Shown piece by piece: positions 1 through 64,000 of a stretch of DNA of 64,000 nt. The stretch is from Paracoccaceae bacterium. GTDB taxonomy: Bacteria > Pseudomonadota > Alphaproteobacteria > Rhodobacterales > Rhodobacteraceae. Numbering within the stretch: position 1 is the first letter of the stretch; every line of letters begins with the position of its first letter. The stretch is from NCBI GenBank assembly GCA_002708925.1, contig PAPN01000039.1, positions 1 through 64,000 on the forward strand, in the 5' to 3' direction. The position numbers and the translations under genes were made by a program. Below the pieces are notes generated by a model that worked only from the letters and a program-made list of their open reading frames with translations, was not told the DNA's origin and searched no databases.

Positions 1-76
1 GCGCGGCCTGGGGCCCCTGGGCAAATGGATCCGCGTCAAACCCAAGCGTTTGCCCCAGCAAGAGCATATCAGTCAT
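1..76 (-). CDS. guaD: Guanine deaminase, N-terminal fragment (partial, runs off the left edge)
   Basis: A leftward reading frame opens with ATG at 76-74 and stays open to the window edge, giving 25 residues beginning MTDMLLLGQTLGFDADPFA. An AAGGA ribosome site lies about 8 bases upstream. The LLLGQTL...DPFA opening resembles the start of alphaproteobacterial guanine deaminases, zinc amidohydrolases that convert guanine to xanthine. Only the extreme N-terminus is visible and no catalytic motif can be checked, so the name rests on recall of family starts. Confidence 0.5.
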   Translation of the reverse strand, partial: MTDMLLLGQTLGFDADPFAQGPQAA

Positions 77-214
77 GGCGGTGTCCTTTGTTGCCTCGTT
101 CTTGACCAGACTATTGCGCCGCAATTGCACAGTAAATCATTCCGGCATTGTTTCCGGCCCTGACCTTCCGTTATGACAAGGTAGCGATTTTTCAGCGGCA
201 GAACCGGGGGCGGC

Positions 215-1612
215 ATGAGCGACGATCAACCTACCGAAAACCCGATGCCCGAACTGCAAGAGGACGCCAGATACGGCCTGGATAAGAAGGTGGTCGCGGC
301 GATTCTCTATGCTGTCGATGTGGGCGATGCGACCCGCCTGCAAGAGCTGTTCGAACCGCTGCACGCCGCCGATATTGCCGACCTTCTGGAGCAGCTGAAC
401 ACTTATGACCGGCGGCGGTTGGTGCAGCTGTACGATCAGGAATTCGACGGCGAAATCCTGTCCGAGCTTGAGGATAACCTGCGCGAAGAGGTGATCTCGG
501 TTCTCAGGCCCGACGTGCTGGCCGAGGCCGTGCGGGACATGGACTCGGACGATGTTGTGGATCTGGTCGAGGATCTGGACGCGCCGCAGCAAGTGGCCAT
601 TCTGGACGCGCTAGAGGATGCCGACCGCGTAGCCGTCGAGCAGGCGCTGTCCTACCCGGAATTTTCCGCCGGGCGCCTGATGCAGCGCGAAGTCGTGACC
701 GCGCCCGAGCATTGGACCGTTGGCGACGCCATTGATTTTCTGCGTAATGCCAAAGAGTTACCCGACCAATTCTATCATGTGACCGTGGTTGACCCACGGA
801 TGCACCCGGTGGGGAATGTGACGCTGGGCAAGCTCATGTCCTCGCGTCGGGATGTGCCGCTGACCTCAATCTTCGAAGAGGTTTTTCAGGTCATTCCCGT
901 CTTGCAGGACGAGGGCGACGTGGCCTATGCGTTCAACCAGTACCACCTGATCTCCGCCCCTGTGGTGGATGAAAATAACCGGCTGGTGGGCATTATCACG
1001 ATTGACGATGCGATGGCCGTGCTGGACGACGAACACGAAGAGGACATCCTGCGCCTGGCCGGGGTCAGCGACGAATCCAGCCTGTCCGACAGCATTTTCG
1101 AGGCCGCCAAGGGCCGCGCGACCTGGCTGTTCGTGAACCTGCTGACGGCGATTCTGGCCTCTTTGGTGATTGATATGTTTGCCGACACGATTGACCAGAT
1201 GGTGGCGCTGGCGGTGCTGATGCCGATTGTCGCCTCGATGGGGGGGAATGCGGGGACGCAGACGATGACGGTGACGGTGCGGGCGCTGGCCACGCGCGAT
1301 CTGACCGCGCAGAACGCGATGCGGGTGATCTGGCGCGAGGTCTCGGTTGGGGCGTTGAACGGGGCGTTGTTCGGTCTGATCATGGCGCTGGTTACGGCCG
1401 CCTGGTTTGGCGTGCCGATGCTGGCGGCCGTGATCGGATCGGCCATGCTGATGACCCAGATCGCGGCGGCAATCGGCGGCATCGTGATCCCCATGGCGCT
1501 GGACCGGGCAGGGGTGGATCCGGCGCTGGCCTCGGGGCCGTTCGTGACCACGGTGACGGATGTCGTGGGGTTCTTTGCCTTTTTGGGGCTGGCCGCCTCG
1601 GTGCTGCTATGA
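215..1612 (+). CDS. mgtE: Magnesium transporter MgtE
   Basis: This 465-residue protein has the full MgtE order. An acidic helical N domain (about 35-140) is followed by two CBS domains (about 150-280), which act as the cytosolic Mg2+ sensor. Five membrane segments follow from about 300. The family signature SMGGNAGTQT lies in the pore region. MgtE is a homodimeric inner-membrane Mg2+ channel that closes when cytosolic Mg2+ fills the N/CBS interface. Length is normal. The start is the first in-frame ATG of the conserved region, behind a G-rich but weak ribosome site. The stop overlaps the next ATG, suggesting coupled translation with the folate gene. Confidence 0.95.
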   Translation: MSDDQPTENPMPELQEDARYGLDKKVVAAILYAVDVGDATRLQELFEPLHAADIADLLEQLNTYDRRRLVQLYDQEFDGEILSELEDNLREEVISVLRPDVLAEAVRDMDSDDVVDLVEDLDAPQQVAILDALEDADRVAVEQALSYPEFSAGRLMQREVVTAPEHWTVGDAIDFLRNAKELPDQFYHVTVVDPRMHPVGNVTLGKLMSSRRDVPLTSIFEEVFQVIPVLQDEGDVAYAFNQYHLISAPVVDENNRLVGIITIDDAMAVLDDEHEEDILRLAGVSDESSLSDSIFEAAKGRATWLFVNLLTAILASLVIDMFADTIDQMVALAVLMPIVASMGGNAGTQTMTVTVRALATRDLTAQNAMRVIWREVSVGALNGALFGLIMALVTAAWFGVPMLAAVIGSAMLMTQIAAAIGGIVIPMALDRAGVDPALASGPFVTTVTDVVGFFAFLGLAASVLL

Positions 1613-2166
1613 GCGATCTGATCGCCCGCAAAGCGGCTGCGCGCCAGGCCGCCTTTGCCCGCCGCAAAGAGGCCCATGGCGCCGGTCTGGTTGGGCGCGC
1701 GGGGCATTTATCGCAGGTTTTGGCAGGGTATCGCGGGGTGCCGCTGGCCGGCTATATGCCTATCCGCACGGAAATCAGCCCGCTGCCCGCGATGGAGGAA
1801 GCCGCCGCCCACGGCCCTGTTGGGGTACCTGTGATCACAGGCGCGGGGCAGCCGCTGAAATTCTCGGAATGGGCGCCGGGCTGTGCGATGCGTGACGGTC
1901 CTTTCGGGGCGCAAATCCCTGAGATTGATCGGTTTTTCGAACCGGAAATTCTGATCGGTCCCTTGGTGGCCTTCGACCGGCGCGGCGGGCGTCTGGGCTA
2001 TGGCGGCGGGTTTTACGACCGGACGCTTGAGCAGCTACGGGCCAAGCGGGCGACGCTGGCCATCGGATTTGCCTATGCCGCGCAAGAGGCCGACAGCCTG
2101 CCGCTGGAACCCACGGATCAGGCTTTGGACATGATCGTGACCGAGCAGGGCGTTCTGACGTTCTAG
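1609..2166 (+). CDS. 5-formyltetrahydrofolate cyclo-ligase
   Basis: The 185-residue protein belongs to the 5-FTHF cyclo-ligase (YgfA/MTHFS) family, which uses ATP to turn 5-formyl-THF into 5,10-methenyl-THF. The C-terminal signature GRLGYGGGFYDRTL (near residues 125-138) binds nucleotide and folate. The N-terminal basic helix with KAAARQAAFARR is the usual start. Its ATG overlaps the mgtE stop by four bases (ATGA). The next gene follows 68 bases later on the same strand, so the three probably share a transcript. Confidence 0.93.
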   Translation: MSDLIARKAAARQAAFARRKEAHGAGLVGRAGHLSQVLAGYRGVPLAGYMPIRTEISPLPAMEEAAAHGPVGVPVITGAGQPLKFSEWAPGCAMRDGPFGAQIPEIDRFFEPEILIGPLVAFDRRGGRLGYGGGFYDRTLEQLRAKRATLAIGFAYAAQEADSLPLEPTDQALDMIVTEQGVLTF

Positions 2167-2234
2167 GCCTGAAAACCCTCCGATTGGCATCTTGCCCCTT
2201 GCCTGCGGCGGGGCAGGGGCCTAGGCAGGGGGGC

Positions 2235-3047
2235 ATGAAGATACTGTTTCTTGGCGATGTGATGGGGCGGGCCGGACGGCGCGCCATTGTGGAAAACCTG
2301 CCGCGGCTGCGCGACGAATGGAAGCTGGATTTCGTCGTGGTCAATGGTGAAAACGCCAGCAATGGCGCGGGGCTGAGCGGTGACCATGCTAAACTGCTGC
2401 TGGATGCGGGGGCCGATTGCCTGACGCTGGGCGATCACGCGTTCGATCAGAAGGACATGCTGCAATTCATCGAAAAAGAGCCCCGGATCCTGCGGCCCTT
2501 GAACTATGCCAAGGGCGCACCGGGCGTGGGGCACCGAGTGTTTCAGGACGGGCGCGGGCGCAAGATTATGGTGGCTCAGGTGCTGGGCAACGTGTTCATG
2601 AAACGCGCCTTTGACGATCCTTTCGCCACGATTGATACGGTGCTGCGCAAGCATCCGCTGGGGGGCTCGGTTCAGGCGGCGCTGGTGGATGTCCATTGCG
2701 AGGCAACCAGTGAAAAGATGGGTATGGGCCATTTCTGCGATGGGCGCGCCAGCCTGATCGTGGGCACGCATACCCATGTGCCGACAGGGGATGCGCAGAT
2801 TCTGCCCAAGGGCAGCGGGTTCCTGTCCGATGCGGGCATGTGCGGCGATTATGACAGCGTGATCGGCATGGAAAAGGCCGAGCCACTGCGCCGTTTCGTC
2901 ACCGGCATGGTCAAATCGCGCTTCACCCCCGCCAATAACGAGGCCACCCTGTCCGGTGTCTATGTTGAAACCGACGATCGCACCGGATTGGCCAAGGAAA
3001 TCCGCATGATCCGCCAGGGCGGGCGTTTGCAGCAGTCGGGTCTGTGA
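2235..3047 (+). CDS. YmdB-type metallophosphoesterase (TIGR00282 family)
   Basis: The protein has 270 residues from the ATG at 2235; an upstream in-frame ATG at 2184 would only add a low-complexity tail. Metal-binding motifs are in order: GDVMGRAGR, VNGENASNGAG, LTLGDHAFDQ and GTHTHVPTGD. These are the calcineurin-like signatures of the YmdB family, whose Bacillus member hydrolyses 2',3'-cAMP. The cellular substrate here is unknown. The gene follows the folate cyclo-ligase closely, an arrangement I believe is common in Rhodobacterales. A G-rich ribosome site lies just upstream. Confidence 0.9.
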   Translation: MKILFLGDVMGRAGRRAIVENLPRLRDEWKLDFVVVNGENASNGAGLSGDHAKLLLDAGADCLTLGDHAFDQKDMLQFIEKEPRILRPLNYAKGAPGVGHRVFQDGRGRKIMVAQVLGNVFMKRAFDDPFATIDTVLRKHPLGGSVQAALVDVHCEATSEKMGMGHFCDGRASLIVGTHTHVPTGDAQILPKGSGFLSDAGMCGDYDSVIGMEKAEPLRRFVTGMVKSRFTPANNEATLSGVYVETDDRTGLAKEIRMIRQGGRLQQSGL

Positions 3048-3133
3048 TCGCGCAGTTGGGGCGCAGTTGGGGCCTTGTCGCCCCGGTGCGCTTGGGCCAA
3101 ACTGCGTAGACATATCCTGACAAAGGAACCCCG

Positions 3134-4912
3134 ATGGATCTATTGCATTTGTCTCAGAACACGCAGGCGATTTTGTCTCTGCTGGTTGTGCTGGGCATGT
3201 TCATCCTGTTCGTCAAAGAGATTTTCCCAACCGAAGTCGTAGCCATTACCGGCACGGGGCTGATGCTGGTTCTGGGGCTTTTGCCCTACCAGGACGCGCT
3301 GACGGTGCTGTCGAATCCGGCGCCTTGGACGATTGCGATGATGTTCATCGTGATGGGGGCGTTGGTGCGGACGGGGGCTTTGGATGCGTTCACGGTGCTG
3401 GCGGATCGGCAGGCGCGCTCGAACCCGAAACTGGCGATCGCGATGCTGCTGGCCTTTGTCATTCTGGCCTCGGCGATCATGAACAATACGCCCGTGGTGG
3501 TGGTGATGATCCCGGTCTTTGTGCAACTGGCCGGCACGATGGGCGTGAACGCCAGCCGGCTGCTGATTCCGCTGTCTTATGCGGCGATCATCGGCGGGAC
3601 TCTGACGCTGGTGGGGACGTCGACGAACCTGCTGGTGGATGGTGTGGCCCGTGGCCAAGGGCTTGAAGCCTTTAGTATTTTCGAGGTCACCCCCCTGGCT
3701 GCCATCCTGGTTGTCTGGGGCATGATCTATCTGGCGGTGTTCGGAAAACTGCTGTTGCCGGACCGGATCAGCATGGCCAGTATGCTGTCCAATCGCAGCA
3801 AGATGAAGTTCTTTACCGAGGCCGTCGTGCCCCCGGATTCGAACCTGATCGGGCGCGAGGTTCTGGGCGTGCAGCTGTTCAAACGCGAGGGCGTGCGCCT
3901 GATTGACGTCATTCGCGGCGATCAGTCCTTGCGCCACAGTCTGGAGGGCGTCGCGCTTCAGGTTGGTGACCGTGTGGTGCTGCGTACGCAGATGACGGAA
4001 TTGCTGAGCCTGCAACGCAACAAAAGCCTGAAACGTGTGGATCAGGTCTCGGCTGTGGAAACCCAGACGGTTGAGGTGCTGATCACGCCGGGCTGTAAGA
4101 TGGTGGGGCGGTCGCTGGGCTCGATGCGGTTGCGGCGGCGGTACGGGGTTTATCCGCTGGCAGTGCATCGGCGGAACCAGAATATTGGCTCGAAATTGCA
4201 GGAACTGGTGGTGCGCGTGGGCGATACCCTGCTGCTGGAGGGCGCGCCCGACGATATTCAGCGCCTGGCGGCGGATATGGATATGGTGGATGTCAGCCAC
4301 CCCTCGGCCAAGGCATTCCGGCGTGGCCATGCCCCGGTGGCCGTGGCTGCGCTGCTGGGTGTGGTGGTGCTGGCGGGGCTGGGCGTGGCGCCGATCCTGC
4401 TGCTGTCTACGCTGGCGGTGGCCGTGGTTCTGATCACGCGCTGCATCGATTCAGACGAGGCCTTTTCCTATGTTGACGGCCGTCTGCTGGCGCTGATTTT
4501 CGCGATGCTGGCCATCGGCGCGTCGCTGCAACATACCGGCGCGGTCGAGCTGGTGGTGAACGCGTTGCAGCCCGTGCTGTCCAAATTGCCGCCGGTTCTG
4601 ATCATCTGGGCGATTTACCTGCTGACCTCGACCTTGACGGAAATGGTGTCCAATAATGCGGTGGCCGTGGTGATCACGCCTATCGCGATCGGGCTGGCTC
4701 AGGCGATGGGGCTGGACCCGCGCGCGCTGGTGGTGGCGGTGATGATCGCGGCCTCGTGCAGCTTTGCCACGCCGATTGGGTATCAGACGAACATGCTGGT
4801 CTACGGGCCGGGCGGCTACAAGTTCACCGATTTCCTGCGCGTGGGCATTCCGCTGAATCTGACCATGGGGATGCTGGCCTCGGCCTTGATCCCGTTTTTC
4901 TTTCCTCTCTAA
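3134..4912 (+). CDS. SLC13-family permease with central TrkA-C domains (first of pair)
   Basis: This 592-residue inner-membrane protein has hydrophobic halves at about 10-215 and 395-592. Between them are two soluble RCK-C (TrkA-C) modules (about 225-385). The paired signatures of the divalent anion/Na+ symporter fold are visible: NNTPVVVVM and GTSTNLLVDG in the first half, SNNAVAVVITP and TPIGYQTNMLVYGPGGY in the second. Known relatives move dicarboxylates, sulfate or similar anions with sodium; the substrate cannot be read from sequence. An AAAGGAA ribosome site precedes the ATG. The gene ends four bases before the convergent paralogue. Confidence 0.85.
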   Translation: MDLLHLSQNTQAILSLLVVLGMFILFVKEIFPTEVVAITGTGLMLVLGLLPYQDALTVLSNPAPWTIAMMFIVMGALVRTGALDAFTVLADRQARSNPKLAIAMLLAFVILASAIMNNTPVVVVMIPVFVQLAGTMGVNASRLLIPLSYAAIIGGTLTLVGTSTNLLVDGVARGQGLEAFSIFEVTPLAAILVVWGMIYLAVFGKLLLPDRISMASMLSNRSKMKFFTEAVVPPDSNLIGREVLGVQLFKREGVRLIDVIRGDQSLRHSLEGVALQVGDRVVLRTQMTELLSLQRNKSLKRVDQVSAVETQTVEVLITPGCKMVGRSLGSMRLRRRYGVYPLAVHRRNQNIGSKLQELVVRVGDTLLLEGAPDDIQRLAADMDMVDVSHPSAKAFRRGHAPVAVAALLGVVVLAGLGVAPILLLSTLAVAVVLITRCIDSDEAFSYVDGRLLALIFAMLAIGASLQHTGAVELVVNALQPVLSKLPPVLIIWAIYLLTSTLTEMVSNNAVAVVITPIAIGLAQAMGLDPRALVVAVMIAASCSFATPIGYQTNMLVYGPGGYKFTDFLRVGIPLNLTMGMLASALIPFFFPL

Positions 4913-4916
4913 GGGG

Positions 4917-6689
4917 TTAGAGAGGCCAGAACAGCAAAATCAGCGGGATGGAAACGCCCACGACCAGGATTTCCAGCGGCAGGCCCATGCGCCAGTAATC
5001 GCCGAAACGATAGCCTCCGGGGCCCAGAACCAGCGTGTTGTTCTTATGCCCGATGGGCGTCAGAAACGCGGCCGAGGCAGCAATGGCGACGGCCATCAAG
5101 AACGGATCGGGATTGACGCCCAATTGCTGCGCCATCTGGATGCCGATAGGGGCCGCGACAATCGCCGTGGCGGTATTGTTCAGCACGTCCGACAGGGTCA
5201 TCGTCACCACCATCAGCACGGTCAGAATGGCCCAGGCGGGCAGGCCCTGGGTCAGCGAGACCAGCGCGCCTGCGATCAGATCGGTCCCGCCTGAGGTTTC
5301 CAGCGCCGCGCCCAGCGGAATCATCGAGCCCAGCAGCACCACAACCGGCCATTCCACATGGTCGTACAGCTCGGCCAGGGGCAGGATTTTCGCCAGCACA
5401 TAGGCCACAACCACCAGTCCCAGCGCCACCGGCAGGTAAATCAGCCCCAGGCTGGCCGCCAGAACGGCGGCGGCAAACAGGCCGATTGCCAGCCAGGTTT
5501 TGGAATCGTCCGTCACCGTCAATCCGCGATTGGCCAGCGGTAGCACCCCCAGCCAGTCCATCACATCCGCGCCAGCCCCGCGCGGGACAAGCAGCAGCAG
5601 AATATCGCCGGCCAGCACCTCGGTTTTGCGCACCTGTTCGCGGATTTGCCGCCCCTGGCGCGAGATCCCCATCAGGACCGAGCGCTGCCGCCACGCCAGC
5701 CCCACCGCCTGCGCCGTGCGCCCGGTCAGACGGGATTCTTGGGGGACGACGACCTCGATAATGTCCAGACCCTCGCCCTCGGCCTTTAGCAAGGTCTCGC
5801 GTTTTTCGTCGGAAAATGCCAGCGACAGCGCGGTGCGAAACTCATCCAGAGCGTCCGGCGCGGCCTCCAGCACCAGCGCGTCGCCGGCCTGCAACACCGT
5901 ATAGCGCGCACGCCCATAGCGCCGTTTCCCGTCGCGGATCAGCCCGATGATGGCCACGTCGGCCTTTTCCGCGTCCTCATAAAGCTGCTCAACCCGTTTG
6001 CCGATCAGTTTGGACCCGTCAGGCACCGTCAGCTCGGCAATATATTCCCCAAGATCAGCTACTTGCGTTGTGGCGTCCTCGCGTTTGGGGATCAGGCGCC
6101 AGCCGATCAGGGCCACGAAAACCAGCCCCGCCAGCGCCGTCAGACCGCCCACGGGGGCGAAATCGAACATGGCAAAGGGCGCGCCCAGCGATTCCTCGCG
6201 GATGGCGGCGATGATGATGTTGGGCGGCGTGCCGATCAGCGTGGCCATGCCGCCCAGAATGGTGGCAAAGCTTAGCGGCATCAGGCTCAGCCCAGGGCTG
6301 CGCCCGGCCTTATGCGCGGTCTGAATATCCACGGGCATGAGCAGCGCCAGCGCCGCCACGTTGTTCATAAAAGCCGACAGAATGCCGCCCACGCCGCCCA
6401 TCAGCGCGATATGCCCGCCCAGGGATCGGCTGCTGTCCACCAGCGTCCGGGTGATCAGAAACACCGCGCCCGAACGCACCAATCCGGCCGACACGATCAG
6501 CACCAGCGCCACCACCAGCGTGGCCGAGTGGCCGAAACCGGAAAACGCGTCCTTGACGGGGACGACGCCCAGAACGACTCCGATCAAGAGAGCAGTGAAG
6601 GCTACCAGATCGTAGCGGTAGCGCCCCCAGAGCAGCATGGCGAAAACGCCTCCGAACAGGGAAAACAGGATGATTTGGTCTGTGGTCAT
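4917..6689 (-). CDS. SLC13-family permease with central TrkA-C domains (second of pair)
   Basis: This is a 590-residue paralogue of the neighbouring permease with the same build: two membrane halves flanking two TrkA-C domains. Signatures are [35 protein letters not shown] and [18 protein letters not shown] chose the ATG at 6689 because AGGAGGG lies 7-8 bases upstream; an 18-residue upstream extension is possible but lacks family character. The two permeases are convergent and nearly touching, yet clearly divergent in sequence, so they probably differ in substrate. No ion or anion can be assigned. Confidence 0.85.
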
Positions 6690-6810
6690 GGGCGGGCCCT
6701 CCTGCTTGCCACACAATCCCATGGCCGCACGGAACGCAACCACCTTGCGGCCCGCCCCCCGCCTGACTTATAGAGACCCGACGCAACGTATTCAGATGAT
6801 GGAGGCACCG

Positions 6811-7551
6811 ATGGCCGGCCACTCTAAATGGGCAAACATTCAGCACCGCAAGGGCCGGCAGGATGCCGCCCGCTCGAAACTGTTTTCCAAACTGTCCAAG
6901 GAAATCACCGTCGCCGCGAAAATGGGCGACCCCGATCCCGATAAAAACCCGCGCCTGCGCCTGGCCGTAAAAGAGGCCAAATCGCAATCCGTGCCCAAGG
7001 ATGTGATCGAACGCGCGATCAAGAAATCCACCGCGGGCGACGGCGACGATTACGAAGAAATCCGCTACGAGGGCTACGGCCCCAACGGTGTTGCCGTGAT
7101 CGTCGAGGCGATGACGGATAACCGGAACCGGACGGCCTCGACCGTGCGCTCGACCTTCACCAAGAACGGCGGCAACCTGGGCGAGACCGGCTCGGTCGGG
7201 TTCATGTTCGACCGCAAGGGCGAGGTGACCTACCCCGCCGAGGTGGGCGACGCGGACACGGTGATGATGGCCGCAATCGAGGCCGGCGCCGAGGATGTCG
7301 AAAGCAGCGAAGACGGCCATATCATCTGGTGCGCCGACACCGATTTGAACGAGGTGTCCAACGCGCTGGAGGCCGAACTGGGCGAGTCGGATTCGACCAA
7401 GCTGGTGTGGAAACCCCAGACCACCACCGAGCTGGGCCTGGAAGACATGCAAAAGCTGATGAAGCTGATCGACGCCCTGGAAGACGATGATGACGTGCAG
7501 CGCGTCACCACCAATTTCGAGGCCTCGGACGAGGTGATGGATCAGCTCTGA
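6811..7551 (+). CDS. yebC: YebC/PmpR-family regulator
   Basis: This 246-residue protein begins with the family signature [18 protein letters not shown] at the ATG at 6811, which fixes the start. An upstream extension to 6637 is antisense to the permease and not real. YebC proteins are three-domain cytosolic factors described as DNA-binding regulators and, for some members, as ribosome-associated factors that help translate difficult proline-rich stretches. The usual partner ruvC is not adjacent here. A hairpin with a T-rich tail at 7578-7606 ends the gene. Confidence 0.94.
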
Positions 7552-8047
7552 TCCCTGATAGCGCCGCTGGCATTTGGAATCGGTCCCCTGGGGCCGATTT
7601 CTTTTTGTCCCCAGCGCGTTATGCGGCACAGCGCCTGCGTGATCTTGGGGCCTGTTCCCCAGGTCGTGCGTTTTTATCCACAGGCGTCTGGCCCAGGTCC
7701 GAAAATCGGGCTATCAGAAAACAGCCCTTTTGGCCGGGAATTTACACGTAAACCGCCCCCTCCTTGTCGAAATCTGATGTTGCGTATCTTTATCCACAGT
7801 GTCCTAATTTTCTGTGAATACTCTTGGGGATAAAGCGCAGGCCCCTGCCATTGGGGTTTTGCCATCTGCGCGCTCGGTCAGGGCTGGTTTTTCCCCGGTT
7901 TTCACTGTAAGGGTTTGAAAACGTGTGGGGTTTTCCTGGTCTCTGACTTTGGATTGCGTCATTTCCAGATTGTTCAAGACCTCAGATATGCCTTGTTTTC
8001 CAAGGGCCTGAGGCGCGTTCCTAACGTCATCAGATCCGAGGTGTTCG
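7552..8047. other. Gene-free stretch with DnaA-box cluster (candidate replication-related site)
   Basis: This 496-base interval holds no convincing gene. After the yebC terminator it carries two perfect DnaA boxes, TTATCCACA at 7674-7682 and 7790-7798. Two near matches lie on the other strand: 7813-7821 (reads GTATTCACA) and 7825-7833 (reads TTATCCCCA). A/T-rich patches lie between and after them (around 7741, 7805, 7910). A small hairpin GGGCT...AGCCC followed by TTTT is at 7708-7731. The cluster resembles an origin, a DnaA-titration site or a DnaA-regulated promoter; only the boxes themselves are seen directly. Confidence 0.5.
7578..7606 (+). terminator. Rho-independent terminator after yebC
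   Basis: AATCGG and CCGATT arms enclose CCC/GGG pairs, followed by TTTCTTTTT. It begins 26 bases past the yebC stop. Confidence 0.75.
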
Positions 8048-8641
8048 ATGGAGTCAACCATAGCGGGTTTCGGTCTGGGACTGTCCCTGATCCTGGCGAT
8101 CGGGGCGCAGAATGCCTTTGTTTTGCGGCAGGGGGTGCGCCGCGAGCACGTATTTGCCGTGTGCCTGACCTGCGCCTTGTCCGATGCCTTGCTGATTGCG
8201 GCGGGGGTGTCGGGCTTTGGTGCGCTGGTCACGAAACTGCCCTGGCTGGAGCCGCTGATGCGCTGGGGCGGGGCCGCGTTTCTGATCGTTTACGGTGCGC
8301 GCGCGTTCTGGGCGGCCTGGCGTGGTGGCGCGCATCTGGATGCCGCGCAAGCCGGGCGTGCCAGCCTGAAAGGCGTGTTGCTGACCTGCCTGTTGCTGAC
8401 CTGGGCGAACCCGCATGTCTATCTGGATACGGTGGTTCTGCTGGGCTCGGTTGCGGCGCAATATGCGGATCGGCTGAATTTTGCGCTGGGGGCGATGACG
8501 GCCAGTTTTGTGTTTTTCTTTTCTCTGGGCTATGGGGCCCGCCTGCTGGCCCCGCTATTTGCGCGCCCCGTGGCCTGGCGCATTCTGGACGTGCTGGTGG
8601 GGCTGATCATGTGGACCGTGGCAGCCAGCCTGTTGCTTTGA
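8048..8641 (+). CDS. LysE/ArgO-family amino acid exporter
   Basis: This 197-residue protein has about six membrane segments and the LysE opening GLSLILAIGAQNAFVLRQG, typical of the lysine/arginine exporter branch (LysE, ArgO). It should export basic amino acids from the cytosol. Characterised members are usually divergent from a LysR-type regulator (LysG/ArgP); none is present here, so control is unclear. The ATG at 8048 begins the conserved first helix. A long upstream frame overlapping the same region is out of phase with the family and was discarded. Confidence 0.88.
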   Translation: MESTIAGFGLGLSLILAIGAQNAFVLRQGVRREHVFAVCLTCALSDALLIAAGVSGFGALVTKLPWLEPLMRWGGAAFLIVYGARAFWAAWRGGAHLDAAQAGRASLKGVLLTCLLLTWANPHVYLDTVVLLGSVAAQYADRLNFALGAMTASFVFFFSLGYGARLLAPLFARPVAWRILDVLVGLIMWTVAASLLL

Positions 8642-8678
8642 GCTTGCAGGCGCGGGCAAAGCGTGAACTGATACGCAT

Positions 8679-9578
8679 ATGAACGATCAAGCTCAGCCCG
8701 TTCTGGGCGTTTTCTGGATGTTGGTGACCGGGGCCCTGTTCGTCTGTGTGACCGCGCTGGTCAAGACGCTGGGCCCTGCGATGCCGGCGGCTCAGGCTGC
8801 GTTTTTGCGGTATGCCATCGGAATGGTGTTCGTGCTGCCGATGCTGCGGCCCATTCTGCGCGCGCGGCTGACGCGCCGCCAATGGAGCCTGTTCGCGCTG
8901 CGGGGGCTGGCGCATTCGGGGGGCGTGATCTTGTGGTTTTACGCGATGGCGCGCATCCCGATCGCGGATGTGACGGCGATGAACTATATGTCGCCGATCT
9001 ATGTGACGCTGGGCGCGGCGCTGTTTCTGGGCGAGGGGCTGGCCCTGCGCCGCATTCTGGCTGTGGGGGCCGCGCTGATCGGGGCGCTGATCATCCTGCG
9101 CCCCGGATTCCGAGAGGTGGGAACGGGGCATTTGGCCATGCTGTTTGCGGCGGTGGTGTTTGGGGCCTCTTATCTGCTGGCCAAGCGACTGAGCGCTCAG
9201 GCCAGCCCCGCTGTTGTCGTCGGCATGTTGTCGATCTTTGTGACGATCGGGCTGGCACCGCTGGCGCTGGCCGATTGGGTGACGCCCGATTGGCGCAGTC
9301 TGGGGCTGCTCAGCCTGGTCGCTCTGGCCGCGACGGCGGGGCATTACACGATGACGCTGGCCTTTGCCGCCGCGCCTTTGACGGTGACGCAGCCGGTGAC
9401 GTTCTTGCAGCTGGTCTGGGCCTGCCTGCTGGGTTATTTCGTTTTTGACGAGGGGATAGACCTGTGGGTTGTGATCGGGGGCGGGGTGATCCTGGGTTCG
9501 GTCAGTTTCATCACCTGGCGCGAGGCCGTGCTGAAGCGCCGGACCAGAACGCCGCCCGCGATGGCCACCAAGCTGTGA
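8679..9578 (+). CDS. EamA/DMT-superfamily transporter
   Basis: The 299-residue protein has ten predicted membrane segments in two EamA repeats (about 10-140 and 150-285). The first-repeat motif FYAMARIPIADVTAMNYMSP and second-repeat ATAGHYTMTLAFAAAPLTV match the S-adenosylmethionine-transporter-like/RhaT side of the DMT superfamily. The substrate is unknown. It follows lysE by 37 bases, so co-transcription is plausible. Its stop abuts the stop of convergent choV within a TGATCA sequence. Confidence 0.85.
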   Translation: MNDQAQPVLGVFWMLVTGALFVCVTALVKTLGPAMPAAQAAFLRYAIGMVFVLPMLRPILRARLTRRQWSLFALRGLAHSGGVILWFYAMARIPIADVTAMNYMSPIYVTLGAALFLGEGLALRRILAVGAALIGALIILRPGFREVGTGHLAMLFAAVVFGASYLLAKRLSAQASPAVVVGMLSIFVTIGLAPLALADWVTPDWRSLGLLSLVALAATAGHYTMTLAFAAAPLTVTQPVTFLQLVWACLLGYFVFDEGIDLWVVIGGGVILGSVSFITWREAVLKRRTRTPPAMATKL

Positions 9579-10601
9579 TCACACCCCGCGCGGATCAATC
9601 AGTTTTTCCAGAATGGTTTTGGGGGTGATCTGTCCCACCAATTGCCCGTTTTCGGTGACGCCGATGGGGCCGTTGGTGGCCGCCTGCATGACCTCTTTGA
9701 TTGCGGTGTCCGCGGGGATCTGAATGGCGTGCTGGCTGGATGCGGGCTCCATGACATCGCGGGCGCACAGAACCCCCAGAGGGTTCATATGTGCAACGAA
9801 ATCAGCCACATAGTCCGTCGCCGGATTGGTGAAAATCTGCTGAGGCGTGCCGCATTGGACGATCCGGCCGCCCTCCATGATGGCGATGCGATTGCCGATC
9901 TTGAAGGCCTCATCCAGGTCGTGGCTGACGAAGATGATCGTCCGGTTCAGGGTCTTTTGCAGGTCCAGCAATTCATCTTGTAGGCGGGTGCGGATCAGCG
10001 GATCCAGGGCCGAGAAGGGCTCGTCCATCAGCAGGATCGGGGCGTCGGTGACAAAGGCGCGGGCCAGGCCCACGCGCTGCTGCATCCCGCCCGACAGATC
10101 GCCCACTTTGCGGTCCGCCCAATCGGCCAGACCGACCAGTTTCAACTGCTCTTCGGTTTTTGCAAGACGTTCGGCTTTGGGCAGGCCGGCCAGCTCCAGC
10201 CCCAGCCAGACGTTTTCCCGCACCGTCCGCCAGGGCAGCAGACCGAACTGTTGAAACACCATCGCAACCGCGTGCTGACGAATGTCGCGCAGGGTTTTGG
10301 CATCTGCGTGGGTGACATTGGCCATGCCCGCGCTGGTGGCGACCTCGACATGGCCGCGCACCACCGGATTCAGCCCGTTGACCGAGCGCAAAAGCGTGGA
10401 TTTGCCCGACCCGGACAGGCCCATCAGCACCAGAATCTCGCCCTGCTGGACATCAATCGAGCAATCGTGCACCCCCAGCACCTGATCGGTGCTTTCCTGA
10501 ATTTCGGCGCGGTTCTGACCGGCATCCATCAGGGGCAGGGCGCGGTCCGGGTGGTCTCCGAAAACGATCGAGACATTGCGAAAGGAAACAGCGGTGCTCA
10601 T
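9579..10601 (-). CDS. choV: Choline/glycine betaine ABC transporter, ATP-binding protein
   Basis: This 340-residue ATPase has Walker A GLSGSGKST, signature LSGGMQQRVGLARAF, Walker B ILLMDEPFSALD and the switch histidine in VSHDLDEA. A CBS-like tail (about 280-340) is typical of the ProV/OpuAA/ChoV osmolyte family, where it senses ionic strength or nucleotides. It powers uptake by the permease encoded just upstream, whose stop overlaps this ATG by four bases. The choXWV order, next to betI and betC-B-A, makes choline the likely substrate. Betaine import remains possible. Confidence 0.92.
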   Translation of the reverse strand: MSTAVSFRNVSIVFGDHPDRALPLMDAGQNRAEIQESTDQVLGVHDCSIDVQQGEILVLMGLSGSGKSTLLRSVNGLNPVVRGHVEVATSAGMANVTHADAKTLRDIRQHAVAMVFQQFGLLPWRTVRENVWLGLELAGLPKAERLAKTEEQLKLVGLADWADRKVGDLSGGMQQRVGLARAFVTDAPILLMDEPFSALDPLIRTRLQDELLDLQKTLNRTIIFVSHDLDEAFKIGNRIAIMEGGRIVQCGTPQQIFTNPATDYVADFVAHMNPLGVLCARDVMEPASSQHAIQIPADTAIKEVMQAATNGPIGVTENGQLVGQITPKTILEKLIDPRGV

Positions 10602-11443
10602 TTGCGATCAACCCTTAGAATACGGTCCAGCAGGATCGCCAGAACCACGATGATAAACCCCGATTCAAAGCCCAGGGCCGTGTTCACCTGCCCCAGCGCG
10701 CGCATCACCGGCACGCCCAGCCCGTCCGCGCCCACCAGCGCGGCAATCACCACCATCGACAGCGACAGCATGATCGTCTGGTTCAGCCCGGCCATGATCT
10801 GGGGCAGGGCGTAGGGCAGCTCGACTTTCCACAGGGTCTGGCGCGGGGTGGCGCCAAAGGCGCGCACGGCCTCCAGCAGCGCCGTCGGGGTCGAGGAAAT
10901 GCCCAGCTGCGTCAGCCGGATCGGCGCGGGCAGTACGAAAATCACCGTCGCCAGCAGGCCGGGCACCATGCCGACGCCGAAAAATACAATGGCTGGAATA
11001 AGATAAACAAAGGTGGGCAGGGTCTGCATCAGATCCAGAACCGGCCGCAAAAACGCATAGAGCCGCGGCCGATGTGCTGCCGCAATCCCGATGGGCACGC
11101 CGATTCCCATGCAAACCACACAGGCCGACAGCACAAGCGTCAGGCTCTCGGTGGTTTCCTCCCAATAGCCCTGGTTGATGATGAACAGCAGCCCGGCCAG
11201 CGTGAACAGCGCCACTTTCCAGCTGCGTTGCAACAGGTAGGCGCAGCCGGTGAACAGCGCCACCATGATCAGCGGATGCGGGGTTTGCAGCGCCCACAGG
11301 ATGCCCTCGATCATGGTTTCCAACGCCACCGAGGCCGCGTCGAATACGCCTTCGAAATTGTCTTTCAGAAAGTCGAAGATCTTCTTGGCGGTTTTGCCCA
11401 CCGGGATCTTCTCGTCCTCCAACCAATCAAGGAGTGATGTCAT
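10598..11443 (-). CDS. choW: Choline ABC transporter, permease protein
   Basis: The protein has 281 residues from the ATG at 11443, which begins MTSLLDWLEDEKIPVGK; longer upstream starts run into the non-coding gap after choX. It is a ProW/ChoW-type inner-membrane permease with about six helices, and the ATPase-coupling loop is seen in LWKVELPYALPQIMAGLN. The amphipathic N-terminal segment WLEDEKIP...FDFLKDNFEG is usual for ChoW. It lies between choX (139-base gap) and choV (4-base overlap), giving a single leftward operon. Confidence 0.9.
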   Translation of the reverse strand: MTSLLDWLEDEKIPVGKTAKKIFDFLKDNFEGVFDAASVALETMIEGILWALQTPHPLIMVALFTGCAYLLQRSWKVALFTLAGLLFIINQGYWEETTESLTLVLSACVVCMGIGVPIGIAAAHRPRLYAFLRPVLDLMQTLPTFVYLIPAIVFFGVGMVPGLLATVIFVLPAPIRLTQLGISSTPTALLEAVRAFGATPRQTLWKVELPYALPQIMAGLNQTIMLSLSMVVIAALVGADGLGVPVMRALGQVNTALGFESGFIIVVLAILLDRILRVDRK

Positions 11444-11582
11444 GAGCCGTCCTAAATCTGTGTTGAAATGCGTCCATGCCCCCCCTGTGTAGCCGGTCTG
11501 GGCCGGAAGGGCACGGGCCTGCGGTTGCGGCAGAAATGCAAAGCCCCCCGAGACGGGTGTCACGGGGGGCTGCAATCGCGGA

Positions 11583-12509
11583 TCAGAGCTTCAGCGCGGC
11601 CCGAACGGCGGCCAGCCCGTCGCCGCCCTCCAGCGTGGTGACGCCCTCCAGCCAGCTGGCCCAGGCATCGGGGTTGGCCTTCAGCCAGGCCTCGGTGGCG
11701 TCATCGGCGTCCTCGCCTTCGTCCAGAATTTCGCCCATGATCTGGTTTTCCATCGCCAGCGAGAATTTCAGATTGCCCAGGAACGTGCCCACATTCGGGC
11801 ATTCCGCGGCATAGCCTTTGCGGGTGACCGTATGCACGACGCCCTCGCCGCCAAAGAAATCTTCGCCGCCGGGCAGGTATTTCAGGTCAAAGTTGGCGTT
11901 CATCGGGTGCGGTTCCCAGCCCAGGAACACCACGTCCTCGCCCTTGCCATAGGCGCGGGCGACCTGCGCCAGCATCCCCTGTTCCGAGGATTCCACCACC
12001 TCAAAGCCCGCCAGCCCGTGGGTGTTTTCCTCGGCCAGTTTCACCAGATAGCCGTTGCCTTCGTTGCCCGGCTCGATGCCGTAGATCTTGCCGTCCAGGC
12101 TGTCACGGAATTTGGCGATGTCGGCGTAGGATTGCAGGCCCTTTTCATAGGTATAGGCAGGCACGGCCAGCGTGTATTTGGTGCCCTCCAGGTTGACGGC
12201 GACGCTCTCGATTTCGCCGCTGTCCAGGTAGGGGCCGATGGCGCCGTTCTGCGCGGGCATCCAGTTGCCCAGGAACACGTCCACGTCATCGCTTTCCAGC
12301 GAGGCAAAGGTGACGGGCACGGACAGGACTTTGATTTTCACGTCATAGCCCAGGGCCTCAAGCACATGTTTCGTGGCCGAGGTGGTGGTGGTGATGTCGG
12401 TCCAGCCCACATCCGAGAAGGTGATTTTTTCGCAATCGGCCAGGGCGGGCGTGGCAGCCAGCAAAGCCAAAACGGAAAGAGTTGATTTGATGGTCATTTT
12501 GTCGGTCAT
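11583..12509 (-). CDS. choX: Choline ABC transporter, periplasmic substrate-binding protein
   Basis: The 308-residue precursor has a Sec signal peptide (KSTLSVLALLAATPALA, cleavage near residue 24). The mature type II binding protein of the OpuAC/ChoX family begins CEKITFSDVGWTDI. Aromatic residues expected to cage the trimethylammonium group are plentiful (for example VGWTDI, GNWMPA, FLGWEPHPMN). GGGAGG lies about six bases before the ATG at 12509, deciding this start over the second ATG at 12497. A 139-base gap to choW may allow higher expression of the binding protein. A G/C-rich inverted segment there (around 11540-11575) could be a processing hairpin. Confidence 0.92.
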   Translation of the reverse strand: MTDKMTIKSTLSVLALLAATPALADCEKITFSDVGWTDITTTTSATKHVLEALGYDVKIKVLSVPVTFASLESDDVDVFLGNWMPAQNGAIGPYLDSGEIESVAVNLEGTKYTLAVPAYTYEKGLQSYADIAKFRDSLDGKIYGIEPGNEGNGYLVKLAEENTHGLAGFEVVESSEQGMLAQVARAYGKGEDVVFLGWEPHPMNANFDLKYLPGGEDFFGGEGVVHTVTRKGYAAECPNVGTFLGNLKFSLAMENQIMGEILDEGEDADDATEAWLKANPDAWASWLEGVTTLEGGDGLAAVRAALKL

Positions 12510-12531
12510 GGCGACCTCCCTGTTTTTCTTG

Positions 12532-12545
12532 ATTGACGAGTCAAT
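12532..12545. promoter_or_regulatory. Probable BetI operator between choX and betI
   Basis: ATTGAC and GTCAAT form a perfect inverted repeat around a two-base centre, in the 73-base divergent space between choX and betI. TTGACG inside it can serve as a -35 element for betI. This is the only clear palindrome in the gap, placed where a choline-responsive TetR-type repressor would control both directions. Binding by BetI is inferred. Confidence 0.55.
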
Positions 12546-12582
12546 AAAAATACATCTAGCTTAACATGGCAAGGAGTTTGTC

Positions 12583-13164
12583 ATGCCTAAGTTGGGAATG
12601 GAGCCAATTCGCCGGGCCGCGCTGGTCAAAGCGACAATCGCTGAAATCGGCGAGACGGGTTCTTTGGACGTGACCGTCAGCCAGATTGCCAAACGCGCGG
12701 GCATGTCCAGCGCGCTGGCGCATCACTATTTTGGCGGAAAAGAGCAGATATTTCTGGCCGCTATGCGCCATACGCTGGCCGTTTACGCGGCCGAGGTACG
12801 CGGCGCGCTTAGCATGGCCACCACCCCGCAGGACCGTATTCAGGCAATCGTCAGATCCAGTTTCAGCCAGACGAATTTCCGTCAGGAAGTGGTCGCCGCC
12901 TGGCTGAATTTCTACGTTCTGGCGCAGATTTCAGACGAGGCACGCCGCCTGCTGCGCGTCTATCAGGCGCGTTTGCGGTCGAATCTGCGCTATGCCTTGC
13001 GTCCTTTGGTGGGCGATCGGGCCGCCGAAGAGGCGGAACGAATCGCGGCCCTGATCGACGGGGTTTACCTGAAATACACGCTGGGCCAGGACTTGCCGGA
13101 CCGCGCCGAGGCAGTGCAGATCGTGCTGGGCTGTTTTGATTTCGACGGGAAGGGCAACGCATGA
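12583..13164 (+). CDS. betI: TetR-family transcriptional repressor BetI
   Basis: This 193-residue protein has an N-terminal TetR helix-turn-helix (about 10-57; VSQIAKRAGMSSALAHHYFG). The opening GMEPIRRAALVKATI and the ligand domain resemble BetI, which represses choline-to-betaine genes and releases DNA when choline binds. AAGGAG lies nine bases before the ATG. The gene is divergent from choX and its stop overlaps the betC start (ATGA), so it leads the catabolic operon. Confidence 0.92.
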   Translation: MPKLGMEPIRRAALVKATIAEIGETGSLDVTVSQIAKRAGMSSALAHHYFGGKEQIFLAAMRHTLAVYAAEVRGALSMATTPQDRIQAIVRSSFSQTNFRQEVVAAWLNFYVLAQISDEARRLLRVYQARLRSNLRYALRPLVGDRAAEEAERIAALIDGVYLKYTLGQDLPDRAEAVQIVLGCFDFDGKGNA

Positions 13165-14675
13165 GCCAGCCGAACATCCTGATCCTGATGGTGGACCAGC
13201 TCAGTGGCACATTCTTTCCCGATGGTCCGGCCGATTGGCTCCATGCCCCGCACCTAAAGGCCCTGGCCGCGCGGTCCACGCGGTTTCGCAATGCCTATAC
13301 CGCCTCGCCGCTCTGCGCGCCGGGGCGGGCGGCTTTCATGTCGGGCCAGTTGCCCAGTGCCACGCGGGTCTATGACAACGCGGCCGAGTTCGCCTCTTCC
13401 ATTCCCACCTATGCACACCACCTGCGCCGCGCGGGTTATCAGACGGTCCTGTCCGGCAAGATGCATTTTGTCGGCCCCGATCAGCTGCACGGCTTCGAAG
13501 AGCGCCTGACCACCGATATTTACCCCGCCGATTTCGGCTGGACCCCGGATTATCGCAAACCGGGCGAACGGATCGACTGGTGGTATCACAACATGGGCTC
13601 GGTCACCGGCGCGGGCGTGGCCGAGATCTCCAACCAGATGGAATATGACGATGAGGTCGCCTTTCACGCGACCCGCAAGCTCTATGATCTGGCGCGCGGC
13701 CATGAGGCGCGGCCCTGGTGCCTGACCGTCAGCTTCACCCACCCGCATGACCCCTATGTGGCGCGGAAGAAATACTGGGATCTGTACGAGGATTGCGCCC
13801 ATCTGGATCCCATCGTGCCCCCCATCCCCTATGACGATCAGGACGCCCACTCCAAACGCATCTTTGACGCCAATGACTGGCGCGCCTTTGACATCACACC
13901 CGAAGATGTGCGCCGCTCTCGCCGGGCCTATTTCGCCAATATCAGCTACCTGGACGATAAGATTGGCGAAATTCTGGGCGTGCTGGAGGCCACCCGCCAG
14001 ACGGACAACACCATCATCCTGTTCGTCAGCGATCACGGAGACATGCTGGGCGAACGCGGGCTGTGGTTTAAGATGAGCTTCTTCGAAGGCTCGGCGCGTG
14101 TGCCGATCATGATCGCCGCGCCGCAGATGCAGCCGGGCCTGATCACCGATCCGGTCAGCAATATCGACATCTGCCCCACGCTCTGCGATCTGGCCGGCGC
14201 CCCGATGAACGAGGTGCTGCCCTGGACAACCGGCGAATCCCTGGTGCCCCTGGGGCAGGGGCAGGCACGCCGCACCCCGGTGGCCATGGAATACGCGGCC
14301 GAGGCCTCCTATGCGCCGATGGTCAGCCTGCGCTCTGGCAAATGGAAATATAACCGCTGCGCGCTGGACCCCGATCAACTGTTCGATTTGCAGGCCGACC
14401 CGCACGAGCAGACCAACCTGGCCAATGCCCCCGAACATGCCGGCACCCTGGCCAGCCTGCGCGCAAAATCCCAGGCCCGCTGGGATCTGGCCCAGTTCGA
14501 CGCCGAGGTCCGCGAAAGCCAGGCCCGCCGCTGGGTCGTCTACGAGGCATTGCGTCAGGGCGGCTATTACCCGTGGGATTATCAGCCACTGCAAAAGGCT
14601 TCGGAACGCTACATGCGCAATCACATGGATCTGAACGACCTCGAAGAAAATCAACGCTTCCCGCGTGGGGAATGA
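13161..14675 (+). CDS. betC: Choline-sulfatase
   Basis: This 504-residue type I sulfatase should hydrolyse choline-O-sulfate to choline and sulfate in the cytosol (no signal peptide). The formylglycine-forming motif is CAPGR with Cys52. Metal ligands are seen in ILILMVDQ near the N-terminus and SDHGDMLGERGLW near residue 290. The choline-sulfatase C-terminal extension with WDYQPLQKASERYMRN is present. Activation needs a formylglycine-generating or anaerobic maturase enzyme, which is not in this window. It is coupled to betI by a four-base overlap and followed 30 bases later by betB. Confidence 0.95.
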   Translation: MSQPNILILMVDQLSGTFFPDGPADWLHAPHLKALAARSTRFRNAYTASPLCAPGRAAFMSGQLPSATRVYDNAAEFASSIPTYAHHLRRAGYQTVLSGKMHFVGPDQLHGFEERLTTDIYPADFGWTPDYRKPGERIDWWYHNMGSVTGAGVAEISNQMEYDDEVAFHATRKLYDLARGHEARPWCLTVSFTHPHDPYVARKKYWDLYEDCAHLDPIVPPIPYDDQDAHSKRIFDANDWRAFDITPEDVRRSRRAYFANISYLDDKIGEILGVLEATRQTDNTIILFVSDHGDMLGERGLWFKMSFFEGSARVPIMIAAPQMQPGLITDPVSNIDICPTLCDLAGAPMNEVLPWTTGESLVPLGQGQARRTPVAMEYAAEASYAPMVSLRSGKWKYNRCALDPDQLFDLQADPHEQTNLANAPEHAGTLASLRAKSQARWDLAQFDAEVRESQARRWVVYEALRQGGYYPWDYQPLQKASERYMRNHMDLNDLEENQRFPRGE

Positions 14676-14702
14676 CCCTTTCATCTTGCTGGAAATACTC
14701 AG
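14676..14702 (-). repeat. Short intergenic repeat (GAGTATTT family), copy between betC and betB
   Basis: On the minus strand it reads GAGTATTTCCAGCAAGATGA then AAG. It fills almost the whole 30-base betC-betB gap, so it also forms the betB leader. Confidence 0.45.
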
Positions 14703-14705
14703 AAA

Positions 14706-16166
14706 ATGACCTATCCAACCCAACCCACCGCCAGCCATTTCGTGAACGGCGCCTACCTAGAGGACGCCGAGGGCCCCCAGATTGACGTGATCTATCCGGC
14801 GACGGGCGCAGTGATTGCCACCGTTCATGCCGCCACCCCAGCAGTGATCGAGGCCGCGTTGAACGCCGCTCAGGCCGCGCAGGCAGACTGGGCGGCGCTG
14901 CCGGGCACCGAGCGCGGCCGGATCCTGCGCCGCGCCGCCGATATGATCCGCGCGCGCAACCATGACCTGTCGGTGCTGGAAACCTATGACACGGGCAAGC
15001 CTTTGCAGGAAACTCTGGTGGCCGATGCCAGCAGCGGGGCCGATGCGCTGGAATATTTCGGGGGGCTGGCCGGCTCCCTGACCGGGGAACATATCCCGCT
15101 GGGCGGCGGCAACTGGGCCTATACCATACGCGAGGCCCTGGGCGTCTGTGTCGGCATCGGCGCGTGGAATTACCCTACGCAGATCGCCTGCTGGAAGGCC
15201 GCTCCGGCCTTGGCCTGCGGCAATGCGATGGTGTTCAAACCCTCGGAAACCACGCCGCTTTGCGCGCTGAAACTGGCCGAGATTCTGCACGAGGCCGGCC
15301 TGCCCGCGGGGCTGTTCCACGTGGTGCAGGGCATGGGGGCGGTGGGCGGCCAGCTGGTCACCGATCCGCGCGTGGCCAAGGTGTCGCTGACCGGCTCGGT
15401 GCCGACGGGGCGCAAGGTCTATGCGGCGGCGGCGGCTGAAATGAAACATGTGACGATGGAGCTGGGCGGAAAATCTCCGCTGGTGATTTTCGATGACGCG
15501 GATGTTGAGGACGCGGTGGGCGGCGCGATCTTGGGGAATTTCTATTCCTCGGGGCAGGTCTGCTCGAACGGGACGCGGGTTTTCGTGCAAAAGGGCATCA
15601 AAGAGGCGTTCCTGAAACGTCTGACCGAACGGCTGGCAGCGGCGAAAATCGGCGATCCGATGGACGAGGACGTGAGCTTTGGCCCGATGGTATCGGAGGC
15701 GCAACTGAACATTGTCGAGCGCTACATCGCCCAAGGGGTCACAGAAGGCGCGCGGCTGGTCTGCGGCGGTAAGCGTCTGGACAGGAACGGGTTTTTCATC
15801 GCGCCCACGGTGTTTGCCGATGTGCGCGACGACATGGCGATCGCCCGAGAAGAGATTTTCGGCCCGGTGATGTGCGTGCTGGACTTTGAGGAGGAAGACG
15901 AGGTTCTGGCGCGGGCCAATGACACAGAGTTCGGGCTGGCGGCGGGGGTATTCACCCGCGATCTGGCCCGCGCGCATCGGATGGTGGCGGGGTTCCAGGC
16001 GGGCACCTGTTTCATCAATTCCTATAATGACGCGCCCGTGGAGGTGCCGTTCGGGGGGGTGAAGGCCTCGGGCGTGGGGCGTGAGAATTCCAAGGCGGCG
16101 ATCACGCATTATTCGCAATTGAAATCGGTTTTCGTGCGTATGGATGCTGTTGAGGCGCCTTTCTGA
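14706..16166 (+). CDS. betB: Betaine aldehyde dehydrogenase
   Basis: This 486-residue NAD(P)-dependent aldehyde dehydrogenase oxidises betaine aldehyde to glycine betaine. The catalytic pair is Glu252 in MELGGKSP and Cys286 in [12 protein letters not shown], the latter matching the BADH form of the cysteine motif. The Rossmann segment [20 protein letters not shown] is also BADH-like. Length is standard. The ATG at 14706 lacks a good ribosome site: the 30-base gap after betC is a short genomic repeat (see the repeat entry), so translation may depend on coupling. Confidence 0.95.
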
Positions 16167-16251
16167 CACCTTTGGGCCGCGCCTCTCGGGCCGGCCCACC
16201 CGCCCACCCCCGTCCCGAGAGGCGCGGGGCGCAGGGCGGCCAAGCGGAGCA

Positions 16252-17904
16252 ATGATTATGGAAGCGGATTTTGTGATCGTCGGGGCGGGCAGTGCCGGAT
16301 GCGCCATGGCCTATCGGCTGGGCGAGGCGGGCGCCAGTGTTCTGGTCATCGAATATGGGGGCTCGGATGCGGGGCCGTTCATCCAGATGCCGGCGGCTTT
16401 GTCCTATCCGATGAACATGGGGCTGTATGACTGGGGTTATCAGTCCGAGCCCGAGCCGCACTTGGGCAACCGCCGCCTGGCGACGCCGCGCGGGAAGGTG
16501 ATTGGGGGATCTTCGTCCATCAACGGGATGGTGTTCGTGCGCGGCCATGCCAAAGATTTCGATCATTGGGCCAAGGCGGGCGCGGATGGCTGGGCCTATG
16601 CCGATGTGCTGCCCTATTTCAAACGAATGGAAACGTGGCACGGGGGGGCATCTGCCTATCGCGGCACGGATGGCCCGCTGCATGTGACGCGCGGGCCGCG
16701 CAGGAACCCTCTGTTTCATGCGTTTGTCGAGGCCGGGCGGCAGGCCGGATACCCCATGACCGAGGATTACAACGGCCAGCAACAAGAGGGTTTCGGCCCG
16801 ATGGAGCAGACCGTCTACAAGGGGCGGCGCTGGTCGGCGGCGAATGCCTATCTGAAGCCCGCAAAGAAGCAATTCAACGTCGATGTGCTGCGCGGTCTGG
16901 CCTGCAAGGTGGTGATCGAAGAGGGCCGCGCCACAGGTGTCGAGATCGAACGCGGCGGCCAGCGGCAGATCATCCGCGCGCGGCGCGAGGTGGTGCTGGC
17001 GGCCTCGTCTATCAACTCGCCCAAGCTGCTGATGCAATCGGGGATCGGCGCGGGGGCGCATCTGTCTGAACACGGGATTAACGTGCTGGCCGACCGGCCC
17101 GGAGTGGGCGCGAATTTGCAGGACCATCTGGAGATTTACATGCAGATGGCAGCCAGCCAGCCGGTGACCTTGTACAAATACTGGAACCTGCTGGGCAAGG
17201 CCGCGATCGGCGCGCAATGGCTGTTCACCGGCAAGGGGCTGGGGGCCAGTAACCAGTTTGAAAGCGCTGGATTTATTCGCTCGGGCGCGGGGGTGGAGTA
17301 CCCGGACATCCAGTACCATTTCCTGCCCATCGCCGTGCGCTATGACGGTAAGGCTGCCGCCGAAGGGCACGGGTTCCAGGCGCATGTGGGCCCGATGCGC
17401 AGCGAATCGCGGGGGGCGGTCAGCTTGCGCTCGGCCGATCCCAAGGCGCCGCCGGTGATCCGGTTCAACTATATGTCTGAGGAAAGCGACTGGCGCGATT
17501 TCCGCCAATGTATCCGCCTGACGCGCGAACTGTTCGGCCAAGAGGCGTTCAAACCCTACGTGAAACATGAAATCCAGCCCGGCGCCGATCTGCAAACCGA
17601 TGACCAGCTGGACAGTTTCATCCGCGAACATGCCGAAAGCGCCTATCACCCCTGCGGCACCTGCCGGATGGGGCGCGCGGACGATCCGCTGGCGGTGGTG
17701 GACCCGCAGGCGCGGGTGATCGGGGTGCAGGGGCTGCGGGTGGCCGATAGCTCGGTCTTTCCGCGGATCACCAATGGCAATCTGAACGCGCCCTCGATCA
17801 TGGTGGGCGAGAAAGTCAGCGATCTGCTGCTGGGGCGCGCGCCATTGGCTCCGGAAAATCTGCCGCCGTGGAGCCATCCCGATTGGCAGGGCGCACAGCG
17901 CTGA
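16252..17904 (+). CDS. betA: Choline dehydrogenase
   Basis: This 550-residue GMC flavoprotein converts choline to betaine aldehyde and donates electrons to the membrane quinone pool. The FAD-binding motif [18 protein letters not shown] is at the start, [14 protein letters not shown] follows near residue 85, and the C-terminal catalytic histidine region has [11 protein letters not shown] and [15 protein letters not shown] chose the ATG at 16252 (two residues before EADFVIVG); longer frames run back into betB with no family similarity. It is the last gene of betI-C-B-A. Confidence 0.93.
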
Positions 17905-17928
17905 CGGCCTGTCAGAAAACCGCGTGGA

Positions 17929-17942
17929 TTGATCCGTGTCAA
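17929..17942. promoter_or_regulatory. FnrL-like box upstream of the DUF465 gene
   Basis: TTGAT-CCGT-GTCAA matches the FNR/FnrL consensus TTGAT-N4-ATCAA at nine of ten positions. It ends 60 bases before the start of the DUF465 gene, a spacing suited to activation from about -41. Binding is inferred. Confidence 0.5.
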
Positions 17943-18002
17943 TGTGGGGCCGGGCCCTGCCGGGTAGGCTCTGGTGCAACCAATAAGGAAGGAGATCGCG
18001 CG

Positions 18003-18239
18003 ATGTCGAACACCCCTCATGAGCTTCACGAAGAGTTCCCCGAGCACGCTGCGAAAATCAGCGCGCTGAAGCAATCGAATGCCCATTTCGCCAAGCTGGC
18101 CGAGGAATATCACGAGCTGAACCGCGCCGTGCACCGTGCCGAAACCAATGTCGAGCCAATGGACACCTTGGCCGAAACCGACCTGCGCAAACGTCGTGGC
18201 CTGCTGAAGGATGAAATCTGGGGTCTGCTGTCGGCCTGA
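18003..18239 (+). CDS. Small DUF465 (YdcH-like) protein
   Basis: This 78-residue charged, all-helical protein has the DUF465 pattern: an N-terminal helix around EFPEHAAKISALKQSNAHFA and a C-terminal helix ending LRKRRGLLKDEIWGLLS. Such proteins are small cytosolic coiled coils with no settled function. GGAAGGAGA lies seven to eight bases before the ATG, which rejects the longer frame starting inside betA. An FnrL-like box upstream suggests induction at low oxygen. Confidence 0.85.
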   Translation: MSNTPHELHEEFPEHAAKISALKQSNAHFAKLAEEYHELNRAVHRAETNVEPMDTLAETDLRKRRGLLKDEIWGLLSA

Positions 18240-18262
18240 TTTTTCCTGATCAAAATCAATGG

Positions 18263-18291
18263 AATAGCCGTCCTGATCGGGCGGCTATTTG
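18263..18291. terminator. Hairpin between convergent genes
   Basis: AATAGCCG and CGGCTATT pair perfectly around an 11-base loop, between the DUF465 gene and the convergent hydrolase. The rightward T run is short; it may serve both directions. Confidence 0.45.
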
Positions 18292-18293
18292 CG

Positions 18294-19097
18294 TTATAGC
18301 CCGTCGATGAAACGCCATATGCGGGGCAGGGTGGTGCTGCGCCACAGGTCCGTATGGCCACCGCCCTTCACCGAATAGAAGGTTTTGCGCGGACCGGGGG
18401 CGGCTTTGTAGATGGCCTTGCCCATCTTGTGCGGGATCAGTTCGTCCTGGGTGCCGTGCAGGATGAAAAGCGGCAGGCTTAGCTGCCCGGCCCGCGCCCG
18501 CGAGGGCCATTTGTTCTGTAGCTTGTCGGCATAATCGGCCAGGGCCGGGTAATGCGCCCGCGCCAGCGCCTTGATCGAGGTAAAGGGCGCCTCCAGCAGC
18601 AATCCGGCGGGTTTGCGATCCAGCCCGGCCACCAGCGAAATTGCCACCGCCGTGCCCAGGCTTTCGCCGTAAACCACCACGGGGCCGGGCGGTTTCATCC
18701 GGTCATAGATCAGCCGGGCGTCGGCGGTCAGCGTTGCCTCGGACGGGGTGCCCGAACTGCCCGAAGAGCCGCGATACGCCGGCGCAATCAGCCCATATCC
18801 GCGATCCAGAAAATGCTGAAACCGGCCCGCGCGGACGGCCAGATTGCCCGCATTGCCGTGAAAATAGAGGATCACCGGCTGGCCGGCCTGCGCAGGCGCG
18901 CTCCAGACGATCAGGGATTTGCCATCGGGGGTGTCCAGGCGGGTTTCCGTAACGCCCGACAGCCCGGCCTGGGCAGGCGCTACATGGCGCGGATCGAACG
19001 GGTAGAACAGCCAGCGCTCGGCCTGGCTGGCGGCGGCAATCGCGGCCAGCAGCAGCGCGCCCAGCAGGGTCAGCCTGAAAACCCAGCGGCGCATCAA
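18294..19097 (-). CDS. Alpha/beta hydrolase of the BEM46/ABHD13 type
   Basis: The 267-residue protein has one N-terminal membrane segment (about 5-23) that could anchor the catalytic domain outside the inner membrane. Serine hydrolase features are the oxyanion motif YFHGNAGN, nucleophile elbow VYGESLGTAV, acid in HGTQDELIPH and catalytic histidine in GGGHTDLW. Relatives are annotated as acyl-peptidase or lipase-like; the substrate is unknown. Its start overlaps the stop of the PccR-type regulator by four bases, suggesting co-transcription from the pccR promoter. Confidence 0.82.
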   Translation of the reverse strand: MMRRWVFRLTLLGALLLAAIAAASQAERWLFYPFDPRHVAPAQAGLSGVTETRLDTPDGKSLIVWSAPAQAGQPVILYFHGNAGNLAVRAGRFQHFLDRGYGLIAPAYRGSSGSSGTPSEATLTADARLIYDRMKPPGPVVVYGESLGTAVAISLVAGLDRKPAGLLLEAPFTSIKALARAHYPALADYADKLQNKWPSRARAGQLSLPLFILHGTQDELIPHKMGKAIYKAAPGPRKTFYSVKGGGHTDLWRSTTLPRIWRFIDGL

Positions 19098-20491
19098 TCC
19101 ACCCGATAGGGCAGCACGCCGCGTTCGTTCGTGTCGATTGTCAGGCGGCGTTCAAGCGGCGGAACCGAGCGTTGGTGGCAGGATTTGCGCTCGCAGATGC
19201 GGCAGGAAATGCCGATGGGTTCGTAGGCTTTGGGGTTGGTGACGTCCAGATCGTCGGCATAGACCAGATCGGCGGCGTGGCGCACCTCGCAGCCCAGGGA
19301 GATCGCGAAACGGCGCACCGGCGCGCCAAAGCTGCCGCCCGATTTCGACACGTCCCGCGACAGGCTGATATAGCGCACGCCATCGGGTGTTTCGGCCAGT
19401 TGGCGCAGAAATCTGCTGGGTGTTTCAAAGGCTTGGTGGACATTCCACAGCGGGCAGGCCCCGCCGAAACGGGCAAATTGCAGCCGCGTGGCCGAGTGGC
19501 GCTTGGTGATGGTCCCAGCCTGATCGACGCGCACAAAGAAGAACGGAATGCCCTTGGCGCTGGGGCGTTGCAACGTGGACAGACGATGCGCGACCTGCTC
19601 GATCGAGGCCCCGAAACGATGGGCCAGCTGTTCCAGGTCGTGGCGGCTGTCCTGCGCGGCGGCCAGAAACCGGCCATAGGGCATCTGCGCGGCCCCGGCG
19701 AAATAGTTGGCCAGGCCGATCTTGGCAATGGCGCGGGCCTCCTCGGATTGGAAGCGGGCCAGATCCAGCGTGGCCTCTAGCAGTTTGTCCTGATGCAGCA
19801 GGGCGATTTGCAGCAGCAGCTGAAAGGTCTGCGTCTGCGGCGCGGCCTGGCTGGAGATGGTCAGCGTGCGCGAGCCGCGATCAAACTGGCGGACAATCGC
19901 GGCCTCGTCCATCCGCACGGTAACCCCGGCGGCGCGCAGCGTGTGCAGCGCATGGGCCCGGATGCCGCCCTCGCCGGCGCCCTGGGCGAAATGCTCGGCC
20001 GCGCGGTCCACCGCGTCGATATAGTTGTCGCAGTAATGAAAGAAATCGCGCACCTCGTCCCAGGGGCTGGGCTGAGTGCGGCTGTCCTCGCGGCCCAGGG
20101 CCTCGTCCAGACTGGCCAGGCGTTCATGCGTCTGGCGGTAGGCGCGGTGCAGATCCAGAAAGGCGCGGGCCAGCGCCGGCGCGTTCGAGGCCGTCAGGCG
20201 CAGATCCGCCAGCGGCGGGGCGGCATCGGCAAAAACCGGATCGGCCATGGCCTCGCGCATGTCACTGACCAGCCGTTCGGAATCGCCGGTGCTCAGCTCG
20301 GTCACATCAAAGCCGAATTCCTGCGCCAGAGCCAGCACCACAGTGGTGCTGACGGGCCGGTTGTTATTCTCCATCTGGTTCAGATAGGGCAGGGATACGC
20401 CCAGCTTGGCGGCGAATTCTTTTTGGGTCAGGCCCAGGCGCGTGCGGGTTTCGCGCAGCTTGGCCCCGGCATAGAGTTTCTGAGTGGCCAT
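19094..20491 (-). CDS. pccR: Short-chain fatty acyl-CoA regulator PccR (ScfR family)
   Basis: The protein has 465 residues from the ATG at 20491 (a TTG seven codons upstream is unlikely). The N-terminal XRE helix-turn-helix (about 6-62, TRLGLTQKEFAAKLGVSLPY) is followed by the long IrrE/DUF2083-type C-terminal region of ScfR regulators. The family's cysteine cluster CRICERKSCHQRSVPP is near the C-terminus. In Rhodobacter sphaeroides PccR senses propionyl-CoA status and controls pccB through a TTTGCAAA-type operator. Here such motifs occur directly upstream of this gene and before pccB, which strongly supports the assignment. Confidence 0.88.
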   Translation of the reverse strand: MATQKLYAGAKLRETRTRLGLTQKEFAAKLGVSLPYLNQMENNNRPVSTTVVLALAQEFGFDVTELSTGDSERLVSDMREAMADPVFADAAPPLADLRLTASNAPALARAFLDLHRAYRQTHERLASLDEALGREDSRTQPSPWDEVRDFFHYCDNYIDAVDRAAEHFAQGAGEGGIRAHALHTLRAAGVTVRMDEAAIVRQFDRGSRTLTISSQAAPQTQTFQLLLQIALLHQDKLLEATLDLARFQSEEARAIAKIGLANYFAGAAQMPYGRFLAAAQDSRHDLEQLAHRFGASIEQVAHRLSTLQRPSAKGIPFFFVRVDQAGTITKRHSATRLQFARFGGACPLWNVHQAFETPSRFLRQLAETPDGVRYISLSRDVSKSGGSFGAPVRRFAISLGCEVRHAADLVYADDLDVTNPKAYEPIGISCRICERKSCHQRSVPPLERRLTIDTNERGVLPYRVD

Positions 20492-20505
20492 CAGCGCTGA
20501 GGTTC

Positions 20506-20551
20506 TTTGCAAAGATACATGGTGGCGAATTTATCTTTGCAAATTTGCGAA
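20506..20551. promoter_or_regulatory. PccR-type boxes upstream of pccR
   Basis: TTTGCAAA occurs at 20506-20513 and 20536-20543, the latter directly followed by TTTGCGAA (20544-20551). The 14-base core TTTGCAAATTTGCG is repeated exactly at 21904-21917 before pccB. The first box lies just 15 bases before the pccR ATG, compatible with autorepression. Confidence 0.7.
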
Positions 20552-20574
20552 GGCAAGAGGGGCCAGAGGCGGGC

Positions 20575-21789
20575 TCAGGCGCCCAATTGTCGCTGGCGCC
20601 GGATCACCAGCAGAATGGACACCACGGACATCAGCGCAGTCAGCAGCATGATGGCCAGCAGCGGCAGCTCGGTCGAGCCGGGGGTCAGCATGGCACCGGC
20701 CAGGGCGGACAGCGCCGCGCCGCCTCCGATCATCATGGTGCCGCCCAGCCCCGAGGCTGTGCCCGCCAGATGCGGCCGCACCGACAGCATCCCGGCATTG
20801 GCGTTGGGGATGGTCATGCCATTGCCCAGCCCCACGAAGATCATGCAGCCAAAGAAGGTCAGCGCCGTTCCCGTGCCGGACATGTAGATGCCCAGTGACA
20901 GCAGCAGCCCGCTCAGCACCACCAGCGCGCCCCACAGCACCATGCGATTGATCCCGAACCGCGCCGAATAGCGCCCCGACAGGAAGTTCCCGACGAAATA
21001 GCCGATGCCCGGCGCGGCGAAATAAAGCCCCAGCTCGGACGGGTCCAGCCCGTAGACATGGGTGCCGACAAAAGGCGCGCCGCCCAGATAGGCAAAGAAT
21101 GCCCCCGAGCCAAAAGCCGACGCCATGCAATAGCCCCAGAACCGCGGCGAGGTCAGCAGCTCGGGGTATTCGCGGAACTGTTGCAGCACGGTATTGCCGG
21201 ATTTCGGCGCGGTTTCCCCCAGATCGAACCAGGCCAGCGCGAACATGGTCAGCCCCAGGATCAGCAGCGCCAGAAAGGTGCCCTGCCAGCCAAAGTGCTG
21301 TTCGATATATCCTCCGACGGCAGGGCCCAGCATTGGCACCAGCGACATCCCCATCGTGACATAAGCCATCATCGAGGCCGCTTGCTCGGCCGGGACCATA
21401 TCGCGCACCACCGCGCGCGACAGCACCATGGCCACGGCAATCACCGCCTGAATCATGCGAAATACCATAAAGACCAGCCCGCTTTGCGCCAGCAGGCAGC
21501 CCAGCGTCGCCAGGCAGAAAATCGCGATTCCGGTCAGGATCACCGGGCGGCGCCCGTATTTATCCGACAGCGGCCCGACAAAAACCTGCAACACGCCGTT
21601 GATCGCCAGATAGAGCGCGACCGACAGCTGCATAAAGGCATAATCCACCTGAAAATAGGCAGCCATCCCCGGCAGCGAGGGCAAAAACATATTCATGGCC
21701 AAAGCCGACAGACTGGCCAGGAACATCAGTGTCGAAAGATGAGGCGGAGTGGCTCTGTCCAAATAGCGAGCCACAGGCTTTTCGTTCAT
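20575..21789 (-). CDS. MFS transporter of the Bcr/CflA drug-efflux type
   Basis: This 404-residue, 12-helix major facilitator has the loop 2-3 motif GPLSDKYGRRPVILTG and the Bcr/CflA-like opening PSLPGMAAYFQVDYAFMQLS. Relatives export drugs or metabolites by proton antiport. The start at 21789 is the ATG nearest the first helix; a longer frame enters the operator region. It is divergent from pccB across a 191-base space rich in PccR-like motifs and lies upstream of pccR on the same strand. Co-regulation with propionate metabolism, and export of an organic acid, are plausible but unproven. Confidence 0.85.
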   Translation of the reverse strand: MNEKPVARYLDRATPPHLSTLMFLASLSALAMNMFLPSLPGMAAYFQVDYAFMQLSVALYLAINGVLQVFVGPLSDKYGRRPVILTGIAIFCLATLGCLLAQSGLVFMVFRMIQAVIAVAMVLSRAVVRDMVPAEQAASMMAYVTMGMSLVPMLGPAVGGYIEQHFGWQGTFLALLILGLTMFALAWFDLGETAPKSGNTVLQQFREYPELLTSPRFWGYCMASAFGSGAFFAYLGGAPFVGTHVYGLDPSELGLYFAAPGIGYFVGNFLSGRYSARFGINRMVLWGALVVLSGLLLSLGIYMSGTGTALTFFGCMIFVGLGNGMTIPNANAGMLSVRPHLAGTASGLGGTMMIGGGAALSALAGAMLTPGSTELPLLAIMLLTALMSVVSILLVIRRQRQLGA

Positions 21790-21860
21790 ATGTGAATGAG
21801 TAGGGCGGGTGCGGCAGCTTGTCCACGTTGTCGGGCGCTGCAAATTGCCTGACGTTACGG

Positions 21861-21919
21861 AAATTTGCACGTTTGCTTTTTTCGACAATTGCATTGCCAA
21901 AGTTTTGCAAATTTGCGGA
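21861..21919. promoter_or_regulatory. PccR-type operator region between the MFS gene and pccB
   Basis: TTTGCAAA (21904-21911) is followed directly by TTTGCGGA, and TTTGC half sites recur upstream at 21863-21876. The region is A/T-rich compared with its surroundings. It lies 62 bases before the pccB ATG. The core is identical to that before pccR. Confidence 0.7.
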
Positions 21920-21980
21920 AATCTGCTTTGCGCAGGGGCAGGCTCCCCTTATACCCATGTCAATTCAGAAGGGGAATGCC

Positions 21981-23513
21981 ATGAAAGATATCCTCCAGGA
22001 ACTGGAAGACCGTCGCGCCGATGCCCGCCTGGGTGGCGGGCAAAAACGAATTGATAGCCAACACGCCAAGGGCAAGCTGACCGCCCGCGAGCGGATCGAG
22101 CTGCTGCTGGACGAGGACTCGTTTGAAGAGTTCGACATGTTCGTCTCGCATCGCTGCACCGATTTCGGCATGGAAAATCAAAAGCCTGCAGGCGACGGTG
22201 TGATCACCGGCTGGGGCACCATCAACGGCCGTATGGTCTATGTGTTCAGTCAGGATTTCACCGTTCTGGGTGGCTCGGTTTCGGCCACTCACGCGATGAA
22301 AATCTGCAAGATCATGGATATGGCCGTGCAGAACGGCGCGCCTGTCATTGGTCTGAACGATTCCGGCGGCGCCCGGATTCAGGAAGGCGTGGATGCGCTG
22401 GCCGGTTACGCCGAGATTTTCCAGCGCAACATCATGGCCTCGGGGGTGATCCCGCAGATTTCCGTGATCATGGGCCCCTGCGCCGGCGGCGCTGTGTATT
22501 CGCCCGCGATGACCGACTTCATCTTCATGGTGAAGGACAGCTCTTACATGTTCGTGACCGGCCCCGATGTTGTGAAAACCGTCACCAACGAGGTTGTCAC
22601 CGCCGAGGAGCTGGGCGGCGCAAGCACCCACACCAAGAAATCGAGCGTGGCAGATGGCGCGTTCGAAAATGACGTCGAAGCCCTGGCCGAGGTCCGCCGT
22701 CTGGTGGATTTCCTGCCGCTGAACAACCGCGAAAAGCCCCCCGTGCGCCCGTTCTTTGACGAGCCGGATCGCGTAGAAGACAGCCTGGACACGCTGATCC
22801 CTGAAAACCCCAACACGCCCTACGATATGAAGGAACTGATCCTGAAAATCGCGGACGAGGCGGATTTCTACGAGATTCAGGAAGATTTCGCCAAGAATAT
22901 CATCACCGGCTTTATCCGTATGGAAGGCCAGACCGTGGGGGTTGTCGCCAACCAGCCGATGGTTCTGGCGGGCTGTCTGGATATTGATTCCAGCCGCAAG
23001 GCCGCGCGGTTCGTGCGGTTCTGCGATGCGTTTGAAATTCCGATCCTGACCCTGGTGGATGTGCCTGGCTTCTTGCCTGGGACCAGCCAGGAATATGGCG
23101 GCGTCATCAAGCACGGTGCGAAACTGCTGTTTGCTTATGGCGAGGCGACCGTGCCCAAGGTGACGCTGATCACCCGCAAAGCCTATGGCGGGGCCTATGA
23201 CGTGATGGCGTCCAAGCACCTGCGCGGCGATTTCAACTATGCCTGGCCGACCGCGGAAATCGCGGTGATGGGCGCCAAGGGCGCGACCGAGATCATCCAC
23301 CGCGCCGATCTGGGCGATGCAGAGAAAATCGCGCAGCACACCGCCGATTACGAGGACCGTTTCGCCAATCCCTTTGTGGCGGCCGAGCGGGGATTCATCG
23401 ACGAGGGGATCCAGCCCAAATCGACGCGCCGCCGCGTGTCGCGGGCCTTTGCCAGCTTGCGGAATAAGAAGCTGCAAAACCCGTGGAAAAAGCACGACAA
23501 TATTCCGCTGTAA
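21981..23513 (+). CDS. pccB: Propionyl-CoA carboxylase, beta (carboxyltransferase) subunit
   Basis: This 510-residue carboxyltransferase transfers the biotin-bound carboxyl group to propionyl-CoA, giving (S)-methylmalonyl-CoA. It forms an alpha6beta6 complex with PccA, encoded 2.4 kb downstream. Both crotonase-like halves are complete, with oxyanion and biotin-pocket motifs [33 protein letters not shown] and [19 protein letters not shown]. The ATG at 21981 follows AAGGGGA by eight bases; upstream in-frame codons fall in the operator. Length is standard. Confidence 0.96.
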
Positions 23514-23528
23514 GGCGGGTGTCGTGAG

Positions 23529-23555
23529 GGTGGGGGGCTGCCGGCCCCCCCCACG
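23529..23555 (+). terminator. G/C hairpin after pccB
   Basis: GTGGGGGG and CCCCCCAC arms enclose a short loop 17 bases past the pccB stop. No T tract follows, so it may be an mRNA-stabilising or attenuating hairpin rather than a true terminator. Confidence 0.4.
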
Positions 23556-23562
23556 CCCCCCG

Positions 23563-23586
23563 GGAGTATTTCCGATCAGAAAGAAG
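23563..23586 (+). repeat. Short intergenic repeat (GAGTATTT family), copy after pccB
   Basis: The segment reads GGAGTATTTCCGATCAGA and continues AAGAAG. It is shared in near-identical form, inverted, at 45993-46015, and in related form at 14676-14702. All copies sit directly after a gene. Confidence 0.55.
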
Positions 23587-23629
23587 CAGAACGCGGGGCC
23601 CTGTGGGGCAGCGATCATGGAGGCCTTAG

Positions 23630-23983
23630 GTGGCTCGGACAAAGTGGCATATCCTGACGGAGGACGGCGCGCTGACCCTGGCGCGGCGTTTGCCTGTGCG
23701 CTTTGATCTGGCGGTGCAGACTGTGCTGCCGCGTTGCGGGCGTCGCCGTCTGGCGATGCAGATTCGTCAGGATATGTGGCGTTTGCTGAGGGATCTGCGC
23801 GGTTTTGCTCCGGTTGTGCGTGTCGAATATTTGCCCGAGGGGTTGCGTGTGATTGCGGGCGGGCAGGTTGGCCAGGCCCCTTTCCCCAAGCGAGCATCAG
23901 AAGAAAAGTTGCGTCAGATGCTGTCTGATCGCAATAATCGTTCCAGGTGGCTGGCCCATGCGGGGGGATTCTGCTATGGGTAG
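23630..23983 (+). CDS. Conserved-looking basic hypothetical protein in the pcc locus
   Basis: This 117-residue protein starts with GTG at 23630 behind GGAGG with a six-base spacer. It is rich in arginine and leucine (RRLPVRFDL, CGRRRLAMQIRQDMWRLLRDLRG), has no signal peptide and no recognisable catalytic motif. I do not recognise a characterised family. Its stop overlaps the next start (ATGGGTAG), so the two are translationally coupled, and it lies downstream of pccB. The position suggests a link to propionyl-CoA carboxylase, but no function can be stated. Confidence 0.65.
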   Translation: MARTKWHILTEDGALTLARRLPVRFDLAVQTVLPRCGRRRLAMQIRQDMWRLLRDLRGFAPVVRVEYLPEGLRVIAGGQVGQAPFPKRASEEKLRQMLSDRNNRSRWLAHAGGFCYG

Positions 23984-24383
23984 AACGAATCTGATATTCG
24001 CCGCGCTCTGGGGATGCCTTTTGGCAAACGCGGCCACGGCTGTGGGGCAGGAGGAGGCCCCCGCCGTGCCCTCTGGGCTTCGGGTTCAGCTTCAGGAATT
24101 TTTCATTCAGACGCAACCGGATGGGGATCGCTATGCGCGGTTCCGTTTCGTGGCGCCTGAATTGGCGGCGGGGGTGACTTTCGCCCGCGTCGAACAGGAT
24201 TTCGCCCATCTGTGCACCCATCTGGCGCTGCCTGTGCTGACCGCCGCCCACGAGGATGTGGCGCAGGTGGTGATCTCATTGGCTTCGGCCGAGGTGGAGT
24301 TCGGGGCCTCTGACCCTGCGATCATCCAGTTTTTCGAGGCATTTCGCATCGAAAACGGGCTCTGTATCTGGGAGGGTTTCTGA
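23976..24383 (+). CDS. Exported DUF6497-like protein
   Basis: This 135-residue precursor has an N-terminal signal peptide (LIFAALWGCLLANAATAVG, cleavage near residue 24) and a compact domain with FRFVAPELAAGVTFARV and a C-terminal RIENGLCIWEGF. I recall a similar Rhodobacterales family catalogued as DUF6497, with no known function. The start at 23976 is chosen for the signal peptide and the G-rich ribosome site ten bases upstream. It overlaps the preceding gene by eight bases. The protein should be periplasmic, so any role in PCC function would be indirect. Confidence 0.7.
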   Translation: MGRTNLIFAALWGCLLANAATAVGQEEAPAVPSGLRVQLQEFFIQTQPDGDRYARFRFVAPELAAGVTFARVEQDFAHLCTHLALPVLTAAHEDVAQVVISLASAEVEFGASDPAIIQFFEAFRIENGLCIWEGF

Positions 24384-24597
24384 TGTATCCACAATATGTT
24401 GCGGATCGTTCCTCATCCATTGCCGCGATTGAGGCTTTCCAGACACAGCGCCCTGTTGTTGGTGCTGGCGAATATCATTTGCGGGCCGGATCGGCTATGC
24501 TTTGGGCGGGTGGCGTTCATGTTGCCCTTTTCTCGTTCAAGAGGCCGTCGGGGGAAAACGCCCCCGGTGTGAAAAGCAAAGCTAACAGGAGAAGCAG

Positions 24598-24738
24598 ATG
24601 TCGAATGCGCTTAAACCGCTGCTGGCCCTGTGCACCGTCGCCTTTGTCGCGGCCTGCGCAGCCCCGCAAGAAGAATATGTCGTTGTCGAACCCGAGCCGA
24701 TCAGCGAAGAACCAGCCTACACTGGTAAATACAAATAA
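24598..24738 (+). CDS. Very small lipoprotein (46 aa)
   Basis: The ATG at 24598 follows AGGAGA by six bases and opens a 46-codon frame. A signal peptide (LKPLLALCTVAFVAAC) has the lipobox VAAC (Cys20), followed by an acidic, proline-containing tail EPEPISEEP ending TGKYK. It should be anchored in a membrane on the periplasmic side. Function is unknown. A longer overlapping frame (24383-24823) lacks any protein-like features and is not the gene. The hairpin CGGGGG...CCCCCG at 24549-24566 lies 31 bases upstream and could separate it from the preceding transcript. Confidence 0.7.
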   Translation: MSNALKPLLALCTVAFVAACAAPQEEYVVVEPEPISEEPAYTGKYK

Positions 24739-24816
24739 GGGCCAGCCCCTTATGCAGGTGGCTCGGGCCGAATGGTCCGGGCTGACCCGCCGCGACGCTG
24801 GCCTGGGAGAGACCCC

Positions 24817-25206
24817 ATGTTGAAGCATCGTGGATTCCCCGGTCGGATGACCGGCACCGATTTCCAATTCACCATTCGCCGCGCCAATCCCAAGGGCGTG
24901 ACCCCGCTGAAACGGCTGGAGCGCTACCGCGACCGTCGCCCGGCAGACCGGCGCGCGGATACGGCCTTTATGGCGGCGCTGTGGGAACATTTCGGCGATC
25001 AGCCCTTCGAGCGCGGCAACCTGGACGCCGGCCGTCTGAGCTGGCTGCTGGGCCGCGAGGTGGTGGCCGTCGATGATCCGTTCGACCCGGTCAGCTATGA
25101 AGCCCTGCTGGTCATCAACGAACCCGTCGCGCGTGCGTCCTTCCCTGAGGTATTTCAAGGGGATGAAGCGCAGAATTTTGACGATGACGCGGATGAGGGG
25201 TGGTAA
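24817..25206 (+). CDS. Hypothetical acidic-tailed cytosolic protein
   Basis: This 129-residue protein starts at the ATG at 24817 behind GGGAGAG. It has a basic first half (FTIRRANPKGVTPLKRLERY) and a strongly acidic C-terminus (FDDDADEGW), with no signal peptide or membrane segment. I do not recognise a characterised family. It lies between pccB and pccA on the same strand, 78 bases after the small lipoprotein. A hairpin with a T tract 170 bases downstream probably ends its transcript. Confidence 0.65.
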   Translation: MLKHRGFPGRMTGTDFQFTIRRANPKGVTPLKRLERYRDRRPADRRADTAFMAALWEHFGDQPFERGNLDAGRLSWLLGREVVAVDDPFDPVSYEALLVINEPVARASFPEVFQGDEAQNFDDDADEGW

Positions 25207-25558
25207 TCGGCATGTTTTCGCGCAGCCCCAGGACATTTGAGCGGGAAGCGGCCAAAACCGGCCGCCCTGTGGCTGTGGGCTTGGCTGTGCGGGGCACATG
25301 CGTCAGCGTTAACACCGTAGTGGCGGCCCGAGATGAGCGGGCCGGGACGACTTGTCTTTACCGTTACCCTTCCCCTGTTGGGCGGCGTGGCTTGCAGATA
25401 GGCCGCCCGCCCGTTTTTTCTGGCTTGGATAGTGGAAAAACCCTTTCTAAGCAAAGGTTTGCCGAAAATATGCTGACCTGTTCTCGCCCGTTGCCCAGAC
25501 GGGTTTGCGGCGCAATGGTTCCTCTGGCACACGTACCCGAGCGGAAAGGAACCTCGTC
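25207..25558. other. Gene-free stretch between the hypothetical protein and the lipoprotein
   Basis: The interval has no convincing gene. It holds a perfect GCGGCC...GGCCGC hairpin (25248-25265), the terminator at 25380-25419, and GCAAA-GG-TTTGC (25451-25462), which recalls PccR half sites in everted order. It probably carries the promoter for the lipoprotein and perhaps pccA. Confidence 0.5.
25380..25419 (+). terminator. Probable terminator between the pcc unknowns and the pccA side
   Basis: GGGCGGC (25380-25386) pairs with GCCGCCC (25402-25408), followed after GCCCG by six T. It separates the 129-residue protein gene from the downstream lipoprotein. Confidence 0.5.
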
Positions 25559-25777
25559 ATGCACACAGTCAGGCACTCTCGGACATGGATTTTGGCCCTT
25601 GCGGCCTGCGCAGGCCTTGCGGCTTGCGGCGACACCTTTGGTGAACAGGCCCTGCTGGGGGCGGGCACCGGCGCGGCCGGCGCTGTCGTTCTGGACGCAG
25701 ACCCCGGAACGGGCGCGCTGCTGGGCGCGGCTGCCAATGTCGCCTATTGCAAACAATACCCGTCGCGCTGCACCTGA
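25559..25777 (+). CDS. Small glycine-rich lipoprotein
   Basis: This 72-residue precursor has a signal peptide and lipobox LAAC, followed by an alanine/glycine-rich stretch (LLGAGTGAAGAVVL, GALLGAAANVA) typical of glycine-zipper outer-membrane lipoproteins, and ends YCKQYPSRCT with two cysteines. AAAGGAA precedes the ATG at 25559. A strong terminator follows, so it is probably a monocistronic gene sitting just before pccA. No function can be assigned. Confidence 0.75.
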   Translation: MHTVRHSRTWILALAACAGLAACGDTFGEQALLGAGTGAAGAVVLDADPGTGALLGAAANVAYCKQYPSRCT

Positions 25778-25815
25778 GCGCGTCGCCCCGGCCTGCGGGC
25801 CGGAATTGAATCGGA

Positions 25816-25853
25816 AACCCATCGCGGCCCCGTGCCGGGATGGGTTTTTTTGT
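25816..25853 (+). terminator. Rho-independent terminator before pccA
   Basis: AAACCCATC pairs with GATGGGTTT around an inner CGGC/GCCG stem, followed by a run of seven T. It ends the small lipoprotein transcript about 50 bases before the pccA ATG, so pccA needs a nearby promoter or read-through. Confidence 0.8.
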
Positions 25854-25903
25854 TGCCATTGCCCCTGGGACAGCAAAGGGGCCAAGACCGGAAGGGACGA
25901 GAA

Positions 25904-27952
25904 ATGTTCAATAAGATCCTGATTGCAAACCGGGGCGAGATCGCCTGCCGGGTGATCAAGACCGCCCGGAAGATGGGTATCAAAACGGTAGCCATCTACT
26001 CGGACGCGGATAAGCAGGCGCTGCACGTGCAGATGGCCGATGAGGCCGTGCATATCGGCCCGCCCCCCGCCAACCAGTCCTATATCGTCATCGACAAGCT
26101 GATGGACGCGATCAAGCAATCGGGCGCTCAGGCCGTGCACCCTGGCTATGGCTTCCTGTCCGAGAACGCGAAATTCGCCGAGGCGCTGGAAGACGCGGGC
26201 GTTGCCTTTGTCGGCCCGCCCAAGGGCGCAATCGTGTCGATGGGCGATAAGATCACCTCGAAGAAGATCGCCCAAGAGGCCAAGGTTTCCACCGTGCCCG
26301 GCTATATGGGCCTGATCGAGGACGCCGAAGAGGCCGTCAAAATCTCGAACGAGATCGGCTATCCGGTGATGATCAAAGCCTCGGCCGGCGGCGGCGGTAA
26401 GGGGATGCGGATCGCCTGGAACGATGAGGAATGCCGCGAGGGCTTCCAGTCGTCGAAAAACGAGGCGGCGAACTCGTTCGGCGATGACCGGATTTTCATC
26501 GAGAAATTCGTCACCCAGCCCCGTCACATCGAAATTCAGGTTCTGTGCGACGCGCATGGCAACGGGATTTACCTGGGCGAGCGGGAATGCTCGATCCAGC
26601 GCCGCAACCAGAAGGTCGTCGAAGAGGCCCCCAGCCCCTTCCTGGACCCCGAAACCCGCAAGGCGATGGGCGAACAGGCTGTCGCTCTGGCGCAGGCCGT
26701 GGGCTACACCAGCGCGGGCACCGTGGAATTCATCGTCGATGGCGATAAAAACTTCTACTTCCTGGAAATGAACACGCGTTTGCAGGTGGAACACCCCGTG
26801 ACCGAGCTGATCACCGGCGTTGACCTGGTGGAACAGATGATCCGCGTCGCCAATGGCGAGCCGCTGAGCATCACCCAGGACGATGTGCAGCTGAACGGCT
26901 GGGCGATTGAAAACCGCGTTTACGCCGAAGATCCTTACCGGAACTTCCTGCCCTCGATCGGCCGTCTGACGCGCTATCGTCCGCCGGCCGAGGTGGCCGC
27001 GGGCCCGATGCAGATCAACGGCAAATGGGCCGATGACGCCACCGAAGGCGCCACCGCCGTGCGCAACGATACCGGCGTCTATGAAGGCGGCGAGATCAGC
27101 ATGTATTACGACCCGATGATCGCCAAGCTGTGTACCTGGGCGCCCACGCGCGATCAGGCCATCGAGGCCATGCGCAACGCGCTGGACGGGTTCGAGCTGG
27201 AAGGGATCGGTCACAACCTGCCCTTCGTCAGCGCCGTGATGGACCATCCGAAATTCATCAGCGGTGACATGACGACGGCCTTCATCGCCGAAGAATACCC
27301 CGAAGGGTTCGAAGGCGTGACCCTGCCCGAGGACACTCTGCGCAAGATCGCCGCCTCGGCTGCGGCCATGCACCGCGTCGCGGAAATCCGCCGCACCCGC
27401 GTGTCGGGCCGGATGGACAACCACGAACGCCGCGTGGGCACCGAATGGGTGGTGAACCTGCAAGATCAGGACTTCGCCGTGTCGATTGATGCCGATCACG
27501 ATGGCTCGACCGTGACCTTCGAGGACGGCAGCGCGCTGCGTGTGTCCAGCGACTGGACGCCGGGCGACACCCTGGCCAAGATCGCCCTGGGCGACGATGA
27601 CGGTCTGGTGCTGAAAGTCGGCAAGATCACCCAAGGCTTCCGCATCCGCAGCCGTGGTGCCGATCTGAAGGTGCGCGTGCGCAGCCCGCGTCAGGCCGAA
27701 CTGGCCCAGCTGATGCCGGAAAAACTGCCGCCCGATACCTCGAAAATGCTGCTGTGCCCGATGCCGGGTCTGGTGGTGAAAATCGACGTCGAAGTCGGCG
27801 ACGAGGTTCAGGAAGGCCAGGCGCTGTGCACCATCGAGGCGATGAAGATGGAAAACATCCTGCGCGCCGAGAAGAAGGGCATCGTCTCCAAGATCAACGC
27901 GGGCGCGGGCGATAGCCTGGCCGTTGACGAAGTGATCATGGAGTTCGAATAA
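25904..27952 (+). CDS. pccA: Propionyl-CoA carboxylase, alpha (biotin carboxylase/carrier) subunit
   Basis: This 682-residue protein has a biotin carboxylase domain (about 1-447: MFNKILIANRGEIACRVI; ATP-grasp loop KASAGGGGKGM), a BT linker domain that binds PccB, and a C-terminal biotinyl domain with EAMKMENIL where Lys648 carries biotin. It carboxylates biotin with bicarbonate and ATP and hands the carboxyl group to PccB. The start is fixed by the conserved MFNKILIANRG; an upstream extension would read through the terminator. It is followed three bases later by a lipoprotein gene. Confidence 0.96.
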   Translation: MFNKILIANRGEIACRVIKTARKMGIKTVAIYSDADKQALHVQMADEAVHIGPPPANQSYIVIDKLMDAIKQSGAQAVHPGYGFLSENAKFAEALEDAGVAFVGPPKGAIVSMGDKITSKKIAQEAKVSTVPGYMGLIEDAEEAVKISNEIGYPVMIKASAGGGGKGMRIAWNDEECREGFQSSKNEAANSFGDDRIFIEKFVTQPRHIEIQVLCDAHGNGIYLGERECSIQRRNQKVVEEAPSPFLDPETRKAMGEQAVALAQAVGYTSAGTVEFIVDGDKNFYFLEMNTRLQVEHPVTELITGVDLVEQMIRVANGEPLSITQDDVQLNGWAIENRVYAEDPYRNFLPSIGRLTRYRPPAEVAAGPMQINGKWADDATEGATAVRNDTGVYEGGEISMYYDPMIAKLCTWAPTRDQAIEAMRNALDGFELEGIGHNLPFVSAVMDHPKFISGDMTTAFIAEEYPEGFEGVTLPEDTLRKIAASAAAMHRVAEIRRTRVSGRMDNHERRVGTEWVVNLQDQDFAVSIDADHDGSTVTFEDGSALRVSSDWTPGDTLAKIALGDDDGLVLKVGKITQGFRIRSRGADLKVRVRSPRQAELAQLMPEKLPPDTSKMLLCPMPGLVVKIDVEVGDEVQEGQALCTIEAMKMENILRAEKKGIVSKINAGAGDSLAVDEVIMEFE

Positions 27953-27955
27953 CCC

Positions 27956-28474
27956 ATGGCCATGGCGCAGCTTTTTTCCAAGCCCGTGCTGGCCGGAGCG
28001 ATTGCTCTGGCCACGCTGGCAGGCTGCGCCATGGATGAAGAATCGCAGGTGCGTGCGCAGGTCGATGAATGGGTCGATATTGGCAAGACGCTGTATTTCG
28101 ATTCACAGATGACCTGCACGGCGGGGGTGTTTGCGCTGGTCTCGGATCAGGTGAAATCCGCCGCGCCCCATGCCGTCACCATCCGCGAGGGCCTGACCCT
28201 GATCCGGCAGCGCGGTGTGGCCAAGTTTCAGGATCCGGGGCTTAGCCCTTCTGATATTTCGGCACAGATCAATTCTCAGGATATTGCGATCGGGAACGGG
28301 GTTCTGTCCTCGGGTCTGGATGCGCGCGAGTGCCTGACAGAGGCATGGCGTGCGGATTTTGTTGCCGCCTTGCAGGCCAGGGGCGCTGTGCTGATCTACC
28401 GCCGCGCGGGCAATGCGCTGGCGATCATCGACCAGACCAACCGGCAGGTGTTCTTTGCGCGGGGGGATGTGTGA
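27956..28474 (+). CDS. Lipoprotein of unknown function downstream of pccA
   Basis: The 172-residue precursor has a signal peptide ending LAGC (lipobox, Cys near 24) and a mature domain with QVRAQVDEWVDIGKTLYFDSQ and two further cysteines (MTCTAG, ARECLTEAW) that could form a disulfide. I do not recognise the family. It starts three bases after the pccA stop (ATG at 27956 or 27962), so it is probably co-expressed with pccA. It should sit on the periplasmic face of a membrane. Confidence 0.7.
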   Translation: MAMAQLFSKPVLAGAIALATLAGCAMDEESQVRAQVDEWVDIGKTLYFDSQMTCTAGVFALVSDQVKSAAPHAVTIREGLTLIRQRGVAKFQDPGLSPSDISAQINSQDIAIGNGVLSSGLDARECLTEAWRADFVAALQARGAVLIYRRAGNALAIIDQTNRQVFFARGDV

Positions 28475-28487
28475 TGGGCGCGGTGGC

Positions 28488-28916
28488 TCAATCCCCAATC
28501 CGATCGCGGATTTCCTGTTGGCGCAGGGGCTGTTTGTCAATCGTGCGGGTGATTTCCCGCACGTGCCAGGGCAGCGGTTTGCGCAAGATAACCGAGCCGT
28601 CCTTGGCCAGCACCACCAGCGCAAAGCCACGCGGGCGCAGTTTCTGGCGCAGGGCCGATTTCGCGGCCGGGTCCGCATCCGTCAGAATGACGACATCGCG
28701 GGTTTCCAGCGCGGGCAGATCCTGGGCCAGGAAATCCAGCTGGTCCTGGAACCGGGGGTCTGCGGGGTTATCGGCAAAGACCACGATGGGCCGGTTTTTC
28801 CATAAAAATTCGCTCAAATCCGCCTGGGTTCCGTCCATTGGGCCGATCTCGGGCGTCTGTGCCCCGACGGGCAGGGCAAGAAATGCAGTCAGAACAAAGA
28901 CTAATGCGTTTTTCAT
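28488..28916 (-). CDS. Exported DUF4174 protein
   Basis: This 142-residue precursor has a signal peptide (KNALVFVLTAFLALPVGAQ) and the DUF4174 pattern LSEFLWKNRPIVVFADNPAD, RDVVILTDADP, LAKDGSVILRKPLPW. The fold resembles thioredoxin-like proteins but lacks a CxxC motif. AGGAGG lies five bases before the ATG at 28916. A much longer leftward frame (to 30089) merely runs through it. It is convergent with the lipoprotein after pccA. Confidence 0.75.
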   Translation of the reverse strand: MKNALVFVLTAFLALPVGAQTPEIGPMDGTQADLSEFLWKNRPIVVFADNPADPRFQDQLDFLAQDLPALETRDVVILTDADPAAKSALRQKLRPRGFALVVLAKDGSVILRKPLPWHVREITRTIDKQPLRQQEIRDRIGD

Positions 28917-29000
28917 GGGGCCTCCTGTTCTGACAGATATAGGCGCTTTGGGCGCGATTGCGACAGTCAAAATTAAGTCATTGCAAACCGGAGCCGTGTC

Positions 29001-29990
29001 ATGATGGCCGCTGCTCTGAATTCGCAGCCCATGGGGGCTGCCCTGTTTGCAAAGGCTCGCCGGGCGTTGGACATCGTATTGCATATCGGGGCCCATCGGA
29101 CGGCCACAACCAGCCTGCAACGGCTGGCGCGCGATCATGTGGCGGGGCTGGCCGGTCAGGGCGTGACGTTCTGGGGCCCGCAGGTGACGCGGCCCAATCT
29201 GCTGCCTGGTGTGCAGCCGGGCCGGGGGCGCAGCGCCGCCATGACCCGGCGGGCGGCCGGGCGGCTGCGGCTGAAATGCGCGCAGGCCGGGCTGGGCGGC
29301 ACGCAGGTGCTGATCCTCAGCGATGAAAACATGCTGGGCACACCGCAGGGCAATCTGACGGCCCAGGCGCTTTATCCCGCAGCAGGAGAGCGGCTGGCCA
29401 GGATCAGCGCGGCCCTGCGCGGACAGGTGCGCCGCGTGGTTCTGTCCGTGCGCGGGCAAGAGGCCTACTGGTCCTCGGTGCTGGCGATGATGGTGGCGCG
29501 GGGCCATAATGTGCCTCGCGCGCGGGTGCTTCAGGCTCTGGCCGATGCGCGCCGGGGCTGGCGCGATGTGGTGACGGATGTGGCCTGCGCTGTCCCCGAG
29601 GCCGAGCTGATCATACTGCCTCATGAAAGCACCGCCGGGCTGCCCGAGTGGCGGCTTCAGGTGATGGCGGGGCGCCCGCTGCCTGTCTCCGCCGGGCGCA
29701 TTTGGGCGCATCGCGCCCCCGATCTGACAGCGCTGCGCCGCCATCTGGCCGCGCGCGGCCAAAACCCCGCGATCCTGCCGATGGGCGAGGGCCGCTGGAC
29801 CCCCTTCACCGCCGGGCAGTCTGCTGCCTTGCGCGAAACCTATGCCGATGATTTGCACTGGATGACAGCCGGTGCCGATGGTCTGGCGCAATTGAAAACC
29901 TGGACGGCACCGGGCAAGACGGGACAAACCCCGCATTCCGGCACCAAGACAAGAGGACATGACCATGAGCAACAAGGACGAATGGCGTAA
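29001..29990 (+). CDS. Sulfotransferase-like P-loop protein
   Basis: The 329-residue protein has near its N-terminus [19 protein letters not shown], which matches the PAPS 5'-phosphosulfate loop of bacterial sulfotransferase-like proteins (usual form LHIGxxKTGTTSLQ). Later signatures are weak ([26 protein letters not shown]). The substrate is unknown. Two ATGs (29001, 29004) are possible starts. Its 3' end overlaps the mutase gene by 26 bases in another frame, so the two are likely co-transcribed. A capsule or cell-surface role would be usual for the family, which makes its position beside a mutase odd. Confidence 0.65.
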
Positions 29991-32091
29991 GCTGGCCGAA
30001 AAAGAGCTGCGCGGCCGGCCGCTGGACGATCTGACCTGGGACACGCTGGAGGGCATCCCGGTCCAGCCGCTGTACACGGCCGAGGACACCGCCGAGCTGC
30101 CTCATATGGGCGGGCTGCCGGGCTTTGGCCCCTTCACGCGCGGGGTGAAGGCCACGATGTATGCGGGCCGTCCCTGGACGATCCGCCAATATGCCGGTTT
30201 CTCGACCGCCGAGGAATCCAACGCGTTCTACCGCCGCAACCTTGCCGCCGGTCAGCAGGGGGTTTCGGTGGCTTTCGATCTGGCCACGCACCGCGGCTAT
30301 GACAGCGATCACCCGCGCGTTGTGGGCGATGTCGGTAAGGCCGGTGTGGCGATTGACAGCGTTGAGGACATGAAGGTTCTGTTCGACGGCATCCCGCTGG
30401 ACAAGGTCTCGGTTTCGATGACAATGAACGGCGCGGTGATCCCGATCTTGGCGAATTTCATCGTCACCGGCGAAGAGCAGGGCCACGATAAATCCCTGCT
30501 GGCGGGCACCATTCAGAATGACATTCTGAAGGAATTCATGGTGCGGAACACCTATATCTATCCGCCCGAACCCTCGATGCGGATCATCTCGGATATCATC
30601 GAATACACCTCGAACGAGATGCCGAAATTCAACTCGATCTCGATCTCGGGCTATCACATGCAAGAGGCCGGGGCGAACCTGGTGCAGGAACTGGCCTACA
30701 CGCTGGCCGATGGCCGCGAATATGTGCGCGCCGCGATGGATGCGGGCATGGATGTGGATAAATTCGCGGGCCGTCTGTCGTTCTTCTTTGCGATCGGCAT
30801 GAATTTCTTCATGGAGGCCGCCAAGCTGCGTGCCGCGCGTCTGTTGTGGCACCGCGTGATGACGGAATTCGGGGCGAAAAACGACCGCTCGAAAATGCTG
30901 CGGACGCATTGCCAGACTTCGGGCGTCAGCTTGCAGGAACAGGATCCTTATAACAACGTGATCCGCACGGCCTATGAGGCGATGTCGGCGGTTCTGGGCG
31001 GCACGCAGTCGCTGCATACCAACGCTCTGGACGAAGCGATCGCGCTGCCCACCGATTTCAGCGCCCGTATCGCGCGGAACACTCAGCTGATCCTGCAAGA
31101 AGAAACCGGCGTGACCAACGTGGTCGATCCGCTGGCGGGCTCTTATTACGTCGAAAGCCTGACGGCGGAACTGGCGGAAAAAGCCTGGGCCCTGATGCAG
31201 GAAGTCGAGGAAATGGGCGGCATGACCAAAGCCGTGGCCAGCGGGATGCCGAAACTGCGGATCGAGGAATCAGCCGCCAAACGTCAGGCGATGATCGACC
31301 GCGGCGAAGAGGTGATCGTCGGCGTCAACAAGTACCGCAAGGACAAGGAAGACCCGATCGACATTCTGGAGGTCGATAACCAGAAGGTGCGCATCAGTCA
31401 GATCGAACGTCTGGAAAAAATGCGCGCAACGCGTGACGAGGCAGCCTGCACGGCCGCCCTGGCCGAGCTGACCCGTCGCGCCAAAGAGGGAGGCAACCTG
31501 CTGGAGGCCGCTGTGGAGGCAGCGCGCGCTCGGGCATCCGTCGGGGAAATCAGCATGGCAATGGAAGAAGAATTCGGCCGTCACCGCGCCGAAGTGAAGA
31601 CATTGGCCGGCGTCTATGGCGCCGCGTATGAAGGGGACGAAGGCTTTGCCGCGATCCAGTCGGACGTGGACGCATTCGCCGAAAAAGAAGGCCGCCGCCC
31701 GCGTATGCTGGTGGTGAAAATGGGCCAGGACGGGCATGACCGTGGGGCTAAAGTGATCGCGACTGCCTTTGCCGACATCGGCTTTGATGTTGACGTTGGC
31801 CCGCTGTTCCAAACCCCGGATGAGGCCGCGCAGGACGCCGTGGACAATGACGTGCATGTGGTGGGCATCAGCAGCCAGGCGGCGGGGCATAAGACTCTGG
31901 CGCCTCAGCTGATCGAAGCGCTGAAAAACAAGGACGCCAGCGACATCATCGTCATTTGCGGCGGTGTGATCCCGCAACAGGATTATGAGTTCCTGCAAAA
32001 TGCGGGTGTGAAGGCGATTTTCGGCCCCGGCACCAACATTCCCGAGGCCGCGCGCGATATCCTGCGCCTGATCGGTGAGGCCCGCGCCTGA
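29965..32091 (+). CDS. Methylmalonyl-CoA mutase, single-chain adenosylcobalamin type
   Basis: This 708-residue mutase has an N-terminal TIM-barrel substrate domain ([35 protein letters not shown]) and a C-terminal cobalamin domain with [11 protein letters not shown], in which His591 is the lower axial ligand. It interconverts (R)-methylmalonyl-CoA and succinyl-CoA, completing propionyl-CoA assimilation with PccAB; an epimerase is also needed and is not in this window. The ATG at 29965 is preferred to 29959 because AAGAGG then sits eight bases upstream. A strong terminator follows. Confidence 0.96.
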
Positions 32092-32128
32092 TCTGGCGCA
32101 GGTTTCGCCAAGCGTCAGGCTGAAAAAG

Positions 32129-32160
32129 AACCGGGGGCCAATCGGCCCCCGGTTTTATTA
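32129..32160 (+). terminator. Rho-independent terminator after methylmalonyl-CoA mutase
   Basis: AACCGGGGGCC and GGCCCCCGGTT pair perfectly around AATC, followed by TTATTA. It lies 37 bases after the stop. Confidence 0.9.
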
Positions 32161-32195
32161 TGCAAAGGGGCTGGACGCCCCGGATCATTCCGCCA

Positions 32196-32843
32196 TCAGT
32201 TCCGCGGCGGAAAGGTGCCGTAAAGCGCGATGCAGACACTCATGGCCAGATAGGGGTCACGGATGCTGAAAGCCTGATTGCCCCCGGTGTGCTCAATCAT
32301 ACGCGGGTCCATCTGCACATTCGGGGCCTGATCTGCGTAGATCATGATGTCCTCGGCCGGGTTGGTCGGGTCATTATAGCTGGGGCTGCCCAGGAAATCG
32401 TTCCCCGGTCCCAGGCGGTCAGCGTACCCATTCACCCCGTTGTTGGCGTTCACCATGTGATTGTGCGAGGGCATCTCGGCAACGCTCATGATGTGCGTTT
32501 CCGCGCCGCCACGTTCGCCGATGGCGTTAGGGTACAGTCCGGGGCCTGGGCCATCGTTGATGATTGTGCGGCCGCGCAGATCGGGCAGGGCAAATGTGGT
32601 GCGCCCGTCACCGCCATAGATCGTGCCCAGCAGTGAAAACAGTGCGTTATACTGAGAAATCGGCAGCAACTGGCCATCCGCCGGGGCCCATCCACGTGGG
32701 CAGAAGTTAAAGCCGAAAATCCCGACCTGGCCCAGAAATGGTTCCGCTTGGGCCTGTGCCGATTGCGGCGCGCTGGTCAGTGCAGCGCTTAGCACCAGGG
32801 CCGATACGGCCAGTTTCGAAGTGAGTTTTTTAACAAATGACAT
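32196..32843 (-). CDS. Exported phage tail-collar (microcystin-dependent-type) protein
   Basis: This 215-residue precursor has a signal peptide (about 1-32, SAALTSAPQSAQAQA) followed by the tail-collar pattern FLGQVGIFGFNFCPRGWAPA, LPISQYNALFSLLGTIYGGD, GRTTFALPDLRGR. The C-terminus contains EMPSHNHMV. Such domains occur in phage tail fibres and in free-standing Mdp-like proteins; no other phage gene is nearby. The Sec signal implies a periplasmic or surface location. GGGGG lies upstream of the ATG, and the 150-base leader is much more A/T-rich than its surroundings. Confidence 0.8.
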   Translation of the reverse strand: MSFVKKLTSKLAVSALVLSAALTSAPQSAQAQAEPFLGQVGIFGFNFCPRGWAPADGQLLPISQYNALFSLLGTIYGGDGRTTFALPDLRGRTIINDGPGPGLYPNAIGERGGAETHIMSVAEMPSHNHMVNANNGVNGYADRLGPGNDFLGSPSYNDPTNPAEDIMIYADQAPNVQMDPRMIEHTGGNQAFSIRDPYLAMSVCIALYGTFPPRN

Positions 32844-32992
32844 GTGCGTTTCCCCCTTTTAAGGTCATTAAAACAAAGCAGTTTTGTTCTTGCTGAAAAG
32901 TCTTGTTTACGGTGAAAAACAGAACCGCTTAATTTTATGAAAACACGTAAACATATGAGAAGGCCTGTGTCTACTCTACCTTTGGGGGATGA

Positions 32993-33502
32993 ATGTCGAA
33001 ACGGGGCAAAATCGTGATCGGAATGCTGGCCGGGGCCCTCTGGGCCGGGGGGGTGTTATTGATCGGAGCGGAGCTGGACCTGCCGGTTTTTACCCTGGTG
33101 CCGACGGTGCTGGGCGCGTTTTTGGCGCCGGGGCTGATCATGCTGCTGATGGTGGCGCGGCTGGCGCAGCGGCGCTTCTTTGAGGCCGGCGCGATGGATG
33201 GGGCGCGTTTCGCCCCCGGCTCTGGTGGCGAGATTGATCAGCGCGTGTTGCGCAACACATCCGAGCAACTGGTGCTGGCGCTGTGTATCTGGCCCGCCGC
33301 CGCGGTCCTTTTGCAGGGCGACGGGCCAGGTGTGATTGTGGCGCTGGGGCTGGGCTTTGCCCTGGCGCGGCTGGCCTTCTGGGCGGGGTATCACCTGTCC
33401 CCGCCGCTTAGGGCCTTTGGCTTTGCAGCCAGTTTTTACCCGACCGTTGCGGTTTCGGGCTGGGCGTTGCTGCGGCTGCTGGCCAGCCTTAGCGTGGCGT
33501 AA
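32993..33502 (+). CDS. MAPEG-family membrane protein
   Basis: This 169-residue protein has four to five membrane segments. The MAPEG signature region is DQRVLRNTSEQLVLAL (near residues 84-99). MAPEG proteins include glutathione-dependent membrane enzymes, but most bacterial members are uncharacterised. Its last 67 bases overlap the 3' end of nhaA on the other strand. The ATG at 32993 begins the first basic-hydrophobic helix; it lies in the A/T-rich leader shared with the divergent tail-collar gene. Confidence 0.7.
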   Translation: MSKRGKIVIGMLAGALWAGGVLLIGAELDLPVFTLVPTVLGAFLAPGLIMLLMVARLAQRRFFEAGAMDGARFAPGSGGEIDQRVLRNTSEQLVLALCIWPAAAVLLQGDGPGVIVALGLGFALARLAFWAGYHLSPPLRAFGFAASFYPTVAVSGWALLRLLASLSVA

Positions 33503-34623
33503 CCCAGGATCGCCGACAGAACCGAGCCCGACAGCACCCCCAGGCGGACCTCGTTCATCAGGGCCGGATCGGCAAAGCTTAGCCCGCCGATGAACAGCGA
33601 CATGGTGAACCCGATTCCGGCCAGACAGCTGATCCCGTAGATATGCAGCCAGTTGGCCCCCGCAGGCATCCGCGCGATACCGGATTTGACCATCAAAAAG
33701 GTCACGCCGAACACGCCCAACTGCTTGCCCACGATCAGACCCAGCGCAATGCCCAGCGGCAGGGGGGCGATCAGTTGATCCAGCGTCAGCCCGGCCAGAA
33801 CGACTCCGGCGTTAGCAAAGGCAAAGATCGGCACGATCAGATACAGCACATAGGGGGTCAGCCCGTGCTCAAGCGCGTGCAGCGGGGATTTGCCCCACTT
33901 ATCCTTCAGCGGAATGCAGAAGGCCGTGATCACCCCGGCCAGCGTTGCGTGAACGCCCGATTTCAGGACAAAGAACCACATGATCGTGCCCAACAGAATG
34001 GCAGGCGCAATCCGGTGCGCGCCCTTCAGGTTCAGCCAGATCAGCGCCGCCAGAGGGATCAGCGCCAGGTACAGATAGTCCACCTTCAGATCGGCCGTGT
34101 AGAACAGCGCGATGATCAGGATCGCGCCCAGATCGTCCAGAATGGCCAGCGTCAGCAGGAATACCTTCAACGATGTCGGCGCGCGCGAGCCCACCAGCGC
34201 CAGAATCCCCAGCGCAAAGGCAATATCGGTGGCCGCCGGAATGGCCCAGCCGCCGATTGTGGGGCTGCCCCAGTTGAACGCGGCGAAAATCACGGCGGGC
34301 ACGATCATCCCGCCCACCGCGGCCATGCCGGGCAGCAACACGTCGGCGGGCTTTTTCAGTTTGCCCTCCAGCATTTCGCGTTTCAGTTCCAGCCCGATCA
34401 GGAAGAAAAACACCGCCATCAGCCCGTCGTTGATCCACAGGATCAGCGGTTTTTCCAGGCCCTCTCCGTTCAGGGTGATCCGCAGATAGCTGCTGAGTGC
34501 GCCGTCATAGGCCGGTTGCAGAACCGAGTTGGCGACGATCATCGCCCCCACCGCCGATAACATCAAAAGGATGCCACCCGAGGCCTCGTGTCTGAAAAAT
34601 TTGTCGATTGCGCGTAGCAGCAT
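33436..34623 (-). CDS. nhaA: Na+/H+ antiporter NhaA
   Basis: This 395-residue, 12-helix antiporter has the NhaA signatures LMAVFFFLIGLELKREML, IPAATDIAFALGIL and the paired ion-binding aspartates in LAILDDLGAILII. It exchanges external protons for internal sodium to hold sodium and pH balance, fitting a salty habitat. The start MLLRAIDKFFRHEASGGILL is typical. The 3' end overlaps the convergent MAPEG gene by 67 bases, which includes the last two dozen codons of both. Confidence 0.95.
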   Translation of the reverse strand: MLLRAIDKFFRHEASGGILLMLSAVGAMIVANSVLQPAYDGALSSYLRITLNGEGLEKPLILWINDGLMAVFFFLIGLELKREMLEGKLKKPADVLLPGMAAVGGMIVPAVIFAAFNWGSPTIGGWAIPAATDIAFALGILALVGSRAPTSLKVFLLTLAILDDLGAILIIALFYTADLKVDYLYLALIPLAALIWLNLKGAHRIAPAILLGTIMWFFVLKSGVHATLAGVITAFCIPLKDKWGKSPLHALEHGLTPYVLYLIVPIFAFANAGVVLAGLTLDQLIAPLPLGIALGLIVGKQLGVFGVTFLMVKSGIARMPAGANWLHIYGISCLAGIGFTMSLFIGGLSFADPALMNEVRLGVLSGSVLSAILGYATLRLASSRSNAQPETATVG

Positions 34624-34715
34624 TGCCTTCCCCCTGTTTCATTGGATTATTGTCGTTGCATCTGGAGCGTTGGACCCCAGTTATCAATACCCAAAATTGG
34701 GGAAGTTGACCGAAA

Positions 34716-35102
34716 ATGTTGGAATTAGACCATTTGGCGGTTGCTGCCCGCACTCTGGACGAGGGGCGGGCCTATGTCGAACGGGCGCTGGGCCTTCGGG
34801 TGCAGCCGGGCGGGCGGCATGGGCGGTATGGCACGCATAACCTGTTGGCGGGGCTTGAGGACGGGCTGTATCTTGAGGTGATCGCGATTGATCCGCAGGC
34901 CGTGCGGCCCAGGGATCCGCGCTGGTTCCGGCTGGATGAATTCAGCGGCGCACCCTGCCTGCACAACTGGATTTGCCGGACCGGGGATATGGCGGCGCAT
35001 CTAAGCAAGGTTTTCACCGATACGCGGGTCGCGTTCATTCCGGCGCAGCAGCCGAAAATGACCGCGCGTTTCAACATCGACGGACAGGTGCGCTGGCTAT
35101 GA
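34716..35102 (+). CDS. VOC (glyoxalase-like) protein, apparently short
   Basis: This 128-residue protein opens LELDHLAVAARTLDEGRAYV with LEDGLYLEVIAIDP, matching the N-terminal half of the glyoxalase-like VOC family. Members I know of are about 200 residues. Here the frame stops at VRWL*, where the family normally continues into a second beta-alpha-beta-beta-beta module. The stop overlaps the start of the GNAT gene (ATGA). It may be a natural short form or a truncation that has fused into coupled translation with the next gene. Confidence 0.7.
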   Translation: MLELDHLAVAARTLDEGRAYVERALGLRVQPGGRHGRYGTHNLLAGLEDGLYLEVIAIDPQAVRPRDPRWFRLDEFSGAPCLHNWICRTGDMAAHLSKVFTDTRVAFIPAQQPKMTARFNIDGQVRWL

Positions 35103-35587
35103 AAATCCGCTCTGCCCTGGCGGGGGATGCCGCCGCTATCGCTGCGCTGTGGAACCCGTTCATTCGGGATACGGCGGTCACGTTTAACAGCGCGTTAAAG
35201 ACGCCTCAGATGATTGCCGATGACATTGCCGCCAAAGAGACGGCCGGCCATCCGTTTTTCCTGGCCGAGCTGCCGGACGGGCTGGCCGGGTTTGCCACCT
35301 ATGGGCAGTTTCGCGGCGGCGTGGGCTATGCGCATTCGATGGAGCACACCGTCATTCTGAGCGCCCGCGCGCAGGGCCGCGGGGTGGGGCGGGCGCTGAT
35401 GTCCGCAATCGAGGATCACGCCCGTGCCTCTGGGGTGCATGTGATGATGGCCGGGGTCAGTGCGGAAAATCCGGACGGCGTGGCGTTCCATAAGGCGGTT
35501 GGCTATGCGCAGGTTGCCCGCATTCCGCAGGTCGGGCGCAAATTCGGGCGCTGGATGGATCTGGTGCTGCTGCAAAAACTGCTGTGA
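35099..35587 (+). CDS. GNAT N-acetyltransferase (phosphinothricin acetyltransferase-like)
   Basis: This 162-residue GNAT protein has the acetyl-CoA motif SARAQGRGVGRALMSAI and the PAT-like opening KIRSALAGDAAAIAALWNPFI and C-terminal HKAVGYAQVARIPQVGRKFG. Relatives acetylate phosphinothricin, methionine sulfoximine or similar amino compounds. The ATG at 35099 overlaps the VOC stop, so an upstream extension reading through the VOC gene in another frame is rejected. Confidence 0.85.
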   Translation: MKIRSALAGDAAAIAALWNPFIRDTAVTFNSALKTPQMIADDIAAKETAGHPFFLAELPDGLAGFATYGQFRGGVGYAHSMEHTVILSARAQGRGVGRALMSAIEDHARASGVHVMMAGVSAENPDGVAFHKAVGYAQVARIPQVGRKFGRWMDLVLLQKLL

Positions 35588-35647
35588 TCGCGCAAACTTG
35601 CACATTCGCGCGATGACATGGCGGGCCGGGCAGGCTAGGGTGCGCCC

Positions 35648-36328
35648 ATGTCGATCTGGACCCGCATATCCGACGCAATATCGGCCCTGGCAAGTGGCGA
35701 CAGCCTGGCCTCGGTGTTTGAAAAGCTGCGCACGCCGCCCGAACGCAGCGTGGCCTTTACCATTGCGGTGATCGCGCTGGCGGCCAAGATGGCCAAGGCC
35801 GACGGGCTGGTCACCCGCGACGAGGTGACGGCAATTCGCGAGGTATTCCAGATCGCCCAAGAGGACGAACCTGGCGCGGCCCGCGTGTTCAATCTGGCGC
35901 GTCAGGATGTGGCGGGCTTTGAGGATTACGCGCGCAAGATTCGCGCCATGTTCGGCGACAGCGACGGCTGTTTTTGCGACCTGATGGAGGGGCTGTTCCA
36001 CATCGCCATGGCCGACGGCACCTATCACCCGGCCGAGGATGCGTTCCTGCAACGGGTATCGGAAATCTTTGGCCTGCCCGAGGCTGATTTCCGCAGCCTG
36101 CGCAGCCGTTTCGTGCCCGATGCCGCGCCTGACCCCTATGCGATCCTGGGGGTCAGCCCGGATGCCGATCTGGCCGACATTCGCGCCGCCTGGAAACGTC
36201 TGATCCGCGAATCTCATCCCGATGCGATGATGGCGCGCGGCGTGCCCGAAGAGGCCGTCAAAATGGCCGAGCGCCGCATGGTTGACATCAACCGCGCCTG
36301 GGAGGAAATCCAGGGGGCGCATGTCTGA
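35648..36328 (+). CDS. TerB-like/J-domain co-chaperone (DjlA-type)
   Basis: This 226-residue protein has a helical TerB-like N-terminal region (about 30-150, AFTIAVIALAAKMAKADGLV and FHIAMADGTYHPAEDAF) and a C-terminal J domain (about 162-226: DPYAILGVSPDADL, HPD motif in RESHPDAMM). It should stimulate the ATPase of DnaK on a membrane or metal-linked substrate. Unlike E. coli DjlA it has no clear N-terminal membrane helix. Its stop overlaps the next start (TGATG). Confidence 0.88.
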   Translation: MSIWTRISDAISALASGDSLASVFEKLRTPPERSVAFTIAVIALAAKMAKADGLVTRDEVTAIREVFQIAQEDEPGAARVFNLARQDVAGFEDYARKIRAMFGDSDGCFCDLMEGLFHIAMADGTYHPAEDAFLQRVSEIFGLPEADFRSLRSRFVPDAAPDPYAILGVSPDADLADIRAAWKRLIRESHPDAMMARGVPEEAVKMAERRMVDINRAWEEIQGAHV

Positions 36329-37356
36329 TGCGGATCGCCACCTATAATATCGAGTGGTTCAATGCGCTGTTCGACGATCGCGGTAATCTGATGGCCGATG
36401 ACGGCTGGTCGGCGCGGCTGAATGTCACCCGCGCTCAGCAGATCGAGGCCTTGGGCGTGGTTTTCACCGCGCTGGATGCCGATGCGGTGATGGTGATCGA
36501 AGCCCCCGACCAGAACAGCCGCCGCGCCGCTGTGCCCGCGCTGGAAAATTTCGCACGGGCCTTTGATTTGCGCGCCCGCAAGGCGGTGATCGGGTTTCAC
36601 AATGACACTCAGCAGGAAATCGCGCTGCTGTATGATCCGGACGCGCTGACGGTCTGGCATGATCCGCTGGGCGATCCGACGGGGAAAAAGGGCTCGGATC
36701 ATTGCCCGCGTTTCGATGGTGTGTTCCGCATTGATCTGGACGTGGACGACACCGAAGATCTGGTGCGCTTTTCCAAACCGCCGCTGGAGCTGGGCGCGAA
36801 AACCGCCGCCGGAACCACGTTTCGGATGATCGGCGCGCATCTGAAATCCAAGGCTCCGCACGGGGCGCATGGGCGCAATGCGGTGATGCGCGCGGCGATT
36901 GCCAACCGGCGCAAACAGCTGGCGCAGGCGATCTGGCTGCGCCGCCGGATCGAGGAGCACCTGCATGTCGCAGAGCCTCTGATCGTGCTGGGCGATCTGA
37001 ACGACGGCCCCGGCCTGGACGAATACGAGGGGCTGTTCGGGCGGTCCTCGGTGGAAATCGTGTTGGGCGAGGGCGACGGGCAGAAACTATACGATCCCCA
37101 CGCGGCCATGGCGCTGCACCAACGGATCGGGGCGCGGCCGACCTCGGCCCGGTTCTATATTCCTCAGCGTAAGGGATATTTGCAGGCGCTGCTGGATTAC
37201 ATCATGGTCTCGCCCGAGATTGCCGAGCGGGGCGGTGAATGGCGCATCTGGCACCCGTTCGACGACAGCCGCTGCCATGCGGTGCCAGAGCTGCGCGAGG
37301 CGCTGAACACGGCCTCGGATCATTTTCCGGTGACGTTGGATATTGATCTGGATTAG
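36328..37356 (+). CDS. Endonuclease/exonuclease/phosphatase-family hydrolase
   Basis: This 342-residue EEP-fold protein has the metal and catalytic signatures RIATYNIEWFNALF at the N-terminus, IGAHLKSKAP mid-protein, VLGDLNDGPGLDEYEG, and DYIMVSPEI with terminal TASDHFPVTLDID. It has no signal peptide. The family covers nucleases, phosphatases and phospholipases, and the substrate is not readable from sequence. It overlaps the DjlA-type gene by one base and is probably co-transcribed. Confidence 0.85.
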   Translation: MRIATYNIEWFNALFDDRGNLMADDGWSARLNVTRAQQIEALGVVFTALDADAVMVIEAPDQNSRRAAVPALENFARAFDLRARKAVIGFHNDTQQEIALLYDPDALTVWHDPLGDPTGKKGSDHCPRFDGVFRIDLDVDDTEDLVRFSKPPLELGAKTAAGTTFRMIGAHLKSKAPHGAHGRNAVMRAAIANRRKQLAQAIWLRRRIEEHLHVAEPLIVLGDLNDGPGLDEYEGLFGRSSVEIVLGEGDGQKLYDPHAAMALHQRIGARPTSARFYIPQRKGYLQALLDYIMVSPEIAERGGEWRIWHPFDDSRCHAVPELREALNTASDHFPVTLDIDLD

Positions 37357-37421
37357 GCAAATTTACGCTTTGTTTGTCATTGGCCTCTAAAACTGCAACG
37401 AAAACCGGCTATATTGGGGGA

Positions 37422-37811
37422 ATGAAACGGATTGTTGCTTCTCTTGCTGCTGCCAGCCTGATCGTTGCGCCCGCGCTGGCCAGCGATCTTGCCACGGATG
37501 AGGACGAGGGGTTTTCCCTGATGGAGGAGGGCGCCAAGCTGTTCATGCGCGGCATCATGCAGGAGATGGAGCCCGCGATGGACGATCTGCGCGCCTTTGC
37601 CGACACGATGGAACCGGCGATGCGCCAATTCGTGCGCGAGATGGGCCCCGCGCTGGCCGAGGTGCTGAAAAAGGTGGATGATCTGACGCTGTATCACCCG
37701 CCGGAAATGCTGCCCAACGGGGACATCATCATGCGCCGCAAACAGCCCGCGCCGCCCCAGCCCCCGCAATCCATTCCGCAGCCTGGCCCCGAAGGCGAGG
37801 TTGAGCTGTGA
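37422..37811 (+). CDS. Small exported hypothetical protein
   Basis: This 129-residue precursor has a signal peptide (KRIVASLAAASLIVAPALA), a mature acidic methionine-rich amphipathic helix region (EEGAKLFMRGIMQEMEPAMD) and a proline-rich tail (PAPPQPPQSIPQP). I recall Rhodobacterales homologues misnamed as AAA+ ATPases; no Walker motif is present. The start at 37422 begins the signal peptide. It is convergent with ppx with no space between the stops. Confidence 0.65.
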   Translation: MKRIVASLAAASLIVAPALASDLATDEDEGFSLMEEGAKLFMRGIMQEMEPAMDDLRAFADTMEPAMRQFVREMGPALAEVLKKVDDLTLYHPPEMLPNGDIIMRRKQPAPPQPPQSIPQPGPEGEVEL

Positions 37812-39356
37812 TCACCCTTTGATCCGGACCTCGGTTTCGGCCTCCAGCGACATGGCCAGAGACCGGAACCGCGCGGCGGCGACCTCGCCGAACAGGGGGG
37901 CGGCGTCATTGGACAGGACCAGGGTCAGCTCTTTGAGCTTGGGTTTCCACTTCAGCTGACCCAGCGGCTGTTCGGCCTGTAGCCACATCATCGCGCCAAA
38001 CCGCATCGCCTTGCCCAGAATTTCCGCCTGTTTTTGCGATTTTTCGTCAATCAGGCCGAAAATCGGTTCGAAGGACGTGCCCGCGCGCGAATTTTTATAG
38101 CGGTGCAGCAGCGCCAGCCCCAAGAACACCCGCTCGGAATGTTTCAGCCCGCCCAGATTGGCGCGGGTGGCGTTGTCAAAGCAGACCTCGGCCCGGTAAT
38201 CGGGATGGGCGCGCCAGCTGACATCGTGCAGCAGGCAGGCGGCCTTGATCAGGCGTTTGCGCTCCAGCGGCGCGCTGCTGAACAGCGGCAGGATGAAATG
38301 ATAGAGCGATTTGCCGAAACCGGGCAGGCGGGCGTCTTTGTTTTCCGCGAAATAGCACGATTCGATCAGCGGATCGCGGTCACGCAGCTTTTGCGGCATC
38401 TGCTCGTATAGCATCCCCTCGCGGATGCCATAGCTGGAGACGGCAATGTCATGCGGGCGGAAGGTGCGCACCACCTCTTTGAGCACCTCGCAGGCATAGG
38501 GCACCAGCGCCATCCGGTTCGAGGACACGCCGCATTTCTGGCGCAGCTCGGTGGGGTCGCTTTCGTTGGTATGGCGGATCGTGGCGTCAATCGCCTTCGA
38601 GGTCATGCGGTATTCATGCAGCACATGCAGCGGATAGCCGCGCCGGTGCATGTCGATCCGCGCGATCGCCCGCCAAGAGCCGCCGACCAGGAACAGGCGG
38701 TTGCGCTGCTGCCCCATGGTTTCGGCCAATTGGGCCACGGTGTCCTTGATGAACTGCTTGCGGGCCTTTTTGCCGCCCTTCATGTTGCGCAGTTTCAGCG
38801 GACCCAGCGCCGAGGTGACGCATTTGCCGACCTGCCCGCCGCCGATTTCCGCCAGCTCCATCGAGGAGCCGCCGATGTCGCAGACCAGCCCGTAAGAGCC
38901 CGGCCAGCCCAGCAGAACGCCTTGGGCGGACAGGCGGGCCTCTTCCTGGCCGTCGATGACGTGGATTTTCAGCCCGGTTTCGCGGGCGACCTCGGTCACG
39001 AAATCGGGACCATCCGAGGCCTCGCGGACGGCGGCGGTGGCCACTGTGGTCAGCGGTTGAATGCCCAGCCCGTCGGCCAGTTTCTGGAACCGGCGCAGGG
39101 CGGACAGGGCGCGGCGGCGGCCCTCGGGGCTCAGTTGGCCGGTCTCGCCCAGGCCTTCGCCCAGGGCGCACATGATTTTCTCGTTGTAGAAATAGGCCGG
39201 GCTGCGCGCCGCCCCGTCGAACACCACCAGCCGGACCGAGTTCGACCCGACATCGACCACGCCAACACGCGACAGCGCCTTGGACGAGGGATCATTGAAC
39301 AGTGGACGACCGAATGGGCCCCAGTCTGTCGGGGTCATGCGGGGCGAGTCGTTCAT
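37812..39356 (-). CDS. ppx: Ppx/GppA family phosphatase (exopolyphosphatase)
   Basis: The protein has 514 residues from the ATG at 39356, which follows AGGAAGG. Its ASKHA fold shows the phosphate loops GVVDVGSNSVRLVVFDG and LVCDIGGSSMELAEIGGG, then an HD-like helical domain (LLHDVSWRAHPDYRAEVCF). It releases phosphate from polyphosphate ends or hydrolyses pppGpp. It lies 52 bases downstream of ppk1 on the same strand, so exopolyphosphatase is the likelier role. Confidence 0.9.
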   Translation of the reverse strand: MNDSPRMTPTDWGPFGRPLFNDPSSKALSRVGVVDVGSNSVRLVVFDGAARSPAYFYNEKIMCALGEGLGETGQLSPEGRRRALSALRRFQKLADGLGIQPLTTVATAAVREASDGPDFVTEVARETGLKIHVIDGQEEARLSAQGVLLGWPGSYGLVCDIGGSSMELAEIGGGQVGKCVTSALGPLKLRNMKGGKKARKQFIKDTVAQLAETMGQQRNRLFLVGGSWRAIARIDMHRRGYPLHVLHEYRMTSKAIDATIRHTNESDPTELRQKCGVSSNRMALVPYACEVLKEVVRTFRPHDIAVSSYGIREGMLYEQMPQKLRDRDPLIESCYFAENKDARLPGFGKSLYHFILPLFSSAPLERKRLIKAACLLHDVSWRAHPDYRAEVCFDNATRANLGGLKHSERVFLGLALLHRYKNSRAGTSFEPIFGLIDEKSQKQAEILGKAMRFGAMMWLQAEQPLGQLKWKPKLKELTLVLSNDAAPLFGEVAAARFRSLAMSLEAETEVRIKG

Positions 39357-39408
39357 GTAAACCTTCCTGTACTTCCAGCCCAAGGATGCGTCAGGCGCAG
39401 CAGTTAGG

Positions 39409-41583
39409 TCAATCGTCGGTGTGGGTCAACTTGGGAACGTCCTTGGCCCCGGCGGATCCGCGCCCGGACAGCGAGGGATACTCCATGAAAAAACGGTGGC
39501 AGTTGAAGGCAAATTCGCCCTCGTCCCAGGTGGCGCGGTCGAAATGGCCATCGGGGCGCATCACCCAGCTTTGCGCCACATCGGCCATGTTGGCCGCCAT
39601 GATCTGGCTGACGATCTGCGCTTTGACCGTGGGGTTCAGGATTTCCACCAGGGTTTCGATGCGCCGGTTCAGGTTCCGCCCCATCCAGTCGGCCGAGCTG
39701 ATATAGACGCGCGCCTTTTTGCTGGGCAGGCCGTGGCCATTGCCGAAACAGACGATGCGCGAATGTTCCAGATAGCGCCCCACGATGGATTTCACGCGGA
39801 TATTTTCCGACAGGCCCTTGATGCCGGGGCGCAGCCCGCAGATGCCACGGATGACCAGGCTGACCTTTACCCCCGCCTGGCTGGCCTTATACAGCCCGTC
39901 GATGATTTCCGGGTCTATGAGCGAATTCATCTTGGCCCAGATTTCCGCAGGACGGCCGGCGCGGGCGTGCTCGGCCTCTTGTTCGAACCCCTCCAGCAGG
40001 CGTTTTTTCATCCCGCTGGGCGAGAGCGAGAGGTTCTCCAGCCCTTCGGGTTCGATGTAGCCGGACAGGTAGTTGAACACCTTGGTGGCATCGCGCCCCA
40101 GCGCCGCATCGCAGGTGAAGAAGCTCAGGTCCGTGTAGATTTTCGCCGTGATCGGGTGGTAATTGCCGGTGCCGTAATGGGTGTAGGTGACCAGCCTGTC
40201 GCCTTCGCGGCGCACCACGGTCGAGATCTTGGCGTGGGTTTTCCAATCGACGAACCCATAGACCACATGCGCGCCTGACCGCTCCAGCCGCCGCGACTGG
40301 CGGATATTGGCGGCCTCGTCGAAACGGGCCTTCAGCTCGACCAGGGCGGTGACGGATTTGCCATCCTCGGCGGCCTCGCACAGGGCCTCGACGATGGGGG
40401 ATTTCTGCGAGGTCCGGTACAGCGTCTGCTTGATCGCCACCACATCGGGATCGCGCGCGGCCTGTTGCAGGAAACGCACCACCATATCGAAGGTTTCATA
40501 GGGGTGGTGCAGCAGCATGTCCTTTTGCTTGATCGCTTCGAACATGTCGCCGTCGTGGTCCTGCACCCGTTCGGGCACGCGCGGCGTGAAATTGGGCCAC
40601 AGCAGATCGGGGCGGGCGTCCAGCACCAGTTCCTTCACATCCGCGATGCCGATCATCCCGTCGATTTCCACGATTTCCGAGGGCGTGACGTGCAATTCGC
40701 GCATGATCACCGATTTCAGCGCCTCAGGCGCCCCGGCCGAGATTTTCATCCGCACTACCTCGCCGCGGCGGCGCCGTTTCAGGGCGACCTCGAATTCGCG
40801 CACCAGGTCTTCGGCCTCTTCCTCGACCTCCAGATCGCTGTCGCGCAGCACGCGGAAGGTGCAGTTGCCGACCATGTTATAGCCGGGGAACATCTTGTCG
40901 ATGAACAGCAGCAGCAGCTCTTCGAGCGGAACAAAACGGTGGCTGCCGTTTTGTTCGGGCAGGGCGACAAAGCGGTCGATCTGTTGCGGGATCGGCAGCA
41001 GAGCCATCAGCATTCGCTTGTCCCGGCGCCGTTCCAGTTGCAGGGCCAGGCTGAAGCCGGTGTTCGGAATGAACGGAAAAGGATGCGCAGGATCCACCGC
41101 CAGCGGCGAGAGCACGGGAAAAACCCTGTTCAGGAAAATATCCAGAAGATAGGGTTTTTCATCCGCGGGCACATCGGCGCGGGTCAGGATTTCGATGTTT
41201 TCGGCGGCCATTTCCCGGCGCAGCTCGGTGAATGTCTTCTGCTGGGCGGCCATCAGGCGGCGCGCGTCCTCGTTGATCAGAACCAGCTGCTCGGCCGGGG
41301 TCAGCCCGTCCTGGGCGGGGCTGGTGTTGCCGGCGCGGGCCAGCTCGCGCAGGCCGGCGACGCGGACGGTATAAAACTCATCCAGGTTGGTGGCCGAGAT
41401 CGACACGAAACGCACCCGTTCCAGCAGCGGTACGCGCTTGTTTTCCGCCTCTTCCAGAACCCGCCAGTTGAAGCCCAGCCAGCTGAGCTCGCGGTTATAG
41501 AAACGGCCCGGCCCGGTGGGGTCCAGGTTGGGAATTTCGATCGGGTCGGCGAAAGGGGCCTTAAGGAAATCTGCTTGGGTCAT
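39409..41583 (-). CDS. ppk1: Polyphosphate kinase 1
   Basis: This 724-residue PPK1 has the N domain (FYNRELSWLGFNWRVLEEA), the head domain and two phospholipase-D-like catalytic domains. The autophosphorylated histidine region is visible in DWKTHAKI and THYGTGNYHPITAKIYTD, with LVIRGICGLRPG and the second histidine motif further on. It makes polyphosphate from ATP at the membrane. Followed by ppx, it forms a polyphosphate make/break operon. Length is standard. Confidence 0.96.
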   Translation of the reverse strand: MTQADFLKAPFADPIEIPNLDPTGPGRFYNRELSWLGFNWRVLEEAENKRVPLLERVRFVSISATNLDEFYTVRVAGLRELARAGNTSPAQDGLTPAEQLVLINEDARRLMAAQQKTFTELRREMAAENIEILTRADVPADEKPYLLDIFLNRVFPVLSPLAVDPAHPFPFIPNTGFSLALQLERRRDKRMLMALLPIPQQIDRFVALPEQNGSHRFVPLEELLLLFIDKMFPGYNMVGNCTFRVLRDSDLEVEEEAEDLVREFEVALKRRRRGEVVRMKISAGAPEALKSVIMRELHVTPSEIVEIDGMIGIADVKELVLDARPDLLWPNFTPRVPERVQDHDGDMFEAIKQKDMLLHHPYETFDMVVRFLQQAARDPDVVAIKQTLYRTSQKSPIVEALCEAAEDGKSVTALVELKARFDEAANIRQSRRLERSGAHVVYGFVDWKTHAKISTVVRREGDRLVTYTHYGTGNYHPITAKIYTDLSFFTCDAALGRDATKVFNYLSGYIEPEGLENLSLSPSGMKKRLLEGFEQEAEHARAGRPAEIWAKMNSLIDPEIIDGLYKASQAGVKVSLVIRGICGLRPGIKGLSENIRVKSIVGRYLEHSRIVCFGNGHGLPSKKARVYISSADWMGRNLNRRIETLVEILNPTVKAQIVSQIMAANMADVAQSWVMRPDGHFDRATWDEGEFAFNCHRFFMEYPSLSGRGSAGAKDVPKLTHTDD

Positions 41584-41688
41584 GCGCGGCTTATGCTGTT
41601 TTCGTGTGACGCGGGAATGACAGCAAATCTGCGCCCCTGGCGGCGGAATGTCCAGAGTTCGCCCCGCGATTGTGCCCGGCGCCGCAGG

Positions 41689-42360
41689 TTAGAGCGCGCT
41701 CTTCATCACTTCGATGGCCAGGCCGCGATTGACGGGGCGTTTTTGCTCCAGCGCGGCGCGGTCAATGCGGGCCACCAGATCGCCCGCCGCATCGAAACTG
41801 CGATCCATATGCGAGACCATATAGGCAATGGTTTCGGGCGAGGGCATCAGCTGACGATCGGCAAACATCTTGGCCACCACGGCCGTCAGCAGCTGATCGT
41901 CGGGCTGTTCCAGCGTCACCGATTGCGTGCCCTGCATCCGCGACAGCAGATCGGGCAGGCTCAGCCCCCAGGTCAGCACGGGTTTGTCGGCGGTCACCAG
42001 CAGGTGGCGCCCCTCGGCCAGAACCAGATTGTGCAGGTGGAACAGAGCCTCTTCGGCGGGGCGGTTGCCGGCGATGGCGGGCACGTCCTCGATTGCGATG
42101 GGGCTTTGCGCCAGGGCGGGAATATCGGCACCGGGCAGATCACAGGCGGGAACGATCCGCGCGCCGCTGGCGGCGGCCCAGACATGCGCCAGATGAGTTT
42201 TGCCCGCGCCGCCGGGCCCGATCAGCGCCAGCTTGCGCCCGGCCCATTGATCCCAGTTTTCAATCATCACCACGGCCATCGCATTGGCGGGCGAGACAAA
42301 AAACGCCTCGCGCCCCAGCGCCGGACGCACGGGCAGATCAAAGCTCAGCTGTGTGCTCAT
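41689..42360 (-). CDS. hdaA: DnaA-related regulator HdaA
   Basis: This 223-residue AAA+ protein resembles DnaA domain III without its DNA-binding domain. It has a Walker A loop IGPGGAGKTHLAH, a Walker B-like IEDVPAIAG, and a possible N-terminal clamp-binding motif QLSFDLP. HdaA/Hda with the beta clamp triggers hydrolysis of DnaA-bound ATP to prevent re-initiation. Its ATG overlaps the permease stop by four bases, an AI-2E permease-hdaA-ppk order I recall from other alphaproteobacteria. Confidence 0.88.
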   Translation of the reverse strand: MSTQLSFDLPVRPALGREAFFVSPANAMAVVMIENWDQWAGRKLALIGPGGAGKTHLAHVWAAASGARIVPACDLPGADIPALAQSPIAIEDVPAIAGNRPAEEALFHLHNLVLAEGRHLLVTADKPVLTWGLSLPDLLSRMQGTQSVTLEQPDDQLLTAVVAKMFADRQLMPSPETIAYMVSHMDRSFDAAGDLVARIDRAALEQKRPVNRGLAIEVMKSAL

Positions 42361-43439
42361 TCGTCCTGCGCCTTATCCGAGGCCTTCTCTGACAGGCCTT
42401 TGTACAGGCGGCTGTCCTTGTAGTTTGCGATCAGGAACCGGGCGATCACCCCCAGCGCGGCGGCCACCGGCACGGCAACCAGCATCCCGACAAAGCCAAA
42501 CAGCGTGCCGAAGACCGACAGGGCAAAGATCAGCCAGACCGGGTGCAACCCGACCGAGCTGCCCACCAGCTTGGGGGTCAGCACGTTGCCCTCGATCACC
42601 TGGCCCAGCACGAAAACCCCGCCCACCAGCCCCAAAGACAGCCAATCCCCCCAGAACTGAAACAGCCCCAGCCCGATGGCCAGCGCGCCGCCCACGAAAG
42701 CCCCCACATAGGGGATAAATGTCAGCGCGCCCGCAACAAAGCCGACAACCAGCCCGAATTGCAGCCCCACCAGCATCAGCGCCACGGCATAATAAGTGCC
42801 CAGCACCAGACAGACCGTCCCCATGCCGCGAATGAAACTGGCCAGGGTCTGGTCAATCTCGGATGCCAGCTGGCGCACCACCGGCGCATGATCGCGCGGC
42901 AGCATGTCGTCGATCTTGGCGACCATATTGTCCCAGTCATACAGCAGGTAGAATGCCACCACCGGCACGATCACCAGCAGCATCACCACGTTGATGATCG
43001 ACATGGCCGAGCTGAAGATCGCTTGCAGCAACTCTCCGCCCTTGTCCTGAATGGTCTCGCCCACGGTTTTCAGCGACTGGTGCAGGGTCGAGCTGCTGTC
43101 CAGAAGGTCGGGGAACCGCGTGGTCAGGAAATTGCGCAGATCGTCAAAGACCTTGGGGATGACATTGAACAGGGCCAGGGCCTGCTCGATCAGGCTGGGC
43201 ACGACCAGCAGCATCAGCGCGACAAACACGATCGAGCCGATAATGGTGATCGTCGCGGTGGCCGCGGCACGGGAAAACCCCATCCTTTCCAGACGGTCGG
43301 CGACCGGATCCAGAAAATAGGCCACGGCACCGCCCAGCACGAAGGGCAGGATCACATCGCCCAGATACCACAACACCACCAGGAAAACCGCAGTGGCGGC
43401 ACCCCAGTATTTTACCTGATCGCGGACCGGAAGGGCCAT
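42357..43439 (-). CDS. AI-2E-family (PerM-like) membrane protein
   Basis: The protein has 360 residues from the ATG at 43439 behind CAGGAGA; a 16-residue upstream extension lacks hydrophobic character. It has seven to eight membrane helices in the AI-2 exporter/PerM pattern, with LPFVLGGAVAYFLDPVADRL near the N-terminus and the loop LTFIPYVGAFVGGALAIGLG later. Family members are linked to autoinducer-2 export or Na+/H+ transport; the actual substrate here is unknown. It leads the leftward hdaA-ppk1-ppx run. Confidence 0.87.
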   Translation of the reverse strand: MALPVRDQVKYWGAATAVFLVVLWYLGDVILPFVLGGAVAYFLDPVADRLERMGFSRAAATATITIIGSIVFVALMLLVVPSLIEQALALFNVIPKVFDDLRNFLTTRFPDLLDSSSTLHQSLKTVGETIQDKGGELLQAIFSSAMSIINVVMLLVIVPVVAFYLLYDWDNMVAKIDDMLPRDHAPVVRQLASEIDQTLASFIRGMGTVCLVLGTYYAVALMLVGLQFGLVVGFVAGALTFIPYVGAFVGGALAIGLGLFQFWGDWLSLGLVGGVFVLGQVIEGNVLTPKLVGSSVGLHPVWLIFALSVFGTLFGFVGMLVAVPVAAALGVIARFLIANYKDSRLYKGLSEKASDKAQDE

Positions 43440-43584
43440 GTTGTCTCCTGTTTGCTTTGCGCCATTATGTCGGGGCTTGCGCGCCATTGTGCAACCCGTT
43501 TCCGCCCCGATTGCCGCCTGATCTTATCGACAAAACGGCCGGGCGGGCGTAGGAATGTGCTCTAACGTGTTTCACGAGTACTTT

Positions 43585-44382
43585 ATGATCAAAACATTTC
43601 AAAGCCTTACGGATGCCGAATCTCTTTCGGTTATCAATCGGATTGCCGCCGCCAAAACGGTGGAATGCGCCTGGAACCGGACCGTGCAGGCGCTTGGAAA
43701 GTTCGGTTTCGAACGGGTGAACTATGGCTATACGCGCTACCGGGTGGGGCGCTCGATCGGGCCGGCGGACGATGCGTTTTTCCTGTCCACGCACTCGCCC
43801 CGGAAGGTGAAGGAATTCCACGACAGCGGGCTTTATCTGAAATCCGCCGATTTCCGCTGGGTGCGGGAAAATGTGGGGGCCTGCCCCTGGGACTGGACGC
43901 GCAAAGAGCGCGCCGCCGGACGGCTGAGCCCCGAGGAATGCGCCGCGATGGATGCTCTGGGCGCGGCGCGGCGGCGGGCGGGGTATTCGATCAGCTTTCC
44001 GGACGGGGCGCCGCGTTCAAAGGGCGCGATGGGGATGGGCTGTGCCGATGGCATCACCCAGGCGCAGGCCGACGCCCATTGGGCCGAACATGGGCAGAAA
44101 ATCATGGCAATCGCGACGATGGGACATTTCAAGCTGTCGCAGCTGCCCCTGCCTGTGCCCGGCCTGCACCTGACCGAGCGCCAGCGCGAAATCCTGTGCT
44201 GGATCGCGGATGGCAAAACCTTGCAGGACATCACCGTGCTGACTGGGCTGGCGCTGTCCACGGTGGAAAAATACCTGCGCCGCGCCCGCGACGAACTGGG
44301 CGTGGAAACCACGGCTCAGGCCGTGGTGAAGGCGGCGTTTCTGAACCAGTTGTTCACCAGCAGCTGGCAAAACTTACAGTGA
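43585..44382 (+). CDS. LuxR-family transcriptional regulator without nearby luxI
   Basis: The protein has 265 residues from the ATG at 43585; an ATG at 43555 would add ten residues and cannot be excluded. It has an N-terminal autoinducer-domain-like region (about 15-160) and a C-terminal LuxR helix-turn-helix (about 195-255, LTERQREILCWIADGKTLQD). In the ligand domain the usual Asp-Pro pair before the conserved Trp reads SADFRWV, so acyl-homoserine lactone binding is doubtful. No synthase lies nearby, making this a solo regulator. Confidence 0.82.
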   Translation: MIKTFQSLTDAESLSVINRIAAAKTVECAWNRTVQALGKFGFERVNYGYTRYRVGRSIGPADDAFFLSTHSPRKVKEFHDSGLYLKSADFRWVRENVGACPWDWTRKERAAGRLSPEECAAMDALGAARRRAGYSISFPDGAPRSKGAMGMGCADGITQAQADAHWAEHGQKIMAIATMGHFKLSQLPLPVPGLHLTERQREILCWIADGKTLQDITVLTGLALSTVEKYLRRARDELGVETTAQAVVKAAFLNQLFTSSWQNLQ

Positions 44383-44515
44383 GGATTCCCGCACTGGCCG
44401 CGCGCCGGAATTGCGCAGATACCGGATTTGTTCCGTGAGTGCCCCGTGTCGCGTCGGCAGTGCGCAGCGGGAGGAACCGCAGCCTACCCCATATAGGCCG
44501 CAAATCCCAACGGGT

Positions 44516-44541
44516 CGGGCAGGGCATATTGGCTCTGCCCG
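44516..44541. other. Hairpin in the gap before proS
   Basis: CGGGCAG and CTGCCCG pair around a 12-base loop within the 242-base gap between the LuxR gene and proS, which otherwise shows no gene. No T tract follows. Its role is unknown. Confidence 0.35.
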
Positions 44542-44624
44542 TCCTCTGTTCAGCATGGCTTGTCTGCGGGGCCATCCTCTTCTAAACCCCATAGGAACCG
44601 CCAATTTCCCAAAGGGGCCACTTC

Positions 44625-45977
44625 ATGCGTCTGTCGCGCTATTTCCTGCCTGTTTTGAAAGAAAACCCATCCGAGGCGCAGATCGTCAGCCACCGCCTGA
44701 TGCTGCGCGCCGGCATGATCAAGCAACAGTCCGCCGGAATCTATTCCTGGCTGCCCCTGGGCTTCAGGGTGCTGCGCAAGCTGGAAAACATCGTGCACGA
44801 AGAACAGATCCGCGCGGGCCATATTCCGATGCTGATGCCGACGCTGCAATCGGCCGATCTGTGGCGCGAATCCGGCCGCTATGATGATTACGGCGAGGAA
44901 ATGCTGCGCATCACCGACCGTCACAATCGCGACATGCTGTTCGGCCCCACCAACGAGGAAATGATCACCGACATTTTCCGCAGCCACGTCGGCAGCTACA
45001 AAGACCTGCCGATGACGCTCTATCATATCCAGTGGAAATTCCGCGATGAAATCCGCCCCCGTTTCGGCGTGATGCGCGGCCGCGAATTCCTGATGAAAGA
45101 CGGCTATAACTTCGACCTCACCAAAGAGGACGCGCTGCACGCCTATAACCGCCACCTGGTCAGCTACCTGCGCACCTATGAACGCATGGGGCTTCAGGCG
45201 ATCCCGATGCGCGCCGATGGCGGCCCGATTGGGGGCGACTATACCCACGAATTCCTGGTGCTGGCCGAAACCGGCGAATCCGAGGTCTTCTATGACAGCG
45301 CCGTCACCGACCTGACTTTTGGTGATCGGGACATCGACTATGACGATGTGGCGCAATGCCAGTCGATTCTGGAAGAATTCACCACCAAATACGCCCGCAC
45401 CGACGAAACCCATGACGCGGCGCTGTTCGCTGAAATCCCCCAGGACCGCCAGCGCACCGCCCGCGGCATCGAGGTGGGGCAGATCTTCTATTTCGGCACC
45501 AAATATTCCGAACCCATGGGCGCAACCGTCCAGGGCCCCGATGGCAAACCCACCCCCGTCCACATGGGCAGCCACGGCATCGGTGTCTCGCGCCTCATTG
45601 GCGCCATCATCGAGGCCAGCCACGACGATAACGGCATCATCTGGCCCGAAGGCGTGACCCCCTTCCACGTCGGCATCGTTAACCTCAAACAAGGCGACAC
45701 CGAAGCCGATGCCGCCTGCGAGGCGCTCTATAACAGCTTCACCGCCCTCGGGCTCGATCCGCTCTATGACGATCGCAAGGAACGCGCCGGCGGCAAATTC
45801 GCCACAATGGATCTGATCGGCCTGCCCTGGCGCATCACCGTCGGCCCGCGCGGGCTGAAAAACGGCGTGGTGGAACTCACTTGCCGCCGGACCGGCACCT
45901 CCCAGGAACTCCCGCCCGAACAGGCCATCGAAAAAGTCGCGCAAATCTACGCCCCCCACCGGGTGCACGGGCTCTGA
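44625..45977 (+). CDS. proS: Prolyl-tRNA synthetase
   Basis: This 450-residue class II synthetase charges tRNA-Pro. Motif 2 ([20 protein letters not shown]) and motif 3 ([14 protein letters not shown]) are clear, and the anticodon-binding domain ends the protein. It is the short alphaproteobacterial form without the large editing insertion found in the E. coli enzyme. The ATG at 44625 opens the conserved [24 protein letters not shown]-family repeat follows the stop. Confidence 0.96.
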
Positions 45978-45992
45978 CAGCCCCCCATTCCG

Positions 45993-46015
45993 CTTCTTTC
46001 TGATCAAAATACTCC
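45993..46015 (-). repeat. Short intergenic repeat (GAGTATTT family), copy after proS
   Basis: On the minus strand it reads GGAGTATTTTGATCAGAAAG then AAG, matching the copy after pccB apart from a one-base length difference and a substitution. Confidence 0.55.
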
Positions 46016-46095
46016 TGCTCGCCCCTTCGGTTCACACACCGCTGGGGGCGGGCGTATTTCAGTGCTATACTGCCCCAAACAAACGGGGCCAGAGC

Positions 46096-46605
46096 ATGAT
46101 CCTCAAAGCCATCACACTCGCCGGCGGGCTGGCCGGGGCAGGCGCTGCTGCGCAATTTCCCGAGTTTTCTCAACAATATACCCAACGTCTGGGCGGTGCC
46201 GTGGATGCCCTGGCTGCGGTGGTGCAGGATTTCGACGCCTCGGCTCAGGCCAGCGGGCTTAGCCGGGATCAGGCGCTGGCGCAGATGGTCGGTTCCGAAT
46301 TCGTCACCCACCGTCGCATGGATATGGAGCACGTTTTCACCCGCCATGCGCAGCTTTCGGCCGATCTGCAAACGCTGCAATCGGCGGGGCCCTTCATGAG
46401 GGCCTATCACGCCGCCCGGTTCAACGATGCGCAAACCGCCGCGCGCACCTGGCAGGCCTATCGGCCAGCTATTCCCACCAATTTCGCCGGGGCCAGTTTT
46501 GGCGCTTTGGGCTTTCTGGCGGGGCTGACCCTGACCGCAGCGCTGATGTCGGGGCTGGGCTGGCCCTTTCGCGCGTTGCGCAGGGCGCGCGAACAGGCGG
46601 CTTGA
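46096..46605 (+). CDS. DUF2937 membrane protein
   Basis: This 169-residue protein matches the DUF2937 pattern: an N-terminal hydrophobic segment followed by AQFPEFSQQYTQRLGGAVDA, a charged helical middle and a C-terminal membrane helix (GALGFLAGLTLTAALMSGLG). Function is unknown. The body between the two helices probably lies in the periplasm. It lies 51 bases upstream of the lipoprotein-release permease gene on the same strand. Confidence 0.8.
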   Translation: MILKAITLAGGLAGAGAAAQFPEFSQQYTQRLGGAVDALAAVVQDFDASAQASGLSRDQALAQMVGSEFVTHRRMDMEHVFTRHAQLSADLQTLQSAGPFMRAYHAARFNDAQTAARTWQAYRPAIPTNFAGASFGALGFLAGLTLTAALMSGLGWPFRALRRAREQAA

Positions 46606-46656
46606 CCTTCGCCCGTTGCTCGCTCAGTTAGATGCAAGCCAGTCAAAGGACACCAC

Positions 46657-47943
46657 ATGAGCACCACCGCCCCCTTTGCGCGTTTCGAATGGATGATCGC
46701 CTGGCGTTACCTGCGCGCCCGCCGGGCCGAGGGCGGCGTCAGCGTCATGACCTGGATCAGCCTGATCGGCATCACTCTGGCCGTATTCGCGCTGATCGCC
46801 ACGCTGGCGGTGCGCTCGGGGTTTCGGGCCGAGTTCGTGGACACGATCCTAGGGGCCAATGCGCATGTGACGGTCTATTCGGTGGGCCGCGTGGATCCGC
46901 AAACCGGCCAGATCGACCGCACTTTGCCCGACTATGCCCAGATGGCCCAGGATGTGCGTGCGGTGCCGGGCGTGACCCGTGTGGCGCCTCTGGTCAAAGG
47001 CCAGGTCATGGCCAGCGCCCGCGCCCGCAACGCCGGGGTCGAGGTGTTCGGCATCGCCTTTGAGGATTTGCAGACCATCCCGCGGGTGGCCAATCCTCAG
47101 GACTATGCGGGCAATATTCAGGATTTCCCCCATGGGATCGCCATTGGCTCGGGGGTGGCGCGGGAATTGGGTGTCAGCGTGGGCGATAAGGTGAAGCTGA
47201 TCTCGCCCAACGGGGTGAAAACCGCCTTCGGCACCAGCCCGCGCGTGGTGGCCTATGACGTGACCTATATCTTCACCGCCGGGCGCTATGATATTGACCG
47301 CACCCGCGTCTACATGCCGTTTCAGGCCGCGCAGGGGTTTTTCAACCGCGAGGGCGCGGCGGATGAGCTGGAGGTCATGGTGCGCGACCCTGAAAACGTA
47401 GACGATCTGGCGCTGGACCTGCTGCGCGCCAGCGGCGAACGCGGGCAAATCTGGACGTGGCGCGATGCCTCGGGCGGGTTTCTGCGCGCGCTAGAGATCG
47501 AGGATAACGTGATGTTCGTGATCCTGTCGATCCTGGTGCTGATTGCCTCGATGAACATTGTGTCGGGGCTGATCATGCTGGTGAAAAACAAGGGCCGCGA
47601 CATCGGCATCCTGCGCACCATGGGCCTGACCGAGGGCGCGGTGCTGCGCGTGTTTTTCATATGCGGGGCCTTCACTGGCGTCATCGGCACGGTGATGGGG
47701 GTCATTCTGGGCTGCCTGTTCGCCATCTATATCGACCCGATTTTCAGCTTTGTGAACTATGTTGCGGGGGGCGGCGTGTGGGATCCGTCGGTGCGCGGGA
47801 TTTACAATCTGCCGGCGCAATTGCGGCTGGGGGATGTGGTCTCGGCCGTGGGGCTGTCGCTGTCGCTCAGCTTTGTCGTGACGATCTTTCCGGCCCGGCG
47901 CGCGGCCCGCATGAACCCGGTGGAGGCGCTGCGTTATGAATAA
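46657..47943 (+). CDS. lolC: Lipoprotein-releasing ABC transporter permease (LolC/LolE family)
   Basis: This 428-residue inner-membrane protein has four helices (one near 25-50, three in 275-415) and a large periplasmic domain between the first and second. The start [20 protein letters not shown] and the FtsX-type region [20 protein letters not shown] are typical. It extracts outer-membrane lipoproteins and passes them to LolA. Alphaproteobacteria often use a single LolC/E-like (LolF) protein as a homodimer; only one permease gene is present here. The stop overlaps lolD by eight bases. Confidence 0.93.
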
Positions 47944-48619
47944 TCCCGTGCTGGAGCTGAAAGGCGTCGCCAAGACCTATAACAAGGACCGGCCCAATGC
48001 GGTGCAGGTGCTGCAATCCATTGATCTGACTGTACAAACCGGCGAGGCCGTGGCGCTGGTTGCGCCCTCGGGGGCGGGGAAATCCACACTGCTGCATATC
48101 GCCGGTCTGCTGGATGTGCCCGATGCAGGGGAGGTGCGGATTTGCGGGCAGGATATGCGGGGGCTCTCGGATCGCAGGCGCACGGCGGTGCGGCGGCAGG
48201 ACGTGGGGTTTGTCTATCAATTCCACCATCTGCTGCCGGAATTCACCGCGCTGGAAAACGTGATGCTGCCGCAATTGGCCAATGGGATCAGCCGGGCCGA
48301 GGCTCAGGCGCGGGCGGCCGATTTGCTGTGCCGGGTCGGGGTAGAAGCGCGGGCCGATCACCGCCCCGCAGCCCTGTCCGGAGGCGAGCAGCAGCGCGTG
48401 GCCCTGTGCCGGGCGCTGGCGAATGAACCGCGCCTTTTGCTGGCGGACGAGCCCACGGGGAATCTGGATCCCGAAACCTCGGATCAGGTGTTTGACGCGC
48501 TGATGGCGCTGGTGCGGGGCACCGGGCTCAGCGCGGTCATCGCCACGCATAACCTGGAACTGGCCGCCCGGATGGACCGGGTGCTGCGGATGGAGAAGGG
48601 CGTGCTGACGCCAGCTTAG
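47936..48619 (+). CDS. lolD: Lipoprotein-releasing ABC transporter ATP-binding protein LolD
   Basis: This 227-residue ATPase has Walker [10 protein letters not shown], signature [15 protein letters not shown] and Walker [17 protein letters not shown], in the MacB/LolD subgroup. It powers the adjacent permease; the genes overlap by eight bases. Walker A shows Ala-Pro-Ser-Gly rather than the more usual Gly at the start, as is common in LolD. It is convergent with the following DMT gene, the stops overlapping by four bases. Confidence 0.93.
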
Positions 48620-49059
48620 GCCTTCTGTGCCATATAGACGCCTGCCGACATCAGCGCGATTCCGATGGCGCGATTCAGGCTCAGCGGGTTAAGCCGTGCG
48701 CCGAACAGGCCGAAATGGTCAATCGCGGCGGCGCTGATCAACTGCCCCAGCAGCACGAAAAACACCGCATTCCCGACCCCGAATTTCGGCGCCACAAAGG
48801 TGACGGACAGCACATAGAACAGCACGAACAGCCCGGCCAGGAACAAATGTTTGGGCGCGTCCCAGGCCTTGGTCAGCGGCTCGGTGCCATGCAGCAGCAA
48901 GATGACGATGCTGCCGGTGAACGCCACGCAAAACAGGATCGAGGCCGCTGCAACGGGCGATCCGATCCGGGTGCCCAGGGCAGCGTTCAAAGCGGCCAGC
49001 AGCGGAATGCCGATCCCGGCGGCCAGCATGGTCAGAGCATAAGCGGTGGTGGGGGGCAT
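48616..49059 (-). CDS. Small DMT-family (DUF606/YdcZ-type) membrane protein
   Basis: This 147-residue protein has five membrane segments in the DUF606 pattern ([53 protein letters not shown]). Such half-size members of the drug/metabolite superfamily work as dimers; the substrate is unknown. It follows the thioesterase gene by ten bases on the same strand. Confidence 0.85.
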
Positions 49060-49069
49060 GGGGGCTCCT

Positions 49070-49480
49070 TCAGGGGCAGAAAAACGTGGCGGTGGCAGTG
49101 GCGACGGGCTTGTCCAATGGCAGGGCGGTCATCGTAGCCTGGGCAAAGATCAGCGATTTCCCCGCCCGTACGATCCGTGCATCGCAGCGGATCGTCTCGC
49201 CCACGCCGGGCCGCAGGAACTGCGTGTCCAGATTGGTGGTGGCCACAGGGGTCAGCTGCCCGAAATGGCCCATGCAGGCGATCACCATCGACGTGTCGGC
49301 CATCGCTGCCAGCGCCTGACCCGACACAATGCCATCCATCCGCGCCAGCTGATCGGTGTTGGGCATGGTCAGCACCGCGTGATCCGGCCCGATGCCCTGA
49401 ACCGTCAGGTCCAGCGCCTTGACCCAGGGCGCAAAGCCTTGCTCCAGAAACGCCTGCGCGTCTTCGGGTGTCAGCGTCAT
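49070..49480 (-). CDS. PaaI-type hotdog thioesterase
   Basis: The protein has 136 residues from the ATG at 49480 (GGGAGG just upstream); a longer frame to 49852 is antisense to the cytochrome gene. The hotdog fold shows LARMDGIVSGQALAAMADTS with the expected catalytic aspartate in the helix and TTNLDTQFLRPGVGETIRCD. It probably hydrolyses an acyl-CoA in the cytosol; the acyl group is not determined. It is co-directional with the small DMT gene. Confidence 0.85.
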   Translation of the reverse strand: MTLTPEDAQAFLEQGFAPWVKALDLTVQGIGPDHAVLTMPNTDQLARMDGIVSGQALAAMADTSMVIACMGHFGQLTPVATTNLDTQFLRPGVGETIRCDARIVRAGKSLIFAQATMTALPLDKPVATATATFFCP

Positions 49481-49544
49481 GTTTTCCTCCCTCGCTGGGG
49501 GCAGCATGGCGAAGCGGCTGGCGTTTGTCACGCGCCTTTGGGCC

Positions 49545-49558
49545 ATGACACGGATCAA
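49545..49558. promoter_or_regulatory. FnrL-like box upstream of the cytochrome pair
   Basis: ATGAC-ACGG-ATCAA matches the FNR pattern TTGAT-N4-ATCAA at eight of ten positions. It lies 58 bases before the first cytochrome ATG, a spacing nearly equal to the box upstream of the DUF465 gene. Confidence 0.45.
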
Positions 49559-49616
49559 AGCCGGGCGGCGCGCGCTGTGCGACGATGCGCTGAAGGGCCG
49601 CAAAAGGAGGAACATC

Positions 49617-50015
49617 ATGAAGACGTTTATTCTCGCTGGGTTGATGGCACTGGGCGCGGGCGGCGCGGTGCAGGCGCAGGATGCCGGAGAGGGGCAGGCG
49701 CTGTATCTGAAACATTGCGCCACCTGCCACGGGTTGCTGGCGGGCGGGGACGGGCCGATGGCGCCTGCTCTGGTGGTGCAGCCCAAGGATCTGACGCAGC
49801 TGCGGGCGGACAATGGCGGGGTTTTCCCGCTGGTGCGCGTGGTGCGCCGCATTGATGGGCGTGATCCGCTGGTCAGCCACGGCAGCGCGATGCCTGTTTA
49901 CGGTGAGTTCTTCGAAGGAGACGATACGGCCTTGAAGACCGAGGCCGGACAGCCCATTCTGGTGGGGCGGGCGATTGCCGACCTGGTGATCTACCTGCAA
50001 GGCATTCAGAAATAG
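49617..50015 (+). CDS. Periplasmic c-type cytochrome (first of tandem pair)
   Basis: This 132-residue precursor has a signal peptide (LAGLMALGAGGAVQAQ) and one haem-c site CATCHG followed by DGPMAPALVVQPKDLT. The distal methionine is probably in SAMPVYGE. AGGAGG precedes the ATG at 49617. It is a class I electron carrier in the periplasm. The redox partner is not identifiable, since no oxidase or reductase gene is near. It and the next gene look like a tandem duplication. Confidence 0.87.
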   Translation: MKTFILAGLMALGAGGAVQAQDAGEGQALYLKHCATCHGLLAGGDGPMAPALVVQPKDLTQLRADNGGVFPLVRVVRRIDGRDPLVSHGSAMPVYGEFFEGDDTALKTEAGQPILVGRAIADLVIYLQGIQK

Positions 50016-50024
50016 GAGCCTCCC

Positions 50025-50426
50025 ATGCACAAAACGCTGATGATCCTGCCCCTTGTGGCGCTTGGTGCCTGCGTGGCTCGGGACATGCCCGAACCCTCCG
50101 AGGGGCAGAAGCTCTATGTTGAAAATTGCGCGATGTGCCATGGGCTTAGCGGTCAGGGCGATGGGGATTTGGCGCAGGATATGACGCCAGCCCCGGCGGA
50201 CCTGACGGGCATCACGCGCGCGGCCGGAGGCGTCTTTCCCACCGCGCAGGTGCTGTCGCAGATTGATGGCTATACCCGGATGCAGGGGCGCGATCAGATC
50301 ATGCCCGAGTACGGGGCGCTGCTCAGTGGGGATACGGTGCCTGTGCAGCTGCAGGACGGAGAGTTCTCGCCCGTGCCGCGGCCCTTGGCGGCGCTGGTCA
50401 CCTATCTGGAAACCATCCAGCGCTAA
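50025..50426 (+). CDS. Lipid-anchored c-type cytochrome (second of tandem pair)
   Basis: This 133-residue precursor has a lipobox LGAC at residue 15 and one haem-c site CAMCHG followed by DGDLAQDMTPAPADLT, paralogous to the preceding cytochrome. The distal methionine is probably in IMPEYGAL. The lipid anchor should hold it to a membrane in the periplasm. It starts nine bases after the first cytochrome. Its stop overlaps the convergent lipoprotein gene by four bases. Confidence 0.87.
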   Translation: MHKTLMILPLVALGACVARDMPEPSEGQKLYVENCAMCHGLSGQGDGDLAQDMTPAPADLTGITRAAGGVFPTAQVLSQIDGYTRMQGRDQIMPEYGALLSGDTVPVQLQDGEFSPVPRPLAALVTYLETIQR

Positions 50427-51103
50427 CTGCAAATCCCGCGCTGTTTGGCCCCTTTCCAGGGGACGAAGGCGTGGTCTTTGACCAGGCTGTCGATCCGCGC
50501 CAGCGGCATTTCCCGTGCGATCATCCCATGCAGCCGCTGCGTACGCGGGGCCTGCGGCGCCAGGGCGCGACAGCAGACGTATTCCTCGACGATTGCGGCC
50601 TGTTGCTCGTAGGGGAAGGACAGGAATTCCGGCTGGCTGTCCAGATCGAACAGATAGGGATCATGGCCGGGCTTATGCTCGGACGCGGCCTTGAGAGGGT
50701 GGTACCCGGTGCGGTCGCGATTCTGCCATTGCCAGATATGCGTCATCTCATGCGCGAACAGCATCAGAGCATAGAGATTCCCGCGCCCCTGCACCGCATA
50801 GCCATAGTCGGGCAGGAACATGTCCTTGCGGAAAAACACCTTGTTGAACACGGCAATCGCGCCGGGCGAGGTGGTGAAATATTCCTCTTTCGGCGGGGGA
50901 AAGACGCGCTCCATGCAGGTGACGCGCGGGCGGGTCTGATAGCGCACGGTAAAGGCGCGGGCCATGTGGCCGTTCACGAACCGCACCTTCTGCGTGTCAA
51001 TCTGCGGGCCGAACAGCGTGTCGGCAAAGGCGATCTCATTCGGGGTCAGCGGCCGCCCGCAGCCGCCCAGGATCACGAAAATCAGTAAACAAACGCGCCA
51101 CAT
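50423..51103 (-). CDS. Lipoprotein with an HExxH metalloprotease-like motif
   Basis: The protein has 226 residues from the ATG at 51103, with a signal peptide and lipobox LGGC (Cys15). The central segment LMLFAHEMTHIWQWQN carries HExxH, the zinc-binding core of many metallopeptidases, and a later acidic residue (IVEEYVCC) could be the third ligand. The region is reminiscent of DUF4157-type peptidase-like domains. Catalysis is not certain, since some such domains are inactive. No peptidase propeptide is visible. Confidence 0.65.
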   Translation of the reverse strand: MWRVCLLIFVILGGCGRPLTPNEIAFADTLFGPQIDTQKVRFVNGHMARAFTVRYQTRPRVTCMERVFPPPKEEYFTTSPGAIAVFNKVFFRKDMFLPDYGYAVQGRGNLYALMLFAHEMTHIWQWQNRDRTGYHPLKAASEHKPGHDPYLFDLDSQPEFLSFPYEQQAAIVEEYVCCRALAPQAPRTQRLHGMIAREMPLARIDSLVKDHAFVPWKGAKQRGICS

Positions 51104-51154
51104 GCGGGGAGTAGGCCATGCAGGGCAGGGCATTGGCAAGGGGCGGGGCAAAAG

Positions 51155-51185
51155 AAAACGCCCACCCCGGAAGGGGCGGGCGTTT
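51155..51185 (-). terminator. Rho-independent terminator of the isocitrate dehydrogenase gene
   Basis: GAAACGCCCGCCCC and GGGGTGGGCGTTTTC (minus strand) pair around TTCC, followed by TTTTG. It lies 21 bases past the icd stop. Confidence 0.85.
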
Positions 51186-51205
51186 CGGTGATCTTCGGGC
51201 CGGGT

Positions 51206-53419
<2,214 letters not shown>

Positions 53420-53625
53420 TTTTCTACCTTTCTTTCTTTTGGTAGCTAAGATGTGAGCCAGGGCGGCAGCGCCGCATCCCTAAGGTCAGCCCGCAGCGGA
53501 TGCGCAGGCGAGGTGTTCCACGTTTCCCATAGAGGAACAGCCGCCAAAGATCAATTCGCCAATAAGATTTCGGCGGGGATTTCGACGTGGAAGAGTGACG
53601 CAGGCCCGCCGCGTGGACGAGCCAA
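53420..53625. other. Upstream region of icd
   Basis: This 206-base stretch between the icd start and the upstream terminator has no gene that I can support. It probably contains the icd promoter and leader; I see no clear operator. Confidence 0.4.
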
Positions 53626-53655
53626 TAAAAAAGGACAGAGCCGAAGCTCTGCCCT
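53626..53655 (-). terminator. Strong terminator of the small-peptide transcript
   Basis: On the minus strand GGGCAGAGC and GCTCTGTCC pair around a TTCG tetraloop, followed by six T. It lies 92 bases past the stop of the predicted 39-residue peptide. Confidence 0.85.
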
Positions 53656-53658
53656 GAT

Positions 53659-53696
53659 GGTGCTGAAAATGTGGTGTTGCAAAGGGTGCTGAAAAT
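53659..53696. repeat. Two direct copies of GGTGCTGAAAAT
   Basis: The 12-mer occurs at 53659-53670 and 53685-53696, 26 bases apart, inside the 3' leader of the small-peptide transcript just before its terminator. Confidence 0.6.
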
Positions 53697-53746
53697 CGCT
53701 GGCCCCACCGGCGCGGGCTTGGCCATAGCGGGCCGATGCCCTGCCG

Positions 53747-53866
53747 TCAGTGCCGCATGATCGCCGGCGCCGCCACAGGATCCGAGGCCGCATCCGACCC
53801 CGCCGCAATGGCCGAAATCGCCGTCACGGCCAAGGCCCATCCAACAATGATGGTGGTGAAACGCAT
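53747..53866 (-). CDS. Predicted 39-residue secreted or membrane peptide
   Basis: The ATG at 53866 (or 53878, four residues longer) opens a 39-codon frame. A basic start MRFTTIIVGW is followed by a hydrophobic helix (ALAVTAISAIAA) and a short polar tail ending APAIMRH. It looks like a signal peptide or a single membrane helix. The strong terminator downstream on the same strand supports a real transcript of about 230 to 250 bases. The ribosome site is weak, so the RNA itself could be the product. Confidence 0.45.
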   Translation of the reverse strand: MRFTTIIVGWALAVTAISAIAAGSDAASDPVAAPAIMRH

Positions 53867-54069
53867 GTGTGTTCTCATCGAATAACTTAGGTTGATGAAA
53901 GCACACTATCCTTTCGCATAAGCGCCCGACAGTCTGGGATTCCAGACCTGTAAGGAATTGAAGGGTATGGAATTCCTGCCCTTTTTCCACTTGAAGCGGT
54001 GTTTGCCTTGGGGGAGATGTGGGTCTAGAGTGATTTTTGGATGTTTGCTTCAATCACAGAGGGAACGAT
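53867..54069. other. Inverted-repeat-rich, lower-GC intergenic region
   Basis: There is no gene here apart from leaders. GTCTGG-GATT-CCAGAC (53932-53947) is a perfect palindrome with a four-base centre. AGGAATT...AATTCCT (53953-53977) overlaps an AAGGG...CCCTT stem followed by T. These could be operators for the flanking small genes or a remnant of a mobile boundary. Confidence 0.45.
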
Positions 54070-54336
54070 ATGGGCACTCTAAATAAAGCCTATTCAGAAG
54101 CGCAGCAAGCCATTGCAACTCTGAAATCTCTGGTCCGAACCGTATTAGAGCTTGCTCCTGAGGGTGGCCTGAAGAACTCGGAAATCGGCAGGAGTCTTGG
54201 GATCTATTCAGGACATATCGAACATGAAGGCCATATTTCGCGGACTCTCTTGGCAATGTTGGAGGCCGAAGGGGTTGTTCAGCAGGATGAACGCACCAAA
54301 CAATGGACCCTTCGGGACAATAACGTCACCGGTTAG
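54070..54336 (+). CDS. Small winged-helix-like protein in a low-GC pocket
   Basis: This 88-residue protein starts at the ATG at 54070 behind GAGGGAA. Helical segments (AYSEAQQAIATLKSLVRTVL, GGLKNSEIGRSLGIYSGH) followed by LLAMLEAEGVVQQDERTKQW suggest a winged helix-turn-helix, reminiscent of small proteins or domains accompanying restriction endonucleases. No nuclease or methylase is adjacent. Base composition is near 50 percent GC with uncommon codons (CTA, AAA, ATA-like), unlike its neighbours, suggesting acquisition. It is convergent with parE, two bases apart. Confidence 0.6.
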   Translation: MGTLNKAYSEAQQAIATLKSLVRTVLELAPEGGLKNSEIGRSLGIYSGHIEHEGHISRTLLAMLEAEGVVQQDERTKQWTLRDNNVTG

Positions 54337-54338
54337 CC

Positions 54339-56294
54339 CTACACATCCAGTTCCTCCACGAACCTTGCGTTTTCCTGGATGTACTGGAACCGCAATTCGG
54401 GTTTCTTGCCCATCAGCCGTTCGACCAGATCGCCGGTTTCGCCGGGTTCGTCCTCGTCGATTGTCACGCGAATCAGCTTGCGCGAGCCCGGATCCATCGT
54501 GGTTTCTTTCAGGTCCTTGGCGTCCATTTCGCCCAGGCCCTTGAAGCGCGAGACGTCGATTTTGCCTTTACCGCCCAGGCCCTTGGCCAGCCATTCGTCG
54601 CGCTCGGCCTCATCCAGGCAGTAGACGCGGCGCGCGCCTTGGGTCAGGCGGAACAGCGGCGGGCAGGCCAGGTACAGGTGGCCGTGATCAATCATCGGGC
54701 GCATCTGGGTGAAGAAGAACGTCATCAAGAGCGCCGCGATATGCGCGCCGTCCACATCCGCGTCGGTCATGATGATGACCTTATCGTAGCGCAGGTCATC
54801 GACGTTGAATTTCGTGCCCAGCCCGACGCCCAAAGCCTGCGTCAGATCGTTGATTTCCTGGTTCGAGCCCAGTTTCGAGCTGGCCGCGCCCAGCACGTTC
54901 AGGATTTTGCCGCGCAGGGGCAGCAGGGCCTGATTTTTCCGATTGCGCGCCATTTTGGCGCTGCCGCCGGCGCTGTCGCCCTCGACGATGAACAGTTCGG
55001 TGCCGTCGCGGTTCGTGGCCGAGCAATCCACCAGCTTGCCGGGCAGGCGCAGCTTCTTGGTGGCGGTTTTGCGTGCGGTTTCCTTTTCCTGTTTGCGGCG
55101 CAGGCGTTCCTCGGCCCGCAGAACCAGGAAATCCAGAATGGCACCCGCGGATTTCGTGTCGGCGGCCAGCCAGTTGTCGAAATGATCGCGGACCGAGTTT
55201 TCCACCAGCCGCTGCGCCTCGACCGTGGCCAGGCGGTCTTTGGTCTGGCCGACGAATTCGGGCTCGCGGATGAAACAGCTGACCAGCGCGCAGCCGCCTG
55301 TTGTCAGATCGTCGCGGGTGATCTGGGTGGCCTTCTTGTTGCCCACCAGCTCGCCGTAGGCGCGGATGCCTTTCAGGATCGCGGCCCAGAAACCGGCCTC
55401 GTGGGTGCCGCCTTCGGGGGTGGGGACGGTGTTACAGTAGGACTGAATGAACCCATCGCGTGAGGGCGTCCAGTTGATCGCCCATTCCACCTTGCCCGGC
55501 GTGCCGAATTTTTCGGTGAAATCGACCGTGCCGCCAAAGGGCTGATCGGCGTAGGTGGTGGTGCCGTTCAGCGTTTCGTTCAGATAATCGGACAGCCCGC
55601 CGGGGAAATGAAAGCTCGCCTCAAGCGGGGTTTCCTTATCGTCAATCGCGGTTTTCCAGCGGATTTCGACGCCCGAGAACAGATAGGCCTTGGACCGGAT
55701 GGATTTGAACAGCCGGGCGGGTTTGAAGCGATGCGAGCCGAAAATCTGGTCATCCGCATGGAAGGTGACAGTGGTGCCGCGCCGGTTGGGGGCGGCGCCC
55801 ACCTTTTCGACGGGGCCCAGCGGCAGCCCGCGGCTGAAGCGCTGTTCATAGAGTTCCTTGTTGCGCGCCACCTGCACGACCATGGAATCCGACAGCGCGT
55901 TCACGACGGACGCGCCAACCCCGTGCAGACCGCCCGAGGTCTGATAGGCCTTGCCGCTGAATTTGCCGCCCGCGTGCAGGGTGCACAGGATCACCTCTAG
56001 CGCGGATTTGCCGGGGAATTTGGGGTGCGGATCAATCGGGATGCCGCGGCCGTTGTCGCGGACGGTCAGGCTGTAATCTGCGTGCAGTTCCACCTCGATC
56101 CGTGTGGCGTGACCGGCGACGGCCTCGTCCATCGAGTTGTCCAGAATTTCCGCCACCATATGGTGCAGCGCGCGTTCATCCGTGCCGCCGATATACATGC
56201 CGGGGCGTTTGCGCACGGGCTCCAGCCCCTCCAGCACCTCAATCGAGGAGGCGTCATAGGTCTCGGGCTGGGTGCCATCAATGAGGTCGGTCAT
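54339..56294 (-). CDS. parE: DNA topoisomerase IV subunit B
   Basis: This 651-residue type IIA topoisomerase subunit has the GHKL ATPase domain (EILDNSMDEAVAGHAT, GLHGVGASVVNALS), the transducer, and the TOPRIM domain (IVEGDSAGGSA, MTDADVDGAHI). With ParC it decatenates chromosomes using ATP. The features and start (TYDASSIEVLEGLEPVRKRP) match ParE rather than GyrB, which is longer. ParC is not in the window. Confidence 0.93.
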   Translation of the reverse strand: MTDLIDGTQPETYDASSIEVLEGLEPVRKRPGMYIGGTDERALHHMVAEILDNSMDEAVAGHATRIEVELHADYSLTVRDNGRGIPIDPHPKFPGKSALEVILCTLHAGGKFSGKAYQTSGGLHGVGASVVNALSDSMVVQVARNKELYEQRFSRGLPLGPVEKVGAAPNRRGTTVTFHADDQIFGSHRFKPARLFKSIRSKAYLFSGVEIRWKTAIDDKETPLEASFHFPGGLSDYLNETLNGTTTYADQPFGGTVDFTEKFGTPGKVEWAINWTPSRDGFIQSYCNTVPTPEGGTHEAGFWAAILKGIRAYGELVGNKKATQITRDDLTTGGCALVSCFIREPEFVGQTKDRLATVEAQRLVENSVRDHFDNWLAADTKSAGAILDFLVLRAEERLRRKQEKETARKTATKKLRLPGKLVDCSATNRDGTELFIVEGDSAGGSAKMARNRKNQALLPLRGKILNVLGAASSKLGSNQEINDLTQALGVGLGTKFNVDDLRYDKVIIMTDADVDGAHIAALLMTFFFTQMRPMIDHGHLYLACPPLFRLTQGARRVYCLDEAERDEWLAKGLGGKGKIDVSRFKGLGEMDAKDLKETTMDPGSRKLIRVTIDEDEPGETGDLVERLMGKKPELRFQYIQENARFVEELDV

Positions 56295-56520
56295 CGGCTG
56301 CTCTTTTTGGTTCTGATTGGGACAGGATCATAGTCAAGCGCAGCCCCCGCGAAAAGCCCATTCCGTTCTTTCGGAAGGCGGGCAATGCAAGATATGAGGG
56401 AGTGGGCATGTCCTGAAATCCCCCAGGGTAGAAAATCGGGCCATAATTTTGACCCAAACTGTGCTAGAATACCCCCTGTCGCGCGAAAGTATTGGTGAAC
56501 CGTTTTTCAGAGGTTAATTC

Positions 56521-57213
56521 ATGTCCGATCCGAATGCGCCGAAAAAAGCCGCAGTCAAACCTGTGGTTCCTCGGAAACCCACCCCGCGCTGGAGCCCGCA
56601 GCTGGGCGCGCAAGTGCCTGATTTCCGGGTGGAAACAACACGCGGAACATTGAACTTTCGCCCATGGGCCTCTGGCAGCTGGGCCTATGTCTTTGCGTTT
56701 CCGTCAACCTTTGCCTCGGTCTGTTCCACCGAATTGATCGCCTTTGCCGGGCAAAGCGCCGCGTTTCAGGCGCTGGGGGTCAAGGTGATGGGAATCACGC
56801 CCGCGCCGCTGAAGGAAACGCTGGAATGGGTGCTGGATCTGGAAAAGGTGTTTGGGCTGGATATTCCCTTTCCCGTTGCGGCGGATCAGGGGGGCGATGT
56901 GCTGCGCCATCTGGGGCTGGCCGAGGGGGCCTATCTGACCTCGCGTCCCAGCATGATCGTGGACGGGGCAAACCAGCTGCGCATGTTCGCCGCGTATCCG
57001 GCACGGATGGGCCGCTCGACCTCCGAAATCCTGCGCTGTCTGGAGGGGCTGAAGGATGCGGATTACTCGGGTCTGGCGATCCCCGCCGATTGGCATCCGG
57101 GCGAGGATCTGGTCGCGCCCAAGGGGGTGGACGCTGCCGAAATGCAGCGCGTTTTCGGCGATGACTGGAGCAAGGTCAGCGATTACCTGCTGGTGGCGCA
57201 TATCAAAGAGTAA
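56521..57213 (+). CDS. Peroxiredoxin (AhpC/TSA family, 1-Cys-like)
   Basis: This 230-residue peroxiredoxin has the peroxidatic cysteine Cys68 in FPSTFASVCSTE, a variant of the usual PxxxTFVCPTE in which Pro is replaced by Ser. There is no typical C-terminal resolving VCP motif, so it is likely 1-Cys or uses an outside thiol. The N-terminus (about 1-28) is a lysine/proline-rich extension, not a signal peptide. It reduces peroxides in the cytosol and lies 95 bases upstream of dddL. Confidence 0.85.
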   Translation: MSDPNAPKKAAVKPVVPRKPTPRWSPQLGAQVPDFRVETTRGTLNFRPWASGSWAYVFAFPSTFASVCSTELIAFAGQSAAFQALGVKVMGITPAPLKETLEWVLDLEKVFGLDIPFPVAADQGGDVLRHLGLAEGAYLTSRPSMIVDGANQLRMFAAYPARMGRSTSEILRCLEGLKDADYSGLAIPADWHPGEDLVAPKGVDAAEMQRVFGDDWSKVSDYLLVAHIKE

Positions 57214-57308
57214 CACCCGTCAGGCCGGTCAAAACCGCCGTTTCGGTGTCGTTTTCAGGCGGGACCGGGGGCAGGGCGCGCGCCACGCTACCCCCGAGGA
57301 GGCGCGCA

Positions 57309-57959
57309 ATGGAAAACAGGGTAAAGGACCAGCCCGACTGGCTGTATCTGCTGCGGGAATATTATGAGATGTACCGCTTTTTGCCTGCGGGCGGATCCAG
57401 GGCGATCCGCAGCCATCAAAAACAGGTCCGCGAGGCGATCAGCCGGTTGATGAAATCCAATCCGGTGCTGCGCGAGTCCCGCCCGGCGCAATTGCCGGTC
57501 ACCGCGCATCTGCGCCGCGCGCTGGACGAAGGGCGCACGGCCGCGCTGGCTCCGGTTGCGCGGGCGCTGGATGCGGTGCGCGGCAATCTGCATTGGGAAT
57601 ATGGCTATGATCGGGTGCCCAGGGGGCTGGCGCGGTCCTATGGCTATGCCGAGATTGCCGGGCCGAACGGGCCGGTGCCGTCTGCGGACGTGATTTTGGG
57701 GCTGGTGCTGTTTGCGCCCGGCTGCACCTATCCGGCCCATGCCCATCCGGGCATCACCGAAAGCTATATCTGCCTGTCCGGCTCGGTATCGGAGAACGAT
57801 TACGGGGTCTATGCGCCGGGGTCGTCCATCTATAATCCGCCGGGGCACGCGCATCGGATCACCGTGTCCGATCTGGAGCCGGCGCTGCTGGCCTATGCCT
57901 GGGTGGGAGCGCCCGAGGTGTTGCTGGGCAATAAGATGGTTCTGGGCAGGCCGCGCTAG
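57309..57959 (+). CDS. dddL: DMSP lyase DddL
   Basis: This 216-residue cupin protein has the DddL N-terminal region (WLYLLREYYEMYRFLPAGGS) and the C-terminal cupin with metal-binding residues His144, His146 and Glu151 (HAHPGITESY) and His180/His182 (PPGHAHRI). It splits dimethylsulfoniopropionate into dimethyl sulfide and acrylate. GAGGAGG lies seven bases upstream of the ATG at 57309, rejecting a longer frame. Acrylate can be turned to propionyl-CoA, which the pcc locus in this window can process. It is convergent with a GNAT gene, overlapping by four bases. Confidence 0.9.
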   Translation: MENRVKDQPDWLYLLREYYEMYRFLPAGGSRAIRSHQKQVREAISRLMKSNPVLRESRPAQLPVTAHLRRALDEGRTAALAPVARALDAVRGNLHWEYGYDRVPRGLARSYGYAEIAGPNGPVPSADVILGLVLFAPGCTYPAHAHPGITESYICLSGSVSENDYGVYAPGSSIYNPPGHAHRITVSDLEPALLAYAWVGAPEVLLGNKMVLGRPR

Positions 57960-58435
57960 GCAGGCAAGGTCTCGGTCCGGAATTTCTCAAAGCGCTGACC
58001 TTCGAAAGTGACGGGCCCCAGCGGCGTTGCGCCCAGCCGCGCCAGCCCGCGCAGATGCCGCCGCGAGGGGGGCAGCAGAAAGGTCACATAGGGGATCTGC
58101 GGATGCTGGCGCGCAAAACTCAGGGCCTGCCGCGTGATCGCCATCCCGGCACCGAAATGCGCGGCCCGCAGGACCAGGCCGAAGTCCCACGCGCTGCCCT
58201 CTTTTTGGAACCCGCCCCAGCCAACATAGTCGCGCCCCTTGTAAATCGCCCAGTGTCCCAGCCCGTCGCGTTGCCAGCGGGTCTCTTTTGCGGCGACAAA
58301 GGCCCGCGCGTCGGCGTGATCCCATAGCCCGGACAGCAGCGGCAAATGTACCCGCACGCGGGGGTCATTCATCTGCTGCACCAGTGTCTGGGGGGGAACC
58401 TGGGTCAGGCGGGCAAAGTCATAGGTCTCGGGCAT
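57956..58435 (-). CDS. GNAT-family N-acetyltransferase
   Basis: This 159-residue protein has the RimJ/RimL-like acetyltransferase pattern: the beta strand GHWAIYKGRDYVGWGGF, then GLVLRAAHFGAGMAITRQAL, with the conserved acetyl-CoA loop reduced (AAHFGAGMA). Acceptor unknown. It follows the hydrolase gene by 53 bases on the same strand and overlaps the dddL stop by four bases. Confidence 0.75.
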   Translation of the reverse strand: MPETYDFARLTQVPPQTLVQQMNDPRVRVHLPLLSGLWDHADARAFVAAKETRWQRDGLGHWAIYKGRDYVGWGGFQKEGSAWDFGLVLRAAHFGAGMAITRQALSFARQHPQIPYVTFLLPPSRRHLRGLARLGATPLGPVTFEGQRFEKFRTETLPA

Positions 58436-58488
58436 CGGGTCACAGGCTGTTTTCCTCTCATTGGCCCTGCGGCGCGGTCAAAGGCCAG

Positions 58489-59370
58489 TCACGTTCGCGT
58501 GTCCAGCCAGGTCCGGATGATTTCGGCCACAGTGCCGGGCTGCTGATGGGCCAGCCAGTGATCGGCATCGGGCACCTGAACGCGGGTCAGATCGGGGCAC
58601 CAGGATTCCAGCCCCTGGGTGGCTTCGGGCAGCAGCGCGGTGTCCTGCATTCCCCAGATCAGCAGATGCGGCATGGGCACCTGGAACTTGTCCGTAGGAT
58701 AGGCGGGGGCCTTTATGGGCTGCCCCGGCGCGCCCAGTTTCAGCGGAGAGGCCCGATACCAGTTCAGCATCCCGCGCAGCCGACCGGGGCGGGCCCATTC
58801 GGTCTTGTAGGCGGCCAGCTTGTCTCCGGTCAGCCAGGACATGTCCATCTTGGCTGAAAAGACGCTCAGTAGGTGGCCGTAATCCTGCGCGGACAGCCGG
58901 TCCTCGGCCCCGTCGCGTTTCAACGTGTGCATGTATTGCGAGGCCAGCGTCTGTGCGCCTCCGGCGGCCATGGCGCGCTGGAACGGGCCGGGGTGGACGC
59001 CGTTCATCACGATCAGCCGGTCCACCAGATGCGGCTGGAACATCGCCAGCCCATAGGCCACGGCCGAGCCCCAGTCATGCCCGATCACCGTGACCGGCCC
59101 GCCCCCCAGATGGGCGATCAGGGCGGTCATATCCCCCACCAGCTCAGAGCTTCGATAGGCCGAGACCTGGGGCGGGGCCCAGCTTTGGCCATACCCGCGC
59201 TGATCCGGCGCGATACAGTGAAACTGTGGGGCCAGACGCCCGGCCAGTTCGGCCCAGGCGCCTGCGTATTCGGGAAACCCGTGCAGAAACAACAGAACGG
59301 GCCTGCCCGCATGGCCCCATTCCAGATAATGAAACGACCGCCCGTTCAGCTCTATGTGATGGCTGTGCAT
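58489..59370 (-). CDS. Alpha/beta hydrolase of the epoxide hydrolase/dehalogenase type
   Basis: This 293-residue protein has the oxyanion motif FLHGFPEYAGAW, and the nucleophile elbow reads VIGHDWGSAVAYG. The aspartate there, rather than serine, marks the epoxide hydrolase or haloalkane dehalogenase side of the fold. The catalytic histidine is in DADHWLAHQQ. No signal peptide. Epoxide hydrolase is the more common member with HGFPE. Its start lies beyond the 10-base inverted repeat at 59425-59466. Confidence 0.85.
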   Translation of the reverse strand: MHSHHIELNGRSFHYLEWGHAGRPVLLFLHGFPEYAGAWAELAGRLAPQFHCIAPDQRGYGQSWAPPQVSAYRSSELVGDMTALIAHLGGGPVTVIGHDWGSAVAYGLAMFQPHLVDRLIVMNGVHPGPFQRAMAAGGAQTLASQYMHTLKRDGAEDRLSAQDYGHLLSVFSAKMDMSWLTGDKLAAYKTEWARPGRLRGMLNWYRASPLKLGAPGQPIKAPAYPTDKFQVPMPHLLIWGMQDTALLPEATQGLESWCPDLTRVQVPDADHWLAHQQPGTVAEIIRTWLDTRT

Positions 59371-59424
59371 ATGTGTCCTCCTGTCCCTGTGGGCAGCCTA
59401 GCAGTGCGGCCTGCCGCTTCAAAG

Positions 59425-59466
59425 CCGCCCGCAGCGTCACGATTCGCAGCCCGCGTGCGGGCGGCG
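59425..59466. other. Ten-base perfect inverted repeat between the hydrolase and PPK2
   Basis: GCCGCCCGCA pairs with TGCGGGCGGC around a 22-base loop, in the 238-base divergent space. There is no gene in the gap. It may be a regulatory palindrome or a transcript hairpin. Confidence 0.4.
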
Positions 59467-59608
59467 GGGACGGCCGTGCCTGTGACGCCGGAAAAGGGGG
59501 GGTATCCCGACGTCAAGGCCGGGAAATGCACCGGGTTCTTGATGTCCATCAAAGAAGCTTGGGAAATCGGCGTGTATACCTCCGCGCGTATCACCAAAGG
59601 AGAAACGC

Positions 59609-60604
59609 ATGACCGTGACGCCCACCGCCGCGAAGGCCAATTCTGTTTCCACTCCGGCCAAGAAACCTGCCGCTGCCGCCAGCGCGGCCCAGGCTCAGGC
59701 TCAGGCCCCGAGCCAGACCGCCGAAACTCCGGTCAATCCCGCGCAGCCCACTCCGGCTGACGTGCGCCGTGCCTTTGAAACGGGCGAGTACCCCTATCAG
59801 AAGAAAATGTCGCGCAGGGATTACGAGATTCAGAAGGCCAAATTGCAGGCCGAACTGCTGAAGGTGCAGCTGTGGGCGCAGGAAACGGGCCAGAAATTCG
59901 TGCTGCTGTTCGAGGGGCGCGATGCAGCCGGGAAGGGCGGCACGATCAAACGCTTTACCGAGCACCTGAACCCCCGGAATGCGCGCGTTGTGGCGCTGAA
60001 CAAACCCACCGACGAAGAGCGCGGCCAGTGGTATTTCCAGCGCTATATCGACCACCTGCCGACCGAGGGCGAGATCGTGCTCTATGACCGTTCGTGGTAC
60101 AATCGCGCGGGTGTGGAACGTGTGATGGGCTTCTGCGAGCCGAACGATTATCTGGAATTCATGCGCCAGACCCCCGATCTGGAACGGATGCTGGTGCGCT
60201 CGGGGATCCGGTTCTACAAATACTGGTTCTCGGTCACCCGCGAGGAACAGTTGCGCCGCTTCAAATCGCGCGAGACCGACCCGCTGAAACAGTGGAAACT
60301 GTCGCCGATTGACAAGGCATCCCTGGACAAATGGGACGACTATACCGAGGCCAAAGAGGCGATGTTCTTCTATACCGATACCGCCGATGCGCCCTGGATC
60401 GTGGTCAAGTCGAATGACAAGAAGCGCGCGCGCCTGAACTGTATGCTGCATTTCCTGTCAACTCTGGATTATCCGGGCAAGGATCTGTCCGTGGCCTGCG
60501 GGCCCGATCCGCTGATCGTGGGCGGGGCCAACCATGTGATCCACCGCTCGGATCACATTCTGGGCAGCGCCCTGCATCCCGATATGCGCAAGCCGCGCAG
60601 CTAA
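59609..60604 (+). CDS. ppk2: Polyphosphate kinase 2 family protein
   Basis: This 331-residue PPK2 has a low-complexity Ala/Pro/Gln N-terminus (about 1-50), then Walker A FEGRDAAGKGGTIKRF, the catalytic aspartate region VLYDRSWYNRAGVE and the lid-type arginines. PPK2 enzymes phosphorylate nucleoside mono- or diphosphates from polyphosphate. One-domain members with this sequence pattern (class I) act on diphosphates. AAGGAG lies seven bases before the ATG. It is separate from the ppk1-ppx cluster 18 kb upstream. Confidence 0.92.
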   Translation: MTVTPTAAKANSVSTPAKKPAAAASAAQAQAQAPSQTAETPVNPAQPTPADVRRAFETGEYPYQKKMSRRDYEIQKAKLQAELLKVQLWAQETGQKFVLLFEGRDAAGKGGTIKRFTEHLNPRNARVVALNKPTDEERGQWYFQRYIDHLPTEGEIVLYDRSWYNRAGVERVMGFCEPNDYLEFMRQTPDLERMLVRSGIRFYKYWFSVTREEQLRRFKSRETDPLKQWKLSPIDKASLDKWDDYTEAKEAMFFYTDTADAPWIVVKSNDKKRARLNCMLHFLSTLDYPGKDLSVACGPDPLIVGGANHVIHRSDHILGSALHPDMRKPRS

Positions 60605-60648
60605 GCGGATTTCCCAGCCAGCCCCGTTTGCGTGGGGCCAGCCAAAGG

Positions 60649-60680
60649 CCGCCGTCTCATTCCTGGGGCGGCGGTCTGGT
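60649..60680 (+). terminator. Possible terminator after PPK2
   Basis: CCGCCG and CGGCGG arms enclose a 14-base loop and are followed by TCTGGTTTT. The T tract is interrupted, so confidence is low. Confidence 0.35.
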
Positions 60681-60760
60681 TTTGGCGGGGTTTGGCCGGT
60701 GGGCGCAAAGCGGGCGTTTGCCGGGTTTTCACGCCGCAATGGCTGGGCTAGGACTGTGGC

Positions 60761-61390
60761 ATGAAAATTTTGCGCGCCTTTTCCCTTGCGGCCTGTCTGG
60801 CCCTTCCCGTGCCCGTCTGGGCGCATCCGCATGTGTTTGTGGACACCACATTGAAGGTGCTGACCGACGATCGGGGCCGCGTCTTCGCGATCGAGGTCAC
60901 CTGGGTCTATGATGAGCTGTTCTCGCTTCTGGTGCTTGAGGATATGCAACTGGACGGGGATTACGATGGGGTGCTGACAGCGGCAGAGCAGGCCCGTCTG
61001 GACGGGTTCGACATGAACTGGGATCCGGGGTTTGAGGGGGATCTTTATGTCCATGCAGCGGGGGCCGAGCTGGCTCTGAACCCGCCCGAGCCCTTGCAGA
61101 CCCGTTTCGCGGACGGCAAAATCACCACGCTGCACCGGCGCACCCTGGAACAGCCCGCAGAGCAGGTGCAAATTCAGGCGTATGATCCGTATTTCTACAC
61201 GGCCTATGACCTGAAAGGCGGCGTGCTGGCCCCCGAAGGCTGCCTGGTGCGCGGTCTGACGGCCGATCTGGATGCGGCCTATGCCGAGGTCGAAAAAAAG
61301 ATGTCCGAAAAAGCCTATGCCGAGGATGATTATCCGGCGGTTGGGGCCTCGTTTGCAGATACGTTCACGGTGACATGTCCAGAAAACTGA
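60761..61390 (+). CDS. Exported DUF1007 protein partner of nickel/cobalt transport
   Basis: This 209-residue precursor has a signal peptide ([19 protein letters not shown]) cut before [13 protein letters not shown], the DUF1007 start whose exposed histidines may bind metal. The family commonly sits beside RcnA/NicO-type metal transporters and is thought to be a periplasmic metal-handling partner. Its stop overlaps the next gene. No cobalamin or metal riboswitch could be seen in the 156-base gap upstream. Confidence 0.88.
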
Positions 61391-62385
61391 TGAATTTTCT
61401 GCCGCTTCTGGCGGTGGCGGGCATGGCGGCGCTGGCGCTGTGGCTGTGGCCGCTGGGCGGGATGGTCAGCGTCGAACGCTGGGCCGCGCAGGGCCAGCGC
61501 GAGATGCAGAACGCCATGGCCGGGATGCTGCGGCGGCTGAAGGGCGGCGATCCTGCGGCGCTGTGGACGCTGTGGGGGCTGAGCTTTGCCTATGGGTTCT
61601 TTCACGCGGCGGGGCCGGGGCATGGCAAAGTCCTGATCGGAGGCTACGGGCTGGGCCGCCGCATCCCGGTGCTGCGGCTGTCGGGGCTGGCGGTGGCCTC
61701 GTCGCTGGCGCAGGCGGCGACGGCGGTGGGGATGGTCTATGCGGGGGTCTTTGTGCTGAACTGGACCCGTCAGCAGATGGTGGACACGGCCGAGCGCATT
61801 CTGGCCCCCGTCAGCTATGGGCTGATTGCGCTGATCGGGCTGTGGCTGCTGATCCGCGGCGCGCGGCGGCTGTGGGCGATGCGCGGGGCGGCGCGGGATG
61901 ATCACCCGCATGAGCACGATCACGCCCATCATCACCCTCACGATCACGCCCACGATCACGCCCATCATCACCCTCACGATCACGCCCACGATCACGCGCA
62001 TGATCACGTCCATGATGAAACCTGCGGCTGCGGGCATAAACACGGCCCCTCGGCCGAAGAGGCGGCCAATGTGCACAGCCTGCGCGAGGCGCTGATCCTT
62101 GTCGGCTCGGTTGCGGTGCGGCCCTGCACCGGGGCGCTGTTCCTGCTGATTCTGACCTGGCGGATGGGGCTGGAATGGGTCGGCATTGCGGGGGCCTTTG
62201 CGATGGGTCTGGGGACGGCCTCGGTGACGGTGGCGGTGGCCGTTCTGGCGACGGTGTTCCGCGAAAGCAGCCTGGCCAGTGCCGATGCGCCGGCGATTCT
62301 GCGCTATGGGATGCCGCTGCTTGAACTGATTGCCGGGGCGCTGGTGGTGGCGCTGTCTTTGCAACTGATGCTGCTGGCGCTTTAG
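61375..62385 (+). CDS. Nickel/cobalt transporter (RcnA/NicO family) with a histidine-rich loop
   Basis: This 336-residue inner-membrane protein has six to seven helices and the NicO signature [18 protein letters not shown], plus [15 protein letters not shown] histidine/aspartate-rich loop (about residues 180-220), built from repeated [12 protein letters not shown] units, should bind metal ions. RcnA exports Ni/Co; other members import, and direction is not decided here. Starts at 61375 or 61390 (TGATG with the DUF1007 stop) are both possible. Confidence 0.87.
61918..61989 (+). repeat. Tandem 36-base repeat encoding the histidine loop
   Basis: Two exact 36-base units (61918-61953, 61954-61989) encode [12 protein letters not shown] twice. 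Degenerate sub-units (GATCACGCCCAC-like) continue on both sides to about 62016. It is coding, in frame, and the number of units could vary by slippage. Confidence 0.85.
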
Positions 62386-62456
62386 CGCTACCGTAGTATT
62401 CCGGTGTCCACCGCGCGCGGCTTGCCACGCCTTGCGGCCAGCGATAGGCCAGACAC

Positions 62457-63827
62457 ATGACGACCACCCTGAGCTTTCGCCAACATGTGCGCGCCATTCT
62501 GGTGCTGGGTCTGCCGCTGGTCGGCAGCCATGTGGCGCAGTTTGGCATTTCGCTGATAGATGCGGTGATGCTGGGCTGGTACGATGTCGAGGCTTTGGCC
62601 GCGCAGGTGCTGGGCAGCACGCTGTTTTTCGTGCTGTTCATCATGGGCTCGGGGTTTGCCTGGGCGGTCATGCCCATGGTGGCCGAGGCCGAGGCAGCGG
62701 GCAATCACACCCAGGTGCGCCGCTTTGCCCGCATGTCCATGTGGATTTCGCTGCTGTTCGGCGTCGCGGTGATGCCGCTGATGATCTGGTCCGAGCCGGT
62801 CCTGCTGCTGCTGGGCCAGACCCCGCTGATGTCCGCCCTGGGGGCCGAGTATCTGGTGATCGCGGGCTGGGGCGTGTTTCCGGCGCTGATGGTGATGGTG
62901 CTGAAATCCTATCTGGCCGCGCAGGAACGCACGCGGATCGTGCTGTGGGTGACGCTGGGGGCGATGCCGGTCAATGCGGTGATCAACTATGCGCTGATTT
63001 TCGGCAAATGGGGCGCACCCGAGCTGGGGATAGCCGGGGCGGCGATTGCCTCGGTTGCGGTGCAGATGATGTCTTTTGTGTTGCTGGCGATCTATGCGGC
63101 GGTGGCCACGGCGCAGCATCAGCTGTTTCAGCGCTTCTGGCGCCCCGATTGGGAGGCCTTCGGCAAGGTGTTCCGTCTGGGCTGGCCTATCGGCATCACC
63201 AACCTGGCCGAGGTGGGGCTGTTCGCGGCGGCCTCGACGATGATGGGCTGGCTGGGGGAAATCCCGCTGGCCGCGCATGGGATCGCGCTTCAGATTGCCT
63301 CTTTGACGTTCATGGTGCATCTGGGCCTGTCCAATGCGGCCACGGTGCGGGCGGGGCGCGCGATGGGGCGGGCAGATATTGCCGGGCTGAGGCGCGGGGC
63401 GCAGGCGGTGCTGCTGATGTCGCTTTGCGTGGCGGTGGTGACGATCGGCGTGTTCCTGCTGCTGCCCGAGCCCCTGATGGGCCTGTTCCTGTCCCCCGCC
63501 GATCCGCAACGGGCCGAGGTGATCCGCCTGGGCGTGCCCTTGTTGGCGGCGGCGGCGGTGTTTCAGCTGGCCGATGCGGCGCAGGTCATGGCGCTGGGGC
63601 TGCTGCGCGGGGTGCAGGATACACGTATCCCGATGGTGATTGCGGCGGTGGCCTATTGGGGGATCGGCGTGCCCGTCAGCTATGGGCTGGGCTTTGTGCT
63701 GGGCTGGCAGGGGCCGGGCGTGTGGATCGGCCTGGCGCTGGGGCTGTGCGTGGCTGCGGTGCTGCTGATGGCGCGGTTCTGGGGCCAGTCGCTGCCCCGG
63801 CTGGCGGTTCGGCCCCCGTCTGTCTAG
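62457..63827 (+). CDS. MATE-family efflux transporter
   Basis: This 456-residue, 12-helix MATE protein has the NorM-type start GLPLVGSHVAQFGISLIDAV and the second-half region GLPVGITN-like WPIGITNLAEVGLFAAASTM and GLSNAATVRAGRAMG. It exports cationic drugs or metabolites by H+ or Na+ antiport. Its last bases overlap a leftward gene that enters from the window's right edge. Confidence 0.9.
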   Translation: MTTTLSFRQHVRAILVLGLPLVGSHVAQFGISLIDAVMLGWYDVEALAAQVLGSTLFFVLFIMGSGFAWAVMPMVAEAEAAGNHTQVRRFARMSMWISLLFGVAVMPLMIWSEPVLLLLGQTPLMSALGAEYLVIAGWGVFPALMVMVLKSYLAAQERTRIVLWVTLGAMPVNAVINYALIFGKWGAPELGIAGAAIASVAVQMMSFVLLAIYAAVATAQHQLFQRFWRPDWEAFGKVFRLGWPIGITNLAEVGLFAAASTMMGWLGEIPLAAHGIALQIASLTFMVHLGLSNAATVRAGRAMGRADIAGLRRGAQAVLLMSLCVAVVTIGVFLLLPEPLMGLFLSPADPQRAEVIRLGVPLLAAAAVFQLADAAQVMALGLLRGVQDTRIPMVIAAVAYWGIGVPVSYGLGFVLGWQGPGVWIGLALGLCVAAVLLMARFWGQSLPRLAVRPPSV

Positions 63828-64000
63828 TCCTTTTTGCTGAGCCGGTCGGCCTTGCGCCGGACCAGAACGCCGCGCAGATCGTGCATGGCCAGCAGCAAGG
63901 CATCGGTGACCCGGTCCAGCTGTTTATCCGTGGCCCGCGACTGCGCCCAATGCGCCGTCTGGTTCAGGTGATCGACGGTGCGCAGGATGTCCTCGACCTC
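63824..64000 (-). CDS. C-terminal fragment of an unidentified leftward gene (partial)
   Basis: A leftward frame enters at the right edge and ends with TAG at 63826-63824, giving 58 residues. It is helical and charged, for example WAQSRATDKQLDRVTDALLL, with a lysine/arginine-rich end (VRRKADRLSKKD). I cannot name the family from this piece. It overlaps the convergent MATE stop. Confidence 0.55.
   Translation of the reverse strand, partial: EVEDILRTVDHLNQTAHWAQSRATDKQLDRVTDALLLAMHDLRGVLVRRKADRLSKKD

Follow-up and report, generated by a model that had tools for sequence, protein, structure and literature searches.

Downstream of yebC, in a bacterium whose yebC places most of its named relatives in the Rhodobacteraceae, we find a cluster of predicted DnaA boxes that is real, has been kept in evolution and lies outside oriC. 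It is best read as a lineage-specific, extra-origin locus predicted from its sequence to bind DnaA, and we put the probability at about one half that it is a DnaA reservoir, or titration site, under selection in the genus.

The window, by which we mean the whole stretch of DNA analysed, covers positions 1 to 64,000 of contig C39 in a 61-contig assembly, G000 (3.42 Mb, 83% complete, 5% contaminated), and the genome encodes a DnaA of the usual kind. The genus set comprises nine genomes in three clades, G000 to G008, of which G000 is the window's own and G002 is a one-contig congener of 4.607 Mb.

DnaA boxes cluster in the gap between yebC and lysE

A sequence-only reading of this DNA had described a 496-base gene-free gap with four DnaA boxes. 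Both are borne out: the gap runs from yebC to a lysE-like gene, and our motif scan finds the same two exact boxes and two one-mismatch boxes on the opposite strand (Table 1). The two minus-strand boxes start 12 bp apart. The adjoining A/T-rich patches in that description are weak, as the gap is 53% GC and the best 40-bp stretch sampled is 65% AT. The downstream gene scores 199.7 bits against TIGR00948, slightly under the cut-off of 213.65. Terminator-like hairpins number three in 7500-8060, compared with 1.1 expected from shuffles.

Table 1. Features of the yebC-lysE gap in the window, with box counterparts in two congeners
Feature	Position	Strand	Basis	Counterparts in G005 and G006
yebC (YebC/PmpR family), upstream neighbour	6811..7551	+	above NCBIfam cut-off	
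yebC-lysE gap, gene-free, 496 bp	7552..8047		ORFs and sequence	
Terminator-like hairpin after yebC	7576..7601	+	hairpin scan	
DnaA box 1, exact TTATCCACA	7674..7682	+	motif scan	same place: G005 exact, G006 TTATCCCCA
DnaA box 2, exact TTATCCACA, 116 bp past box 1	7790..7798	+	motif scan	same spacing: G005 TTATCCCCA, G006 exact
GTATTCACA, one mismatch to TTATNCACA; next box 12 bp away	7813..7821	-	motif scan	same offset: G006 CTGTCCACA; G005 no box by same scan
DnaA box 3, TTATCCCCA, one mismatch to TTATNCACA; 35 bp past box 2	7825..7833	-		same place: G005 identical, G006 exact TTATCCACA at 36 bp
LysE/ArgO-like exporter gene, downstream neighbour	8048..8641	+	TIGR00948	

Boxes are mildly frequent throughout the window: 10 sites lie within one mismatch of TTATCCACA against a mean of 5.26 expected, and 3 of 100 window shuffles reach that number. 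What is unusual is the clustering, not this window-wide frequency. Two exact boxes in the gap stand against 0.006 expected from dinucleotide shuffles, and none of 2000 such shuffles matches them. Across the 3.42 Mb of G000 there are 22 exact copies of TTATCCACA (9 for the reversed-motif control), and the gap pair is the sole pair of exact boxes less than 1 kb apart; the next, on C34, is separated by 1031 bp. The similar box density in many other gaps that would have spoken against the proposal did not occur. A third exact TTATCCACA of the window, at 30753-30761 on the minus strand, is isolated.

We rejected a non-coding RNA as a candidate: Rfam gave no match in the window at the gathering score, and none in 7500-8100 at E-values up to 1. 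The RNA fold of 7640-7850 has z = -1.75, with 10 of 200 shuffles folding equally well or better. No repeats of 12 bp or more were found in 7540-8060. Each of the nine gaps has one to five GANTC, and a scan for CtrA-type sites finds none in them.

The GC-skew switch lies at the maf-rho gap

GC skew had been proposed as a check on oriC, one of the options of the sequence-only reading, and the switch proves to be elsewhere. In G002 we sampled 20-kb stretches: all 20 in the first 2.2 Mb are positive, and all 19 between 2.3 and 4.39 Mb are negative. The next values, up to 4.51 Mb, are -0.048, -0.022, +0.010, +0.021, -0.031 and -0.004; in 2-kb bins the sign switches at about 4.516 Mb (-0.094 to +0.078), and all four stretches past 4.528 Mb are positive. 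This flip coincides with the maf-rho gap, beside parS/parB, with an exact box at 4,514,926 and parS sites at 4,518,079, 4,519,972 and 4,522,309. The yebC cluster of G002, at 3.431 Mb, lies within the negative skew, 1.09 Mb from parS and 1.08 Mb from the switch. With a terminus near 2.25 Mb, it would sit 0.48 of the path from origin to terminus.

In G008 the cluster and the maf-rho/par site share one contig, 0.58 Mb apart. Skew there is -0.010 and -0.046 at the cluster, +0.001 in one intermediate stretch and weakly positive past the par region (-0.015, +0.008, +0.010), so the flip is faint. The position of the cluster along the chromosome arm varies between these two genomes (0.58 Mb in G008 versus 1.08 Mb in G002). 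No skew flip occurs within the window, where only 7.6 kb is available left of the gap, and in G000 parS and the yebC cluster are on separate contigs. The gene order at the maf-rho site of G000 is maf, gap, rho, mnmE, mnmG, rsmG, parA and parB, with the names rsmG and parA presumed from gene order. The maf-rho gap itself (C7:60932-61481, 44% GC) is on a different contig from the cluster; skew is -0.047, -0.050 and -0.065 in the three 20-kb stretches that precede it, and five of the six sampled after it are positive, the sixth being -0.007. Two parS pairs with identical 1,893-bp spacing occur in this one assembly, at C7:56399-58307 and C24:2303-4211; given the 5% contamination, contig C24 may belong to another strain that is related.

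The maf-rho gap is likely oriC. This assignment is in line with a study that used Ori-Finder to locate oriC in 101 Rhodobacteraceae strains and describes its criteria as skew, boxes, a local minimum in GC content and proximity to parAB (PMC6699656). Like the cluster, the family's oriC (the maf-rho gap, with rho-mnmE-mnmG-parB) has DnaA boxes; unlike the cluster, it has 44% GC (in G000), a skew switch and parS about 3 kb away. In every one of the nine genomes the maf-rho stretch (14-20 kb) has one or two exact boxes, a count that the cluster exceeds in seven of the nine, with more than two exact boxes in six. This surplus would favour the cluster as oriC or as a second chromosomal origin. Against that stand the switch at maf-rho and the one-sided skew around the yebC cluster in G002, and, in the window's own genome, a maf-rho gap on C7 that divides negative from mostly positive skew and has parS nearby. 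With the skew switch and parS/parB at maf-rho and not at the cluster, we reject the cluster as oriC, and even with a second origin allowed for we regard an origin here as extremely improbable.

The cluster is kept within the genus and nearly absent beside yebC elsewhere

All nine genomes have yebC, then lysE, then choV, and an eamA between was found in seven. Exact TTATNCACA boxes in the gap number 2, 5, 6, 8, 8, 1, 2, 7 and 5 in G000 to G008, respectively. These counts lie beyond all 2000 shuffles in eight of the nine genomes (8 of 2000 reach that of G005), and counts of sites with at most one mismatch are unmatched by any of 2000 shuffles in all nine. The boxes are clustered beyond chance and away from oriC, with the distance measured in G002 and G008.

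Beyond the genus, an exact box downstream of yebC is found at only 2 of 101 loci (80 named and 21 unnamed, with possible overlap), which cover up to 1,200 bp after yebC and less at three of them. No locus came from ten more genomes with a yebC match, or from one in which yebC had no match. The exceptions belong to a Lutimaribacter sp. (L064, two exact boxes) and a Roseovarius sp. (L107, one); the 80 named loci, 979 kb in total, contain 7 exact boxes. An absence of conservation in relatives, named beforehand as a sign against the cluster, is therefore false within the genus (nine of nine) and nearly true outside it. The two boxes of L064, at 7015-7075, lie in its yebC-lysE gap, and this is the sole other-genus locus among the 101 with two.

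Boxes inside lysG and boxes without it

The gap measures about 1.36-1.56 kb in six congeners, where its reverse strand encodes a member of the ArgP/LysG family (as tested on the copy in G003), here called lysG. One exact box within lysG is invariant in all six gene-bearing congeners. In a codon alignment of the six genes, 15% of third positions are invariant, and the longest invariant runs are two of 10 nt, one of which, TTATCCACAG, is the box. Its codons are (G/A/C)TT ATC CAC AG(A/C), in which the first position varies and the third does not: the residue before the box is V, I or L, with T always at the third position. The other run, GTTTTCAACA, codes for a conserved VFN and contains a one-mismatch match to TTWTNCACA. 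As this run is invariant too, the exact box is not alone in its 10-nt invariance, to which protein constraint may contribute. In the lysG of other genera, with hits shorter than 240 aa and second hits left out, an exact box occurs in 0 of 26, and the aligned place has 4-9 mismatches (n = 26; loose alignment). The other boxes of the cluster are common to sister pairs only, pointing to turnover of boxes between subclades.

The window's own clade (G000, G005 and G006; FastTree support 1.000) has no close lysG: the best match has an E-value of about 1e-9, compared with 8e-194 in G003, in assemblies that are incomplete for G000 and rated 100% for G005 and G006. As other genera have yebC-lysG-lysE, loss of lysG is the simpler history for this clade. 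Its members have three boxes ordered + + -, the second starting 116 bp past the first and the third a further 35, 35 or 36 bp on (Table 1). Box bases are identical pairwise at 16-17 of 18 and 8-9 of 9 positions, and the DNA around them is 0.30-0.37 identical (ungapped). Between boxes 1 and 2, at 7708-7728, the window has a GGCT..GAAAA..AG(C/T)CC stretch, and G005 and G006 have similar ones; fitting these three genomes to its trial consensus takes three mismatches, and at that level none is found in the other six.

Box spacing compared with known DnaA-control sites

E. coli and B. subtilis provide the best-known extra-origin DnaA control sites. We measured the E. coli DARS1 and DARS2 cores as + 14 - 12 -. 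Like the cluster, they have a head-to-head pair with a third box at 12 bp; their core spacing, however, is absent from seven of the nine genomes, and the window has 23 instead of 14 bp. The core occurs at exactly 14/12 in none of the nine gaps and within 1 bp in two, those of the sisters G002 and G004 (+ 15 - 12 -; 0 of 200 random placements as good in a strict scan). The window and G006 have + 23/24 - 12 -, again with 0 of 200 random placements as good, in a loose scan that is unspecific, since in E. coli DARS2 another triple (24/12) outranks the true core. Ordered box triples go beyond random placement in G000, G002, G004 and G006, and not in the other five. The IHF consensus is exact in one of nine gaps and present with one mismatch in eight, by a scan that finds no exact site in DARS2 either.

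Same-strand pairs 11-12 bp apart are present in six of the nine gaps and absent from those of G005, G006 and G008. Random placements as good number 5, 1 and 0 of 5000 in G002, G003 and G007, a clear excess of pairs; 114 in G000 and 85 in G001, a mild one; and 280 in G004, which amounts to none. Such pairs would fit side-by-side binding of DnaA.

E. coli datA, like the cluster, is described as an extra-origin site, with its four to five DnaA boxes in a gap that lacks coding sequence (PMC10380432, PMC4585315); datA requires an IHF site between set boxes, whereas the box spacing of the cluster varies by subclade. The older view of datA as a titration site is reported to have been superseded by one of ATP hydrolysis. 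The B. subtilis DBCs are likewise boxes outside oriC that are thought to act via free DnaA, but there are six, called oriC-proximal (PMC5295017), and here one is shared, 0.58-1.08 Mb away in two genomes. As one review describes DARS-like sequences as conserved in many proteobacteria, DARS-like sites here would have precedent.

Possible functions of the cluster

We prefer titration because several strong boxes are kept genus-wide and their arrangement mostly is not; with boxes kept and their order mostly free, a sink fits better than a machine of fixed geometry. Several DnaA molecules would bind the cluster, far from oriC, and passage of the replication fork would double its strong sites; the doubled sites would then leave less free DnaA, delaying re-initiation. 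Both the binding in the cell and the effect on initiation timing are what we infer. Of the three options in the sequence-only reading, DnaA titration or control fares best, on the strength of the genus-wide boxes, their diverged flanks and the persistence of boxes where lysG is gone. Less easily accommodated are the varying number of boxes (two exact in the window, one in G005) and the ordered triples beyond chance in four genomes, which a pure sink does not need; the sample, too, is nine genomes from three clades. Such triples are among the evidence for an active site, evolved independently in this lineage, that would switch the nucleotide on DnaA, either by exchanging ADP for ATP, as DARS does, or by ATP hydrolysis, as datA does. 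The spacing in G002 and G004 is near the DARS core, the triples of the window and G006 go beyond random placement in the looser scan, and the G002 cluster sits about midway along its arm. Yet the 14-15/12 core is missing in seven of nine genomes, the loose scan misranks the DARS2 core, arm position is not fixed, as the 0.58 Mb in G008 shows, and an exact IHF site is found in one gap of nine, although a one-mismatch site is found in eight and the scan misses DARS2 too. We see a nucleotide switch as possible, if rather unlikely.

Transcription control would have DnaA regulate lysE or lysG, or obstruct RNA polymerase in the space where yebC and lysG converge. DnaA has an established role as a transcription factor (PMC8203912), and the window's boxes are 214-374 bp upstream of lysE. 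The DnaA-regulated lysE promoter of the sequence-only reading is nevertheless less likely, since in six of nine genomes the exact boxes are in or downstream of the reverse-strand lysG, about 600-1290 bp from lysE; lysG separates most of them from lysE, and their location within lysG and in the convergent yebC-lysG space weakens lysE control. A scan of window positions 7500-8060 for sigma-70-like promoters, blind to other promoter types, found none. We judge transcription control improbable. Chance boxes, or neutral remnants with no function, would agree with the single exact boxes at 22 places in the window's own genome and with the turnover of individual boxes between subclades; the shuffle statistics, the presence in nine of nine congeners and boxes that are more alike than their flanks in the window's clade make this very improbable. 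Returning to DnaA control in a broader sense, we also entertain, as an unlikely elaboration, that the genus evolved its own locus for controlling DnaA activity, with a DARS- or datA-like effect and a different build, partly inside a gene whose protein sequence was shaped to accommodate a box, and that it kept this locus after the gene was lost in one subclade.

Our search of the open-access literature found no report of a DnaA cluster outside the origin in Rhodobacterales, a weak negative. A genus-restricted cluster, nearly absent beside yebC in the other genera examined, would let the origin of such sites be studied, and would allow asking whether selection sees the number of boxes or their arrangement. 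Origin finders that count boxes could choose the yebC-lysE gap over the true origin.

Neighbouring genes and other box groups

Upstream in the window, two adjoining convergent genes related to DASS-type anion symporters lie at 3134-4912 (+) and 4917-6743 (-). Both score below the family cut-off, and their mutual identity is about 28% in congener comparisons.

Small groups of exact boxes occur elsewhere in G001 (C4), G002 (1.975 Mb), G004 (C38), G006 (C6) and G008 (C26), and as the pair on C34 of G000. These six have no mutual translated similarity at E 1e-20 over 8 kb, so there is no second shared cluster among them. The G001 group (L217, 3912-4047) consists of three exact boxes in 136 bp and is not shared with the remaining small groups.

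Tandem pairs of TTATCCACA within 30 bp occur in 23 of 296 family genomes (3 of 296 for the reversed-motif control), in a scan that misses G000 and G003 themselves and so is no proof of absence elsewhere. By tblastn, none of the seven proteins of the cluster locus is found in these 23 tandem-box loci (about 1.6-3 kb), and the single blastp hit to the maf-rho and dnaA regions is ParA-like, in L201. Three loci, from three other genera of the family (L208, L209 and L215, at about position 1500), have two tandem exact boxes in a gap with shared neighbours, an MTTB-type methyltransferase upstream (Pfam, L215) and a DUF6456 protein downstream (Pfam, L208). This gap is possibly another conserved DnaA site.
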